A stretch of DNA of 64,000 nucleotides, from NCBI GenBank assembly GCA_015062055.1, contig SUVK01000005.1, positions 1 to 64,000 on the forward strand. Direction: 5' to 3'. The notes under the pieces are model-generated. The model did not search any database, was not told where the DNA came from, and saw nothing but the letters and a program-made list of their open reading frames with translations. How positions within the stretch are numbered: position 1 is the first letter of the stretch; each line of letters opens with the position of its first letter. Positions 1 through 64,000 of this stretch are shown here, one piece after another. A program made the translations under genes and the position numbers. The stretch is from Akkermansiaceae bacterium. Lineage in GTDB: Bacteria; Verrucomicrobiota; Verrucomicrobiia; Verrucomicrobiales; Akkermansiaceae.

Positions 1-202
1 ACCTGTCTCGGCGTATCTATGAGGAGTCTGAGTCTGTTTTTGCGTTTTACTTCGTCCTTCGTAACTCGTAAATCGTACTTCATTTGGCCCCTTGCCAGAA
101 GGCTTCGGCATCTTTACGCGACTCCCCGGAGTTTCGGAGGGAGAGTCGCCTCGGCGTAGCCGGAAATTGACTAATTTCCGGCGAAGACGGGCTTACTATT
201 AT

Positions 203-1216
203 TCACCGACAGGCTTTCCAGAACAACTCCGCGTCTTTCCTGCTGGCGGGTACCATGTAGCGGGAACGCAGCAGCGAGGTATCGCGGTGGCCCATCTCCA
301 GTTGCAGCTCCGGGAGATTCCGGAACATGGCGGCGTGGTACGTGGCGAAGGTGTGGCGGCACACATCCGGCACCCAGTGGCGGAACCCGGCGGCACGGCG
401 CAAGGCCTGCCACTTGCGCTTCCAGTTGCGGGGGATGAACCTCTCGCGCTTGCGGATGCCCCTCACGCCACGCAGGGGAACCGCCCGCCCACCGCCCGTC
501 TTGCTGGCGCGGGGGCGTATGATGACATGACCCTCCTCCCAGTTGATATCCCCGTCTTGGAGACGGCTCACCTCAGTGGGGCGTATGCCGCCGTAGAGCA
601 TTAGGCTCAGCGAGAAGCGCATATCTAGGAACTCCGGGCGGCTGGCAGTGGCTTGCAGCTTTTCCACTTCCTCCGGCGTCAGCGGTTCGATGGGCTTTTC
701 CTGCACAGCAGGCACCTCGATACGCGTTACGGGGTTACTGTCTGTCCATTCCTGCCGGATGCCATAGCTGAACACGCTGCTGAGAATCACGCGGCCCTTG
801 CGGTAGCTGCTGGGGCTGGCACCGAAGGCGGCGGCAAGAATCCGCTTGCAATCCGCCGTACTCATGGAGCGCAGCGGCATGTCCGCCGCGCCTTCCACGC
901 GCAGAATGCGGCGCACGAAGTGGCGGAGGTCGCGGCGCGTGGTCGGGCGCAGGTCATTGCGGGCCTCCACGCTTGCCCAAGCGGCTTCCTGTAAGGTTAC
1001 GGTGTGCTCTTGTTGCTCCAGCATTTTGAGCCCGGCGTATAAAACTTGCTGCGCTCTTTCTGTTATTTCGGAGGCTGAAGCTTCGCGGAGCTTAGCCATT
1101 TGTACCGTTGCACATGCAACTTGCGCAGCATCTATTACCGGCACGCCTGTGCTTTTCAGCAGCTCCAGGGCGGCTATTTCTTCTCGTGTGATGCTCAAGT
1201 GACGATGTTTCGCCAT
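203..1216 (-). CDS. tyrosine recombinase/integrase, solitary
   Basis: C-terminal catalytic motifs: GGIRPTEVSRL (Arg I), CRHTFATYH (HxxR-like box), MGHRD, and SRYMVP with the Tyr. Start moved to ATG at 1216 (MAKHRHLSITREE) because the upstream part of the 416-aa ORF is AT-rich low-complexity sequence. Confidence 0.85.
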   Translation of the reverse strand: MAKHRHLSITREEIAALELLKSTGVPVIDAAQVACATVQMAKLREASASEITERAQQVLYAGLKMLEQQEHTVTLQEAAWASVEARNDLRPTTRRDLRHFVRRILRVEGAADMPLRSMSTADCKRILAAAFGASPSSYRKGRVILSSVFSYGIRQEWTDSNPVTRIEVPAVQEKPIEPLTPEEVEKLQATASRPEFLDMRFSLSLMLYGGIRPTEVSRLQDGDINWEEGHVIIRPRASKTGGGRAVPLRGVRGIRKRERFIPRNWKRKWQALRRAAGFRHWVPDVCRHTFATYHAAMFRNLPELQLEMGHRDTSLLRSRYMVPASRKDAELFWKACR

Positions 1217-1402
1217 CTGTTTATTTTTTCTTTTCTTGATTTTCATTTTTTTTGTGGAGTTCTTCTTTTTGAATGCTGATGCAAGCCTAAAAATTGAAAA
1301 TAGTTGATATTTTTTCTTTTTTGCTAAAAAAAGCGGGTTGAAAATAAGATTATTTTCATTTTTCGAAAAAATTAATAAACTTATTTTTAAATAGAAATAG
1401 TA

Positions 1403-1427
1403 TCTACAGCATTCAAAATACTGTAGA
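1403..1427. promoter_or_regulatory. inverted repeat TCTACAG-n11-CTGTAGA upstream of the PEP-CTERM gene
   Basis: 7-bp perfect arms between the divergent integrase and PEP-CTERM gene; function unknown. Confidence 0.3.
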
Positions 1428-1442
1428 ATCCGGCTTTCAAAC

Positions 1443-2507
1443 ATGAACATCAATATGAAAAATACAATTTTTTTAAGCTCTCTCTTAGCAGTTTGTGTTG
1501 CAACTGTAGCACAGGCAGATGAAATTCATGAGGAAATCTTCTTCAGAAGTGGCACTAAAAAAGTGGAAGGTAATTTAACCGTCAATCGTGTGCAACTGGG
1601 CGAATACGCGGGCGATGTTGCTAATTTGATTGTATCCGGTAAAACAACTATTAATTCAAATTTATCAAAAGGTAACGCTTGCCAAGTTCAAGCCACTTCT
1701 ACATTAGAATCAGACGAAATCGAATTTATCTGCGCAACTACCAACTATACGAAAACTTTTTCGATTCTGGGTACAGTAAAGACAAATAAATTTATAGTTT
1801 CGGGTACTGAAGAATTCCCGGGCACATTCACTATCACCCAAGGCAAGCTCGTGTCTCTCAGCGAAGGAACGCCGGGGATTTTGCAAATTGGCGCAAATGT
1901 TACAGCTCATGCAGGTGGCGTATTCAGAGTAACTCCTTGTACCATTGGGCTGCATACAGAAGTAAACGGGGGAACCTTCAACGTGAACAAAGGTGCCACC
2001 ATGGCCGACATCACATTAAATTCCGGCAACGTCAATGTTCTGAGCGAGACAGAGAGTGTGGGCCTGATCACGGTGAATAATGGTTCATTGTCTCTTGAAG
2101 AAGCTGCTATCGTATCCGATGTAACAATGAACGACGGCACTCTCAATATTTTAGGAGACGTTCAGACCGGAGCACTGACACTTAATGGCGGTACCATTAA
2201 TTTCTCCGCGGATTCTGCTATCGACCTTGGTAAAGAAAGTTTGATTCTGGGGGATAAGGTTATGATTACCCTGAATGTAGATACTCTCGACAACACAGAG
2301 GGGGTAGTTCTCTTCAAAAATATGGGTAATGTGGATGGCTTGGATGAGCTCACTGTTAAATTTGTTGATGCAAACGGGGCTACTAAAGAAGCTGCGGTTG
2401 CCTACAGCAATGGCTCAGTGGTAACCGCCGCTATCCCCGAGCCTACCACGGCTACGCTTTCTCTTTTGGCTTTGGCAGGTTTGGCTGTACGTCGCCGCCG
2501 TCGCTAA
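1443..2507 (+). CDS. PEP-CTERM sorting-domain exported repeat protein
   Basis: Signal peptide, beta-helix-like repeats, C-terminus IPEPTTATLSLLALAGLAVRRRRR. Confidence 0.85.
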   Translation: MNINMKNTIFLSSLLAVCVATVAQADEIHEEIFFRSGTKKVEGNLTVNRVQLGEYAGDVANLIVSGKTTINSNLSKGNACQVQATSTLESDEIEFICATTNYTKTFSILGTVKTNKFIVSGTEEFPGTFTITQGKLVSLSEGTPGILQIGANVTAHAGGVFRVTPCTIGLHTEVNGGTFNVNKGATMADITLNSGNVNVLSETESVGLITVNNGSLSLEEAAIVSDVTMNDGTLNILGDVQTGALTLNGGTINFSADSAIDLGKESLILGDKVMITLNVDTLDNTEGVVLFKNMGNVDGLDELTVKFVDANGATKEAAVAYSNGSVVTAAIPEPTTATLSLLALAGLAVRRRRR

Positions 2508-2599
2508 AGCTATGGCGTGACAAGCCGCCGTCGGGCTTCTCGTTGATTCGCCCAGACAGGCCGCAAGTAATACAATTTTTTCGGTAAATGTAAATTAAG

Positions 2600-2630
2600 G
2601 CCGTTGTCCCGCAAGGGACAGCGGCTTTTT
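2600..2630 (+). terminator. rho-independent terminator
   Basis: GCCGTTGTCCC-GCAA-GGGACAGCGGC followed by TTTTT. Confidence 0.8.
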
Positions 2631-2964
2631 GCTGCCTCAAAACAGCACCCTGATGGGTACCTCGTGTATTCGCTGAGACAAGTCGGCTTTTGGGCTTTAA
2701 GAGAGCGATGTCATGCTCATGGGTAAGCCAAGATGTTTGATAACCCATTCTCGTCCGGAAGGTTTCGATATCGTAAGAGGGGAACACGTTTTCATGTGGA
2801 AAGCTGTACCGCTCTGCCTTTTTTTCTGGCGGAGCTCTGAATAGCTGTTAAAATTAAGGCATGCCAACAGAACGAGAAATAGAAAACATGATGGAATACG
2901 CGGAGCGCAACACAGAAGAAGTCTTTAAGTCTGTGTATGCAGAGCTTGCCGGTATTGCAAAGGA

Positions 2965-2996
2965 AAAGCCGTTGCTCACTCACGGGCAACGGCTTT
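2965..2996 (-). terminator. hairpin terminator for the 3020-4072 gene
   Basis: AAAGCCGTTGC...GCAACGGCTTT inverted repeat just past the minus-strand stop. Confidence 0.6.
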
Positions 2997-3019
2997 CGAA
3001 AAGAATTGTCTCTTTTGGC

Positions 3020-4072
3020 TTACTTGCGACGGCGGCGAGCAGCCAAACCGGCAAGCGCCAGCAGAGAAAGCGTGGCAGTGGCAGGCTCAGGGACGGTAGA
3101 AGAGAGTTCCTTGATAGTCATCTCGCGACTGACGTTATTTGTACCCACGACAGTAACGACCATATCATCACCATAATCTACATTATACATGCCGAGAGTA
3201 TAGTTGACAAAAAAGTCGTTCTTTTTGATAACGGTACTGTCCGTCAAATCACCGTCGTACAATAATACGATTTTACCGCCCTCGAAAATCAGGCTGTTGC
3301 CCTGCATATCGATACTCGCATCCATAGTGAAAACAATTTCACTGTAGAAATACGATTCCAGAGTGCCGGTCATCGTGACAGAGCCATTAACATTCAATGT
3401 GCTAAAAGTTTGAGCGTAGTCTTCATCTTCATACCACATGCCGAGACAAACGCTGCCCATTGAGCTATTATCCTGAGCAATAAACTCACCGTCCAGAACA
3501 GTTGTTATGCTATCAATAGAGCCATAATTAGTAAAAGCCCCTTTAGAGATAACATCAAGCAAATTATCGCCCATGGCGGCTTCGTTTTCTTCAAAGGTCA
3601 AATTATCATCCCACTCTGCATCGGTATTAGGCGTAGTATCCGTAATGGTTCCGTAATTAACAGCGGTAGCACCATTTTCAACGGTAAGGTAGCCCATACT
3701 GGCAGAGCCTTCATTTCTCATCGAAGAGCCTGTCCCATCAATAGAAATGAGACCGGACTTCAATGAAGAAGAGGCATCAATGCTGAGTTTTGAAGCGTTT
3801 GAAAATACAGAGGTGTTCTTAAACTCCAAAGCGCCCCCGTTGGTAGCAGAGACAGAACTCGCGATAAAATCCGTAAATGTATTTTCTACAGAATGGGAGA
3901 AAATTGCCGTATTTTCACCGGAAACGACAATGTTCTCTTGCGTATATGCCACGTTGGAATACGTGGTCTCTCCGGCTTGCGCGCCGGCTGTCATGTAACA
4001 ACCAACTGCAACGGTAGCAATGATGTTTATATTGATGTTCATATGGTGTAAGGACAGGAGATAATACAGCAA
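3020..4072 (-). CDS. PEP-CTERM sorting-domain exported protein
   Basis: C-terminus VPEPATATLSLLALAGLAARRRRK. The start may be the internal ATG at 4042 (MNININIIATVAV), similar to the 5' end of the 1443 gene. Confidence 0.8.
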   Translation of the reverse strand: MLYYLLSLHHMNININIIATVAVGCYMTAGAQAGETTYSNVAYTQENIVVSGENTAIFSHSVENTFTDFIASSVSATNGGALEFKNTSVFSNASKLSIDASSSLKSGLISIDGTGSSMRNEGSASMGYLTVENGATAVNYGTITDTTPNTDAEWDDNLTFEENEAAMGDNLLDVISKGAFTNYGSIDSITTVLDGEFIAQDNSSMGSVCLGMWYEDEDYAQTFSTLNVNGSVTMTGTLESYFYSEIVFTMDASIDMQGNSLIFEGGKIVLLYDGDLTDSTVIKKNDFFVNYTLGMYNVDYGDDMVVTVVGTNNVSREMTIKELSSTVPEPATATLSLLALAGLAARRRRK

Positions 4073-4147
4073 CTTGAACGCAGATGCAAGTGTAAATGTT
4101 GGAAAACCATTTGGAGTTGACCCCTAATAGGCCTGCCTAGGCGTAGA

Positions 4148-4182
4148 AAAACAGCGTATCAGGTGACCTGATACGCTGTTTT
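4148..4182. terminator. near-perfect palindrome, probable bidirectional terminator of tRNA-Ala
   Basis: AAAACAGCGTATCAGGTGACCTGATACGCTGTTTT, 17-bp arms about a single central base. Confidence 0.75.
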
Positions 4183-4190
4183 ACGAAGTC

Positions 4191-4263
4191 TGGAGCATAG
4201 CGGACTCGAACCGCTGACCCCTTCAATGCCATTGAAGTGCTCTACCAGCTGAGCTAATACCCC
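4191..4263 (-). tRNA. tRNA-Ala(GGC)
   Basis: Reverse complement GGGGTATTAGCTCAGCTGGTAGAGCACTTCAATGGCATTGAAGGGGTCAGCGGTTCGAGTCCGCTATGCTCCA folds as a cloverleaf with anticodon GGC. Confidence 0.95.
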
Positions 4264-4373
4264 GATATGTGAGTGAGGTGTCCGGCGAGGACGAGGGGAG
4301 TATACTCGCAATTGAGGCGTTTGGCAAGTAAAAAGTGAAAAAAAGTGGAAAAAAGTTTGAAGGGGGAGGGGGA

Positions 4374-4997
4374 TTAGGGGTGAATTTGGGGTTGGTAGGC
4401 GCGAGAGTAGCGGAAAACGGCGGCGGTTAGGGCGGTGTAGAGGAGGAGCTCGCCGATTTCTTCGGTGATGAAGCAGAGGTGAAGGCGCTCTGTAATGAAG
4501 GTGCAGAGGAAGCCGCAGATGAGGAGGAGGAGCTCCCAGAAGGGGGCTTTGGTGTTAAGGAGTGTCTTTTTGAGGGCGGTAAAGTTGCCTTTGCGGCACC
4601 AGGCAAGTATGCAGAGGGAGGTGATGGCAATGTAGATGCCGGTGCGTATGAGCGAGCCGTGGGGTATTTCTTTCCATTTAAGATAGTCTGTGGGCATGCC
4701 GGAGTAGAAGATTTCGCCGTTGCGGCTCCAGAAGATCATGCGGCCGCAGTTGACTTCTCTGAGCATGAAGAAGAATATGATGGTGGCAAAGAAGAGGTAG
4801 AGTGGTTTGTCTGTGCGGGCGGTAACGCAGAAGATGATGCCGAGCATGAGGAGCATCATTTGCAGGTTTTCGAGCAGACCGTTTTCGTAGGCCCAGGTCT
4901 CGGGGGCACAGAGGCTGAGGGGTATACACATTACAGCCACCGCAAAGGTGAACCATGTGGCGGGGCGGATGCTGAAGTCGAGTCTTTCTTTTATCAT
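4374..4997 (-). CDS. multi-TM membrane protein of unknown function
   Basis: 207 aa with several hydrophobic segments. Confidence 0.7.
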   Translation of the reverse strand: MIKERLDFSIRPATWFTFAVAVMCIPLSLCAPETWAYENGLLENLQMMLLMLGIIFCVTARTDKPLYLFFATIIFFFMLREVNCGRMIFWSRNGEIFYSGMPTDYLKWKEIPHGSLIRTGIYIAITSLCILAWCRKGNFTALKKTLLNTKAPFWELLLLICGFLCTFITERLHLCFITEEIGELLLYTALTAAVFRYSRAYQPQIHP

Positions 4998-5217
4998 AGC
5001 TGTTTGTCTTATGTGTATATTTTAGCTTGTTATGAGTAAAAATCAAGAATTATAAATGAAAAAATCGCTTCTCTCTTGTGCCGGGTACCTTTCGCGTGTG
5101 CGTCAGCAAGCTTATTTCAGCGCCACGTCGGCCTTTGTATATCGCAACTCGTACTTTTAATAGTTGTTTACCAATTGTTCCGAATCGTGTGGTTATGGGG
5201 CGTGTTTGTCGAAAGAA

Positions 5218-5248
5218 AACGGCCCGGGGCGTGGTGCCTCGGGCCGTT
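5218..5248 (-). terminator. rho-independent terminator
   Basis: AACGGCCCGGGGC...GCCTCGGGCCGTT with a T-rich tract on the minus strand. Confidence 0.75.
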
Positions 5249-5271
5249 GGGGGGTGGTGATGGGTTGTGGT

Positions 5272-7098
5272 TTACTTGATGGTAACCGTTTTGGATTCTC
5301 CCTTTTTGAGCTGAATCTCGGGGATGAGGATGAAGTCATCCGTCAAGATGGCGCCATCTACATTGCAGGTTTGGGCGTTTTGGCCGGTGGCTGCTGTGGG
5401 AAACCATATGCCGAGACGGCCTTTGTGGTCCATGTTGGCGGTGATGGTGAACTCCTTGGCGTTTTTCCATTCAATAGTGAAGGGGCAGGGTGCCTGGGAG
5501 CAGTCGAGGGAGGCAGACCAAGCGGGGTCGCCGTAGAAGGCGACTACGTCTCGATCGTGCACGTAACCGAGGGCATCTTTGGCGTTGTTTTGGTTGAGGG
5601 CAGCGCCGGAGCGGAATACGTCGTTCTGGAGGCGGTTGTTGAACTCTGCACCGTTAAATTGCACCTTGAGCAATTTGGGGTCAATTTTGATGGTGTTGGC
5701 CAGTATGAACTGGTTGTTGATGAACCAAGCCTCTGAGAGGGAGGTGCCGTTGGCGGAGTCGAAGAAGCAGCTGAGGGTGCCCCAACCGCCCGCGCCATAC
5801 CAAGAGGGCACGGTGTAGCCTACGACTTGGTTGCAGGTGTAGGCAGATACTGCGGTGATGGCCATGCTGTCTTTGTTGTGGTTGGCATCGCCGAAGAGGC
5901 AGTTGCCGGCGGCGAGCCAGATGCGGGTGGTGCCATCGGGTTTAATCTCGGGGGTTTTCAGCTGTGCTACGAGTTTGCCTATGTAGCTGGTGTCTCCCTG
6001 GCGGGCTTTGGTGAGCGGGCGGAAGAAGTAGCCCATTTGGCGTTTTTTGAGCTGGTGGAATCGGTTGCCGTGAGGGAAGATAAGACCGCGAGAGAAGGGC
6101 ATCTCGAGGTTGTACTGCGTGGCATGGCTGGAGGTGACAACCATTTGGGGCTTGGCGTTTTCTAAGCGGTCTGCAAAGAGGCTTTGGAAGCCGTTTTCGA
6201 GCAGCTCGCGGCCTTGCTCTGTGGTGTTGTCGTAGGTGGTGGCGGTGGGTTCTACACAGCCGTCTTGCTCGAGCACGGGGCTGTTGGTCCAGTCGGTGAT
6301 GCAGTAGCTGTTCTCGAAGTGGTGCCAGCCTATATTGGTGGTGCCCAGCAAGCGTTTGATGACGAGGGGCTTTTTGTCTTTGGCAATACGCATGGCGTCG
6401 TCTGCGCTGTAGCCGGTAACAATGCCCCACATGCAGTCGCCCCAAAGGTCGTCGTCTACCTTACGGGCAGCGCGGTGCATGTGGTTGATGGTGTCTCGGC
6501 CTACCTCTTCGGGTTTTACCACGATGCCGGCGTAGCGGGCATCGGTGCTGCGCATGGCTTGGGTGAGCGCTTCTTCCGTAAGGGCGGGGATAACTACTTT
6601 TTGCGCACCGGGGTATTTGGCTACCAAGGTGTCGGCCACGGACATCCAGGCGGGGTCGGCGGCGGTGGTCTCGGTGATGATGACGGTGTAGTTTTCTACC
6701 GTGGGGGCAACTTTTGCGATGGGGGCGGCCTGTGCAGCGGGTTGGGGCTCTGCTGCGGGGGCGGGCTCTGTGGCTGCGGGTTGCTCTTCATCTGCCGGGG
6801 TGTAGTCCTCGGGTACGGTGTAGTAGCAGTTTACGTTTCTGTTGCCGAATACCTCTTTAGCGAGTTCTACCATTTCTTCGTAGGTGATAGACTCGAGGTC
6901 TGCCTTGACACTGCGGATGTTGCCGATGCGCTCGGGGTTGCTCTGCAGGTCTGCCAAAGAGTTGCACCAGAACCCGTTTTGTCGCATGGCTTTTTCTGCC
7001 GAGGCGATGATGGGGCGAATGGCGCACTGGAAGTCGTCTTCGGTAAACTCGCCACGGCCCAAGCTGTCGAGTATCTCCATCATGGCGGTGTCTACCAA
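5272..7098 (-). CDS. C-terminal part of frameshifted M16 peptidase plus large C-terminal domain (possible clan-CD cysteine-peptidase-like)
   Basis: Begins L/MVDTAMMEILDSLGRGEFTEDDF, the expected continuation of the M16 domain at 7092-9668. After a Pro/Ala linker there is a domain with MVVTSSHATQ and IWLAAGNCLFGD. Confidence 0.7.
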   Translation of the reverse strand: MVDTAMMEILDSLGRGEFTEDDFQCAIRPIIASAEKAMRQNGFWCNSLADLQSNPERIGNIRSVKADLESITYEEMVELAKEVFGNRNVNCYYTVPEDYTPADEEQPAATEPAPAAEPQPAAQAAPIAKVAPTVENYTVIITETTAADPAWMSVADTLVAKYPGAQKVVIPALTEEALTQAMRSTDARYAGIVVKPEEVGRDTINHMHRAARKVDDDLWGDCMWGIVTGYSADDAMRIAKDKKPLVIKRLLGTTNIGWHHFENSYCITDWTNSPVLEQDGCVEPTATTYDNTTEQGRELLENGFQSLFADRLENAKPQMVVTSSHATQYNLEMPFSRGLIFPHGNRFHQLKKRQMGYFFRPLTKARQGDTSYIGKLVAQLKTPEIKPDGTTRIWLAAGNCLFGDANHNKDSMAITAVSAYTCNQVVGYTVPSWYGAGGWGTLSCFFDSANGTSLSEAWFINNQFILANTIKIDPKLLKVQFNGAEFNNRLQNDVFRSGAALNQNNAKDALGYVHDRDVVAFYGDPAWSASLDCSQAPCPFTIEWKNAKEFTITANMDHKGRLGIWFPTAATGQNAQTCNVDGAILTDDFILIPEIQLKKGESKTVTIK

Positions 7099-9668
7099 GC
7101 ACGGTTGCGTTTTACACCGGCGCTGGCGGTAACGATGGTGGCGGCGTTATCGAGGTCGGGCGCGGCGCTGACGGATACGGAGGGCGAGTAGGTTTCGCCC
7201 ATCTTGGCGCGAATGCCGTCAAAGAGTTTGGCGCGGGCAATGGAGGAGAGCACGCTGAGGCGGCGGGTGCGCTTCACGTCTCTGCCGTTGCCGGCGGGGC
7301 GTACTTGGGCTACGATGGTTTTATCGAGGTTGGTCGGGTAGCGGAAGTACTCTTTTTGGCCCCAGGGTTGGAAGTTGACGGCGCGTTGCTCGGGGGTAAG
7401 CTCGGTGAACTCGGGGTTGCGGGCGGGCATGGCGCCGAAGGTGCGCTCGAGAATGGGCAGAACCTTCTCGACATCGAAGTCGCCTACGATGGTAACCTCT
7501 ATAGCGCCGTTTTGCATGAAGGGCTCCATCGCGGCGCGAACTTGCTCTGTGGTGATGGCTTTTACCTGCTCTTGGGTGGGTACGGTAAAGCGCACGTCAT
7601 CGCCATACAAAGCCTTGGCACTGTTGAGGGAGTAGGCACCCTGCGGTGTGGTCTCGAGCTGTTGGTAAATGGCGGGCAGGCGGCGGTGTATCATCACGAT
7701 TGCCTCTTCTCGGTAGGCGGGGTGCATAATGCCGGCTACAATCAGCTTGCATTGCAGCTCCAAATCCTCCTCGGTGGTGCCACCGGAGTAGGTCATGCGT
7801 GTGTCGCCCATGCCGAAGTTGAGGTCTACGTTGTGCCCCAGCATGATGCGCTTGAGCTCATCGAGGTCGTGGGCCTCTAAGCCGCTCAGGCTGATGACAG
7901 AGCCTGCCACCATGTTGATGCCGGGGATGAGGGGCATCTTGAGGTTGCCGCCGTCTACAGCGGCGCTCACGGTAACGGCACCCTTGCGGAAGTCTGTGCG
8001 TTTGAGGTTGACCCTTACGCCGTTAGAGAGGGTGAGCGTGGTTACATCCAAGTCGGCAATGTGCTCTTGCTTGACAATCTTGCCGGGCTCGCCGATGTGG
8101 TCGTAGGCAAAGGGCTTGGTGGCGCGCAACTCGGGTTTTTCTACGGCGGTTTTGTTGGCTGCCTCAAAGGTGGTTTCGAGGGCCTCGGGGGTCAAGTCGG
8201 CCGGTATGGCACCGGTGGCGGTAAGCTTGCTGTTGGGGGCATCGTAGGCCTGGGCCAGCGCGGCACGGCAGCAGTCGGGGTTTTGCTGAATCATCATGAC
8301 CGCCAATTGGAAAATGCGCATGTCTTCCATGGGGTCGGTGTGCACCTGCTTATTGCCTACGGCAGATACGAGGTAAGAGGCCATCTTGTCGGCCGGGGTG
8401 CTCTCCCAAGTCTCGACAGAGTGTGTAAGCCCTGCGGCAATGCCCGAGAGTACCTCGGTAAACTCGTGCGGCTCAAACCCGTATTGAATCGCCTTGCGCA
8501 GCTCTTGTTCGGCAAGGGTAAGGGCTGCCTGCCATTTTTCGGGCGGGGCTGTTACCGAGATGCTGAAGGTGTCTGCGGTGTTGAAAATTACCTCGCAGCC
8601 CACCCCGGCGCTGTTGAAGGGGGAGTCCGGCTGCTGAGAAATGCGGCTCAATCTCTGGTTTACCATGGCGCAGGCAATCTCCAGCGGCATGTCTTTGAGG
8701 CGTTTTTCCAGAGAATCGGGTTCTTCTTGGTACTGTTTAACCGTGGCGACCGAGATGTTGACGTTAGCTTGCTCGCTCACGGGCAATACACGCACACTGC
8801 GGCCGGTATTGGTAATGGTGCCTAGGGCAGGGTGCTCCGGGTTTTCGGCCTTGGGCATGCTCACAAAGTGATTGCGTACCCACTTCTCGGCCGTGGCTAC
8901 ATCAAAATCGCCCGTCACAATCAGCGTCATGCGCTCGGGCACGTAGTGCTTCTTATAATAGTCGCGGAACAACTGGTAGGGGGCGTGCTTAATCACCTCC
9001 TCCAAACCAATCGGCATATACTTGGCTATGCGGGTGCCCTCTGCCAGCTGGTCTATCGTGGCAATCATGGCGCGGTAGCCCTCGGAGTCTCGGCTCTTGA
9101 GCTCGCTTACAATAATGCCACGCTCGTGGTCTATGGCCTCGTCCTCCAGCGTGGCGCCGTCGGCAAAGTCGCGCATGATGGTAAAGGCAAAACTTACCGT
9201 CTCGGGGTTCAAATTCGGCAAATCAAGCATGTACACCGTCTCTTGCAAAGACGTGTAGGCATTTGCATCACCACCAAAACCAAGCCCCAATCGCTGCATG
9301 GCCGGTATCAGCTCGCCTCGCTTGAAATTGCGGCTGCCGTTAAACACCATGTGCTCCAAAAAGTGAGATATACCACTCGTCGAGTCATCCTCATCCAAAG
9401 ACCCGGTCTGCACATGCAAGCGCACACTGGCGCGCCCTGCGGGCTCTTTGGTCGGGCGTATCATATAGGTTAAGCCATTGTGCAGTCTGCCCACCACCAA
9501 TTGGGGGTCTTGTTGCAGCTGCAATGCCTGCTCGGGGGCGGTGGCTTGTGCCGTCTCGGCCGTTGTTGCCTGTACCTCCTCCGTAGGCGCGGGAGCCTGG
9601 GCATAGGCATATGTTGCCGCCCCGGCCATCACCATCAGCGTTGTCGTTATGGTTTTGTTCATAATCAA
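7092..9668 (-). CDS. M16 family zinc metallopeptidase, N-terminal part of a frameshifted gene
   Basis: HxxEH motif in SHFLEHMVFNGSRNF; signal peptide; tandem M16 domains; truncated at ...VKRNRAW*. Confidence 0.85.
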   Translation of the reverse strand: MIMNKTITTTLMVMAGAATYAYAQAPAPTEEVQATTAETAQATAPEQALQLQQDPQLVVGRLHNGLTYMIRPTKEPAGRASVRLHVQTGSLDEDDSTSGISHFLEHMVFNGSRNFKRGELIPAMQRLGLGFGGDANAYTSLQETVYMLDLPNLNPETVSFAFTIMRDFADGATLEDEAIDHERGIIVSELKSRDSEGYRAMIATIDQLAEGTRIAKYMPIGLEEVIKHAPYQLFRDYYKKHYVPERMTLIVTGDFDVATAEKWVRNHFVSMPKAENPEHPALGTITNTGRSVRVLPVSEQANVNISVATVKQYQEEPDSLEKRLKDMPLEIACAMVNQRLSRISQQPDSPFNSAGVGCEVIFNTADTFSISVTAPPEKWQAALTLAEQELRKAIQYGFEPHEFTEVLSGIAAGLTHSVETWESTPADKMASYLVSAVGNKQVHTDPMEDMRIFQLAVMMIQQNPDCCRAALAQAYDAPNSKLTATGAIPADLTPEALETTFEAANKTAVEKPELRATKPFAYDHIGEPGKIVKQEHIADLDVTTLTLSNGVRVNLKRTDFRKGAVTVSAAVDGGNLKMPLIPGINMVAGSVISLSGLEAHDLDELKRIMLGHNVDLNFGMGDTRMTYSGGTTEEDLELQCKLIVAGIMHPAYREEAIVMIHRRLPAIYQQLETTPQGAYSLNSAKALYGDDVRFTVPTQEQVKAITTEQVRAAMEPFMQNGAIEVTIVGDFDVEKVLPILERTFGAMPARNPEFTELTPEQRAVNFQPWGQKEYFRYPTNLDKTIVAQVRPAGNGRDVKRTRRLSVLSSIARAKLFDGIRAKMGETYSPSVSVSAAPDLDNAATIVTASAGVKRNRAW

Positions 9669-9827
9669 AAATTGATTTTCCCTACCATATCACAATGATT
9701 ATCGCTTGTCGATTCATCTTTTCGCTGCTGACAACAAAAAAACGTTTTTTTCTGTATGACACCAATCTTTTCCCCTTTCTCTCACTTTTTGCTTGACCCG
9801 CCCCTCGCTCTTTGCTACCATGGCCAC

Positions 9828-9900
9828 GGCCCTGTAGCTCAGTGGTCAGAGCAGGCGACTCATAATCGCTTGGTCGCGGGTTCGAGCCCCGCCGGGGCTA
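9828..9900 (+). tRNA. tRNA-Ile2 (CAU anticodon, lysidine type)
   Basis: GGCCCTGTAGCTCAGTGGTCAGAGCAGGCGACTCATAATCGCTTGGTCGCGGGTTCGAGCCCCGCCGGGGCTA. Anticodon arm and loop closely resemble E. coli ileX rather than tRNA-Met. Confidence 0.9.
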
Positions 9901-10090
9901 GCTAAATACGTAACCCTCTAACGCTCAATGTGTTAGAGGGTTTTTAATAATTATTCTTAAATATCAGCGACTTAACTATAAAATCGCAAGCCCTTGATAA
10001 ACAAACAATACCACTCATAAAAAGCTTGTGCACGCCTAAAAACGACCTTTCGCACTTCGCCAGGACTCAATAGGACTAGGGGATTGGCAT
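9896..10090. repeat. ~195 bp direct repeat copy A, starting at the 3' end of tRNA-Ile2
   Basis: GGCTAG...TAACC..CTCTAACGCTCA...ACTAGGG..TGGCAT matches 13612-13806. Exact 38-nt block CCTTGATAAACAAACAATACCACTCATAAAAAGCTTGT at 9992-10029. Confidence 0.9.
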
Positions 10091-10163
10091 GCAGGTTGAA
10101 TTGATATTGAAGCTGCGCTTTTGATAAATAGACAGCAGATAAACAAAAAATCTGATTATCTTC

Positions 10164-10205
10164 TTGACAAAAGGGTAAAAATGCCTATGATTTTGTAAAA
10201 AGGAG
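10164..10205 (+). promoter_or_regulatory. sigma70-like promoter and RBS for cassette 1
   Basis: TTGACA (10164-10169), 16-nt spacer, TATGAT (10186-10191); AAGGAG at 10200-10205 before ATG 10213. Confidence 0.7.
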
Positions 10206-10212
10206 ATAAAAT

Positions 10213-11475
10213 ATGCTGGTTTTCTTTCGTATTTGCAATTTTAAGTCGATAGTGGAGACAACCATTGATATGCGCTATGGAGAAGGGAAGGCTCCGAATG
10301 GGTATAAGGAAATGGAGCACTATCCATTTTTGGAATATCAAGTTGCAAATGGCCGAGAGTTAAGATTGTCTCCTGTACTGGCTATTTATGGACAGAATGC
10401 CGGAGGCAAGACTACCTTAGTAGAAGCAATGAACACGTTGCGACGTTGTTTGTTTGAAAACAAATTACATTATCGCCCGAATAAGCTGCACCCGGATTTA
10501 AAAGACACTACGTTTGAGATTTGTTTTGCAAATGAGAGTGTGGTTTATACCTATACGCTTTGCTACAATTTAATCGGAGTAAAGCGTGAGACCTTGAGAA
10601 CGTATGATACGGATGTGTTTGAAATTGACCATGAGCAGGCTCTATACAACTTTGAGCAACTTGCTACGGAGCTGTACACGACTGAGCGCTTGATGGCTGT
10701 TTTGAAAACCGAGTGTTGCAATAGCAAGGGAGAGCAGATAGTCTCTTATCTAGGCAAGATTGCAACGAATTATCCCGGTTTAAATGCTAAGCTTAGCAAT
10801 GCCTACCAGTTCCTGATGTATGGTATATCCAACTCTCTGGAAAATGATTTCTCTGCCCCTTTTGCTATCAATTATTTGGCTCAGGGGGAGCAGGATTCTT
10901 CGCACGAGAAAGCCTTTCAGGAAATTGCTAAGTACTTGAGAAGGCTCGATATTGATATTGAAAGCATGGAATTGAAAACGAGTAAGGTGCAAACTTTTCT
11001 CGCCTCAGGTGAAGAAGACCCCCGAGGTCCAGAGTTGATGTATCGAATCAACAGCTACCATAAAGATAAGAATGGCGAATTGGTGGCATTGGATTTCCGG
11101 GAGGAGTCGCGAGGTACTCAGGTATTGTTCGGTTTGCTGGGGGTAGTGCTGAGAAAGCTCCGTACAGGAGGTGTGCTGGTCATTGATGAAATTGACCGGT
11201 CGTTGCATTCCTTGTTGCTTGTAGCATTGGTGTCTCTGTTCACCAATAAGGAGTACAATGTGAAAGGAGCTCAGCTTATCTTGACTGCTCACAATACTGA
11301 GTTGTTGGAGGCCACTAACTTGCGGACATCCCAGGTGGCCATTGTGACTAAGACCTCAAAACAAGGGACTCTTGCTCGCCGCTTGTGTGATTTTGATGGT
11401 GTCCGCAATGTTCAGAACTTCCGCAAGACGTATCTGGATGGCGCATTCGCAGGCATCCCATTCCCCATTATCTGA
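10213..11475 (+). CDS. AAA family ATPase, COG1106/RloA/AbiLi-like
   Basis: N-terminus FFRICNFKSI; Walker A YGQNAGGKTTL; Walker B GGVLVIDEIDRSLHS; C-terminal LILTAHNTELL. Confidence 0.85.
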   Translation: MLVFFRICNFKSIVETTIDMRYGEGKAPNGYKEMEHYPFLEYQVANGRELRLSPVLAIYGQNAGGKTTLVEAMNTLRRCLFENKLHYRPNKLHPDLKDTTFEICFANESVVYTYTLCYNLIGVKRETLRTYDTDVFEIDHEQALYNFEQLATELYTTERLMAVLKTECCNSKGEQIVSYLGKIATNYPGLNAKLSNAYQFLMYGISNSLENDFSAPFAINYLAQGEQDSSHEKAFQEIAKYLRRLDIDIESMELKTSKVQTFLASGEEDPRGPELMYRINSYHKDKNGELVALDFREESRGTQVLFGLLGVVLRKLRTGGVLVIDEIDRSLHSLLLVALVSLFTNKEYNVKGAQLILTAHNTELLEATNLRTSQVAIVTKTSKQGTLARRLCDFDGVRNVQNFRKTYLDGAFAGIPFPII

Positions 11476-11482
11476 CCTCGCC

Positions 11483-12136
11483 ATGACTTACTCTCAGAAC
11501 TTTTTTCTCCACGTGGTTTGCGAGGGCAAATCAGAGCGGAATTATCTTGCCGCATTGAATCGACTTCTGCGAGATTCCGGCATAGGTCTAACCTTGCTGA
11601 GTCCCACCCCTAAGAAAAGGGATGAGGATGGGGGCGGGCATTTCCGCAATGTTGTACAGAAGTACAAAGATTTCCGTCGCAACAATCGTAACGTGCAACC
11701 ATGGATATGGGTGGATTGGGATTTGTATTTGCGAAATGACCAGCACTGCATGGAGCTATATGAGTCTCGCCCCAAGGGGATACCTGACTTCCTGTTCAGT
11801 ATTCACAACTTCGAGGATTTTCTCGTTCTGCACAGCTCAACAGAACGTGTTCATGAGTGGGTGAACATTTGTCGGGAGTGTAACCACTTTGCCTCTCCCA
11901 TGCACAGCGAGGAATATATGCCCTTATTCAAGAGTCAATTTCCGGAATATAAGAAAGGTGAATTGCCGGATAGCTTAGCCATGCTCTCCAACGAGCAGGT
12001 AGCGAATGCGCTGATTCATTCATTGGATGCGAGCATCCCATTCAGATGCGACTTCATTGAGAAGCTTGCCGTGTTCATTATGGCGAGATATCCCGATGCC
12101 GGGAGACCGTGGAATATCGTTTATAAAGATTTATAA
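11483..12136 (+). CDS. RloB/AbiLii-like protein (TOPRIM-like fold)
   Basis: FFLHVVCEGKSERNYLAAL (acidic EGK motif near the N-terminus) and WIWVDWDLY; directly follows the RloA-like ATPase. Confidence 0.75.
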   Translation: MTYSQNFFLHVVCEGKSERNYLAALNRLLRDSGIGLTLLSPTPKKRDEDGGGHFRNVVQKYKDFRRNNRNVQPWIWVDWDLYLRNDQHCMELYESRPKGIPDFLFSIHNFEDFLVLHSSTERVHEWVNICRECNHFASPMHSEEYMPLFKSQFPEYKKGELPDSLAMLSNEQVANALIHSLDASIPFRCDFIEKLAVFIMARYPDAGRPWNIVYKDL

Positions 12137-12140
12137 TTCA

Positions 12141-13205
12141 ATGACTCGAGACGAGTATACAAAGTTCGAGGCATCTTTTAAAAATAGTCCGCACGTGGTA
12201 TTATTAGGTGCTGGAGCAAGTTGCGCAGCTATCCCGCAAGGAGATAGAAATGGACTAAAAATATCTGCGATGGATAATTTTATCCAAAATTTGGGCTTGG
12301 GAGGGATATTGAATGGAATTGAGTTACATACGAACTCAAAAAACTTAGAGGTAATTTATCAGGAACTTGTGGAAAGAGCAGTTTCAGAAATTGATTGTCA
12401 ACAAGCCTTGTCTAGCTTGAAAAAATCGGTTTGGTCATATATGTCGAAATTTGAACTTCCTGATTCACCTACGGTGTATGATTATCTTCTCCTTAGTATG
12501 ACTAAGAAGGATGTTATTGCTACGTTCAACTGGGATCCGTTGTTGGTACAGGCCTATATGCGCGTAGCTCGATTTACTCGGAATCTCCCTGAATTGCTCT
12601 TTTTACATGGTAATGTAGCAATTGGTTTTTGTGAACATGAAGGGACAACAATTGCCGGACCTGTAGGGGGAGTTTCTCCTTATGGAGAAGAATTTGAACC
12701 ATCTCCCTTGTTGTTTCCAATTAAGGAAAAGGGATATAATAAACATGTAGCAATAGCTCGTTCTTGGGAAATGTTGCAAAGATTCTTGTCCAAGGCTTAT
12801 ATGGTTACCATATTTGGATATAGTGCTCCGGAAAGTGATGTGGAAGCAATTGCATTGTTAAGTGGCGGATGGGGGGACCCCTCCAAAAGACGCTTTGAGC
12901 AAATCGAGATTATTGATATTGCAACTGACAGAGATTATGAAAAGATATGGGAAAAGTTCATATTTTCTAGTCATTATCAAGTATGTAGAAGCTTTTTTGA
13001 ATCCTCTTTGGGAAAGTATCCGCGCCGAACCTGTGAAGCCATTTTTGACCAAAATATGAATGTTCAATGGCTAAATCCCGACAAAGGCTGGCTTGCTGAT
13101 ACTTCGTTTGAACAGTTTTATTTAAAATTATCATCTCTTTTCATAGAAGAACGCAAACCTCGCGAGAGGCCGTATTTGTCTCATCCTTACATACTTGAAT
13201 TTTGA
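12141..13205 (+). CDS. SIR2-like domain protein
   Basis: VVLLGAGASCAAIP (NAD-binding GAGxS), VIATFNWDPLL, LFLHGN catalytic-His-like motif, IFGYSAPESD. Starts 4 nt after the preceding stop. Confidence 0.8.
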   Translation: MTRDEYTKFEASFKNSPHVVLLGAGASCAAIPQGDRNGLKISAMDNFIQNLGLGGILNGIELHTNSKNLEVIYQELVERAVSEIDCQQALSSLKKSVWSYMSKFELPDSPTVYDYLLLSMTKKDVIATFNWDPLLVQAYMRVARFTRNLPELLFLHGNVAIGFCEHEGTTIAGPVGGVSPYGEEFEPSPLLFPIKEKGYNKHVAIARSWEMLQRFLSKAYMVTIFGYSAPESDVEAIALLSGGWGDPSKRRFEQIEIIDIATDRDYEKIWEKFIFSSHYQVCRSFFESSLGKYPRRTCEAIFDQNMNVQWLNPDKGWLADTSFEQFYLKLSSLFIEERKPRERPYLSHPYILEF

Positions 13206-13346
13206 TAACTTCGACTATTGGCCGTGTATTTCTATGAAATAGAAAAAACTTCTAATCTCATAGATGATTAGAGGAAGTTGATGGAGCTCACGTTCTTACT
13301 TTTATCAATAAATTGCATGAGAGACGACGGGATAGAGTCCACTGGA

Positions 13347-13363
13347 CTTGGAAAAGGACTTGG
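13347..13363. repeat. 17-nt repeat CTTGGAAAAGGACTTGG, copy 1 (end of cassette 1)
   Basis: Exact match to 17315-17331, the end of cassette 2. Confidence 0.7.
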
Positions 13364-13407
13364 ATTTTGGGTGTAAAAGCGTTGTTCTAAAGTACAAAAC
13401 AGCGGTT

Positions 13408-13530
13408 TGCCGTACCCCTCTCAAAGGGTGTTTATTTTGATAACTTGGGGATATAACTTGCTCTTATTTCACGTAACCTATTAAATATAAGGTAACAAAC
13501 ACTCATAAAAAGCAAGGGCTTTCGATTTCT
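13408..13530. repeat. degenerate copy of the junction/att-adjacent repeat
   Basis: TGCCGTACCCCTCTCAAAGGG at 13408 (cf. TGCCGTACCCTTCTCGAAGG at 13594), followed by ACGTAACC...AAACACTCATAAAAAGC, which resembles parts of the 195-bp repeat. Confidence 0.5.
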
Positions 13531-13611
13531 GCGCGTTAAGGGAGCAAAATTAAAACTGCTTTGTAACAGGCACAATATCATTCAGTTGCGAAGTGCCGTA
13601 CCCTTCTCGAA

Positions 13612-13806
13612 GGCTAGTCAAACACATAACCCCTCTAACGCTCAGTGAGTAAGAGGGCTTTTAATAATTATTCTTAAATGTCAATGGCTTAACTATAAAA
13701 CCAAAAGTCCTTGATAAACAAACAATACCACTCATAAAAAGCTTGTACACGCCCAAAATGACCTTTTGCATTTCGCAGGGACTCGAAATGACTAGGGTGC
13801 TGGCAT
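13612..13806. repeat. ~195 bp direct repeat copy B
   Basis: Aligns with 9896-10090 from GGCTAG to TGGCAT; exact 38-nt block at 13709-13746. Confidence 0.9.
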
Positions 13807-13877
13807 ACATTCAGCTTGATGTTTAATTATTTTGTGATAGAGTCTACGTAAAGCAGAGTTAGACATTCGTGGATACC

Positions 13878-14882
13878 ATGGTTATTAGTAATTCAAGCAA
13901 GGAAAGGGCGGGTAGAAATCGTACACTAGTTTTGAGTGATTCTGAAGTGCGTGAATATGCATCGCGTTGCATAACCTTGACATCAGAGACAAAAGAGAAT
14001 GATGTAATAGATTCTACCATTAACCAAGATTTGCTTGAGTGCATTGATTATTTGCCATCACGTTTTGCGGATCTCATAGTTATCGACCCTCCATACAATT
14101 TAGACAAAGATTTTCACGGTAAAGTGAAATTTAAGAAAATGGGTACTTCTGCTTATATTTCATATTTGGAATCGTGGTTCCCCAAAGTTCTGAGGCTATT
14201 GAAAGATAATGGTTCTCTGTATGTATGTTGTGATTGGAAGTCTTCGCCATTAATTTATTCTGTAATTGTAAAATATTGTACTGTGATAAACAGGATAACA
14301 TGGCAGAGAGAAAAAGGTAGGGGCGCGAAACATAACTGGAAAAACGGCATGGAAGATATTTGGTTTTGCGTTAAAGATGAGGACGACTATTACTTCGATG
14401 TGGATTCAGTAAAGCAGAAGCGTAGAGTTATTGCGCCATATAAAGAAGAAGGAAAACCAAAAGACTGGCAAGAAACTGATGAAGGGAATTTTCGAATTAC
14501 CTATCCTTCGAATTTTTGGGATGATATTAGTATCCCGTATTGGTCTATGCCAGAAAACACAGATCATCCAACTCAGAAACCTGAAAAGCTAGTAGCAAAA
14601 TTGATTTTAGCATCATGTCCCCAAGGCGGGGTGGTTTTTGACCCTTTTTTAGGAAGTGGCACAACATCTGTCGTAGCAAAAAAATTGGGACGTCGATATT
14701 GTGGTGTTGAAATTAACCCTTTGTATGCGGCATGGGCAGAAAAACGCCTTGAATTAGCTGAGTCAAATACTGAAATACAAGGGTATAACGGAGGAGTCTT
14801 TTGGGAGAGAAATTCATTAGCTGCACAAAAGAAATTGAAGAAGGTGATAACTAAGGAAGCACAAGGGGAATTGTTTTTATGA
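13878..14882 (+). CDS. site-specific DNA methyltransferase, beta-class (DPPY, probably N6-adenine)
   Basis: Motif IV VIDPPYNLDKDF precedes motif I FDPFLGSGTTSVVAKKLGRRYCGVEI; HPTQKPEKL present. Alternative GTG start at 13869. Confidence 0.9.
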   Translation: MVISNSSKERAGRNRTLVLSDSEVREYASRCITLTSETKENDVIDSTINQDLLECIDYLPSRFADLIVIDPPYNLDKDFHGKVKFKKMGTSAYISYLESWFPKVLRLLKDNGSLYVCCDWKSSPLIYSVIVKYCTVINRITWQREKGRGAKHNWKNGMEDIWFCVKDEDDYYFDVDSVKQKRRVIAPYKEEGKPKDWQETDEGNFRITYPSNFWDDISIPYWSMPENTDHPTQKPEKLVAKLILASCPQGGVVFDPFLGSGTTSVVAKKLGRRYCGVEINPLYAAWAEKRLELAESNTEIQGYNGGVFWERNSLAAQKKLKKVITKEAQGELFL

Positions 14883-16051
14883 GAGAAAAAACAATGTTAA
14901 GAGAATTTGTAGATTATATAGTCAGTGTTGCGCCCCGACACAACAAACAAACTCTTATAGTAGCAGCTTCTCAGACGTTTGGGTTGAAAAAAGATGGGAA
15001 AGTATATTATACCGAAACCTTTTCTGTTAGATTTTGTCATAGTAAAGGGCAAGATGGCAAGTTTTCCGGCACCGTTTTGGCGTTATCTAAATTGCAGAAG
15101 TATGACAGCAAGCCTTTTCTTGTTGTGTTGACGACAAGCGGTGAGAATTATGTATATTTGGCAAATACAACATTTTTGAATAAAATTAGTCATTCATCAA
15201 AGGAGCTGCGCGAGGATAATATAGTGGGCAGTTTTTTGGGAAGCAATATAATTCGAAACTTCCAAGATATTGAAAATTGTGCAGATAATGTAGAACGCTT
15301 GTATGCGTTTCATATGGATTCAACACCAGAAGAGAATTTGCGACGGTTAGTGGACTCAACTAATGCCATAGAGGCAAAGGGTAAGAAATATCAACCGGAC
15401 GAAATTGCTAAAAATAATATTTTTTCCTCAATTAGCAGAGCGATAAAATTTGTTAAGTCTAAACATTTTTCTGATTTGTGTAATGATTTGCATGACAGAG
15501 TAGAGCAATGTAAGGAAGCAATTTTGGCAGCGGCGCATATCGAGAACGTAAATATACGAGGACGTCTGATAGAGGTGTTAATTTGTTGTGACCCTGCTAA
15601 ACGGTTGGAATTGTTGCGCGAAATCAGAAGTATGGAGCAGAACATACCTCGCTATAAATCAGAAAATGAGTTAGCTGACTATGTTAAAAGTTATCCCGAT
15701 GTAGTTTCATATACTGATGTGAAAACGAAGGTGTTATACCTTAAGTCTAATCCCAAGGCCTATAATATTGATAAATTCCTTGAATGCATGGCGTTTGATT
15801 CTTCTGTATTTATGTTTTATTTTGTAGGAGTAAATGAAGAAGGCGTTGCCTGTACTGCATTGTGCTCTGCATATCATAGAGAGTTGGTAGACGCTACATA
15901 TATTCAACATCATTGGTGTGGTAGAAATTCTAGGGGTGTAACACAGTTCAATGGTGAATGCATTGAGAGTATACTAAACAATGCGAAGTTTCAAAATGTC
16001 ATTGAGGAAGAACAGGTAAATGATTATTTGCATAAATTATTATCATTGTAA
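14879..16051 (+). CDS. uncharacterised protein, probable cognate restriction endonuclease
   Basis: ATGA overlap with the methyltransferase. 390 aa with no motif I can assign securely; nuclease role inferred from context. Confidence 0.5.
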   Translation: MREKTMLREFVDYIVSVAPRHNKQTLIVAASQTFGLKKDGKVYYTETFSVRFCHSKGQDGKFSGTVLALSKLQKYDSKPFLVVLTTSGENYVYLANTTFLNKISHSSKELREDNIVGSFLGSNIIRNFQDIENCADNVERLYAFHMDSTPEENLRRLVDSTNAIEAKGKKYQPDEIAKNNIFSSISRAIKFVKSKHFSDLCNDLHDRVEQCKEAILAAAHIENVNIRGRLIEVLICCDPAKRLELLREIRSMEQNIPRYKSENELADYVKSYPDVVSYTDVKTKVLYLKSNPKAYNIDKFLECMAFDSSVFMFYFVGVNEEGVACTALCSAYHRELVDATYIQHHWCGRNSRGVTQFNGECIESILNNAKFQNVIEEEQVNDYLHKLLSL

Positions 16052-16057
16052 CATTAC

Positions 16058-17281
16058 TTGTCTAAGCGAGTGCTTAAGGGAAAAGTTGATGATATTATAA
16101 TTCAGGCACAAAAGGATTTGCTAAATGCAAATCTACTCGATAGCCCTGATTATATTGATTTGTATTCAGGGGGAGAAAATACGGCAGTAGTGCAACTATT
16201 GGCAACGCTGCACTATCATTATGTTGCTCTGTTTGAAAAGATGAATGCGCGTTTGCCGACAGGAGAACACGGAGCGCATTTTTTTGCTGATCCAAGTAGA
16301 GATTTGATACGAGTTATAGATGTTACTAATTTATTGCTTACCGGCTTAAAGGGTACTGAGTACTCTTTTGAGATTGAGGCTGAGTTTAAGAGTTTTGTGA
16401 ACATATGTAGACAGTTTTTGAGTGGTAGCGGTGGAAGTTCAATACCCCCGCATATACCGAAAGCTCCTATATATTATACAAGACAGATTTTCATTCCTTC
16501 AACTTCGGTGCAGATTGCAAGTTCAGTTTCTGATAAAAGAAATCTTAAAACAAAAATGATAGGTAGTGGCTCGTATGCAAACGTCTATCGTTTTCGTGAC
16601 GATTTCTATGGTCGTGATTTTGTGTTAAAGGTGGCGAAAAAGGATTTATCTGAAAGTGATAAGGAGAGATTTAGAAATGAGTATGTAGTCATGAAGGGGC
16701 TGTCTTCTCCATATGTTGCCGAGGTCTACAAGTATTTCGAAGGTAAAGATGAGTTTATAATGGAAAGTTTGGATGAAACTCTTTACCAGTATGTTTCCAG
16801 TCAAAATGATAAAGCAACATTTAATGTAGAAATCAGACGACGCTTGTGTTTACAGGTAATGAAGGCGTTTGAGTACATACACGAAAAACAAATTTTGCAC
16901 AGAGATATTAGTCCCTACAACATACTTATAAAAAAATATGAGGACTCAGTTGTTGTGAAGATAGCCGACCTGGGATTAGTTAAAATACCTGAAAGCGTGC
17001 TTACGAATTCTCAAACTGAAATTAAGGGTTGTTGTAATGACCCTCAGCTTAGACACGTTGGATATTCTAATTATTCACTCCCCCATGAGATTTACGCAAT
17101 CACGGTAATTACCAAGTTTATTCTTACAGGTTCTATGAATATATGTAATGTGAAGGATGATAGTCTTCGTGAGTTCGTAATGAGGGGTACAAATCCTGAG
17201 TTAGATAAGAGATATTCGAACGTAACAGAGATGAGAAAGTATTTTCAATTGCTACGGTTTTCCGGTTGTAGCCTGCATTGA
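16058..17281 (+). CDS. Hanks-type Ser/Thr protein kinase with unknown N-terminal domain
   Basis: IGSGSYANVYRF (P-loop), FVLKVAKK (Lys), ILHRDISPYNILI (HRDxxxxN), IADLGLVKI (DLG in place of DFG). TTG start 6 nt after the previous stop. Confidence 0.85.
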   Translation: MSKRVLKGKVDDIIIQAQKDLLNANLLDSPDYIDLYSGGENTAVVQLLATLHYHYVALFEKMNARLPTGEHGAHFFADPSRDLIRVIDVTNLLLTGLKGTEYSFEIEAEFKSFVNICRQFLSGSGGSSIPPHIPKAPIYYTRQIFIPSTSVQIASSVSDKRNLKTKMIGSGSYANVYRFRDDFYGRDFVLKVAKKDLSESDKERFRNEYVVMKGLSSPYVAEVYKYFEGKDEFIMESLDETLYQYVSSQNDKATFNVEIRRRLCLQVMKAFEYIHEKQILHRDISPYNILIKKYEDSVVVKIADLGLVKIPESVLTNSQTEIKGCCNDPQLRHVGYSNYSLPHEIYAITVITKFILTGSMNICNVKDDSLREFVMRGTNPELDKRYSNVTEMRKYFQLLRFSGCSLH

Positions 17282-17314
17282 GGTTTACTTTGTCTCTGGA
17301 GGAAGTTCGCAGGG

Positions 17315-17331
17315 CTTGGAAAAGGACTTGG
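17315..17331. repeat. 17-nt repeat CTTGGAAAAGGACTTGG, copy 2 (end of cassette 2)
   Basis: Exact match to 13347-13363. Confidence 0.7.
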
Positions 17332-17475
17332 GATATTGCTCGAATTTAGCCGTTTTGTGGGTAGCAGAGGGTAGTTGAGACTGGCTTTCTTTCGATAGAA
17401 AATGAATGATTTAGAGTGAAAAAATCAACTAACTTACCGATAAAATAAGCAGGTGGTTTTTCAACCTGTTACATA

Positions 17476-18114
17476 TCAAGAGGCTTGTTCAATTTGTCGA
17501 ATCACATTTTTAGCCGTTTGGGCAATATCTGCTTGTTTAAGCAACCAAGAAACAATAACAACGCGGCGTGCGCCGGCGTTCAACACATCGGGCAGGGTCT
17601 CCCCGTTGATTCCGCCGATGCAGAACATGGGTAAGTCTTCTATGGCTTTTTGCGTGGTTGCAATATCTTGCAAGCCTATGGCCCTGCGCCCGGGTTTGGT
17701 GCCCGTGGGGAAGAGCGGCCCGAAGCCGATGTAATCTGCTCCTTCTTGTCGGGCCGACAAAGCCTGCTCGGGGCTATGGGTAGAGCGCCCAATCAGAACG
17801 CCGTCTCCCACAATTTTTCTCACATCGGCCAAGCTGCCGCCATCTTGCCCCACATGAACGGCATCTGCACCAATCTCTGCAGCCATTTCCGGGTAATCAT
17901 TCAGCACAAAGATAGCCCGGCGCTCTCGGCAAATGGCTTGCATGGCGATTGCCCATTGCTTAACAAGTGCGGGTGCTACCCCTTTAGCGCGAAGTTGAAT
18001 GATATGGACGCCACCGTCAATCAGCGCATGCGTACGCGCAGCCACTTGCTCCGGTTTGGTATAGCCCATATCGACAATCCCATAAAGGCGGCAATTTGCG
18101 AGAATCTGCTTCAT
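17476..18114 (-). CDS. thiE: thiamine phosphate synthase
   Basis: IIQLRAKG, FVLNDYPEMAAEIGADAVHVGQ, YIGFGPLFPTGTKPG, CIGGING. Confidence 0.92.
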   Translation of the reverse strand: MKQILANCRLYGIVDMGYTKPEQVAARTHALIDGGVHIIQLRAKGVAPALVKQWAIAMQAICRERRAIFVLNDYPEMAAEIGADAVHVGQDGGSLADVRKIVGDGVLIGRSTHSPEQALSARQEGADYIGFGPLFPTGTKPGRRAIGLQDIATTQKAIEDLPMFCIGGINGETLPDVLNAGARRVVIVSWLLKQADIAQTAKNVIRQIEQAS

Positions 18115-18229
18115 GTCACCAACTCTGCCACAATGCTGCGGTTTCTACAAGCTCAAAACGCATATTTCTGTACTCATGACGTAATAACGGCTTGAGAGCC
18201 GCCCTGTATTTAACTATGCTGATATTGTT

Positions 18230-19003
18230 ATGGAAACTCTGGTGTCTAGCGGAATTATTGAGTCGTATTTTAACAAATTGCAGAACAACTTGGTTTTGGA
18301 TGCCGCTATCGTCGGCGGTGGCCCATCGGGGATTGTGGCTGCGTATTATTTGGCAAAAGCGGGGCACAAAGTCTCTTTGTTTGACCGCAAACTTTCCCCG
18401 GGTGGCGGCATGTGGGGTGGTGCCATGATGTTTAACGACATAGTGGTGCAAGAGGAAGCCATGGATATCGTCCGCGAGCTGGGGCTTTGCTACAAGCCGT
18501 ACCGCGATGGTACGTATATCATCGACTCCGTACATGCCACGGCAGGGCTGCTTTACAAGGCTACTCAGGCAGGGGCTACCATTTTCAACTGTTATTCGGT
18601 GGAGGATGTCGTCTACAAGCAGGGGCGAGTAGGGGGTGTTGTTGTCAACTGGACCCCCGTTTTGCGCGAGGGCCTTCATGTGGACCCCCTTACCATCATC
18701 GCCAAAACCGTGCTGGACGGCACCGGCCACGACTGCGAAATCGCCAAAACCGTTGCCCGTAAAAACGGCGTGCGACTCAATACCCCCACCGGTGGTGTAG
18801 TCGGAGAAATGAGTATGGATGCCGCAGAGGGCGAACGCTCCACCATCGATAATACCAAAGAGATTTACCCGGGTTTGTTTGTTTCCGGTATGGCGGCCAA
18901 CGGCGTTAGCGGCAGTTTCCGCATGGGGCCGATTTTCGGTGGTATGCTCATGAGCGGTAAAAAAGCAGCCACGCTGATGGGGGCTGCGATATCGGCTTGC
19001 TGA
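18230..19003 (+). CDS. thi4: Thi4-family thiazole synthase
   Basis: AAIVGGGPSGIVAAYYLAKAGHKVSLFDRKLSPGGGMWGGAMMF; VNWTPVLREGLHVDPLTI; C-terminal GMAANGVSGSFRMGPIFGGML. Confidence 0.92.
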   Translation: METLVSSGIIESYFNKLQNNLVLDAAIVGGGPSGIVAAYYLAKAGHKVSLFDRKLSPGGGMWGGAMMFNDIVVQEEAMDIVRELGLCYKPYRDGTYIIDSVHATAGLLYKATQAGATIFNCYSVEDVVYKQGRVGGVVVNWTPVLREGLHVDPLTIIAKTVLDGTGHDCEIAKTVARKNGVRLNTPTGGVVGEMSMDAAEGERSTIDNTKEIYPGLFVSGMAANGVSGSFRMGPIFGGMLMSGKKAATLMGAAISAC

Positions 19004-19038
19004 TAACGCGCGCCAGTCGAAAAAGCAGATTATTTCGG

Positions 19039-19064
19039 GCAATGCCGGTACGTTTCGGCATTGC
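19039..19064 (+). terminator. hairpin GCAATGCCGGTACGTTTCGGCATTGC after thi4
   Basis: Perfect stem, T-rich downstream. Confidence 0.6.
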
Positions 19065-19069
19065 TCATT

Positions 19070-19093
19070 TTGTTATTTGTTAGCAAATAACAA
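19070..19093. promoter_or_regulatory. palindrome TTGTTATTTG-TTAG-CAAATAACAA
   Basis: 10-bp perfect arms in the leader of the 19248 gene; operator or second hairpin. Confidence 0.35.
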
Positions 19094-19247
19094 TTCCTAT
19101 GAAAAATGTATAGAAAAATCGTTTTTATCATATTTCTTGCTTGACACCCCTTGAAGAATCGTGTAACTTTTAGGCTAATGTAACTCGGTATGTGCCGACG
19201 TTGTATACCACAGATAGTGATATCGAAAACTTTTACCACATAATTGA

Positions 19248-22200
19248 ATGAAAAAGACACTGTTTCTTCTGCTGGCGATTCCCGGTCTCGCTGTTGCCGA
19301 TGCCGAAACAACTGTAACCGCACCGTCTGCTTTGACGATGCATGAAGTTACGTTTAATGGCGCAACAACCCTGACCAGCAGTAATCAGGCGATGACTTGG
19401 GACGGTTCGAATGCGTACAATGCATGGTACATGGAAACCATCTTGACGGCATCAACCGGCGATGCATATCAGGTCTCGATTACGGCGGGGCCGGGTGGTG
19501 ATAATTCGAGTGGTCTCTCGGTATCATCCAAAAACGGCTGGGTGACTATAGGTAAAGGCCGCCAAGCTGTCTACGATGGGAATAACGCTTTATCATTCGA
19601 TAATACTCACCTGCTGACATTTGCCTATTATAATGGTGAGGCATATATGGGTAACTTGATTACCGGCGAATACATTAAATGTACCCCCACAGGGGTAACA
19701 ACGACCATGACCTCCGGCACGTCTCGTGCGTGGTCCAATGGCGGAACTACGCAAATAGGTGCTACCAGGATTGCATCGTTGGATGGTATTTCTACAGACA
19801 TTGTCACACTGGTAACACAGGGTACCAATACGGCAGCAGCTTCCGGTACTCAATTTTATGCCGTAGGCACAAGCCAAAACGGTAGCACCGCGCTTGTTGT
19901 CAACAGTGGCTCTGCCTCCGCGTGGACCGGGGCTTTCGGTAACGCTGCTAATCCCAGTGCTAATAACAACAACTTGACCTTGACCGGTAGCGTTTCCATG
20001 CGTTTTACCGATGATTTCAAGGGTGAAAAAACCGCATTCGGTATCGTGAATGCCGGGGCGGTCACGGGCGATGTCTCTTTGTTCTTTGATGCAGAGGGTG
20101 CATCCTACGGCTCTTTTACCGGCACAAACGCAGCTTCGATAGTGGGTGCCTATAACGGTACGATTGGTGGCACCTTCCGTGCCGTGATTAACGCCGGCAC
20201 TTTCCAAAACGATATATACGGAGGTATTCATAAAGGAGAAGACGATGACAGCGTGGGGGCTACGGCCATTACTGTCAATGGCGGCACCATCAAGGGTAAT
20301 GTATATGCCGGTGGACTAACCGGAAGCATTACCGGCGATACCTCCGTTACCATCACCGCTCTTACCCCGTTTGCCTCTCACACGGCAGACAATATCATCA
20401 GCGCAGGTGGTGTTGGTGGTACTATTGACGGTGATTCTACCGTCACGCTCTCCGGTATAGAAAACGGCAGCTACGCCGGTACGATAAGTGGCGGGGCTAA
20501 CGTGGCCGGCAGTTCAACGCTTAACGTAGCATCCTCTCAAGTTACTGTCGGCTCAGTGTCAGATTTCGACCGCCTTTCTCTGACCGGTAATTCCACGTTA
20601 CGAGTCAGCGGGAAGTTGACCTCCAATGCCGGCTTATCCATCGAGGGCGATGGTGGCGATGTTACGCTCTCCGGCTCCGAAAATGCCGTCGTAGGGACAC
20701 TTTCTATTGCCGAGGGTAACAGTTTGACCTTGGCTTCGGGGAGTGGCTTGACTGTAAATGGGGCTATACATAATGATGGAGTGATCGATAATTCAGGTGA
20801 CATTAACTTGAATATTTCTTCGGCATCCGGGCTTGTTGCAAAATATAATCCCGATGAGTTAAATCGTGAAGATAATGGGTTAGGCTCTGCCATTATAGAC
20901 AACGTTATTACCGGAAATGGACAATTTGTCGGTAACGGTACGATAAATGCGACATATAACGGAAACTCTATAGACGTTGACGTAACAACAGGTCAAGCTG
21001 TTATCCAAGACGCTATCTATTATGTGATGGAGCCTCTGACAGAAGAGGATGTCACAAATACAGCCGATGAGAATCAAATATACAGGCTTCTTCCAACAAA
21101 AGTTGTCGAGTTAAACTCTGTTGTAAATGTGGGTAATCATGGCAATGACCAAGGCCCTATGCCATACGCTCCGGCTGATAACGCTTTAGGATACTACATC
21201 GGAGAAAATGGTACATTATGTGTTAGTGCAGATGAAACTGAGTCCGGCATTTCAGTGCAGAAAATCTTGTCCGATACCCAAGGCAACGGCGACCTTATTT
21301 TACGAGCACCGGGGTATCATAGTGGGAACACGACGGAGGAAGAGACACGGTGGGACATCTCATTTAACGGTAAAAGTCAATTAACCGGTGGTCTGTATCT
21401 GTCTCCTTATGTACAAAATGCAACAAACGGGGTGTATCGTTTTCACAATGGTATTGATTTATACCTCAATGACGGAGCCGATATTTCATCGTTCAGTTCT
21501 GTAGTATTAGGGTTTCCTCAAACCATCATTCACGTCTCGGGCACACTTGGGAAAGATGCCAATGGTAATCATTTTAACAATGTCTCAGCATACGGCGCCG
21601 GCGATGTATTCATTAATTACGAATCTGAAGATAGGCAAGAACTTGTATTAGGGGGTAGTACCACCCTGCAGCCCTATAAGTACTTGGATGCCTCTTATGC
21701 AGATGCCGGGAGCACGTTGCATTTGACGGCAGGCTCAGACGTTGATTTCCGCATCAAGCATCTAACTTCCGGCGAAAATGCAAATTCAACACGCCCGACC
21801 ACGGTTATGTTGGGTATGGCTGCAACAGAAGTAGACTCTGTTCTGACAATAGAGTCGTTCGATTATGATGGTTTTATTTACCTACAAGCTATGTCAAGGG
21901 CTGCCGGTTCATTAACTGTCAATATAACGTTGCTCTCCGGCCAAGAATTGAAGGATTCGCAGGTATATCGTTATTCATCGAAATATACAGAAGTAGAGCA
22001 ATCTCTTAACATAAAAGGTGAGGGCCGATACATTTTAGGAGAAGGTCATAGTATGACCTACTCAACCTATACATCAGTTCTGGCTGGTGATTACAACTTC
22101 GGCGTGCTTGACTCTACTTGGACGGGTACCGTTGAAGTGAACAATTTGAATGCGAGTGGCTCAAATACCAATATTGCCGGAATAAAAATTGCGGATTATG

Positions 22201-23435
22201 GTAACGAGAATTCATCCATTCATTTTAAGGGCTTCAAGGGGTATTTAACAGATGATATAAAGGATGTTCAGATTGCATCCGACCTGATTCTCGAAAACAC
22301 TGAAAACACTCAAACCCCGAATGGCTATGAGATATGTTATGGCTATACCGACCAAATTCAAACCTACAGTGGCGATATCAGCGGTAATGGTGATTTTGTG
22401 ATCAGTACCGATGTGAATATGCAATACAATATTCAAGGTGATGTGTCGGAGTGGAAAGATGGGGCTGAGTTAAAAGTTTCAGCCGGTAATCAGAAAGTCA
22501 ACTTCTCCGGTAATGCAACCGAAATCAATGCCGATGTATTAGCCACCGGAGGCACGATGGATGCTACAATCAGCAATGACAACGCCGTTACTGTGAACGG
22601 TGCGGTTGAAGCTCAGGGTGGTGCTCTTAACATGTCCGTATCTACGGCTCGAGGAACTACCTTTACAAATAGTGTAGCCGTAAGCTCACTGTCGGTATCC
22701 GACAACTCTGTAGCGCACTTGCAGGCTACTTCTACGGCCGGTAATGTTAAGATTGATCGCCACGGGGAGGAGGCAACATCTGCCGACCTCAGCGATGGTT
22801 TGACGATAGCCGGTGATTCGGTAAGCGGTGGTCACATCGAGAATGCAGCCATCACGCATCTGCAGGCAGGTGGTACCGTGTTGCTCGAAGATTTAACCGC
22901 CGGCAACCTGTACCTGTACGGTGACGGCATCAACTTCAGCGCACAAGAAGATCAAAGTCAATTTACCTACACCGAGCAAAAGACCTACGGTAGCCTCAAG
23001 GTGAACGAGGTGGTTTTCAATACCTCTGTTCTCAACGGTATGACGCTGTCTGAGGATGGTGCAAGCTTGGGCTTGACGGTAAATAATAATATCGCAGCCT
23101 CAACCGGTGATATTATTTGGAGCGATGCTCACCAAATCAGTGTTACCATTCACCTGAAAGGCTTTACCATCGAGAAACTTACCGACCGCCCCTCGGGTAC
23201 TTGGGATTGGGATACCAACCGCCTCTCCATACATCCCATGGCAGACGTTGCACTCTTGGATGATACCGCAGATGTCACCGTGGCCAACCTGTTGGCCGCC
23301 GAATACGACTTCGTTGTTTACGAGCAGAATTCGGATGGCCTGACCATACGCATGTACAACATCCCCGAGCCGACTACGGCTACGCTGAGCCTGCTGGCCT
23401 TGGCCGCCCTTGCAGCTCGCCGCCGCCGCCGCTGA
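19248..23435 (+). CDS. giant PEP-CTERM beta-helix/autotransporter-like repeat protein
   Basis: 1395 aa, signal peptide, glycine/threonine-rich repeats, IPEPTTATLSLLALAALAARRRRR. Upstream TTGACA-17-TAACTT. Confidence 0.85.
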   Translation: MKKTLFLLLAIPGLAVADAETTVTAPSALTMHEVTFNGATTLTSSNQAMTWDGSNAYNAWYMETILTASTGDAYQVSITAGPGGDNSSGLSVSSKNGWVTIGKGRQAVYDGNNALSFDNTHLLTFAYYNGEAYMGNLITGEYIKCTPTGVTTTMTSGTSRAWSNGGTTQIGATRIASLDGISTDIVTLVTQGTNTAAASGTQFYAVGTSQNGSTALVVNSGSASAWTGAFGNAANPSANNNNLTLTGSVSMRFTDDFKGEKTAFGIVNAGAVTGDVSLFFDAEGASYGSFTGTNAASIVGAYNGTIGGTFRAVINAGTFQNDIYGGIHKGEDDDSVGATAITVNGGTIKGNVYAGGLTGSITGDTSVTITALTPFASHTADNIISAGGVGGTIDGDSTVTLSGIENGSYAGTISGGANVAGSSTLNVASSQVTVGSVSDFDRLSLTGNSTLRVSGKLTSNAGLSIEGDGGDVTLSGSENAVVGTLSIAEGNSLTLASGSGLTVNGAIHNDGVIDNSGDINLNISSASGLVAKYNPDELNREDNGLGSAIIDNVITGNGQFVGNGTINATYNGNSIDVDVTTGQAVIQDAIYYVMEPLTEEDVTNTADENQIYRLLPTKVVELNSVVNVGNHGNDQGPMPYAPADNALGYYIGENGTLCVSADETESGISVQKILSDTQGNGDLILRAPGYHSGNTTEEETRWDISFNGKSQLTGGLYLSPYVQNATNGVYRFHNGIDLYLNDGADISSFSSVVLGFPQTIIHVSGTLGKDANGNHFNNVSAYGAGDVFINYESEDRQELVLGGSTTLQPYKYLDASYADAGSTLHLTAGSDVDFRIKHLTSGENANSTRPTTVMLGMAATEVDSVLTIESFDYDGFIYLQAMSRAAGSLTVNITLLSGQELKDSQVYRYSSKYTEVEQSLNIKGEGRYILGEGHSMTYSTYTSVLAGDYNFGVLDSTWTGTVEVNNLNASGSNTNIAGIKIADYGNENSSIHFKGFKGYLTDDIKDVQIASDLILENTENTQTPNGYEICYGYTDQIQTYSGDISGNGDFVISTDVNMQYNIQGDVSEWKDGAELKVSAGNQKVNFSGNATEINADVLATGGTMDATISNDNAVTVNGAVEAQGGALNMSVSTARGTTFTNSVAVSSLSVSDNSVAHLQATSTAGNVKIDRHGEEATSADLSDGLTIAGDSVSGGHIENAAITHLQAGGTVLLEDLTAGNLYLYGDGINFSAQEDQSQFTYTEQKTYGSLKVNEVVFNTSVLNGMTLSEDGASLGLTVNNNIAASTGDIIWSDAHQISVTIHLKGFTIEKLTDRPSGTWDWDTNRLSIHPMADVALLDDTADVTVANLLAAEYDFVVYEQNSDGLTIRMYNIPEPTTATLSLLALAALAARRRRR

Positions 23436-23477
23436 TAAACCGGGCTAAGTTATAAATAAGAAAAAAACTTATTCATC

Positions 23478-23506
23478 CGCCCGAAGCTACCTTTAGCTTC
23501 GGGCGG
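23478..23506 (+). terminator. rho-independent-like terminator stem
   Basis: CCGCCCGAAGCTACCTTTAGCTTCGGGCGG downstream of the 19248 gene. Confidence 0.7.
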
Positions 23507-23519
23507 TCTAGTGCAGTAT

Positions 23520-24064
23520 GTGCGGCACTCCGGCATCTTGACCGACAAAGTACATAAGCGTTGAAGCAATTTGATTCTTTGACCTCATTTGATTGCTGAA
23601 TATTTTTTTTGGTGAGAAGAAAAACATACAAGCGTCTGAGGCAAGGTCAGACCGTGGCCGCAGACCATGACTTGTAAAAGTTTTTCGATAAGGTATACCA
23701 CGATATGGAGAATCGTGGTTTGTTTTTTGCCTATATGCGGAGGTCCGCATGATGTTCGTGAGAACGAAAGAAGCAGGAGAACGCGTACCGGCAAACATCA
23801 GCTGCTACATCATAGGAACAGGAGCCCTGTTGCGGATAGCACCGGTAAGCGAGAAGAAATGGAAAGCGAAAATGCGACTGACAACGGCCGCAAATTACGG
23901 GCCTACTCCTTAAGCCATGCAAACACCCGAAACTCATTCGCCACTTCCTCGTACGTGTTGGCGCGAAGAGGCGAATGCATGAAACAAACAGGGCAATGGG
24001 AAACCGCCGTATGCCATAAAAGCACACACGGCGGTGTGTGGGGAAGCGAAAGCCCCCCCTAAAC
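23520..24064 (+). mobile_element. probable ORF-less (or degenerate) group II intron
   Basis: 3' domain V-like hairpin AAACCGCCGTATGCCATAAAAGCACACACGGCGGTGTGTGGGG (24000-24042), then a domain VI-like hairpin. GTGCG at 23520 is a candidate 5' end, 13 nt after a terminator stem. No credible ORF inside. Boundaries approximate. Confidence 0.55.
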
Positions 24065-24093
24065 GATTCATTTGGTCTGAGTCTCGCAATATG

Positions 24094-24762
24094 TTAACGT
24101 CGGTGGCGACGTGCAGCAAGACCACAGAGTGCAAGTAAAGAAAGCGTAGCCGTTGCGGGCTCGGGGATGGACTTAGCTGCAGCAATATCATCAGCGGTAG
24201 CAGCGCCGCTCCACGTTTTGATGTTGTCGGCCTCGCCTTGGGGCAGGGTGATAGTGAAATTACCCGTTGCTATGCCTCGCTCAAAGATGTTGTCTTCTCC
24301 TATGCTGAACGAAAGAAGCTCCGTTAAGTCATGCGGGTTCACATCGCTGTCATATTCGTGATAGTATGAGAAAGAAAATGTTTTATCGGAAGAATCGTAC
24401 TGAAACACGAATGGTGTACTAATCGGAATATAAGGGACCGTGGAGCCGAATTGCATGCCCCCCAAACCAGTGGAGTAGAACCCTAACGCGGAGCTATAGC
24501 CGATTGTGATATTTCCTTTCGTTCCGTTTTCATCCGTTACGTTAAGAGCGAAAAAGGTGCCACCATTGGTTACGATATCATTCAAGTTAACGTCTACTAG
24601 ATCATAGGTAATGGAAAACGACCCTTTATTGCCGAGAATGTCGTCGCCCAATTCAATTGATTGCCCACTTCCGGGGTACTCATAGGAATCTTGCGAAATG
24701 GTAGCCGCTGTTACCGCCGGTGCAGCGCAGAGGAGTAGTATGGATGAGAAAATCTTTTTCAT
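24094..24762 (-). CDS. PEP-CTERM sorting-domain exported protein
   Basis: Signal peptide; C-terminus IPEPATATLSLLALCGLAARRHRR. Confidence 0.85.
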   Translation of the reverse strand: MKKIFSSILLLCAAPAVTAATISQDSYEYPGSGQSIELGDDILGNKGSFSITYDLVDVNLNDIVTNGGTFFALNVTDENGTKGNITIGYSSALGFYSTGLGGMQFGSTVPYIPISTPFVFQYDSSDKTFSFSYYHEYDSDVNPHDLTELLSFSIGEDNIFERGIATGNFTITLPQGEADNIKTWSGAATADDIAAAKSIPEPATATLSLLALCGLAARRHRR

Positions 24763-25089
24763 GTTAGATTGTGATTATTTCCGGATGCTGATACAAGTAC
24801 AACACATCATACACAGGTACCAACGCGCTCAAGTCTACATCATTTCGTGTAAAAGTCAAGTGCTAAAGTAACAAAATGAAGTTAAAATGCAGCGCGAATA
24901 GTTTGTTTGAGAAAAATGACAGTTCGCATTGAACGTGAACAAGGGGCGGATTTTATTTTTTATTTGCGAATTTGGGCATAAAATTGTTATATAAGTGATT
25001 TTGTGCTTTACAACAGGCGGGTAAGGGTTTAAAGTTATAGGGTATTACAACTTCTTTAATATACTCCTAACCAATAGAACTACAGAACT

Positions 25090-28000
25090 ATGAAATTACA
25101 TTTACCAAAAATGCTGTTAGTGGCAGTAATGGCTGCCTTAGCAGTACCCACAATGGGTGCTACCTTAACCAATGTAGCGCCGGAAGGTGCCGACTACAAA
25201 TATTGGGAAGTCGGGGGCGGGATTGCGACCGTGCATCCGAAAGACGGCATGGTGGAATATGACGGAGACTTAACGCTGAACAGTGGCGACAAGCTGGGTC
25301 ATTTTGATTCCTCCCTCAACTTGGTACAGTACGATAACGGCGATGGTTGTTTTGTCGTTAAAGTGACCCAAAGGGACAAAGACACTAACACCGTCGTAAA
25401 TACATATAACGAATACACGGGTAACAATGAGTTTTCTAATATGTTGACCGTAAACGGAACGCTTACGATCAACGGGACAGCCCAAGTTGCCATCGGCGGT
25501 CAGTACAAGGTACAGACCCGAACCGACAAGGTAGACGCAGCGGGAAATGTTACTACGAAAGGCACGGCAAGCTCGTACACCGACCACTATTCTGCACTTA
25601 AGGCGGATAAAGTAGTGGTAAACGGCACCGGCACGGGCACGCATTTACAAGCCACAGCAGCCATCATTGACGATTTGGAGGTGAATGGGGGCAACGTGTC
25701 ATTCCATAAAGATCAATACAGCGGTAACAGCTCTTTCAGCGCGCTTACCGCCAGTGATCCCACATCGTTCAAAGCTGTAAAAATTGCCAACAGCCTTACG
25801 ATAAAGAACGACGGCAAGGTCGACATGGGGCGCACGCACGGCAAACACAATAATACGACAACGTCTCACATTGTCAATGTGTTCGGCTCTTCTAACCAAG
25901 CCATTACCATAACACAGGATAGCGGTTCCTTCCAAGCAATCGGTTATTCGTATGCCAAATCGGGCATGACCATTAACCAGAGTGGTGGTACGATGACTTT
26001 CCGCGATTACCTGCAATTTACGGGCACGGATACCAACACGATAACGCAAAGCGGCAATGCTTCTCTGAGCATTGGTCAGATTAAGGGCAGTGGTGCCGTA
26101 ACATTTGATATTAACCAGAGCGGTAGTGGCTCCATTACTTTGAATTACGGTGCTGCCATCGACGCCAAAGGTGTTATCAACATCAACCAAAGTGGCTCCG
26201 GTACTATTACATTGGGTGGTGGTAATAAGCAACACACCTATTCCGGCGTCAAGAATTATCCGACAACGTATGCTGCAACCGGCAAGTATAACATCAGCCA
26301 AACCGGTAGCGGCACCCTGCATCTTTACAGCCGAGATGGTGTTACCCCGGCTATCTCCGCCGTATCAACTGAGATAGGTGCTCAATCTCAGCTGAAGCTG
26401 GATGCCGGCACCTCGCTTACCACCACAACTTTGGATGTAAGCTCCGGGTCAACAATCGATAACAACGGTGTCATCACCGTGGGTACCGGGACTGCCGGTA
26501 CCGAAGCCGGTTCCCTCACCGTGACCTCCGGAGGTACATTGAATGCGACACTCGATGGTAGCAAGGCTGCGCTCAATATAGGGGCCGCAGCCAGTGATAC
26601 CAACACCGTGACCTCGTGGACCATGGGCTCGGGCAGCACCTTCGGCGTAGGCTTTACAGCGGCGTATTTTGATACACTTACGACGACCGAGGTAGACGGC
26701 GTTAAGCAGATTACGTTTACCGACGTATTGGTAGCCACGGTAGCCGATGGTTCATCTGTTAACACCGACAGTTTCTCTTGCAATTTTGTAGCAGGCGATA
26801 TAGCCGGGTTGGCAAGCGAGCATTTTACCCTTAAAGACGTAAAGTGGGGCAATGATGCCACCGGCAATGTTGTGCTGAGCGGTGTGCTCGAGTACGACCC
26901 GTGGGTAAAGCTCACCCAAGGTGGCGAAGAAGACAGAAGCTTCGCTGATATTACGGAATATAAAACCGGTTTGGCTATCTCTGAAAACGATATCACCCTC
27001 AGCGGTAATAACTCTCACACCCTTGGTACAAAGATTGACGGGGTAGAGGTAACTATCGCCCATGAAAACGCCTTGGGTGATGGCCCCGTGAGCACCGAGG
27101 GTGAAGCCGCTTTGGTGGCAGAAGAAGGTGTTAAGGCTGTGTTGCCGGATGAGATAGATAATGGAGGCTCCCTCACTATGCAGGGTGCTTTCAAGGCCGA
27201 TTTCACGCCTGATGTTGTTGACGTTGAGGCTGCTTACATTACCACAGAAGGTGTAGAAGATGCCGATGGTAACGGCTTCTACCGCGAGGCATGCACCGGC
27301 TTGCTCATTGTAAATAATGATGCGACCACCGGTTCTCTGACGGTGGTACCCGGCACCACCGTAGAAATTGATGGCACAACATACGAGCTTGCCGATTCCG
27401 GGTTGGCCGGGGTAGATGAGCCCATATATGATGTCTACTACATACGAACCGAGGGCGAGGGCAGCAAGGTGAACTCATCCGACATTCTCGATGCAGCCGG
27501 CATCAGCGATGTAACGGTGGAAATGACCGAGGCAACGGGTGAGTTGACCGCCGACTCCGCCATCGACGTAGTTGCCACGGCCGGTACGCTGAAAACTACG
27601 GCCGATGCCGATGTGACCGGCTCTCTTACCGATACCACCATTGAGGCCGCAGGCGGCATCATCAGTGCTACGATTGCCGGCGATTCTTCCGTAACCGTCA
27701 CCGGTAGCGATACCACCACAATCTCCGGCAGCAACACCTACAGCGGTGGTACCACGATTGACGGCGGTGTGCTCGAAATCGGTGCAGCCGACAGCTTGGG
27801 TACGGAGGCAATCGAATTAACCAATGGCGGTACACTCGACCTCAAGGGTATGGCTGTTACCAACGATATCAAGGTGATCGGCTGCACACTTAAGGGGACC
27901 GGTGCATTCGCCGGTGATTTGGATGTATCGGGCGACTTGACGCTCACCGATCCCACCACGGCTCATGCTCTTCTGCTGAGCGGGGCCGGTAAGGTAAGCG

Positions 28001-29211
28001 GTATCTCATTGACCGTGGATGAAGTAGAGGTGAAGACTGATGCCGATGCTACTATTGATGGCGACCTTACCCTCAACGAAGATGGTATCATCGCCCTGTA
28101 CAATGGCAAGGCCCTGAGTGTAAGCGGCAACATCACCCTCCAAGGTGTAACCACGCTTAAGCTTGAGGGTGACTACCAAGCCGGCGATACGCTTGTAAGC
28201 GCCGACGAAGAGTTGTCCGCCGACGAGGTTGTGCTTGACTATGTGGACGAGGACGTTATGCTTGAGCAGGTGGGCAACAGCCTTGTGCTGACGCTCAAAT
28301 ATAAGAGAGAGATTGCCGATGGCCTTGGTTTCGCTAACTGGGGTATTGCCACTGCCTCCCGAGCCTTTACCGATGCCGTGCATGGACAGCGCAACAATAC
28401 CGCTTGCTTTGCCGATGGCCGTGGTACGGCTTGGTTCAGCATCTTGGCCGGACATAATGATTTGTACGGTACGGATGTTAACGTGACCGGTGCAGTTTTG
28501 GGTGCCGATATGCATATCAGCCCGAAACACTTGCTCGGCGTAGCATTCGGTTATGTGGAGGGCGATGTGACTCCCACCGGACTCGGCAAGGTTGACCAAG
28601 AAGGCTACTATGCCGCCGTTTATGGCGAGCATGTCCTCAAGCAAATCTCCGTCAACGATTCTTGGACCATGGATTGGACCTTGGCCTACGGTGCTACCGA
28701 TTCTTCGTTCAACGGAATGGATTGGGACCAGGACAGCGTGCAAATCAATGCACGTGTAAGCCGCAACCACATGGTGTCCGACCGCTTAGGCGTCAACGGC
28801 TTTGTTGGTCTTGAGTACTTTGCTACAGATTCCGCCACCGTAAACGGAGTAGAGACAGGTTCTATTCAGAATCTGCGTGGCGAGCTTGGTGTGGGTGCCA
28901 GCTATGTGCTGTGGGGTATGCCTGCCATTACCGATGCCAAGACCGGCTCCATACTCAGTGCCGGTTGCGAGCGCTTGGTACTCAATGGTGAAATCACCTA
29001 CTTCAACGACATGGTGCGCCACGACCCGGTCATTCGCATGAACGGCGTCAGCGGTGGTATCTGCAACCCGGGCCGCAGCGGTGTCGAGATTGAGTTGGGT
29101 GCCACCTATCGCTTCAACTCCAGATGGTCTGCCTCTGTCAACTACAGCTACAGCGCCATGGAGGATTCTAACGAGCACCGTGTCAATGTGGGCGCCTCTT
29201 GGTCCTTCTGA
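25090..29211 (+). CDS. type V autotransporter with C-terminal beta-barrel
   Basis: 1373 aa; signal peptide, beta-helix repeats (NTYSGGTTIDGGVLEIG), barrel-like C-terminal ~280 aa ending in aromatic F (NVGASWSF). Confidence 0.85.
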   Translation: MKLHLPKMLLVAVMAALAVPTMGATLTNVAPEGADYKYWEVGGGIATVHPKDGMVEYDGDLTLNSGDKLGHFDSSLNLVQYDNGDGCFVVKVTQRDKDTNTVVNTYNEYTGNNEFSNMLTVNGTLTINGTAQVAIGGQYKVQTRTDKVDAAGNVTTKGTASSYTDHYSALKADKVVVNGTGTGTHLQATAAIIDDLEVNGGNVSFHKDQYSGNSSFSALTASDPTSFKAVKIANSLTIKNDGKVDMGRTHGKHNNTTTSHIVNVFGSSNQAITITQDSGSFQAIGYSYAKSGMTINQSGGTMTFRDYLQFTGTDTNTITQSGNASLSIGQIKGSGAVTFDINQSGSGSITLNYGAAIDAKGVININQSGSGTITLGGGNKQHTYSGVKNYPTTYAATGKYNISQTGSGTLHLYSRDGVTPAISAVSTEIGAQSQLKLDAGTSLTTTTLDVSSGSTIDNNGVITVGTGTAGTEAGSLTVTSGGTLNATLDGSKAALNIGAAASDTNTVTSWTMGSGSTFGVGFTAAYFDTLTTTEVDGVKQITFTDVLVATVADGSSVNTDSFSCNFVAGDIAGLASEHFTLKDVKWGNDATGNVVLSGVLEYDPWVKLTQGGEEDRSFADITEYKTGLAISENDITLSGNNSHTLGTKIDGVEVTIAHENALGDGPVSTEGEAALVAEEGVKAVLPDEIDNGGSLTMQGAFKADFTPDVVDVEAAYITTEGVEDADGNGFYREACTGLLIVNNDATTGSLTVVPGTTVEIDGTTYELADSGLAGVDEPIYDVYYIRTEGEGSKVNSSDILDAAGISDVTVEMTEATGELTADSAIDVVATAGTLKTTADADVTGSLTDTTIEAAGGIISATIAGDSSVTVTGSDTTTISGSNTYSGGTTIDGGVLEIGAADSLGTEAIELTNGGTLDLKGMAVTNDIKVIGCTLKGTGAFAGDLDVSGDLTLTDPTTAHALLLSGAGKVSGISLTVDEVEVKTDADATIDGDLTLNEDGIIALYNGKALSVSGNITLQGVTTLKLEGDYQAGDTLVSADEELSADEVVLDYVDEDVMLEQVGNSLVLTLKYKREIADGLGFANWGIATASRAFTDAVHGQRNNTACFADGRGTAWFSILAGHNDLYGTDVNVTGAVLGADMHISPKHLLGVAFGYVEGDVTPTGLGKVDQEGYYAAVYGEHVLKQISVNDSWTMDWTLAYGATDSSFNGMDWDQDSVQINARVSRNHMVSDRLGVNGFVGLEYFATDSATVNGVETGSIQNLRGELGVGASYVLWGMPAITDAKTGSILSAGCERLVLNGEITYFNDMVRHDPVIRMNGVSGGICNPGRSGVEIELGATYRFNSRWSASVNYSYSAMEDSNEHRVNVGASWSF

Positions 29212-29240
29212 TGCGTTTCTCATCATCAACTGACAATAAG

Positions 29241-29272
29241 ATACGGCATCTGCGATTTTGCAGGTGCCGTAT
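29241..29272 (+). terminator. hairpin ATACGGCATCTGC...GCAGGTGCCGTAT
   Basis: Inverted repeat after the autotransporter stop. Confidence 0.65.
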
Positions 29273-29302
29273 TCTGTACTGTTGATTGCTGCCGAGGCCG
29301 TA

Positions 29303-30754
29303 TCAAGTGTGCTTAAAAACGGTGGCTTCTTTTTCGTTGGTATGCACCTCGGGCTTATGTTTGCTCAAAAACGCCATGCTGCGCTCCATATCATGCAGCA
29401 ATAAGTCTGCTAAATCCATGGTAACACCACGGCGCACCATCACGCGCATCACGACGATATCCTCAACATTTGCGGGCAGGCTGAACGCCGGAACCTGCCA
29501 ACCGCGTGTGCGCAGGCGGTCCGACAGCTCGTAGAGATTGTAGCCGGGCTCATACCCTTTTTTCATATAGAAGCATACGGCCGGAATGTCGGTTTGCGGG
29601 TTGCCCGTGGCAATGAACTCAAACTTGCCGAGCTTGGCGATTTTTTTGTGCAAATAGGCTGCGACATCGTAGGCTGCTTGGTGCACACGCTTGTAACCCT
29701 CTCTGCCCAAATGCACAAAGGTGTAGTATTGCGAAATGACTTGCCCCGCGGGCCGCGAGAAATTAAGAGCAATGGTGGGTATGCTGCCACCCAAATAATT
29801 AACGGCAAAGCAGAGCTCTTGCGGCATGTCGGCCACGGTTCGCCAAAGCACCCAGCCGCATCCCACCGGTGCTAAACCGTATTTGTGACCACTCGAGCTG
29901 ATGGATTTTATACGCGGTAATCGGAAGTCGAAGCGAATCTCCGGTGCCAGGAAAGGGGCCAAGAAACCGCCGCTGGCGGCATCCACGTGCACATCGACAT
30001 CCGGCCCGCCCGTGGCTGCCAATTTATCGAGTGCTTGGCAAATAGGCTCGGGAAACTCGTATTGACCGGTGTAGGTAACACCAAATGTGGGCACCACGCA
30101 AATGGTGTTTTCATCTACACGTTTCAGCATTTCTGCTTCATCCATACAATAGCGACCATGCGCCATGGGTACTTCGCGTATTTCGACATCCCAATAGCGG
30201 CAGAACTTGTGCCAGCATATTTGCACGGGGCCGCATACGAGGTTCGGTTTGTCGGTTGGTTTGCCTTCCTTTTTGCGGCGCGCGCGCCAACGGTGCAGGG
30301 CTGCCATACCACCCAGCATGCAGGCCTCGCTCGAGCCAATGGTCGAGCAGCCGATGACGTTGTTGAGGTCGGGTGCATTCCAGAGGTCGGCAATCATCCG
30401 CACACAACGCTGCTCAATTTCTGCGCACTGCGGGTATTCATCCTTATCAATCATATTTTTGCTGATGCTCAAATCCATGAGCTTATGTACCTGCTCGTCA
30501 TCCCAAGTTTGGCAGAAGGTGGCTAGGTTTTGACGGGCGTTACCGTCCAGCATCAATTCATCGCGAATGAGCTGGTAACATTCTTGAGCATGCATGGGAG
30601 AATGCGGAAACTGCTTGCCGGGCAAGGGCTTAGCGACATCTCCCGAGCCAAATATGCTGATGGGGTCATTTTCTGTAGAGCTTTTCATATACGAATGCTG
30701 ACCACGAGCCGTTGCCATTTTCTCAAAAACAGGCAAAAAAGGGAACCGTGTCAA
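29303..30754 (-). CDS. gadB: glutamate decarboxylase (PLP-dependent)
   Basis: [25 protein letters not shown]-lysine motif [35 protein letters not shown]. Start possibly internal (30718 or 30688). Confidence 0.92.
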
Positions 30755-30787
30755 AAAATTGCATTGTCATAGGGAAGATACTGTGGT

Positions 30788-31750
30788 ATGGTTTGCTGCA
30801 TGAGAGCAGCCCCGTTATTGTATACTTTGATGGCAACTATTTGTTGTAACGCTACAGCAGAGGAGCCGTTTTCTTGCGACTTGCCTGATGAGCTTATAAC
30901 AGATTATCAGCCCGAACAACCCACCCCCATGCAGGCACATTTGGCCGATGTGCAGGCTGTGTTGGCCGTGCTGACTCGCATCGCCTCAGCTTATGACCAT
31001 TATGAAGGCCGGGGGACTCAGTCATGTAGGCTATCTGAGGCAGATATTGTCGAACGTTTGAAAGGCGCCACGGAAGAGCTGCGCCCCATATGCGCCCGTT
31101 TGCGGGCCTTGCCCCCTGATGAATTGCGCCGACTTTGCCTGCTGGCAGATGCCATAGCATGGCAAGCCGATTGGGTGAAAGATACCTATAGGAGTACTCA
31201 TGGAAAAGACCTTATCTACCCTGAACACTTGGGTTTGGAAATAGTGGCCGAGTTGAGTGACATCATCTTACGTAAATTACAGCGCTCGTCAACCTCTCAA
31301 GAGCATGTGGACGCATTGTTGGAGCTGCTCTCGCTATTCGGTGGGGTGGATTATCTGCCCGTGCCCCGCAGATTGTTAGATTGCCGCATTGCCAAGGATT
31401 ACAAAACGGCCTACAATTTTTTTGAAGAATTTACGGCAGCCTGTCTCTTGAGCGATGACGAGGCTTGCATTAAGCGCTTAAATGAGTTGGCTCCGGTATT
31501 GGATTATCTTTTACAAGGGGGCGAGGCGGACCGCCTTCGAATAGGGGCGTTGGCGTGCGCGTACAGATGCGCTGCCTACAAATCTGAAAAGCCGCGACTG
31601 ATTGCAGAAGTGGTGGGGGGAGCTGATGACGCACGAAAAGCGACCTTCATGAAACGCCACGCTGCTTTGCAGCCGTTTTTTGAGAAATTGCCGGCGCTCA
31701 AAGACTTCTTTTATATGTTCTCGTGTGTGCGTTACGCAGAAAAATGGTGA
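30788..31750 (+). CDS. exported protein of unknown function
   Basis: 320 aa, hydrophobic N-terminus; ORF longer than shadows and starts outside neighbours. Confidence 0.65.
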   Translation: MVCCMRAAPLLYTLMATICCNATAEEPFSCDLPDELITDYQPEQPTPMQAHLADVQAVLAVLTRIASAYDHYEGRGTQSCRLSEADIVERLKGATEELRPICARLRALPPDELRRLCLLADAIAWQADWVKDTYRSTHGKDLIYPEHLGLEIVAELSDIILRKLQRSSTSQEHVDALLELLSLFGGVDYLPVPRRLLDCRIAKDYKTAYNFFEEFTAACLLSDDEACIKRLNELAPVLDYLLQGGEADRLRIGALACAYRCAAYKSEKPRLIAEVVGGADDARKATFMKRHAALQPFFEKLPALKDFFYMFSCVRYAEKW

Positions 31751-31816
31751 GTTTTACGGGGGGAAGAAGCATACTTTACGCTTTTCAAACAGGGGAAAAT
31801 ATGCTAGGCTACGGCC

Positions 31817-33196
31817 ATGGCAGCAAGTTTTGCAATCATTTCATTGGGCTGTGCCAAGAATCTGGTGGATTCTGAGGTGATGGCTGACCGTCTTTTGGGG
31901 GCCGGTTTTACCAAGGTGGAGCCCGACCGGGCAGAGGCGCTTATCATTAACACCTGCGCCTTCATTGACCCCGCCAAGCAAGAGGCCATTGATACCATTT
32001 TTGCTGCTACCCGCGCCCGCGACGAGGGCGAAGCCCCCACCGAGCAAAAGATTTTGGTAGCGGGGTGTCTTTCCCAACGCTATGCCAACGACCTTGTGAA
32101 GCTGATGCCCGAGGTGGACTGTTTTATCGGCGTAGACAAAGTGCTTGACGTGGTGGAAATTGTCAATGCCACGATGAGCGGAACGGGTGAGAAGGTGTAC
32201 AGTACCAAGGTTTCCAAACTGATGCCGGATTTCGGCGATACTCGCTACCGCTTGACAGGTAAGCATTTTGCCTATGTCAAGATTGCCGAGGGGTGCAACC
32301 ACGCCTGTGCCTATTGCGTGATACCGCGCATACGTGGCGGGCACCGCAGTCGCCCGCAAGCAAGCATCATGCGCGAGGTGCGCGCCTTGGTAGAGGCCGG
32401 GGTAAAGGAGATTAACCTCATAGCCCAGGACACAACCTATTACGGTATGGATAAATGGGAGGGCGGTGCCACCAAGACCAGCGGGGTAGACTCCGCCCGT
32501 GGCGAATCATTGGCAACCCTGCTGCGAGAGATTAATGCCCTGCCGGGGGAGTTTTGGGTGCGTGTGCTTTATACCCACCCCGCCCATTGGAGCCAAGAGC
32601 TTATCGATGTATTTGCCACCTGCGATAAGGTGGTGAAATATGTAGACATACCCTTGCAGCACATAGCTGCCCATATTCTTGAAGAACAACGCCGTAAGAC
32701 CGACGGCGACTATATTCGCAATCTCATACGCGATCTTCGCGCTGCTGTGCCCGGCATTGGTCTGCGCACCACCTTTATCAGCGGTTTGCCCGGTGAAAAT
32801 GAAGAAGACCACGCCGAGCTGCGAGACTTTATCCGCGAGTTCCGTTTTGAGCGGGCAGGGGTATTCCCTTATTCTAAAGAAGAGGGTTCTTTAGCGGCCA
32901 AGATGAAAAACCAAGTACACCACGCCACCCGCAAACGCCGAGCTAACGAGCTGTCCATGATTTTGGCCGGTATTGCAGATGAGATTGGTCAAGAGTGTGT
33001 TGGGCAAACCCTCCGTGTGCTGGTAGATGCGCCCGGCATTGCTCGCGGACCGTGGGATGCGCCCGATGTTGACGGCACCATCCATGTAGACCCCGCCTTG
33101 CCCGTAGGTGAGTTTGCCGATGTGCTCATTACAGATTCTATCGCCTACGAGCTTTTTGCCGAAGGTGCGGTCGATATGCCCGATGACGAGGAATAA
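31817..33196 (+). CDS. rimO: ribosomal protein S12 methylthiotransferase
   Basis: SLGCAKNLVDSE and radical-SAM motif EGCNHACAYCVIPRIRG. Confidence 0.93.
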   Translation: MAASFAIISLGCAKNLVDSEVMADRLLGAGFTKVEPDRAEALIINTCAFIDPAKQEAIDTIFAATRARDEGEAPTEQKILVAGCLSQRYANDLVKLMPEVDCFIGVDKVLDVVEIVNATMSGTGEKVYSTKVSKLMPDFGDTRYRLTGKHFAYVKIAEGCNHACAYCVIPRIRGGHRSRPQASIMREVRALVEAGVKEINLIAQDTTYYGMDKWEGGATKTSGVDSARGESLATLLREINALPGEFWVRVLYTHPAHWSQELIDVFATCDKVVKYVDIPLQHIAAHILEEQRRKTDGDYIRNLIRDLRAAVPGIGLRTTFISGLPGENEEDHAELRDFIREFRFERAGVFPYSKEEGSLAAKMKNQVHHATRKRRANELSMILAGIADEIGQECVGQTLRVLVDAPGIARGPWDAPDVDGTIHVDPALPVGEFADVLITDSIAYELFAEGAVDMPDDEE

Positions 33197-33229
33197 TAGC
33201 TGCTTTGGGCTCAGCCGTTGAGCCGCGCC

Positions 33230-35230
33230 TTAATCATCAAGCAAGGAGCGGAAAGAAGAAATTGCCTCGGCACAATCTTCTTCGCTCAGGGGCGTTTTCA
33301 TGAGTTCATCGTAGTCTACGAACTCGTATAGCCTGTTCGGTATCTCCATGATAAAGCAAGAGGGCTTGCAGCGTTCTTCGGCTCCATAGCGAGTGCGCTT
33401 GGCACAGTAGGTCATGGTAAGACGCTCTCGGGCACGCGTAATGCCTACGTAGAAAAGCCGCCTCTCTTCATCTAAATTGCCTTCGTCTACCGAGCGTGTG
33501 TGCGGCAGCAGCCCATCTTCTACACCGACAATGTACACGTGTGGAAACTCCAAGCCTTTGGCGGCGTGCATGGTAATGAGGCAAACCCCGCTTTTTGACT
33601 CGATGTCGTCGTCATCGCGGTCGTTGTCCAAGTTGATTTTCGAGAGAAAGTCCGTGAGTTTTGCCCCCGGCAGCCAGAACTGGCGCAGGGCACCTTTAAT
33701 ATCGTCAATGGCTGATTGGCGGCGATTTTTTTCTTCCTCGGTCTTGCAGTTGCGAGAGATATATTCCTCGTACTCTGTTTCTTTGAGGAAGTCGCTGAGG
33801 ATGTCTTCAAAAGAGCGTTCACTTTCGGCAAACTCGGTGCCATATCGCGTTACCAGCTCGGTGAAGGCATTGATGCTGTTTTGCGAGCGTGTAGAGCACT
33901 CTGCTAGGAACGACAAATCCAGCAGAGTGGCCCAAATGCTTTTCTTATTTTCGCGGCTCCAATCAATGGCAAAGGTGGCCGTGTTGGGGCTGATACCGCG
34001 CGGCGGGGTGTTGAGCACACGCAGCAGGTGTAAATCTGCATCGGGATTATCCATCAGCTGTAGGTAACTGATGAGGTCTTTTACCTCTCTGCGGTCGAAA
34101 AAGCTTTTGGTGCCGACCATGCGGTAGGGTATGTGGTGCTCTCGCAGGGCCATTTCTAATGCGCGACTTTGGGCATTGGCGCGAAAAAGCACGGCAAAGG
34201 CCTCCCATGGTAATTTTTCGCGCACACGCAGCTGCTCGATTTCGTCGGCTATAAACTCCGCCTCATCTTCGGGGCCGGGCATGGCCAGCAGTCGCACGGG
34301 GTATTTGCCTTCTTTGTTGGTGCGAAGCGTTTTTTCTCTGCGTCCGGCATTGTTGCGAATCACGATATTGGCGCAATCCAGCACTTGTTTGGTGCAGCGG
34401 TAGTTTTCCTCGAGTTTAATGACGGTGGGGTTGGGGAAGAAGCTCTCGAAGTCGAGGATGTTCGATATTTGAGCCCCTCGCCAGCCATAGATGGACTGGT
34501 CGTCATCGCCCACCACGCACACATTATGCTCGGGGCCTACCAGCTGGCGCAGTAAGCTCATCTGCAATGAGTTGGTGTCTTGAAACTCGTCTACCGTGAT
34601 AAAAGTAAAACGGCGGTTCCATTTGTCGTGCACATCGGGGTAACAGCGCAATAATCGCTCTGTAAGGATGAGCAAGTCATCAAAGTCTACGGCGTTTTGG
34701 GCTTTCAGTTCGCGCTGGTAGGCGCCTGCCACGGCCGAGATGAGAGAGTCTTCTATCGCCTTGTAGTCAAGCCCCTGATTGCGCACGCGGGAGTATTCGG
34801 CAATTACTTGCGCGGGCTCCAGTTTTTCGCGGCGGGCACCGTACTCCATGATAAGGCGTTTGAGTAGCCCATTTTGGTCGCTGCCGGTGTAAATGGAGAA
34901 GTTTTCTTTGTAGCCGAGTCTGCCGATGTCTTGCCGCAAAATGCGCACGCAGAGAGAATGGAATGTGCAAACCGTCATTTTGCGTGCAGCTTTGCGGTCT
35001 ACAAGCCCCGCCACACGGTCTGCCATTTCGTTGGCTGCTTTGTTGGTAAAGGTAAGGGCCAAGATACCCGCCGGGTTGGCCCCTTGTGCAATCATGTTGG
35101 CAATGCGGCATGTAACTGTGCGCGTTTTGCCGGTGCCGGCTCCCGCCAATATCAGCACCGGCCCATGCAGTGTTTGAACGGCTTGCTTTTGGGCCGCATT
35201 TAAGCTGTTGATGTCGAATTTTTCTGCCAT
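33230..35230 (-). CDS. UvrD/PcrA/Rep-type DNA helicase
   Basis: LNAAQKQAVQ, AGAGTGKTRT (Walker A), VDEFQDTN, GDDDQSIYGWRGA, MHAAKGLEFPHVY. Confidence 0.93.
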   Translation of the reverse strand: MAEKFDINSLNAAQKQAVQTLHGPVLILAGAGTGKTRTVTCRIANMIAQGANPAGILALTFTNKAANEMADRVAGLVDRKAARKMTVCTFHSLCVRILRQDIGRLGYKENFSIYTGSDQNGLLKRLIMEYGARREKLEPAQVIAEYSRVRNQGLDYKAIEDSLISAVAGAYQRELKAQNAVDFDDLLILTERLLRCYPDVHDKWNRRFTFITVDEFQDTNSLQMSLLRQLVGPEHNVCVVGDDDQSIYGWRGAQISNILDFESFFPNPTVIKLEENYRCTKQVLDCANIVIRNNAGRREKTLRTNKEGKYPVRLLAMPGPEDEAEFIADEIEQLRVREKLPWEAFAVLFRANAQSRALEMALREHHIPYRMVGTKSFFDRREVKDLISYLQLMDNPDADLHLLRVLNTPPRGISPNTATFAIDWSRENKKSIWATLLDLSFLAECSTRSQNSINAFTELVTRYGTEFAESERSFEDILSDFLKETEYEEYISRNCKTEEEKNRRQSAIDDIKGALRQFWLPGAKLTDFLSKINLDNDRDDDDIESKSGVCLITMHAAKGLEFPHVYIVGVEDGLLPHTRSVDEGNLDEERRLFYVGITRARERLTMTYCAKRTRYGAEERCKPSCFIMEIPNRLYEFVDYDELMKTPLSEEDCAEAISSFRSLLDD

Positions 35231-35308
35231 ATATACCGCGCGCTATCAGCGGGCGCACCATGATAGCACACCCCCTGCGTTTTCTCAAGCGAGAAATGCC
35301 GATGCCTC

Positions 35309-36280
35309 TTAATTGCTGTATTCGGCTCCGGCTTTCTTGAGCATTTCTTTAACTTCTTTTTCTGATGGAGGACAAAGATCTAAGGGGCGATTGCCCTCTT
35401 TGTCTTTCATATTGACATTGCCGCCCCCGGCAATGACTTCCTGTAGTGCCCCTTTATTGATTTCCGCGCCGTCCCAGTGAAGAATAGAACCGTCGGGTAG
35501 GGTTTCCCAGCCACCGGTGGTGCACATGTGTGCAATATAGTACATAACAGCATTTTCGCCTTTGTTGTTACGAATATTAGGGTTGGCACCTGCTTTTATC
35601 AACGCGCGGATGATTTCGGGAAATTTGCAAAATTCATCCATTAACGGTGTATTGCCCTCATCATCTTGTGCGTTAACATCCAATCCGTGTTTAACGAAAA
35701 ATGCCACCATGTCGGGGTGCCCGCCATCCGTAACATGGTGCAGGGCGCTTTTCGAGGAATTCGGGGCTTTATCGGTTACTTTGGCGCCGGATTTCAGCAA
35801 AAGTTCAGCACAGGCAAGCGGCTCTTTGCTGTATATCTCAATGTAGTTGAAAATGTTGCCGAAATACGAGTCGGGTGGGGGTATCTTTGCCCCGGCATCG
35901 AGCAAGGCTTGTATACATTGAGGGTAGCCCACCCTCACCGCTTTTTGGAACTCAACATCGTGAATCCGTGCTCCCGCCTTCAATAAGGCGGTGATGATGG
36001 TGGTATCTCCGTCACAGACTTCAAGGGCATAATACAAAGGAGAGGAGAACTCGGGCAACTCGGGCGTAGAATACGTTTCGTTGGGGTCGGCGCCATCATT
36101 CAAAAGCTCGATAACTTCTTGTGTGTTTTTATGAATGATGGCTCGCTGTAAATCCGTTGCCTGATGCGGAATGTTAACTCCGTTGATAACTTCAGATGCT
36201 GAGTTCTGTTGCATTTGCTGCAAGCAAGAGACACTTGCAAGCGATGCTGCTGTTGCAAGAATGAGAGGGAGTGTTTTCAT
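35309..36280 (-). CDS. ankyrin-repeat lipoprotein-like exported protein
   Basis: Repeats of type NDGADPNE, GNTPLMDEFCKFPEIIRALIKAGANPN; lipobox-like SVSCLQ. Confidence 0.85.
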   Translation of the reverse strand: MKTLPLILATAASLASVSCLQQMQQNSASEVINGVNIPHQATDLQRAIIHKNTQEVIELLNDGADPNETYSTPELPEFSSPLYYALEVCDGDTTIITALLKAGARIHDVEFQKAVRVGYPQCIQALLDAGAKIPPPDSYFGNIFNYIEIYSKEPLACAELLLKSGAKVTDKAPNSSKSALHHVTDGGHPDMVAFFVKHGLDVNAQDDEGNTPLMDEFCKFPEIIRALIKAGANPNIRNNKGENAVMYYIAHMCTTGGWETLPDGSILHWDGAEINKGALQEVIAGGGNVNMKDKEGNRPLDLCPPSEKEVKEMLKKAGAEYSN

Positions 36281-36912
36281 CGTTTCGGGTAAACTTTAAT
36301 CATGTCGCCTGTTTGCTTGTAGGATACCCCTTGTTCTGAAACGGTAGCAGAGTAGGGGGCCTGGTAACCGGATAATCCGGCGCGGAAGCTGAATGTGCCA
36401 TCTTCTTCCCATTGTCCGCCACTCAAGGCAAAACGTGTTTGTCTTGTTTCGGTAATGAGGGTGCCATCCTCTTCTTTGCCGAGAAGGTTGGTGTATTCTT
36501 CAGTCACAGAAAGTTTTTTGAGGTTTGCGCCGCTGATGGAGGTATCGGATAATGCGGCAACCGGGCAGAACGCATAATTGAATCTCCCCGTGGGTATTAC
36601 CAGCCATTTACCATCGGGCGACCACGGTTGTTTGATGATATTTTCGTGGTAGATGGACGATGGGCAGAAAAGCGGAGTGAGGGTGATTTCTCGCCCGTCT
36701 TTCATGATGATTACAATCTCTTTGGCAACTGAGATTTCGGTCCGTTCGCGGTGGCGAATCCCACGGTATACTAATTCGGCACGGCCATCGGGCGCGGGGC
36801 AGCGCAATTCTGTATTCACGAAGCAATCTTCGTCGTAAATCAAGGGTGTTTGCGGCTCGCTTGCGAGGCAGAGCGGCGCAAATAAGATGCTGAATAGGAG
36901 TGTGTTTTTCAT
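36277..36912 (-). CDS. exported protein of unknown function
   Basis: Signal peptide; 4-nt overlap with the downstream ankyrin gene. Confidence 0.7.
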   Translation of the reverse strand: MKNTLLFSILFAPLCLASEPQTPLIYDEDCFVNTELRCPAPDGRAELVYRGIRHRERTEISVAKEIVIIMKDGREITLTPLFCPSSIYHENIIKQPWSPDGKWLVIPTGRFNYAFCPVAALSDTSISGANLKKLSVTEEYTNLLGKEEDGTLITETRQTRFALSGGQWEEDGTFSFRAGLSGYQAPYSATVSEQGVSYKQTGDMIKVYPKR

Positions 36913-36913
36913 A

Positions 36914-39439
36914 TTAAAGGGGGGCTTCGCTGGGCCAATGGTGTTTGGGGTAACGACCGGCCAGGTCTTTTTTCATTTGAGGATAGCCGTTTTTCCAGAA
37001 CGAGGAGAGGTCTGAGGTAAGCTGGTAGGGGCGTTGGTTGGGCGCGAGAATTTCTACCAGACACTTAATGCGGCCATCTGCAATGGTTGGTGTTTCTGCA
37101 ACGCCGAAAAGAAGCTGGCATTTGAGCCCGAAGGTGGGAGTGCCGTCTTCTCGGTACAAGAGCTTGACCTCTCGGCCATTGGATAATTTAATGGCTTTGG
37201 GGGCATAGCGATTAAGGCACTCTTTTTGCCAAGGGGAGAGCCACTCTTGCAAAATGGGCAGCACGGGGCGTGTTGCAATGTCTTTGTAGCACACGGCTCC
37301 TTCGCATATCATGGTGATGGTGACCAATCGGTCTTCTTCGCCGAATTCGGGCATCTCAAGCTCGGGCATGGCTTGGCGCAGGCAAGTCAGGCGATTGATC
37401 CATTGCAGAACATGGCCATCCCACCCCTCCAAGCGCAAATTGCCGCGTACTACTTGGTCTGCCAATAAGGGGGCGGCTGCATCGGGGGGCGCATCCCCGG
37501 TTTCTTTTTCGTTGAGCACCAAGTCGCGGTAAAGAATACGGTGGTAATTGAGTACGCGTTTACGGGGTGAGTCATACACGGCAATATCATCCTCGTGAGT
37601 GGCTAAATCTGCGCTGTCTATCAATGTGCAGCGAGAGATGCGGGTTTCTACGTTTTTGCCGCCGATTTCTGCAATTTCCGCCGCCAGCACAAGTTCTGTT
37701 TGCGGGAAAAGGGCAACACCGGGTGTTAATTTACCGCTGCGCCGTCGGGTGAGGCGCGCCGTGTGGGTGGCTGTGCTGTTACGGGCAGCTACATTATCCG
37801 GATAAGCTGCCAGTAAGGCGCGAATAATCCCCTGACGATGCGTGGCAAAATCGGGAGTTGTGCGGCGCCCCGAGAGTTGTTGATACGCAGCCCGAATCTC
37901 TTTTGCTGCGCGTGCCATAATGCCCAATGCTGTGCAGGCTGCAGTGTCTCCGCGCAGTTGCTCGGCACGCTCCAAAGCACGCCATTCTGCCTGAAAATCC
38001 GTAAAGTCATCGTCAAGTCGCAGGGAATCATGCAACCCGCTATTCAGGGCGATGCTTTCGCTTTGAATCAACGCAGCAATGGCTGCCATCTCTGCTTCGC
38101 AGTGGTTATCTTGCCCGGCTACCAGCATGCGAGCTGTTACCGGGGGCAGGGGATAGCGCATCATTTTTTTGCCAACGCTCGTCAGTTCTCCATTCTCTGA
38201 GACTGCCCCCAAGTTAACTAACAATTGCCACGCTTGCGTAAATTGGTTTTCCGTGGGGGCATCCGGCCATGAGAAGTGGCGTAGACCTTCTTGCCCGATG
38301 GCTCCCCATGACAGCAAATTAAGAAATGCCGCTGATATGTCGGCCCGGTGTACCTCGGGTGCCGGGAATGCTGCGCGCCGACGGTGGTCTGCCTCGCTCC
38401 ATAACCGTATACATTTACCCGGACCGAGTCGCCCGGCACGCCCGGTGCGCTGGTCTGCCTGTGCGCGAGAGATAGGCACCACATGCAAGGTAGAAAGCCC
38501 ACGCATGGGGTCCCACCGTGCTTCTCGAGCGGTTCCGCTGTCAACTACGGCCCGTACGCCTTCAATAGTGAGGGAGGTTTCTGCAATGTTGGTGGATACA
38601 ATGACGCGGGGGCAGTCGCCTTTTTCTACAGCCAGAGCTTGAGCCTCGGGGGTGAGTTGACCATGCAGGGCATATACCTCTCGCCCTCTCATCCAACTCA
38701 CGTTTTCCAGAATCTCCACCGTACGCCGAATCTCATACGCACCCGGTAAAAAGACAAGTATATCTCCCTCTGTTGATTCCGTTAATTGACGAACGGCAGC
38801 AGCACATTGCTCCCACACGGGCGGGGCGTTGACGTAGCCTCGGTTGTCGCGTACGGGCACGGGGGGCATATAGCTTATTTCTACCGGGTACAGGCGCCCC
38901 TCGGCTCGCAGTATGGTGGCTTGCGGCAGGTAGTCTTGCAATTTGTCCAGCTCGAGCGTGGCCGACATGACAAATACACCCAAGTCTTTGCGGGTGCTGC
39001 GTTGCAGCTCTATGGCGCGGGCTAAACACAAATCGCCCGACAGGCGGCGCTCGTGCACTTCGTCAAAAATAATTGCGCTCACGCCTTGCAACTCAGGGTC
39101 TTCGGTGAGACGGCGTTCCAAAAGTCCATCCGTCATGAAGAGAATGCGTGTATTGGCATTGTATCGGGAGTCGAACCGCACGCAGTATCCCACCTCATCC
39201 CCCAATTTACACGGAAACTGACGAGCCACGAATCCGGCCAATAATCGGGCGGCCAGCCTGCGGGGCTGCACGACGATGATGGTGCCTCTTTCTCCCACAC
39301 CGGCATCTAACAACATGCGGGGTATGCGAGTCGATTTGCCGCTGCCCGTGGGAGCGCTCAGCAGTACGCAGAATCCCGGGGCCTTTACGGCTTGCATCAC
39401 CTCGTCTCTGAGGGCTTCTATGGGGAGGGTGGCGTTCAT
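36914..39439 (-). CDS. hrpB: ATP-dependent RNA helicase HrpB
   Basis: SAPTGSGKSTRIPRML, FDEVHERRLSGDLCL, VSTNIAETSLTIEGV, QRTGRAGR. Start at 39439 gives an ATGA overlap with the upstream gene. Confidence 0.9.
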   Translation of the reverse strand: MNATLPIEALRDEVMQAVKAPGFCVLLSAPTGSGKSTRIPRMLLDAGVGERGTIIVVQPRRLAARLLAGFVARQFPCKLGDEVGYCVRFDSRYNANTRILFMTDGLLERRLTEDPELQGVSAIIFDEVHERRLSGDLCLARAIELQRSTRKDLGVFVMSATLELDKLQDYLPQATILRAEGRLYPVEISYMPPVPVRDNRGYVNAPPVWEQCAAAVRQLTESTEGDILVFLPGAYEIRRTVEILENVSWMRGREVYALHGQLTPEAQALAVEKGDCPRVIVSTNIAETSLTIEGVRAVVDSGTAREARWDPMRGLSTLHVVPISRAQADQRTGRAGRLGPGKCIRLWSEADHRRRAAFPAPEVHRADISAAFLNLLSWGAIGQEGLRHFSWPDAPTENQFTQAWQLLVNLGAVSENGELTSVGKKMMRYPLPPVTARMLVAGQDNHCEAEMAAIAALIQSESIALNSGLHDSLRLDDDFTDFQAEWRALERAEQLRGDTAACTALGIMARAAKEIRAAYQQLSGRRTTPDFATHRQGIIRALLAAYPDNVAARNSTATHTARLTRRRSGKLTPGVALFPQTELVLAAEIAEIGGKNVETRISRCTLIDSADLATHEDDIAVYDSPRKRVLNYHRILYRDLVLNEKETGDAPPDAAAPLLADQVVRGNLRLEGWDGHVLQWINRLTCLRQAMPELEMPEFGEEDRLVTITMICEGAVCYKDIATRPVLPILQEWLSPWQKECLNRYAPKAIKLSNGREVKLLYREDGTPTFGLKCQLLFGVAETPTIADGRIKCLVEILAPNQRPYQLTSDLSSFWKNGYPQMKKDLAGRYPKHHWPSEAPL

Positions 39440-41478
39440 CTGCAAGGGGTAAGTAAGATGACGGCAGATTGCAACGGGCGGTTCCATCGCAAGGGTAATC
39501 CCCGGTACATGAGCTCTTGTCCACTCATTTCTGTCTGATTAGCAGGGCAATGGTAGCCGGTTGTGTCAGGCATTAATTCTTCTATGTGGTACGTGGCATT
39601 TTCATCTATGCCTCGCAACAGAATATGGGTGCATTGGTCGGTAAAGGCGCGCTCTGTGGTGTAGGCCAGCAGCAGCGCATGCTTGCCATCTGTGTAAAGC
39701 AGGGCGCAGTCTGTGCTTTCGTAGGGGGAAACTAAGCGGTACAAATCCCCCAGTTGGGTTAGCGGGGCGAGCCTGCGGTACAGTCGCAGACGTTGCTGAA
39801 TTTCCGTGGCGTCTTGTTCGCTCAGGTGGCGTGGGTCGAGCTCGAATCCGAGTCTGCCTGCCAGGGCAACATCGAAGCGGAACTTGAGCGAGGTGCTGCG
39901 CCCCGTGTACAGATTGGGGCTGACGGTAACATGCGCCCCCACTGCGTTGGCCGGGAACAGGTGAGAGGCACTCCACTGCATGCGCAAGCGGTCATACGCA
40001 TCGGTGTTATCGCTCAGCCAGAACTCTTCGTGGTATTGGGCCGCGCCGTGGTCCATGCGTCCGCCCCCTGCCGAGCAGCATTGAAACGTGACAGCCGGGA
40101 ACAACGTGCGCAGGTTGTGCATGATGCGGTAATAGGCTGCTATGTAGTCAAAATAGAGGTTGGGGTGCGCGGCATCGGTTATCATGCGGTTGCAATCCCA
40201 CTTAACATAGCTGATGTTAGGGTAGGCGTACAACACATTTGCTACGCTTTTGATGATGTGGTCTTGCACCTCGGTAAGACCGAGGTTGAGCACTAACTGG
40301 TTCCGTTGTTGTGTGGGGGGAATGCCGGGTAAATGAATGGCCCATTCGGGGTGCCGCCGGTACAACTCGCTTCGGGGGCTTACCATTTCGGGCTCCATCC
40401 AGATTCCGAGACTCAGGTTGAGCTCTTCGGTGGCATCGTTGAGCGGTTTGAGCCCGCGTGGCAAGCGGTCTGTGTCCGGCTGCCAGTCGCCCAATGAGGT
40501 TGTGTCGTCCGTTCGCTTGCCGAACCATCCGTCATCCAGCACAAACATGTCGATGCCGAGCTCGGCGGTGGCATCCATCATCTCCATCAAAGCTCTTTCA
40601 CTGATGTCAAAATGCACGCCTTCCCAGCTGTTCAGCAGCGTACGCCGTATTTGCTCGCCGTGGGGGATTACTCTGCGACGCAGGTAACGGTGCAGTCGGC
40701 GGGTGGCGTCTCCTTTGCCGTGCCGGGATGCAAGAATCAGCGCCTTGGGTAAATCCAGCCGTTGTCCCGCTGCCAATGTGTAGGGTGCTTGAGAAAAATC
40801 ATGCCCCAGTCCCAAAAATCCTACACCTTGTGCATTGTGGGTGAAATTGATGGTATAGTTGCCACTCCAACACAAGGATGCCAGCAAACAAGTTCCGCTT
40901 TCTTCTTGCGCGGGGGAATCGAGTGAGAGCAGCATAGCCGGTATGCCTTCTTGCGCTGCCTTAATGCCCGTGCAAGCTTGTGCGCTCAGGGTGTTGCCGC
41001 GCTTCACTTCTTCTTCTTGCAGCATGTGCTCGCCTGCCCATACGCCACGAAACGTGCCGGCATAATAGCTGCGTGCCTGTTGCTGAATGCTTGCGGAATA
41101 GCCACGTATAATTTGCAGCGGTGTCCTTGTGCCATTGAGGATGCTGACCTGTTGAGTATAAACTCCTTCTTCTGATAATTGTGCCACAAGGCAAATCTCG
41201 ATATCGGGGTAACGAGCGTCTGCAAGCATTATCTTCAGCTGCCCGTTTTCTGCTTGGCTTGAGACCGGTTGCGGGCTCAACCCCATGCTGCCATCCGGCA
41301 GAAGCAGTTGCAGGGCATATTCCCCCGACAAATGGTGTGACGGGTAGCCTGTGCGCGATTGGTAATCCGTTAAGTACTCGCAGCGTATGGGCATGCTTGC
41401 ATGGTGAGCTACATCAAAGGCTCCGTTATTCCATGTGATGCTGCCGTATGGATAGGTAACGCAGGGGGTGGCATTCAT
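39436..41478 (-). CDS. GH36 alpha-galactosidase
   Basis: FVLDDGWFGKRTDD, YVKWDCNRMITD (nucleophile Asp), CCSAGGGRMDHG, FWLSDNTDAYDR. Confidence 0.92.
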   Translation of the reverse strand: MNATPCVTYPYGSITWNNGAFDVAHHASMPIRCEYLTDYQSRTGYPSHHLSGEYALQLLLPDGSMGLSPQPVSSQAENGQLKIMLADARYPDIEICLVAQLSEEGVYTQQVSILNGTRTPLQIIRGYSASIQQQARSYYAGTFRGVWAGEHMLQEEEVKRGNTLSAQACTGIKAAQEGIPAMLLSLDSPAQEESGTCLLASLCWSGNYTINFTHNAQGVGFLGLGHDFSQAPYTLAAGQRLDLPKALILASRHGKGDATRRLHRYLRRRVIPHGEQIRRTLLNSWEGVHFDISERALMEMMDATAELGIDMFVLDDGWFGKRTDDTTSLGDWQPDTDRLPRGLKPLNDATEELNLSLGIWMEPEMVSPRSELYRRHPEWAIHLPGIPPTQQRNQLVLNLGLTEVQDHIIKSVANVLYAYPNISYVKWDCNRMITDAAHPNLYFDYIAAYYRIMHNLRTLFPAVTFQCCSAGGGRMDHGAAQYHEEFWLSDNTDAYDRLRMQWSASHLFPANAVGAHVTVSPNLYTGRSTSLKFRFDVALAGRLGFELDPRHLSEQDATEIQQRLRLYRRLAPLTQLGDLYRLVSPYESTDCALLYTDGKHALLLAYTTERAFTDQCTHILLRGIDENATYHIEELMPDTTGYHCPANQTEMSGQELMYRGLPLRWNRPLQSAVILLTPCR

Positions 41479-41495
41479 GGGTGGGAAGAATGAGT

Positions 41496-42245
41496 TTATT
41501 CATACTTGCGGGCTTCTCTGCGGGCGCGGCGAAGGCGCTCTCTCTCGTTGAATGCCTGTTTGCCGATTTTTGATTCGCGGTTCAGGTCTCGGGCGGCCTC
41601 CAATGCGGCGATTGCCTCTAACAATTTGGCCTCGGTGTAGGGAGTATGTGCACCTGTGTAACCACGGCTGTATTGCAGCAGCAGGGCGGGGTACAAGCAA
41701 CGGTAGCCGATGAATTGCTGCTGCTCTTCCGTAGCTAGGGGGTGTTTGAGCAAATCACGGCATTCTGCTACGATTTTCTCCAATGTCTTGTCATCAATGT
41801 CTTCAACACTAAGCGATGCACATAACAGGTAGAGTCTTGCGGAAAATTCTTGCTCTGCCGTTCGTGGCTCGCGCTCGGGGGCTTCTGCTTGTTTTTTTGC
41901 CGTTTCTATCTGCTCGGCAGAAAGCCCGTGTAATCGTAGTGCGGCGTAGGGCCCTTTTTCATCTGATACGACCAGACAGGGCAATTCACAAACGCCGGCA
42001 TAGATGGCCTCTGCTTGGGTTTGCGCCTCGCTGCGGTTTCGGCATTCTCTCGGCAATACTTTTACCTCGATTTCTGTATTCTCGGGCAAGATGTTGAGAA
42101 CAACCTGTCGGGCTTCATCTCTTTGTTGCTCATCACCTATATAAATGAGATAAGAGTCAGCCGAGCAATGCTGATGAAAAAATGACACTGCCGTCCCACA
42201 GAGCAACAGCTTGCCGAAAACGTGGCTGGCGCGTTTTATTCGCAT
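41496..42245 (-). CDS. exported protein of unknown function
   Basis: Start set to ATG 42245 (MRIKRASHVFGKLLLCG...). Confidence 0.65.
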   Translation of the reverse strand: MRIKRASHVFGKLLLCGTAVSFFHQHCSADSYLIYIGDEQQRDEARQVVLNILPENTEIEVKVLPRECRNRSEAQTQAEAIYAGVCELPCLVVSDEKGPYAALRLHGLSAEQIETAKKQAEAPEREPRTAEQEFSARLYLLCASLSVEDIDDKTLEKIVAECRDLLKHPLATEEQQQFIGYRCLYPALLLQYSRGYTGAHTPYTEAKLLEAIAALEAARDLNRESKIGKQAFNERERLRRARREARKYE

Positions 42246-42715
42246 GTCGGCGAGATTCGGCTGATGGTGATGCGTTTGAATCTCGATTCTGTGTCTTCGG
42301 ATTCGGTGGCAATGCCCTCTATTTTTGCCAGTTCGTTGTGTACCAAACGACGTTGGTAGGCATTGAGTTTCTCCATTAGCAGCGGTTGCCCGGTTTGCAG
42401 TACTCGCTCTGCGCGAGCTCTCGCACGTCTCAATAATTTTGCCTCGCTGCGGGCTCGGTATTGGTCGCAGTCTACTCGCACGCGCGGGGCATCTGCCCAC
42501 TTTGCCTGTACCATGCGGTTGACGAGGTATTGCAAGTCATCGAGCCTATCGCCCTCTTCGCCAATGAGAAAGCGAGCATCCGGGCTGGTTATCATGACGC
42601 ATACTCCATCTTCTGCCGAAGCGGTGCTCAGTTCAAAATCAAAGCCCAGAGACGAAAGAATCGAGTTGGCTGCCGTAACAGCCAACTCGGTAAGATTGTA
42701 TTCGGTGTTCTCCAT
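42236..42715 (-). CDS. khpB: Jag/KhpB-like KH-R3H RNA-binding protein
   Basis: KH loop FLIGEEGDRLDDLQYLVNRMV and R3H-like C-terminus (AYQRRLVHNELAKIEGIATES). Start at 42715. Confidence 0.85.
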   Translation of the reverse strand: MENTEYNLTELAVTAANSILSSLGFDFELSTASAEDGVCVMITSPDARFLIGEEGDRLDDLQYLVNRMVQAKWADAPRVRVDCDQYRARSEAKLLRRARARAERVLQTGQPLLMEKLNAYQRRLVHNELAKIEGIATESEDTESRFKRITISRISPTCE

Positions 42716-42722
42716 ATGAAGA

Positions 42723-43430
42723 TTACTCTCTATCGCCGAGGAAACGCAGCAGATACAGGAAGAGACAGTAGAAGTTGATGTAGAGATTGAGCGCTCCGAA
42801 AATGGCACCTTTCTCGCGGAGTGTTTTGTCGTCTATGGTGGCGCCTTCATACTGAAGACGCTGGAAGTCATAGGCCGTAAAGAGCGCGAAAATGATGATG
42901 CCGGCAATACTGATACCAAGCTCCAAGGCGGTGCCTCCAACGAAAATGTTGACAATGGAAGCGATAATCAGACCAAAGAGCATCATCATAAGCGTGCGTC
43001 CTAAACCACTGAGGTTGCGCTTGGTGGTTAAGCCATACAGAGCCATTGCTCCGAACATGCCTGCCGTGCAGGCAAAGGTTACTCCCAATGACTCATTGGT
43101 GTAGATATGCAGAATCGGACTGAGCAGTGCGCCTTGCACGGCAGAGTATGCTATCATCAACACTTTGAGTGCGCCCGAAGTTAGCTTGTTGGCGGCAAAG
43201 CACATAATCAGCACAACGACGAGAGGTACAAAACAAAGTGCCGAATAGTGCTCCATTAAAGAGTACATCAGGTTGAGGTCATTCTCCACATAAATGGCTA
43301 AACCTGCGGATATGACCAAGGAAAGGGCTAACCAAGTGTATACTTTGTTGAAGTAGGTGCGGATGTTGTCGGCAATGTGTTCTGCCGTCTGCGCCTGAAG
43401 GGTTGTTTGCTGTTGGTATTCCATGGGCAC
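42723..43430 (-). CDS. Bax inhibitor-1/YccA family membrane protein
   Basis: Seven hydrophobic segments; C-terminal TAYDFQRLQYEG...FGALNLYINFYCLFLYLLRFLG. Confidence 0.92.
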   Translation of the reverse strand: MPMEYQQQTTLQAQTAEHIADNIRTYFNKVYTWLALSLVISAGLAIYVENDLNLMYSLMEHYSALCFVPLVVVLIMCFAANKLTSGALKVLMIAYSAVQGALLSPILHIYTNESLGVTFACTAGMFGAMALYGLTTKRNLSGLGRTLMMMLFGLIIASIVNIFVGGTALELGISIAGIIIFALFTAYDFQRLQYEGATIDDKTLREKGAIFGALNLYINFYCLFLYLLRFLGDRE

Positions 43431-43493
43431 ATTCTACCACACGCGCGTGCGTTGTCAAGTGTGGATTATTGCTTATGATGATAATGGTGTTAT

Positions 43494-44147
43494 TTAATCC
43501 AACATTTCATCCACGGAGCCATAGATGAGTCCGACGATAGTGATGACGATACCACAGGGTAAGTCTACACCGACAAAGAGGAGTGCTGCAGCCGGGTAGG
43601 CGTAAAGGGCATGTGGGGTCAGTCGACTATCTTTTGTTATTTTTACGTTGTGCGCGTGTCCGTTACATGCACAATGGGATGTGTATCTTTTATTAAATGG
43701 ATAGAACCCGACGGGCTTGCGTGCCTGTTCCGGCAAAGTCGTCAACGGGTGGGCGATATCTTGTTCAAATTGGCAGTAGGTGTTGCCCGCCGAGTCTTTC
43801 GCGAGCATGACGGGATAATAGGCGATGGGCTCGTTGGTTGAGGTGCGTGTGTAATTGCAGTGAAGGTGGATATCTGCCGCATGCCAATACCGGAGCTTTC
43901 TTTCTCTCAGGCTAACGGCTTTGCCGGCAACATAATGTTGGTTCGCAACCTTGTATACGGGGGTGGTACATTCCGCAATGTCGCGAACGTCGCAATGCTC
44001 GGCATATTTGCCGGGGATGTGCTCAGCCACCATGACTCCCTCGTACGCTGTACCCAGTGACATAACCGGCGCACTGAGTAACGGCCCGCACGAGCTGATG
44101 AGTGCGGTAAGAATGGCCACCCCTGTATATTGAAGCTGTTTCTCCAT
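43494..44147 (-). CDS. lipoprotein-like protein of unknown function
   Basis: Start at ATG 44147 (MEKQLQYTGVAILTALISSCG, lipobox-like). Confidence 0.65.
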   Translation of the reverse strand: MEKQLQYTGVAILTALISSCGPLLSAPVMSLGTAYEGVMVAEHIPGKYAEHCDVRDIAECTTPVYKVANQHYVAGKAVSLRERKLRYWHAADIHLHCNYTRTSTNEPIAYYPVMLAKDSAGNTYCQFEQDIAHPLTTLPEQARKPVGFYPFNKRYTSHCACNGHAHNVKITKDSRLTPHALYAYPAAALLFVGVDLPCGIVITIVGLIYGSVDEMLD

Positions 44148-45100
44148 TATTGCGCCTGCTGCTTTGCTTTCAGGGTTTTCAGTACGGCTGCAGGGTCGGC
44201 GAACATAGTTTCGATTTCTCGGCGCAGGTCTGCTGCTTCTGCGGCGTTGGAGTATTCTGCAATCAAGAGCATGATGGCTTTGAGCTCCAGTACATCGGCT
44301 TCTGTTCGCGCTGTCATGACCAGATAATTTTGGGCGCGCTCCAAGTACTCCATTCTCATGGCTCGTACGGTGGCCGCACATTCGGGGGAGGCCCCTTCTA
44401 ACGCTGTTTCAAAATGTTGCAGGGCTTGTTTTCTATTATTGCCGGCAGCATTGATTTGTTGTTTTAAGTTTTCGAGACGATTGGTATCATCAATTTCTGT
44501 ATGAATACCGGTGGTATTATCGGGGTCGTAGAGCGAAATTTCGTCTCTCATGGAGCGGAAATAGGGCTTGAGCTCGGGTCTCAACGAGGTGTATACCTCC
44601 ATAAGTGCAGTGGCGCGGGCGACCCCGGTAAGCTCTCTTGCTTTGGCTGCTTTTTCTTTGTTGGTCAGCGCCTCGTTAAGTGGGGAGATGACGTGCTCAA
44701 TGGTGTCTCTACCGCCGATAAAACCACCCAGTACCGCGCCATCGGCATCCAATACCAATACGGATGGATAGTTTGTGATTTGGTAGCGATTCGCAATTTC
44801 ACGGTTGCGAGCATGCAGTTCAGCACCAATTTTGTTGACGTTTTTCGGCACATCTACCTCCATCAGCACAAACTTGTCTTCAGCATATTCTCTGAACGCG
44901 CGGGTATCAAGAATTGAGCTGCGCAGGCGTATGCACCATCCACACCAGTCCGAGCCGGTGAAATCTACCAAGATGGCTTTTCCTTCTTTCTTGGCTTTGG
45001 CTTTAGCTGCTTCAAAGTCGGTCATCCATTCTGCCCCGTGAGAGGGTGTCGCCATTACGATGGCTGCGATGGCTGCTGTGGTATAAAATACGCGTTGCAT
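44147..45100 (-). CDS. thioredoxin-fold protein
   Basis: Signal peptide and VDFTGSDWCGWCIRL (CxxC). Confidence 0.88.
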   Translation of the reverse strand: MQRVFYTTAAIAAIVMATPSHGAEWMTDFEAAKAKAKKEGKAILVDFTGSDWCGWCIRLRSSILDTRAFREYAEDKFVLMEVDVPKNVNKIGAELHARNREIANRYQITNYPSVLVLDADGAVLGGFIGGRDTIEHVISPLNEALTNKEKAAKARELTGVARATALMEVYTSLRPELKPYFRSMRDEISLYDPDNTTGIHTEIDDTNRLENLKQQINAAGNNRKQALQHFETALEGASPECAATVRAMRMEYLERAQNYLVMTARTEADVLELKAIMLLIAEYSNAAEAADLRREIETMFADPAAVLKTLKAKQQAQ

Positions 45101-45157
45101 AATAGGTGTTATTTTTGTGCTTTTTCAAGATGCTGAATACAGCTGTTTTATCAAGAA

Positions 45158-45191
45158 CAGGCAAGACCACCGCTGTAGCCTTGCCTGTTGA
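45158..45191 (-). terminator. hairpin AACAGGCAAG...CTTGCCTGTT
   Basis: Inverted repeat downstream of the Fe-ADH gene. Confidence 0.6.
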
Positions 45192-45210
45192 ATGACGTTA
45201 AAAATAGAAA

Positions 45211-46371
45211 TTATTTGCCGAATGCTGTCTTATACACGGCCAAAACCTCTTCCCATGTGCAGGGACGCGGGTTGCCACCGGTGCAAACATCGGCCATGGC
45301 GGCATCGGTAAGCGCCTCCAAGTCTTCTTCCTTCACGCCTATTTCTGCGAGAGTCTGCGGAATCTTGACGTCGATGGAGAGTTGTTTGACGGCATCGATA
45401 GCGGCCTTGCGGTATTCCTCTTGGCTCATGGAATCGACACCGGCTACACCCATAGCGCGAGCAATTTCACGGTATTTCTCGCCGGTGTATTCTGCGTTGT
45501 ACTCCATGACATAGGGCAGCAATACGGCATTGGCCACACCATGCGGGGTGTTGTAGAACGCGCTCAGCGGGTGAGCCATACCGTGCACCACGCCCAAGCC
45601 TACATTAGAGAATGCCATGCCGGTCATATACTGGCCCAGGGCCATGCCTTCTCGGCCATCGGGGTCGTTTTCTACGGCGGCGCGCAGGTTCTTGGCAATA
45701 AGCTCTACAGCCTTGATGTTGAGGGTATCTGCCAGCTCCCAAGCGGCAAGGGTAGTGTACCCCTCAATGGCGTGGGTAAGGGCATCCATACCGGTAGCGG
45801 CGGTGAGGCCTCGGGGCATGGAGGACATCATGTCGGGGTCAACTACGGCAACTACGGGGATATCGTGCGGGTCCACGCAAACGAACTTGCGACGCTTGGC
45901 CTCATCGGTGATGACGTAGTTGATGGTAGTCTCGGCGGCTGTGCCGGCGGTGGTGGCAACGGCAATAACGGGTACGCACTTGTTCTTGGTGGGGGCAAGC
46001 CCTTCCAACGAAACAACATCTGCAAACTCGGGGTTGTTGATGATAATGCCGATGGCTTTGGCGGTATCTTGCGGAGAGCCACCGCCAATGGCAATCATGT
46101 AGTCGGCTTCGGCTGCCTTAAAGGCTGCTACACCGCCCTCTACTACGGCTACACTCGGGTTGGCTTTTACTTTGTCGTATATTTCGTAGGCGCAGCCTGC
46201 GGCATCCAAAAGCTCGGTCACCTTCGCTACTACGCCGAATTTCACCAAATCGGCATCGGTTACTACCAAAGCCTTGGCGAAACCGCGGGATTTTACCTCG
46301 GTAACAATTTCTTTCACGGCACCATGGCCATGATAGCTCGTCTCATTAAGAATAAAGCGTTTTGCTGACAT
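45211..46371 (-). CDS. iron-containing alcohol dehydrogenase (FucO/DhaT-like)
   Basis: GGGSPQDTAKAIG, TTAGTAAETT, GLGVVHGMAHPLSAFYNTPHGVANAVLLP. Confidence 0.92.
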   Translation of the reverse strand: MSAKRFILNETSYHGHGAVKEIVTEVKSRGFAKALVVTDADLVKFGVVAKVTELLDAAGCAYEIYDKVKANPSVAVVEGGVAAFKAAEADYMIAIGGGSPQDTAKAIGIIINNPEFADVVSLEGLAPTKNKCVPVIAVATTAGTAAETTINYVITDEAKRRKFVCVDPHDIPVVAVVDPDMMSSMPRGLTAATGMDALTHAIEGYTTLAAWELADTLNIKAVELIAKNLRAAVENDPDGREGMALGQYMTGMAFSNVGLGVVHGMAHPLSAFYNTPHGVANAVLLPYVMEYNAEYTGEKYREIARAMGVAGVDSMSQEEYRKAAIDAVKQLSIDVKIPQTLAEIGVKEEDLEALTDAAMADVCTGGNPRPCTWEEVLAVYKTAFGK

Positions 46372-46461
46372 GCTTGTATTTTAGCGAAATCAAGAGCTGT
46401 TTTCAAGATAAATTTAACATGCTTGAAATCTTCTTGTATAGAATAGATGCAAGTATCGTAA

Positions 46462-47901
46462 TTAGTCTAAATTATCAGTCGTGTCAATCTCGGGGAGAGG
46501 AGAGGGGAGGCTATCGAGCGGAAGTTGAGTGTTGGGCTGTTGTTCTACTTCGGTCTTTTCAAAGGCCTGAACATTGTAATGACGTTGCAACAAAAGTTCG
46601 GTGTGTTCACCCGAGGAGCCGACGGGGGAGAAGTGTACCTCTGCCGTTATTTCAAAGTAACGGTGGGACTCGCCCAAGCTGATGGCAAAGAACGGAGCCC
46701 CTTTTTCAAATATATCGGCATGCTGCCCCAAGCGTCTGTGCCCTTCCTTATCGTGTAAGGCCAGGGGAATGTCGTGCCTGAACATCTGTTCCTTGTTTGA
46801 TGAATAACGAGCTGCCTGCGAAAAAATCAACAGCGGTTGATTGGTGCCACGGTCTCGAATGACCAGCATCAGCGTGCCGGCCCTGCCGGGATTGGTGTAG
46901 ACCTCTGCTTGGTATATGCCGAACTGTGAGCTGGGCTCAGAGAGTAGAAGCTCCGGTTGGGTTGCATGTATATACTCCGGGCCTTGTATGAGTGATTGTA
47001 TGCCTTGCGGGGTAGGGTCTTCCAGCAAGGGGGCAAATTGTGCATCCAACTCACGTATGGCGGCATTGATGGCAGTATAGGCTTTTTCTCGGTTATTGGC
47101 CCCTCGCCATGCCAGTAAAAGGTAGCGCTTTCCCCCTAAATCTAATGCTAAATCGGGGATTTGGGTTTTATCGGTCGCCTCCTCTGCGGGGAGGTCTGCT
47201 CCCGGGGAAATCTGCAAGTATCCATCGGGTAAGGCTTCGCCTGCTGAAATGGTACGAAATGCCGCGTGTACGGTGCCGGGGATGCCTCCGTTTGATGGGG
47301 CTACCAATACCACGTGGCCGGGTTTGCTGTAAAAGGTATCATCTGCTGCCGTGTGAGCCCATTTGGGAGCCGTCGAGAGGTACTCGGTCAAAAGCTCGGG
47401 GTGTTCTCTTTCCAAAGCTTGTAGGTTGGGGGCTGTTTGCAGTGTTTTGCTGTGCTCATCAGATTCTGTAATGGTAAGGTAGGTGCACAGGGTAGAGGGC
47501 CCTCTCAATTGGTCGATTGCTTCATGTACAGTGTCTTTTTTTTCGTTGTCGCGTTCTACTTCTTTCGGGTAGGGAGAGGGTATATCTGCCTCTATCGCGA
47601 GCTGAGAGAAAATCAACGCCCCGATTGTCCACACCAGCAAGTATGCTGATATTTGTCCTATGGCGCGCAAGTTTTTTAACCTCAAAAAATAATGGACCGC
47701 GCTACAGCCGGCTTGAACAAAAGAGCATATCAAGCTTAATAAAATAATCCACCCGCATACACCTCGTATGACGCATTGCGTTGACTCGTGTTCACTCAGC
47801 GGGAAGAGAATGGGTACACAAGCGATAAGTGCTGTGGCGCAGAGTATGCAACTCATTTTCCACGGTGTCAGCAGCCATTTCGAGGTAAACTTACGGAGCA
47901 T
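46462..47901 (-). CDS. membrane-anchored protein of unknown function
   Basis: 479 aa, N-terminal TM helices. Confidence 0.7.
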   Translation of the reverse strand: MLRKFTSKWLLTPWKMSCILCATALIACVPILFPLSEHESTQCVIRGVCGWIILLSLICSFVQAGCSAVHYFLRLKNLRAIGQISAYLLVWTIGALIFSQLAIEADIPSPYPKEVERDNEKKDTVHEAIDQLRGPSTLCTYLTITESDEHSKTLQTAPNLQALEREHPELLTEYLSTAPKWAHTAADDTFYSKPGHVVLVAPSNGGIPGTVHAAFRTISAGEALPDGYLQISPGADLPAEEATDKTQIPDLALDLGGKRYLLLAWRGANNREKAYTAINAAIRELDAQFAPLLEDPTPQGIQSLIQGPEYIHATQPELLLSEPSSQFGIYQAEVYTNPGRAGTLMLVIRDRGTNQPLLIFSQAARYSSNKEQMFRHDIPLALHDKEGHRRLGQHADIFEKGAPFFAISLGESHRYFEITAEVHFSPVGSSGEHTELLLQRHYNVQAFEKTEVEQQPNTQLPLDSLPSPLPEIDTTDNLD

Positions 47902-47915
47902 GTTTTCCCGTTTTG

Positions 47916-49319
47916 TTATTGGTTGTTTTTAATACGAAAGTGTTCGGGGTGCTCCAGTATGTAACGAGCGAGAACGGCGCCGGGGGCCGGTGAAACTAAT
48001 TCTTTGTACCTGCGGTGTGCAGCTTGGTGCACGTATGGCTCTTTGCTCAGTTCCCCGCCGCTCAACAGGGTTGCGATAGTGTCTGCATAAGGGGTAAGCC
48101 CCATCTCGCGAAAATGCTGCTCAGCTCTTGCCAATTCTTCTGCACTGACGTGGCTGAGGTCGGAGTGGCGCATGGCGAAGTCTACTTTGGCACACTCATA
48201 GATTTTTCGCTGTTGCTCGGTGAGCTTGGTGGTTTGAGGGGCGAATGGGTCGATTCCGAATGCCTTTTCAAGCTCGGCGGGGTCCGGGCTGTACAGGTTG
48301 TTTTGGCGTAACTGCATTTTATAGGCATGGTACGCCAGCTCGGGGTCTCGGCTTGCCTTGTATTCTTCAATCAACGGCAACACCTTTTGTGGATCTTGAT
48401 GCGCCATCATCTCTAATATCAGAATTATGGGGCGTGCCGAGTTGCAGGAAATCATGTCTTCTCCTTCTTTGGGGAGAAGCGCTTGCAGTCTCTTGAGTGC
48501 TTGGCTGAGTTTATTTGTATCTACTTGCCAGTTAAGGTCGTGCAGCGCTTGCAGAACCATTAACGGTATGTCTTCTATAAAATGCTCACTGTGCTCCCAA
48601 TAGACCAAATCGGCCACATACGAGTTAGCTTTTTCCGGGGCAGCCAAGCGCATGAAGGCCAAGCATATTGCCGGTGCTCCTTGCGGAATTCGTTCTACCG
48701 ATTCACTCTCAAGATACGTGGTGAGTTTGTTTTCAACACGCTCATAAGCAGGGGCACAGTATTTACGACTGAGGTATTGGCGACAAGGGGCGTGCATGGT
48801 CAATTCTGCCTGCTGAACACGCAGTTTCATGTAGCGAATTAAGGCCAAGGTGTCGTATGGTATGCGTACGGCTAAATCTTTTGGTATGAGCTTATTTTGC
48901 TTTAGTGCTTCTAAAAGCTCCGGTTTGCTTTGCAAAAAGAATAGGGCATTGCAACCAAGGCGGTTTTCATGTAGGGCGTTTGCCCCATGTCTCAATAACA
49001 GTTCGAACGTCTCATTTACAGCTTGCGCAAAGTGGGGCTCGTGCCGATAGCGGTAATCATGCTCTATCGTTCTGCATAAAAGCAAGAGAGGGGTGTCGCC
49101 CGCAGAGTCCTCGGTGTTAGGGTCGGCTCCGCGTTTCAACAGTTCCTCAATACGCTGCTTTGAAGATGCCCCGTCAAAGTTATCTGCTTCGGCCAGCAGT
49201 TCTAAATCTGTTTGTTGTTGTTCGCTGAGCACGGCAACGGCAGGCACAACTTCCCCCGGGCTGTTACCTTGTGCCAAGGGGCTGATGAGAAAAAGAAGTG
49301 TTGTTACTGTATTGCGCAT
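47916..49319 (-). CDS. ankyrin-repeat exported protein
   Basis: ELLKRGADPNTEDSAGDTPLLLLCRTIE; ELLLRHGANALHENRLGCNALFFLQ. Confidence 0.85.
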   Translation of the reverse strand: MRNTVTTLLFLISPLAQGNSPGEVVPAVAVLSEQQQTDLELLAEADNFDGASSKQRIEELLKRGADPNTEDSAGDTPLLLLCRTIEHDYRYRHEPHFAQAVNETFELLLRHGANALHENRLGCNALFFLQSKPELLEALKQNKLIPKDLAVRIPYDTLALIRYMKLRVQQAELTMHAPCRQYLSRKYCAPAYERVENKLTTYLESESVERIPQGAPAICLAFMRLAAPEKANSYVADLVYWEHSEHFIEDIPLMVLQALHDLNWQVDTNKLSQALKRLQALLPKEGEDMISCNSARPIILILEMMAHQDPQKVLPLIEEYKASRDPELAYHAYKMQLRQNNLYSPDPAELEKAFGIDPFAPQTTKLTEQQRKIYECAKVDFAMRHSDLSHVSAEELARAEQHFREMGLTPYADTIATLLSGGELSKEPYVHQAAHRRYKELVSPAPGAVLARYILEHPEHFRIKNNQ

Positions 49320-49362
49320 GCCTTTATGGCAAATTTACCTTATTGTTGCCTGTTTGTCAATC

Positions 49363-51261
49363 TTACTTTTGTTGATTCGGGGCCAGGAAATCGTCTGCAT
49401 GTTGAAAAATGAATCTAGCCGTGGCAATTTCCAGCTCATAGCTCCACTCTTTGCCGAGGGCTTCCAGCTCATCAAGTTTATCCGGGTTATCCATGTTGTC
49501 GGCATATTCACCATAGACAATGATGGCTGATTCGGGGGCCCCGATATCGCGCAAGGCTTGTATGAGTTCTGCTTTGCGTTCCGGGCTCATGTGTCCAAAC
49601 CACATTTCATCTAACGAGGTTGCCAAAAGAGCCGTGCGGAGGGGTTGGGTATCTGCCTCTCTGCCGTGGGCGGCAAGCCAATTCTTGACTTCTCCGTTGG
49701 TGCTGCGTGGTAACCCGGCGAGTTGTAACTTGGCGCCCCATGCGCCGGCTCGTATGGCAATATCGGGTGATTCGAGCAACTCTGTAACAATGGGTGCGGC
49801 CCCGGGGTCTCTGCCCAGCAGTTCAACCGCATGTGCTGCCAAATCGTGGTCTCTTATCTGCTCTGCTTGTTTGATTACCTGCAAGATTTTATTGCGGTCT
49901 ATACATATGCCGTTCACATCTCTCAAGATGTAAATGAGAGTGGCTGCTGATACATGGTGGTGAGGTTCATCATCATGCGTGTGTTGATGAATGCGTGGTA
50001 CAAGAGCCCACAGAGAAGAGTTGTTAATCACCTCTGCTGCGTAGTTTTGGTCAACTCGGCATAAAATCTCTGCTGCGCTTAATAGGGCTGCATCAAAATT
50101 ACTGCATGCCATTTGCTCTGCCGTAGGGGTGAAAATGCTTGCAATTTTCTGCAAATGTGGTTGAGCTTCTACGGCGTTCATTCGTCTTATACCGGCGCGC
50201 GCTAAATCGTCCACGAGCTCTGTGCCCTCACGCATTTCTATGGGGGGGGCTGCCAGTTTGTGCCCTCGCTCTGCCAAGGCTTCTAAAACTCCCGGGCGAT
50301 TAGCCAATAAATCATAGGCACACAGTCCGGCATGGGCAGATTCTGCACCGGCTACCGTGGTGATATCGGCTCCTTTACTGAGCAGATAGGCGATAAAGTC
50401 TACCCATTTGCTGCGAAATTCTGCATCTTCTGCATAGCTTAAATGTGCTGCAGCTTCGAGCAGCACTGTTGAGCCCTCAAAGGTTGTATTAATATCACAT
50501 CCTTTGCTCAAAAATAACTCAACCATCCGAATGTTTACTTGCGCATCGTAGTGACCTTTGATGATATAGCCTGCGCATACAATACACTCTTTTTCTGCCG
50601 GGGTGAGTGCATTTTTTGGCTCCAAAATGTCCCCCAGCAGGTCTGCCCACCCTCTCTCTATGATTAAAGCAATGTCGTCTGCTGTTATGCCGCCTGCATA
50701 TTGCAATAAATGGCGCGCAACCGCCTCGTTTTCACACACGTAAGCCGCTGTCGACATCAGCCCTTTGTCGTAACAGATTACACCCTTGGGATTGGCGCCT
50801 CCGTTAATTAATATATCCACAAGTTGTATGATTTCTTCATCGCTGTCGCCCTCGAAAATAACCGGTGATATGGCATAACTCAACGGGCTATGCGCTTTTT
50901 CTCCATATGGATCTGTGGTGCGTGCGTTGGGGTTTGCTCCATCCAGCAACAGGCACCGGGCCAGCTCCGGCTTTTTGAATAAGCAGGCCAAATGCAACAT
51001 CGTTATCCCGCTTTTCGGGGTGGCGTAACCGGCATCTGCCGTGCGGTTAAAATGTGCGATCAATTCAGATACTTCTGCAGAATCGCCCAGTATTTCTTCT
51101 GTAAATTCTTCGCTTTTGAGCACTTGGTACCCTGTTGTCAATTCTTCATATTGGGCAGCTGCCTCGGGGGAACCGTGCCCGAGCTCTTTTTCCCCACACG
51201 CTATCAGTAACAGAAGCCCTGCCGGTAATGCTGCTTTTTTGTATGTGAACCATTGCTTCAT
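49363..51261 (-). CDS. ankyrin-repeat protein, lipoprotein-like
   Basis: LLLIACGEKE lipobox-like; GITMLHLACLFKKPELARCLLLDGANPNART and further repeats; HEAT-like C-terminus. Confidence 0.85.
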   Translation of the reverse strand: MKQWFTYKKAALPAGLLLLIACGEKELGHGSPEAAAQYEELTTGYQVLKSEEFTEEILGDSAEVSELIAHFNRTADAGYATPKSGITMLHLACLFKKPELARCLLLDGANPNARTTDPYGEKAHSPLSYAISPVIFEGDSDEEIIQLVDILINGGANPKGVICYDKGLMSTAAYVCENEAVARHLLQYAGGITADDIALIIERGWADLLGDILEPKNALTPAEKECIVCAGYIIKGHYDAQVNIRMVELFLSKGCDINTTFEGSTVLLEAAAHLSYAEDAEFRSKWVDFIAYLLSKGADITTVAGAESAHAGLCAYDLLANRPGVLEALAERGHKLAAPPIEMREGTELVDDLARAGIRRMNAVEAQPHLQKIASIFTPTAEQMACSNFDAALLSAAEILCRVDQNYAAEVINNSSLWALVPRIHQHTHDDEPHHHVSAATLIYILRDVNGICIDRNKILQVIKQAEQIRDHDLAAHAVELLGRDPGAAPIVTELLESPDIAIRAGAWGAKLQLAGLPRSTNGEVKNWLAAHGREADTQPLRTALLATSLDEMWFGHMSPERKAELIQALRDIGAPESAIIVYGEYADNMDNPDKLDELEALGKEWSYELEIATARFIFQHADDFLAPNQQK

Positions 51262-51393
51262 TGCTGCTTTTATATTAGCATACGAGTATAGCCGATTTCA
51301 AGTGAAATTGGCTATTTTATTGTATGCGTAAGTTTTTTTACTTGCGGGGGGCAGAGGTATTTGCTATTCTATGAGAAGAATAGGAAATTAAGC

Positions 51394-53124
51394 ATGTTAG
51401 AAGCCCGAAATATCTGTTTGGAAGTTGATGCCGGAGAGGAGCCTCTCTTCTTGCTCAACGATGTGAGTTTCTGTGTTCCTCGTGGCCATTTTATGGCTAT
51501 TGTGGGGCCCAGTGGTTGTGGCAAAACAACACTGCTTAAAACCATTGCCGGTATCAAAGATATTACCTCGGGCTCTTTCTTTTGGGAGGGGCGCGACTTG
51601 GCGGAAGAAGGTGATTTTGAGCCTTACGAGATTGGGTATGTACCACAGTTCAGTATTGCGTATGATGAGCTGACGGTGGATGAAAGTATTGAGAACTCAG
51701 CACGTTTACGAGTCAAAGCGAGTGAAGATGAGCTCAACGATATCATTGACAATGTTTTGGCAGAAACCGGGTTAACAGATATTGCCGACCGCCAAGTGAA
51801 ACTGCTTTCCGGTGGGCAGAAACGCCGCCTGGCCTTGGCAATGGAGCTGGTGAGTGGCCCCCGAATTTTACTGTGCGACGAGGTGACCAGTGGTTTAGAC
51901 CCTCGCTCCGAGCGTGAAATTGTGGAGCTTTTGCATGAATTGAGCATGAAGGATGGTCGCATCGTTATATCAGTGACCCATAGCTTGGCTCAAATGGAGC
52001 TCTACGACAGTATTATGGTGATGCATCGTGGTAATCTTGCATTTCATGGTACACCCAATGTCATGTGCCATTACTTCTCCGTGCCCAATTTTGAAGAGGT
52101 TTACCCACAGCTTTCGGAGCGCGAACCCGAGGATTGGAGCCGCAGTTGGCTTAAACACCGCGTGGATTATTATAAGCGCCTTGAAAAAGAGCACTTACAA
52201 AAATTCATGCAACGAGGGGAAGAACCGCCACCTCCGTGCCCGCGCAACGATGATGAAAAAGAGGAAAAGCCAACCCCCGGTTTCTTCTCGCAACTATTCA
52301 CGCTGTTGGGACGCCGCTTCAGCATCTTCTTCCGCGACCGCGGTCAGCTTACCTTGCAAATTGCCATGATTCTTATTTTCCCCATCATGGTGGCATGTTT
52401 CACAGACAACGGTTGGCAAACGCTCACTAATCTGAATGGTTCAACCGGGCAAACGCCGTCCGAGATGATCAGGGCGATTAAAGACCAAGCTAATGAAAAT
52501 GCCTTGGTCGGCTCAGCTATATCGGGCATTATCATGTTCCAAGTCATTTTGCTGGGGCTTATGGGCTCTAACAACTCTGCCCGCGAGATTGCCGGGGAGC
52601 GACTTATCATGGAAAAAGAAAAGTTTGCCGGTGTGGGGTCGTTAGCCTATGTCTCGTCAAAAATGTTATTTTTGAGTGTATTGGTGCTGGTACAGAGTTT
52701 GTGGATGTTCTGTTTCGTTCACTATTTCTGGGGGTTCAGAGGCGACGTACTTAACCATTTATTGTTTATATTGTTGGCCAATGCTGCCATGACCAGTGTT
52801 TGTCTCGGTATATCTGCTAACTCCAAAACGGCAGATCAAGCATCTTTGCTGAGTATATATCTGGTGGGGTTCCAGTTACCCCTCAGCGGTGCCGTATTGG
52901 CACTGGATGAAACATTAGCTACAATCACACAACCTTTCATTTCTGCCTATTGGGCATGGAGCGGTAGCCTCTCGGGCGTTGAAAATACGTATCGAGATGT
53001 AGTTGATAATATCGTGCAGACTGATTTTGCTGCGTACGATATATGTCTCATCGTATTAGGTGCTCACATTCTTGTAGGCATTCTGCTCACCTATGTTGGC
53101 GTACGCCGAACCCGTTGGGAATAA
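51394..53124 (+). CDS. ABCG-type ABC transporter (fused ATPase and permease)
   Basis: VGPSGCGKTTLLKTIAG, LSGGQKRRLALAMELVSGPRILLCDEVTSGLDP, C-terminal ABC2-type TM region. Confidence 0.92.
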   Translation: MLEARNICLEVDAGEEPLFLLNDVSFCVPRGHFMAIVGPSGCGKTTLLKTIAGIKDITSGSFFWEGRDLAEEGDFEPYEIGYVPQFSIAYDELTVDESIENSARLRVKASEDELNDIIDNVLAETGLTDIADRQVKLLSGGQKRRLALAMELVSGPRILLCDEVTSGLDPRSEREIVELLHELSMKDGRIVISVTHSLAQMELYDSIMVMHRGNLAFHGTPNVMCHYFSVPNFEEVYPQLSEREPEDWSRSWLKHRVDYYKRLEKEHLQKFMQRGEEPPPPCPRNDDEKEEKPTPGFFSQLFTLLGRRFSIFFRDRGQLTLQIAMILIFPIMVACFTDNGWQTLTNLNGSTGQTPSEMIRAIKDQANENALVGSAISGIIMFQVILLGLMGSNNSAREIAGERLIMEKEKFAGVGSLAYVSSKMLFLSVLVLVQSLWMFCFVHYFWGFRGDVLNHLLFILLANAAMTSVCLGISANSKTADQASLLSIYLVGFQLPLSGAVLALDETLATITQPFISAYWAWSGSLSGVENTYRDVVDNIVQTDFAAYDICLIVLGAHILVGILLTYVGVRRTRWE

Positions 53125-53146
53125 TTTTAACACTTATTTAATCATT

Positions 53147-53623
53147 ATGGCAAGAAGTAGAGGAAAAAGAGGACGCTCCGCAGATAACAAGTCGTTGATA
53201 ATCATTGCCATTGTCGTGGCTGTTGTAATTGTGGGAGCCATTGTTTTCAAAGGATATTCATCTGATTCTCAAGAAAATATAGATACCTTTGCAGTTAAAC
53301 AAGGCACGAGGGATGGCTCCTCATCCGGAGGCAACTCGCCGGTAGAGCTGTATGTTAAGCGTGGCTCTTCTGCTGTGGGTAATACCTACAAATTCCCCGC
53401 AACGGTGGTCGATGTAGACTCTCATGGTGGTAGCCGAATCATACAAGTGACGACACAAGATAATACTCGAATAGGACTTTTTGTACCGGCCGGTACCAAT
53501 CTTAAAGCTAACGTGCGAGCCGGTATGGATTATGTATTTACCGTACAGGGTCGCAATGGTACCATGCCCGATGGTAAGCCGGTTAAAGGCATTTTGGTTG
53601 TTACTCAAGCTGAATCTAAATAA
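53147..53623 (+). CDS. single-TM membrane-anchored protein
   Basis: MARSRGKRGRSADNKSLIIIAIVVAVVIVGAIVF; stop overlaps the next start (TAATG). Confidence 0.75.
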   Translation: MARSRGKRGRSADNKSLIIIAIVVAVVIVGAIVFKGYSSDSQENIDTFAVKQGTRDGSSSGGNSPVELYVKRGSSAVGNTYKFPATVVDVDSHGGSRIIQVTTQDNTRIGLFVPAGTNLKANVRAGMDYVFTVQGRNGTMPDGKPVKGILVVTQAESK

Positions 53624-55560
53624 TGAAAACTCTTTACATATTACCGTTAATTCCCCTGATGTGGGGTGTGGCCACTGCTCAGATGACCACCAACACCCCC
53701 CAGAGTTTTGATGTAACCGGCAAATCTGCTCAAGCTCAATCGGGGGTGCAAAATAATGACCCTAACCGTGTAGGAGAAACGCCCCCGCCTCAGCTTTTGG
53801 GCATGGAGCTCCCCTTGCTGGATCCCTCCACCGATACCATTTCATTCAATGGTGGTAAGTTCGATGTTGGTAACAACGCTATGGTGCGAGAGCGCTTTGA
53901 GAAATACCTCAGCCAAACCCCGGATGACACCGAGGCCTCTCGCAAGTATCGTCGAGCTATCGAAAAGCTGATAGACTTGACTCAAAAATACTCGAAAAAT
54001 ACCGGCCCGATAGGTAGTAAGGTTCTTGTAAAGATAGGAATGACACTTTACGATATCTCTGACTACCCGGGCGATGGTCAGCAATCCGGTGTTCTTGCCA
54101 GTGCTATGGTTAGTGTGTTAGATGCTCAGCGTGCTAACCTGCGCCGCGATAAGGCTAATAAACAGCTCGATGAAGATATCGACAAACTTGTTAAGCACAC
54201 AAACTCCCTTACCAACCAAAATACTCAAAAAGGGAGTGGTGGCGGTTCCATCGGCAATATCCAAGGTAAATCCGGTGCTTCGGGTGGGGTAAGCCATACC
54301 GTGCGTATTGCTCACAATACTCAAAAAATTGCCGAGAACAAAACCAAGCAAGGTGCCAATGTAGCCGCTAACGAAGCTACTATTTTGCGTGCCAAAATTC
54401 AATATCAGGCATTGCTGCTTTCTATGTTCTTGGAGCGTCGGTTCGACCACGTTGTAATCGGTGCGCGCGTGTATCGGCACCTTTTCCGCGATGGTGATAC
54501 TACCTTGAACTTAGACAAAGAGTCTGATGCCTATCAAATGTTTACGGGTATATCCGGTATGCCTCCCACCGTTAACGCTTTGGATAGTGCCGCAGCAAAT
54601 GCCCGCCGAGATATTGACCAGAGCATGGACTCCATTGCAAACCTCATCGCTCAAAATAAACTGGGTGAAGCCACAAATCGTCTGATTACGGCGGTTGCCA
54701 TAGGTGAGTTCATGCAGAGCGTTGCTACATTCCCGACGGAGTCTCGCCGTCGCATTGCAGAGTATTGGACCCTGCGTAAAAACGCTCTTATTGCTCTCAA
54801 TGCCCGAGATTATGATGAGGTAGAGCGTATATCGAACCGTTTGAAGGAGCTCGATGTCGATTATAACGATTCCATGCTTATGTCTTATACCGAAGGCAAG
54901 AAGAACCAGAGTAATGCTTGTCTGCGCAAAGCTCGTAAGGCTTTGATGGCCGGTAATGAAGATGAAGCGATGGAAGCTATGACAGAGGCTTCCGTCATTT
55001 GGCCGCGTAACCCTGAGATTAAGAAGGCGAAAGAGCAGATTGAAACTCTGGATGCCTATGATAAAGAGAAAGCCGAATTCACGGGCCTTCTGAAAGCGAA
55101 GCGTTTTCGAGATATATACAAATCGCGTGAGCGTCTCAAGGTTGTGATGTTTGATGAAGACCTTGCCAAACAATACGAAGCCGTTATTCGCTATATTGAA
55201 CTTATTGATAATAAGATTAAAGAATATCGTATCATAGCCGAGGAGCAGGGGGGCATGGGGGCAGGTATGGCCTACGAGAAGCTCGTAGAAATGCAGAGTG
55301 AAAATGAGGCTTCTGCAGATGAGATGTTTCGCGGTGAGCTTAAAAACGACAAGCAATTCTCAGATGCCTTGAGAGACATGCGAGATGCTGCCGGTGAGTT
55401 TACCGATATGCTGGTTAAGGCTCAAAAAGATGAAAAAGCAGGTGAGTATGGCTCGGCTCTGGCAAAATATTACCGTGCCTTGGAGCTTAACCCTTCATCC
55501 GTCATGGCTCAAGAAGGCATTAAGCGCGTTTACGATGTCATTTACAGCGCTTCGTTCTGA
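53623..55560 (+). CDS. exported TPR-like/helical protein of unknown function
   Basis: Signal peptide, Gly/Ser linker, helical repeats in the C-terminal half. Confidence 0.75.
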   Translation: MKTLYILPLIPLMWGVATAQMTTNTPQSFDVTGKSAQAQSGVQNNDPNRVGETPPPQLLGMELPLLDPSTDTISFNGGKFDVGNNAMVRERFEKYLSQTPDDTEASRKYRRAIEKLIDLTQKYSKNTGPIGSKVLVKIGMTLYDISDYPGDGQQSGVLASAMVSVLDAQRANLRRDKANKQLDEDIDKLVKHTNSLTNQNTQKGSGGGSIGNIQGKSGASGGVSHTVRIAHNTQKIAENKTKQGANVAANEATILRAKIQYQALLLSMFLERRFDHVVIGARVYRHLFRDGDTTLNLDKESDAYQMFTGISGMPPTVNALDSAAANARRDIDQSMDSIANLIAQNKLGEATNRLITAVAIGEFMQSVATFPTESRRRIAEYWTLRKNALIALNARDYDEVERISNRLKELDVDYNDSMLMSYTEGKKNQSNACLRKARKALMAGNEDEAMEAMTEASVIWPRNPEIKKAKEQIETLDAYDKEKAEFTGLLKAKRFRDIYKSRERLKVVMFDEDLAKQYEAVIRYIELIDNKIKEYRIIAEEQGGMGAGMAYEKLVEMQSENEASADEMFRGELKNDKQFSDALRDMRDAAGEFTDMLVKAQKDEKAGEYGSALAKYYRALELNPSSVMAQEGIKRVYDVIYSASF

Positions 55561-55580
55561 GCTCTTTTCTCTCAGAATCC

Positions 55581-56498
55581 GTGGCTGAAATCTCGGTCAC
55601 GGATTCTTTAACGACTGAATCATCTATACCCATCTTGAAAACTCGTTTTGCGCCATCGCCGAGCGGCCCCCTGCACGTAGGCCATATATTGGCTGCCGTG
55701 CAAGCGCGGCGTTTGGCGGATGCAAATGCCGGTTCGTGTTTGTTGCGCATTGAAGACATAGATGTTACGCGTACGGGTAGCCGAGAGTGGGTTGATTTAA
55801 TGTACGAAGATCTCGCATGGCTGGGCTTGACCTTTGATGGCGAGGTAATGGTGCAGAGTACACGTTTTGACGTATATGCTGCTGCATTGTCTCGGCTCAA
55901 ATCCATGGGACTGTTATACCCATGTTTCTGCACGCGTGCAGAGATTAAGGCGCAGATTGCCGAAATCGGCAGGGCACCACACGCCACTTTGGGGTATCAA
56001 TATCCGGGTACCTGTCGTCATATTTCGGCTGCCGAGGCTGCCGAGCGCATAGCCCGCGGCGATGCCCATGCCTGGAGACTTGATATGCAACGAGTGCAAG
56101 ATCTCATCGGTACCCCTTTATGGGCAGATATGCGACGCGGTGTGCAGCGTTGCGTGCCCTCTGCCTACGGGGATGTCGTGTTGGCCCGTAAAGAAATGCC
56201 CACCAGTTATCACTTGGCTGTCGTAATCGATGATGCTGCGCAAGGTGTTACCCATGTAACGCGTGGCGAAGACCTTTTTGATGCCACAAACATACACCGA
56301 GCATTGCAAGCCGTATTGGCACTGCCGGTACCCACATACTGTCACCATAGTCTGTTGAAAGACAATACAGGTAAACGATTAGCCAAAAGAGACGGAGCTC
56401 GCTCCATTGCCTCCCTCCGCGCCGCCGGGTTCTCCCCCGATGAAGTCTACCGCTCCCTTCACACTGCGTTAGCTAATGGCGGTGTATGGTCTGTTTGA
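55581..56498 (+). CDS. gluQ: glutamyl-Q tRNA(Asp) synthetase
   Basis: TRFAPSPSGPLHVGHILAA, LLRIEDIDVTR, Zn-like CFC...Y..TC, KRLAKRDGA; lacks the anticodon-binding domain. Confidence 0.92.
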   Translation: MAEISVTDSLTTESSIPILKTRFAPSPSGPLHVGHILAAVQARRLADANAGSCLLRIEDIDVTRTGSREWVDLMYEDLAWLGLTFDGEVMVQSTRFDVYAAALSRLKSMGLLYPCFCTRAEIKAQIAEIGRAPHATLGYQYPGTCRHISAAEAAERIARGDAHAWRLDMQRVQDLIGTPLWADMRRGVQRCVPSAYGDVVLARKEMPTSYHLAVVIDDAAQGVTHVTRGEDLFDATNIHRALQAVLALPVPTYCHHSLLKDNTGKRLAKRDGARSIASLRAAGFSPDEVYRSLHTALANGGVWSV

Positions 56499-56560
56499 TA
56501 TTGATGCCAAAAGGGGAGCAGACATGGCAAACTCCCCTCTCTGAAAACTGTTGTTGTTTG

Positions 56561-57925
56561 TTAATCCAAGCGTATTGTTTTACCCGGTTCGGGTACGATA
56601 ACAGCTGTGTTTGGTAATTTTGTGCTCAGCTCTGCCTGCATAGATGCCGTGGCCTCGGGGTCTCCATGTACAAGAACCACCGTTTTGGGTGCAAGTGTGC
56701 ATGCATAGTCGATGAGGGCGGAGCGAGTGGCGTGGCCGGAGAAATCAAAGCATTCGATACGGCAGAGTAAGGGATAGCCTTGCCCCTTGCCGTTGGGCTT
56801 CACGATATCGCCGTGATTAGTGGCTTTGATGCGTCCGGCAGGTGAATCCGGGTCACTATAGCCTACAAAAAGGATAGCGTCTTTGGGGTGTGGCAGAACT
56901 TGAGATGCCATATTGTAAGATACAGTGTGCTCACTCATCATGCCACTGGATACAAGGTAGATATTGCCGGGGCTGACCACCAGCGGGCCTTTGCCTTGTT
57001 TGGGCAACCCGTGAGTTTCTACATTATCCTTGAGTTTGTACCCGGGTGTGAGTCTCGGTGTGCTGTCGCTGAGTTTGTCGTAAATCAACGTTATCTTTGA
57101 GCTGAGCCCGCCGAAATATACAGGCACATCGGGGATTAACCCTTTCTCCTTAAAACGCCCCAGCTCGCACAGCAGCTCTTGGCTTTTACCAAGAGCAAAT
57201 ACGGGGATAAGCACCGCACCCCCTTCTTCCAATACCTCTCTTATTGCCTTCGCAAAACGAAGTAGCTCGTTTTCGCGTGTATAAGCGGCATCTCGCTCCG
57301 TGCAACCATGAGTACATTCCATAATCAGGATGTCTACCCCTTCTTGCGGAAACTCTGCACCGCCTATCAGCGTTTGGTTGTCAAATTGCACATCGCCGGT
57401 GTAGAACACCGTTGTACCTGTGACACTTTCAAGCATGACACCACAAGAGCCGAGAATGTGCCCGGCATCGTACAGCGTGGCAAGCACATTGCCATTGTAC
57501 CCGGTGCGGAATGGCTCGTTGTACGGGCGCCCTATCCATGCACGTGTCAATCGTTCTAATTCGCCGTGTGTATAGAAAGGGTATTCGGCAATGCCTTCGG
57601 CAATGCGCTTACTCGTCATTACATTAACAGAGTTGTGTAACATGGCGTCACCCACTTTTACGGTTCCTTCAGTCATAATGACTTCGGCACCGGGGTATTC
57701 ATCTTGAAACACGGGCAGGGTGCCTATGTGGTCCAAGTGCGAGTGGGTGATGAAGATACAGTCGGGGTCGGCTGCTCCTATAAGCTTGTAATTGGGCTTG
57801 GCTTCATTGCCGTCTTTCTTGGGATGCATCCCTGCATCCAGCACAATGCGAGAGCCTTCCAGATCCAGTAGATAACTATTGGCTCCTATTTCGTCTGCGC
57901 CCGTAAGGTTGGTAAAGGTAATCAT
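56561..57925 (-). CDS. MBL-fold/beta-CASP RNA-processing exonuclease
   Basis: ITHSHLDHIGTLP, LIMECTHGCTER, PVFALGKSQELL, FDFSGHATRSAL. Confidence 0.88.
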   Translation of the reverse strand: MITFTNLTGADEIGANSYLLDLEGSRIVLDAGMHPKKDGNEAKPNYKLIGAADPDCIFITHSHLDHIGTLPVFQDEYPGAEVIMTEGTVKVGDAMLHNSVNVMTSKRIAEGIAEYPFYTHGELERLTRAWIGRPYNEPFRTGYNGNVLATLYDAGHILGSCGVMLESVTGTTVFYTGDVQFDNQTLIGGAEFPQEGVDILIMECTHGCTERDAAYTRENELLRFAKAIREVLEEGGAVLIPVFALGKSQELLCELGRFKEKGLIPDVPVYFGGLSSKITLIYDKLSDSTPRLTPGYKLKDNVETHGLPKQGKGPLVVSPGNIYLVSSGMMSEHTVSYNMASQVLPHPKDAILFVGYSDPDSPAGRIKATNHGDIVKPNGKGQGYPLLCRIECFDFSGHATRSALIDYACTLAPKTVVLVHGDPEATASMQAELSTKLPNTAVIVPEPGKTIRLD

Positions 57926-57937
57926 GACTTATTTTGT

Positions 57938-59224
57938 TTATTCCGGCAGGCTCTCATCTTCCACCATTTGGGCCATCGTTTGGCGTTTGCGGATAACGTG
58001 CCATTTGTCCCCGTCTACCAGTACCTCTGCTGCCAGCGGGCGGGAGTTATAGGTTGATGCCATGCTGAATCCGTAAGCCCCGGCACTCATTTCTGCCAGT
58101 ATTTCGCCGGGTTTTACATCGGCAATTTCTCTGTTTTGAGCTTGGAAATCTCCGCTCTCGCATATGGGGCCCACGATGTCGGCCACAATAGTATCATTTT
58201 TGTGCTCTTTGACAGGCCATATCTCATGGTAGCCTTCGTAGAGGGCGGGGCGTATGATGTCGTTCATACCGGCATCGATCATCTTGAACGTTTTGGCTTC
58301 GCCCTTCTTTTCGTACAGGCAGGTGGTGAGTAGGCATGCTGCGTTGCCTACCAGTCTGCGCCCGGGTTCTACCAATATCTTGAGTCCTATGGGTTGCAGC
58401 AATGGTATGATGGCCTCTGCATAGCTCTTAAGGGTAATTTGCTCGGGGTGGGCTGTCCACCACTCTGCGCTACCGGAGGCCAAGCAACCGTCATAAATAA
58501 TGCCGATACCGCCACCGATGCTCCAGAACTCGATATTGTAAAGCTCCTTAAATTTTCGGGCCATGGGCGCGACCTTTTCGATGGCTTTCACAAAGGGGGA
58601 TACTTCTGTAAGCTGAGAGCCGATGTGCATTTGCAGCCCTCGTATATACAGGTGGGGCATTTCTGCGGCAATGGTAGCGTACAACTCTTCGATGCGAGAA
58701 AAGTCTACCCCGAACTTGTTTTCCTTGGTGCCGGTGGTAATGTATTTGTGTGTGTTGGCCTCCACGTTGGGATTCACGCGCACGGCGACGGGGGCTTTTA
58801 CTCCCATTTCTCCTGCAATTCGGTTAATCTCGCGCAGCTCGTTTTCACTCTCGCAGTTAAAGCAATATATTTTGTGATTGAGTGCATAGCGAATTTCTGC
58901 TTCAGTCTTGCCTACGCCTGCGTAGGTGCAGCGGGTAGGATCGCCCCCTGCATGGATGACTCTCCATAGCTCTCCACCGGAAACGATGTCGAACCCCACA
59001 CCCTGCTTGGCCATCAAGTTCAGAATCGCCATGTTGGAGCACGCTTTTACGGCGTATGCTATATGGGCATCCAAAGGTGCAAGGGCTTCTTTCAGTTCTG
59101 ACAAGTCATCCATAATCGTTTTGCGACTATAGACGAATGTAGGGGTACCCATGGCGGAGGCTATATCTGACAAATTGACTGCTTCGCAATGCAGTGCAGA
59201 GTTTTTATACGCAAATGAATGCAT
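57938..59224 (-). CDS. lysA: diaminopimelate decarboxylase
   Basis: IAYAVKACSNMAIL, FDIVSGGEL, LQMHIGSQLTE, GPICESGDFQA, SAGAYGFSMASTYN. Confidence 0.93.
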   Translation of the reverse strand: MHSFAYKNSALHCEAVNLSDIASAMGTPTFVYSRKTIMDDLSELKEALAPLDAHIAYAVKACSNMAILNLMAKQGVGFDIVSGGELWRVIHAGGDPTRCTYAGVGKTEAEIRYALNHKIYCFNCESENELREINRIAGEMGVKAPVAVRVNPNVEANTHKYITTGTKENKFGVDFSRIEELYATIAAEMPHLYIRGLQMHIGSQLTEVSPFVKAIEKVAPMARKFKELYNIEFWSIGGGIGIIYDGCLASGSAEWWTAHPEQITLKSYAEAIIPLLQPIGLKILVEPGRRLVGNAACLLTTCLYEKKGEAKTFKMIDAGMNDIIRPALYEGYHEIWPVKEHKNDTIVADIVGPICESGDFQAQNREIADVKPGEILAEMSAGAYGFSMASTYNSRPLAAEVLVDGDKWHVIRKRQTMAQMVEDESLPE

Positions 59225-59237
59225 AAGTGATGGTGAA

Positions 59238-60353
59238 TTATTCGTTGTTGTTATCTTGTAAATTCGGGTTCACGTGTTCGGTGTCATCATCGATGATGGC
59301 TGCTACCCAGTAAAGATCTTTTGAATTTTCTAAGGCTAACTTAGTGAGAACAGAAATTGGTACAGCCAAGAACATGCCTACCGGTCCCCATACCCAGCCC
59401 CACAGCAACACCGAAAGCAGCACTACAGAAGTAGCTATGCCAAACTGCTTGCCTAAGAAAATGGGTTCTATGCCGTTGCCTATCATGAAGTTGATTGCTA
59501 CGTAGCCTCCGGCCACGACAAACGCGTCTCCCCAGCTTCCGAAGAGTAAGGCCATGAGGATGGGGGGGATTGCTGCCACAATTGACCCAATGGTGGGTAT
59601 ATAGTTGAGAACATAGGCCACTACCCCCCAAAGGAAAGCAAAGGGAACATCCATGGCGGCGCACAGCCACCATGCCAATAACCCCGTGCAGGCACTGGCA
59701 ATCGTTTTGATGAACAGATAACGCTGAATGCCTTTCAACGCCGCAAAAATTTGTTTCTTCCCGTGTACACTGCTCGGTAATGAACGAAAGTTTTTAATGA
59801 ATAAGGGGGCTTCTCCCAGCAAAAACGTCATGAGTATGAGGATGAGCGTTGTGATGGACATGAAAGAAATGGCACTGGAGCCTATGGTTTGAGAAATGTT
59901 GACAATTTTCTCCATGCCTACGTAATCCTGCGGTGCGTTCATTATATGCTGAGCTTCTGTTCCTAATCCCCAGTTATCGAGCCATCCGACTACATCATTG
60001 AGCTTTTCTTTAAACTTGACGACGACTTCTCCCTGTAGTGTGCGTGCCATATCGGCTGCTAAGAATCGTATGAGCGTACCTACAGCAAAGATGATTCCTG
60101 CGTCTACTATCAGGGTGCAAATCACTGAAAACCAATGTGGGAAATGTGCTTTTTTGCGTAACAAATCTGTGATGGAGTAGCTGATAATGGCCAAGAACGC
60201 GGCTAACATTATCGGTATCAGTAGGTCTCTCAATTCCCTTAACCCAATGAGTATGACAACGGCTGCTGCCAGCATAACGAGTATGCGGGTCCCGTTGGCA
60301 TTCCCGGATTTTCCTTCTACTCTTTTTTCCTGTTTATCGTCAAGCTCGAGCAT
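59238..60353 (-). CDS. AI-2E family transporter
   Basis: Multi-TM; VVAYVLNYIPTIGSIVAAIPPILMAL, WGWVWGPVGMFLAVPI. Confidence 0.92.
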   Translation of the reverse strand: MLELDDKQEKRVEGKSGNANGTRILVMLAAAVVILIGLRELRDLLIPIMLAAFLAIISYSITDLLRKKAHFPHWFSVICTLIVDAGIIFAVGTLIRFLAADMARTLQGEVVVKFKEKLNDVVGWLDNWGLGTEAQHIMNAPQDYVGMEKIVNISQTIGSSAISFMSITTLILILMTFLLGEAPLFIKNFRSLPSSVHGKKQIFAALKGIQRYLFIKTIASACTGLLAWWLCAAMDVPFAFLWGVVAYVLNYIPTIGSIVAAIPPILMALLFGSWGDAFVVAGGYVAINFMIGNGIEPIFLGKQFGIATSVVLLSVLLWGWVWGPVGMFLAVPISVLTKLALENSKDLYWVAAIIDDDTEHVNPNLQDNNNE

Positions 60354-60442
60354 ACGGCGCGTATTCTACTCGTTTCACCCCGATTTTTCAAGTCCTAATA
60401 ACGCCATATCTCATCATTTATCATGAACGTTAAACACGGTGA

Positions 60443-60474
60443 AGGCCCCTCCGCTCAGCGAGTCGGAGGGGCCT
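60443..60474 (-). terminator. rho-independent terminator
   Basis: AGGCCCCTCCG...CGGAGGGGCCT between two minus-strand genes. Confidence 0.7.
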
Positions 60475-60497
60475 ACGAAATTGAGCCGTCTGCTTGT

Positions 60498-62174
60498 TCA
60501 GGCGTTGTATACTTTGGTATAGTATTCGTCTGCCATGCGGTCCGAGTTGAACGCAGGAGAAATATCCTCCATGGCGTTGAATACGTGGTCTATCCAGCCG
60601 TCTTTATTGTCGTAGTACAGTGGCAGAACCTTGGTTTCCAAGATGCTGTAGAAGTTGTCGCGGTCGGAGCGGTCGCGTGCTTCGGGGGGCAGACCGGATT
60701 TTGCCTCGGGTATCATGAAGCAGTTTTCGCCATCTCGAGCAAACTCGCGCACCCAGCCATCATTGGTAGAGATGGTGAGCGAGCCGTTCATGGCTGCCGA
60801 CATGCCGGAGGTACCGGAGGCTTCGCGGGTGACCACGGGGTTATTCAACCAGATATCGGAGCCGTTTTTGAGCATGCGACTCAGGCCGAGCTCATAGCCG
60901 GTGAGAACAGCGCAACGCGGATATTTGTCGCTGAGTTTGTTGAGTTTGTTAAAGATGTCTACCGCTGCGAAGTCGGTGGGGTAGGGCTTGCCTGCCCATA
61001 TCATCTGCACGGGGCGGTTTGTTCTCTGCAGCATACGCTCAAACATGACCGGATTCTCGGTGATGAGTGCCGGGCGCTTGTAGGCGGCGAAACGACGTGC
61101 CCATACGATGGTGAGTGTGTCTTGGTCAAAAAGATGGCCGGTTTGTTCACCGACTACGCGGAAGAGCTCTTTCTTGAGGGCTCGCTTGCGATTTACGAAG
61201 GCGCGTTTATCGCGTGCGGCATAGGCCTCTGCCAATTCTGCGTCTTGCCAGTAGCTTAAGTTTTGAGCGTTGGTAACATGCGTGATGGGGCATATATCGC
61301 TGTAGCCCTGCCACATTTGGCGAGATACCTCGCCGTGCAGCTCTGATACACCGTTAGCTATGTGCGAAAGTCGCAGGGCCGCCAGTGTGTAGTTGAATGT
61401 TTGCTCATGCTGGTCAAGTTTAAGCATAGCGCGTACTTGATCCAAGGAGAGACCATCGAAGAATGAGAAATTAGACATCAGGTTGATATCCATCTTCTCA
61501 TTGCCGGCTTCTTCGGGGGTATGGGTGGTGAATACGAATCGCTTGCGTACTTCTTCTACATTGCCGCCATTGCGTGCCAACATGTTGAAGGCTGCGCCGA
61601 TGGAGTGTGCCTCATTCATGTGGTAAATCTCGGGCTCTACTCCAAGCTCTTCAAATAATCGGGCGCCACCTTGACCCAGTACAATGTATTGAGAGATGCG
61701 TGTCATCGGGTTAGAGTCATACAAACGCTGCGTAATCGAGCGGCTCACGGCATCGTTCTCGGGGACATCGGTGCTCAAGAAGAACATGGGTGCGGTGCCG
61801 AAGGTTTCGGGGCGCAGGTAGTATGCTTTTACCCACACGGGCGCATTGCAAATGTGGATGAGGAATTTGATGTTGTGGTCTTCCAGGAAACTGTATTCTT
61901 TGTGGCGGTACTGCACGGCCATTGACCCGTCTTCGGCGCGAATCTGATTGTAGTAGCCGTATGACCAAAGAATACCCACGCCAACGAGGTTTTGTCTCAA
62001 TGCGCCGGCTGAGCGCATGTGGGAGCCTGCAAGATAACCGAGGCCACCGGAGTAAATCTTGAACACGTTGTCAATGGCGTACTCCATGCAGAAGTAGGCT
62101 ACGGACTTGCTGTACTTGGGGTCTATCTCGTACGGGTGTGCGTACTGAGCCGGAAGAAAAGAGGAGGTACTCAT
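60498..62174 (-). CDS. alpha-glucan (glycogen/starch) phosphorylase family
   Basis: KSVAYFCMEYAID, VWARRFAAYKRP, EASGTSGMSAAMNGSLTISTNDGW. Start at 62174. Confidence 0.9.
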   Translation of the reverse strand: MSTSSFLPAQYAHPYEIDPKYSKSVAYFCMEYAIDNVFKIYSGGLGYLAGSHMRSAGALRQNLVGVGILWSYGYYNQIRAEDGSMAVQYRHKEYSFLEDHNIKFLIHICNAPVWVKAYYLRPETFGTAPMFFLSTDVPENDAVSRSITQRLYDSNPMTRISQYIVLGQGGARLFEELGVEPEIYHMNEAHSIGAAFNMLARNGGNVEEVRKRFVFTTHTPEEAGNEKMDINLMSNFSFFDGLSLDQVRAMLKLDQHEQTFNYTLAALRLSHIANGVSELHGEVSRQMWQGYSDICPITHVTNAQNLSYWQDAELAEAYAARDKRAFVNRKRALKKELFRVVGEQTGHLFDQDTLTIVWARRFAAYKRPALITENPVMFERMLQRTNRPVQMIWAGKPYPTDFAAVDIFNKLNKLSDKYPRCAVLTGYELGLSRMLKNGSDIWLNNPVVTREASGTSGMSAAMNGSLTISTNDGWVREFARDGENCFMIPEAKSGLPPEARDRSDRDNFYSILETKVLPLYYDNKDGWIDHVFNAMEDISPAFNSDRMADEYYTKVYNA

Positions 62175-62413
62175 CTTTTTGATTGTATTATGTGTATTAT
62201 GGTAAAGATTGCGATTTCCGCTCGGCATCTTACAGAATGCCATAGCTGAGATTCATTACCTTTATACACCATCTCCGTGAATCTGAAAAGAAAAAAATCT
62301 TACGGTGACGCAAAATTTACATACGCCTACCGGCTTCATCCTTTTTTTGATTGCATTGTTTTTGTTAGTGTGTTAACATACTCGTGCATTACGTTATTTA
62401 CCTACGGTTTCCT

Positions 62414-63097
62414 ATGAATAGGCATTCACTCTTCATTCTGTTTTCTTTGTTAAGCTCCATGGGCGTGTGTAGCTGTTGTCTGCAAAATACACCACAGTAT
62501 GATGCATCTGTTCATGGGCGCCCTGAGTCCGATTGGTATGCTGCAGAAAATGATATGTCTCATTTTTACCCGGTTCCCCTGCATCCGCAGGTGCGTCATC
62601 ATGAAGTGAACCATTTGCTGCAGAGCCCCGATGCTTTGGAGCGTAAACATGGTAGGAAATTGCAACATCTTATACAGGGGGTAGACGCAGCAGCCGCACT
62701 CCTGAGCCATTTGAGCCCCGCAGAAAAAGAAGCCTTAGCTCTGGCCTATTTGCATGAGTATGAGGTGTCGCTGGCACAACACCAAATAAGTACAGCCGCT
62801 CAGATATGCGATAAGGAAGAATACTTGAGAAGTGGCTCTTGTATCAGTAATTGGGATGGTATGCTCAACCGTGCCGTATCTCGTTTGACGCTAGAGCAAC
62901 AATCCATTCTTCATACAGATGGAGGCGTGGCCTTTATGGAAGGCTATGGCGGTTATATGTTACTGCGCTATGTGGCCTACAATCCGCAAGTAAATGCAGA
63001 AACTCGGCGAAAAGCACTTCGCATCGCTTCTTTTTGGGTAGATTGCTCCGATGGCGCCCTCAGTTACCGCGCAACATGGCTATGGAAAAGAAAATGA
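62414..63097 (+). CDS. exported/lipoprotein-like protein of unknown function
   Basis: MNRHSLFILFSLLSSMGVCSCC; ATGA overlap with the next CDS. Confidence 0.65.
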   Translation: MNRHSLFILFSLLSSMGVCSCCLQNTPQYDASVHGRPESDWYAAENDMSHFYPVPLHPQVRHHEVNHLLQSPDALERKHGRKLQHLIQGVDAAAALLSHLSPAEKEALALAYLHEYEVSLAQHQISTAAQICDKEEYLRSGSCISNWDGMLNRAVSRLTLEQQSILHTDGGVAFMEGYGGYMLLRYVAYNPQVNAETRRKALRIASFWVDCSDGALSYRATWLWKRK

Positions 63098-63714
63098 ACA
63101 ATAAACTCAACATAAATAGATATCTTATCTGTTTCTCGATTCTTTGTTTAGTATTTACATTTATTGGTAAATGCTATTTAGAGAATAGGAACGAGCGGAG
63201 GGCTCTGGAGCACCGGAAATACGAGGAAGATGTTAGAAAATCAATAGACGAAGCAATAAATGAAGCTCTGGTAGCCAGTGAGGCTCCCGGCGTGTCTGAT
63301 ACCGGTTTTCAAGATATCAAAAAGATGGTCTCGTTGTGTAAATGTGAGGCTTCTCAAAACCGGGCCGGAGATTGGATGCTGGTGATTGCTTTTAAGAATA
63401 TGACGGGCGAGTGCGTACATTTGGATATGTACAGTCACTCCGGTGTAGAGCAGGTTTACCCGCCTTGGATAACACTTGATGAAGAAAGCTCTGTGTTGCC
63501 GGGTCTTCCGGATTCTTTTACCATACCTGCGCATGAAACATTCACCATCTCATGCCCGTTACCCGCAGAATGTGTCACGTGGGTTTCGGATGGGAAGTCT
63601 TGCTCTTTCTCCTATACCGTTCAGCATTGGAAACTCGGTTCCCTCTCCGTAGATGGCGACGGCGATATGTGTAGCTTTTCTTCAGCGATAAGTTGTAAGC
63701 CCATCTCTGAGTAG
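63094..63714 (+). CDS. membrane-anchored protein of unknown function
   Basis: MNNKLNINRYLICFSILCLVFTFIGK; ATG overlaps the previous TGA. Confidence 0.65.
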   Translation: MNNKLNINRYLICFSILCLVFTFIGKCYLENRNERRALEHRKYEEDVRKSIDEAINEALVASEAPGVSDTGFQDIKKMVSLCKCEASQNRAGDWMLVIAFKNMTGECVHLDMYSHSGVEQVYPPWITLDEESSVLPGLPDSFTIPAHETFTISCPLPAECVTWVSDGKSCSFSYTVQHWKLGSLSVDGDGDMCSFSSAISCKPISE

Positions 63715-63724
63715 CCTCTTTTGC

Positions 63725-63765
63725 GAGCACATCGTGCAGATCGGAACCTTTGAGCACGATGTGCT
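63725..63765. terminator. hairpin AGCACATCGTGC...GCACGATGTGCT
   Basis: 12-bp perfect arms followed by GTTATTTTT. Confidence 0.75.
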
Positions 63766-63780
63766 GTTATTTTTGCAGAT

Positions 63781-64000
63781 TTATGACTGCGAGGCAAATT
63801 GCTTTGCTGAGCCGAGGGTGTCGATGTGCTTGACCATTTCAAAGAGATTCATTTCACCTACTTCTTTTTGTGCGGCAAAGTGAAGAAATTCTTCGAGCGC
63901 GGTTGCTAATACGGTGGTGCGATTCTCGCACGCCAGCGTATTCATGGCACTTTCTAATCGATTTAACAACGACTCCGAACAACGAAATGTAACAGTTTTA
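63781..64000 (-). CDS. ribbon-helix-helix (CopG/Arc-like) protein, partial at window edge
   Basis: Open frame runs off the right edge: KTVTFRCSESLLNRLESAMNTLACENRTTVLATALEEFLH..., an RHH-like pattern. Confidence 0.55.
   Translation of the reverse strand, partial: KTVTFRCSESLLNRLESAMNTLACENRTTVLATALEEFLHFAAQKEVGEMNLFEMVKHIDTLGSAKQFASQS

Follow-up and report, generated by a model that had tools for sequence, protein, structure and literature searches.

The AbiL system of Lactococcus lactis is formed by the proteins AbiLi and AbiLii, and a pair of the same type is known as RloA and RloB. RloB proteins have been related to OLD_TOPRIM domains, and AbiLii has been termed a toxic effector (PMC10440598). 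In the PARIS system, which is composed of AriA and AriB, the ATPase restrains a TOPRIM nuclease and lets it go once it senses a phage protein, and AriB cleaves tRNA (PMC12409363). Other phage defence systems employ SIR2 proteins. The residues N133 and H171 of DSR2 and N113 and H153 of ThsA belong to NAD+ sites, and the substitutions N133A and H171A abolish the NAD+ cleavage by DSR2 (PMC11087589). A locus from an Akkermansiaceae bacterium, described here, contains an ATPase gene, a gene for an RloB-like protein, and a gene for a SIR2-like protein in tight succession. A sequence-only reading of the locus proposed that the three genes form a composite defence system. The supposed three-gene system is replaced here by a known AbiL pair and a lone SIR2 family that was missed by the searched libraries.

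The window that was analysed is a stretch of 64,000 nucleotides (assembly GCA_015062055.1, contig SUVK01000005.1, positions 1 to 64,000), and all the features discussed below are on its forward strand. A tRNA-Met gene at positions 9828–9900, identified by ARAGORN and by the DNA match of the tRNA region, is followed by three reading frames at 10213–11475, 11483–12136, and 12141–13205. The frames are open, as had been read from the sequence, with ATG codons at 11483 and 12141, and are separated by gaps of 7 and 4 nt. The start of the SIR2 gene at 12141 fits the starts of its homologues, about 15 residues ahead of a conserved PHVV motif. The three genes had been placed behind a single clear promoter. 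The candidate upstream of abiLi, TTGACA-16-TATGAT at 10164–10191, indeed outscores every other sigma-70-like site in the region, with a match of 11/12, but the number of such sites (9) is close to that expected from shuffled sequence (9.1), and the promoter is retained as a candidate. Because the gap between the abiLii and SIR2 genes is only 4 nt, we infer that in this genome the AbiL promoter also drives transcription of the SIR2 gene. The genes are likely to form an operon here, and the three proteins may be co-expressed, a point against two independent units.

The SIR2 gene is followed by a Type II-like DNA methyltransferase (13869–14882; Pfam N6_N4_Mtase 3e-43, PADLOC MTase_II 3e-66), a Type II restriction endonuclease (14879–16051; PADLOC PDLC03461 REase_II 3.2e-99), and, closing the island, a gene resembling Ser/Thr protein kinases (16058–17281; Pfam Pkinase 5.3e-29, with PADLOC matches to mad6, Stk2, and PD-T4-6). 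The AbiL pair, the lone SIR2 gene, the Type II restriction-modification pair, and the kinase most likely constitute a defence island behind the tRNA-Met gene, which is the probable insertion anchor. In another genome of the same genus (G071), a different DNA methyltransferase is positioned between tRNA-Met and an AbiL pair (L133, 2276–3496), which gives the tRNA-Met site the look of a hotspot for defence genes within the genus.

The first gene encodes a 420-residue ABC-like ATPase (P0001). The protein matches the PADLOC AbiLi model essentially over its full length (residues 1–417; 5.9e-65), Pfam AAA_21 (7.3e-24), and PADLOC AriA (6e-23), and contains the Walker A motif GQNAGGKT (10390–10413) and the Walker B motif VLVIDEID (11173–11196). 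The 217-residue product of the second gene (P0002) carries the motifs CEGKSE, VDWD, and NFEDF. It matches Pfam RloB with 34.4 bits, above the cut-off of 31.5 (E-value 3.3e-8), and PADLOC AbiLii with 31 bits (6.4e-8), which characterizes it as a divergent member. Its residues Glu14, Asp78, Asp80, and Glu111 are invariant in a three-sequence alignment with two relatives from the same genus, and are at positions expected for the acidic residues of TOPRIM domains, an assignment made by motif and not by structure. The AbiLi-type ATPase gene, the AbiLii/RloB gene directly downstream of it, the intact Walker A and B motifs, and the TOPRIM-like acidic residues are features of AbiL. Judged from these matches, which are far above chance, genes 1 and 2 are an AbiL-type pair of an AbiLi/RloA ATPase and a divergent AbiLii/RloB. 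The protein identities that had been assigned from motifs hold, and with them the abortive-infection character suggested for the locus appears to be right. A second AbiLi/RloB pair is present in the same genome (G000) on contig C75 (1473–2299, L136), without a SIR2 gene.

The third gene encodes a 354-residue protein (P0003) to which the Pfam, PADLOC, NCBIfam, and PHROGs libraries offered no relevant match. The SIR2-like identity proposed for it from the motifs GAGAS (12207–12221), TFNWD (12522–12536), and FLHGN (12600–12614) is confirmed by its fold and by the invariance of the motifs in 47 homologues. The AlphaFold2 model of P0003, calculated from a 47-sequence alignment with rows from genome loci only and the plasmid records left out, has a mean pLDDT of 91.3. 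The model was matched by Foldseek, with a probability of 1.00 and TM-scores of about 0.4–0.5, to the SIR2 of SIR2-HerA, PsSIR2, ThsA, Avs5, DSR2, and canonical sirtuins. The residues Asn130 and His156 are invariant in 47/47 homologues, and by motif they appear to correspond to the NAD+-site residues of DSR2 and ThsA named above. P0003 has a SIR2 fold with the catalytic Asn and His, and is predicted to bind NAD+ and to act as an NADase. A Pfam AbiH match was obtained for one of 50 SIR2 relatives (7.7e-6). No informative match came from sequence searches of the PDB, for which the three proteins and two SIR2 alignments served as queries; the viral contigs and phage records contained no close SIR2 homologue, and a limited search of the open literature with few terms found no description of the lone SIR2 family.

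The neighbourhoods of the SIR2 gene were compared at the 85 best-scoring other loci, 80 from genomes of many phyla and five from plasmids. RloB, searched for with a profile built from 43 sequences, is present at 0/85 of these loci, a set that includes two fragmentary plasmid loci and several loci that end at contig ends, and that leaves 121 lower-scoring SIR2 matches outside. An AbiLi-like ATPase gene is directly beside the SIR2 gene at a single one of the 85 loci (L078), on the downstream side and without RloB. The neighbours of the SIR2 gene are varied, and include BrxL of BREX, DRT reverse transcriptases, Mrr, SLFN_AlbA_2, restriction genes, serine recombinases, and rlmD. Defence genes are often found among them, which gives the impression of an enrichment.

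A recurrent neighbour of the SIR2 gene is an rlmD-like gene, encoding a 23S rRNA methyltransferase, at L015, L016, L021, L023, and L024, where the rlmD-like gene was identified in L015 and the neighbours in the other four loci were assigned by clustering with it. Serine recombinases are near several of the SIR2 genes, and the rlmD-like site is likely to be an integration spot of mobile elements. In two Bacteroidales (L038, L044), a gene encoding a 677-residue protein shares a 1-nt overlap with the SIR2 gene, in a similar multi-gene cluster; it is possible that the 677-residue protein is the true partner of SIR2 in these two loci. SIR2-family fragments are positioned beside apmA on Enterococcus faecalis plasmids (L006, 8076–8653; L007, 8001–8699), and are apparently decayed remnants.

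The SIR2-like protein might be a sirtuin-type deacylase or an ADP-ribosyltransferase that is carried on mobile elements and has no role against phages, and not an NADase effector. This explanation covers gene 3 alone and is compatible with the independence of the two units. Cysteines at the columns equivalent to residues 164, 179, and 181, after the catalytic His, are present in 39–40 of the 47 relatives and are reminiscent of the sirtuin zinc site; canonical sirtuins are among the fold matches, and some copies of the gene are beside metal-resistance genes (L003). However, the best fold matches are the defence proteins SIR2-HerA, PsSIR2, and ThsA, defence genes are frequent among the neighbours, and the SIR2 protein from the window keeps only Cys164, having lost two of the three cysteines. 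We consider a deacylase or an ADP-ribosyltransferase somewhat unlikely. Gene 3 belongs to a broad lone-SIR2 family without a library model, for which a defensive role is plausible. It can be proposed tentatively that the family, which the four libraries named above do not model, is a widespread single-gene SIR2 defence, present in mobile elements and defence islands of many bacterial phyla, and that its members act as self-contained phage-triggered NADases without HerA, TIR, pAgo, or a large sensor.

The SIR2 gene is absent from two genomes of the same genus that carry related AbiL pairs. In G071, the AbiL proteins are 72% and 70% identical to those of the window, and their genes are also downstream of tRNA-Met, with a different gene next to them. 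In G092, the proteins are 38% and 40% identical, and the pair is positioned beside argS. The DNA similarity between the window and G071 covers 10137–12117, breaking off where abiLii ends. The composition changes at the border between the AbiLii and SIR2 genes, where GC3 drops from 0.56 to 0.33; the value is 0.50 in AbiLi, and that of the SIR2 gene resembles the downstream restriction-modification genes (0.32–0.34, including the kinase). Across the phylum, 67 of the 388 genomes sampled carry RloB and 4 of the 388 carry the SIR2 family of P0003; RloB counts from the genome search with PF13707 are lower bounds, because this search missed the RloB of the window (G000:C14:11483–12133), although hmmscan places RloB there above the Pfam cut-off. 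AbiL pairs thus occur without SIR2 both within the genus and through most of the phylum.

SIR2 and AbiL genes do occur together in an island of one genome from another family of the phylum (G332, L148), which contains, on one strand, a restriction-type gene, SIR2, a gene for a 323-residue protein, AbiLi, and AbiLii. The gene order, the spacing, and the AbiL subclade differ from those of the window, and the two AbiLi proteins are 23% identical. When the window genome is excluded, three genomes of the phylum carry this SIR2, and two of the three contain RloB as well, against a background of 17% (Fisher p 0.077), and in one of them (G351) the two genes are on different contigs. The co-carriage is compatible with defence-rich genomes, and SIR2 and AbiL may be loosely associated.

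The composite of ATPase, RloB, and SIR2 is rejected on the homologue neighbourhoods, the phyletic pattern, the border of DNA similarity, and the composition. The triad is not conserved across homologous loci, and the SIR2 gene appears to be only incidentally adjacent to the AbiL pair, an outcome that the sequence-only reading had itself named as refuting its proposal. The locus probably consists of two independent defence units, the AbiL pair and the lone SIR2 gene, located side by side in an island anchored at tRNA-Met. It is improbable that the SIR2 gene is an add-on second layer on AbiL transcription, with a separate mechanism and a nearness selected in this lineage through co-expression or back-up killing: the common strand, the 4-nt gap, and the shared islands in two verrucomicrobial families agree with such a layer, but the exact arrangement is present in one genome only, and no second genome with the junction of AbiLii and SIR2 was found in a 145-genome sample of the family. 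A true three-component system, in which AbiLi would sense the phage and control both the nuclease AbiLii and the NADase SIR2 as effectors, agrees with the tight packing of the genes and with the second island in G332, but is very improbable given the AbiL pairs that lack SIR2 (those of G071 and G092 and the one on contig C75), the 85 SIR2 loci without RloB, the composition break, and the differing order and spacing in G332.

With AbiL and SIR2 as independent units, each would have its own mode of action. By analogy with AriA and AriB of PARIS, the AbiLi ATPase may sense the infection and keep the TOPRIM-like nuclease AbiLii/RloB inactive; upon phage infection, AbiLii would be released and growth would stop. 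The single-gene SIR2-like protein most likely binds and hydrolyses NAD+ by means of Asn130 and His156, and may serve as an abortive effector that is either stand-alone or triggered by a host factor. If the lone SIR2 family is defensive, it provides a compact NADase of about 350 residues, for which either the SIR2 protein or a host factor must do the sensing. The interest of the locus centres on this widespread family without a model.

The closest solved fold to P0003 is the SIR2 subunit of SIR2-HerA (Nezha, GAO_19; Foldseek E-value 8e-10), which is of similar size and has the catalytic Asn and His. However, the identity is 14–18%, the TM-score is about 0.5, and P0003 is without an adjoining HerA gene. 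The single DUF87 match of the genome is on another contig (C63), the neighbours of P0003 are AbiL and restriction-modification genes, and membership in SIR2-HerA was rejected. P0003 shares the SIR2 fold and the NADase Asn/His pair with the SIR2 domains of ThsA (Thoeris), DSR2, Avs5, SPARSA, and KomC, whereas its 354 residues include no SLOG, STAND, pAgo, or large sensor domain. Thoeris combines a ThsA containing SLOG with a ThsB TIR gene; gene 3 encodes SIR2 only, and is surrounded by AbiL, methyltransferase, endonuclease, and kinase genes. The pair of genes 1 and 2 resembles PARIS in having an ABC-type ATPase and a separate TOPRIM nuclease. However, gene 1 fits the AbiLi model far better than AriA, and gene 2 is without an AriB match; in PADLOC, P0002 matched AbiLii and no other model, and PARIS was rejected. 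The pair has the same order of ATPase and RloB/TOPRIM-like genes as AbiL and RloA-RloB, with PADLOC matches for both genes, and differs in its divergent AbiLii and in the unrelated SIR2 gene that comes next. The AbiL pair is a further example of a known system.
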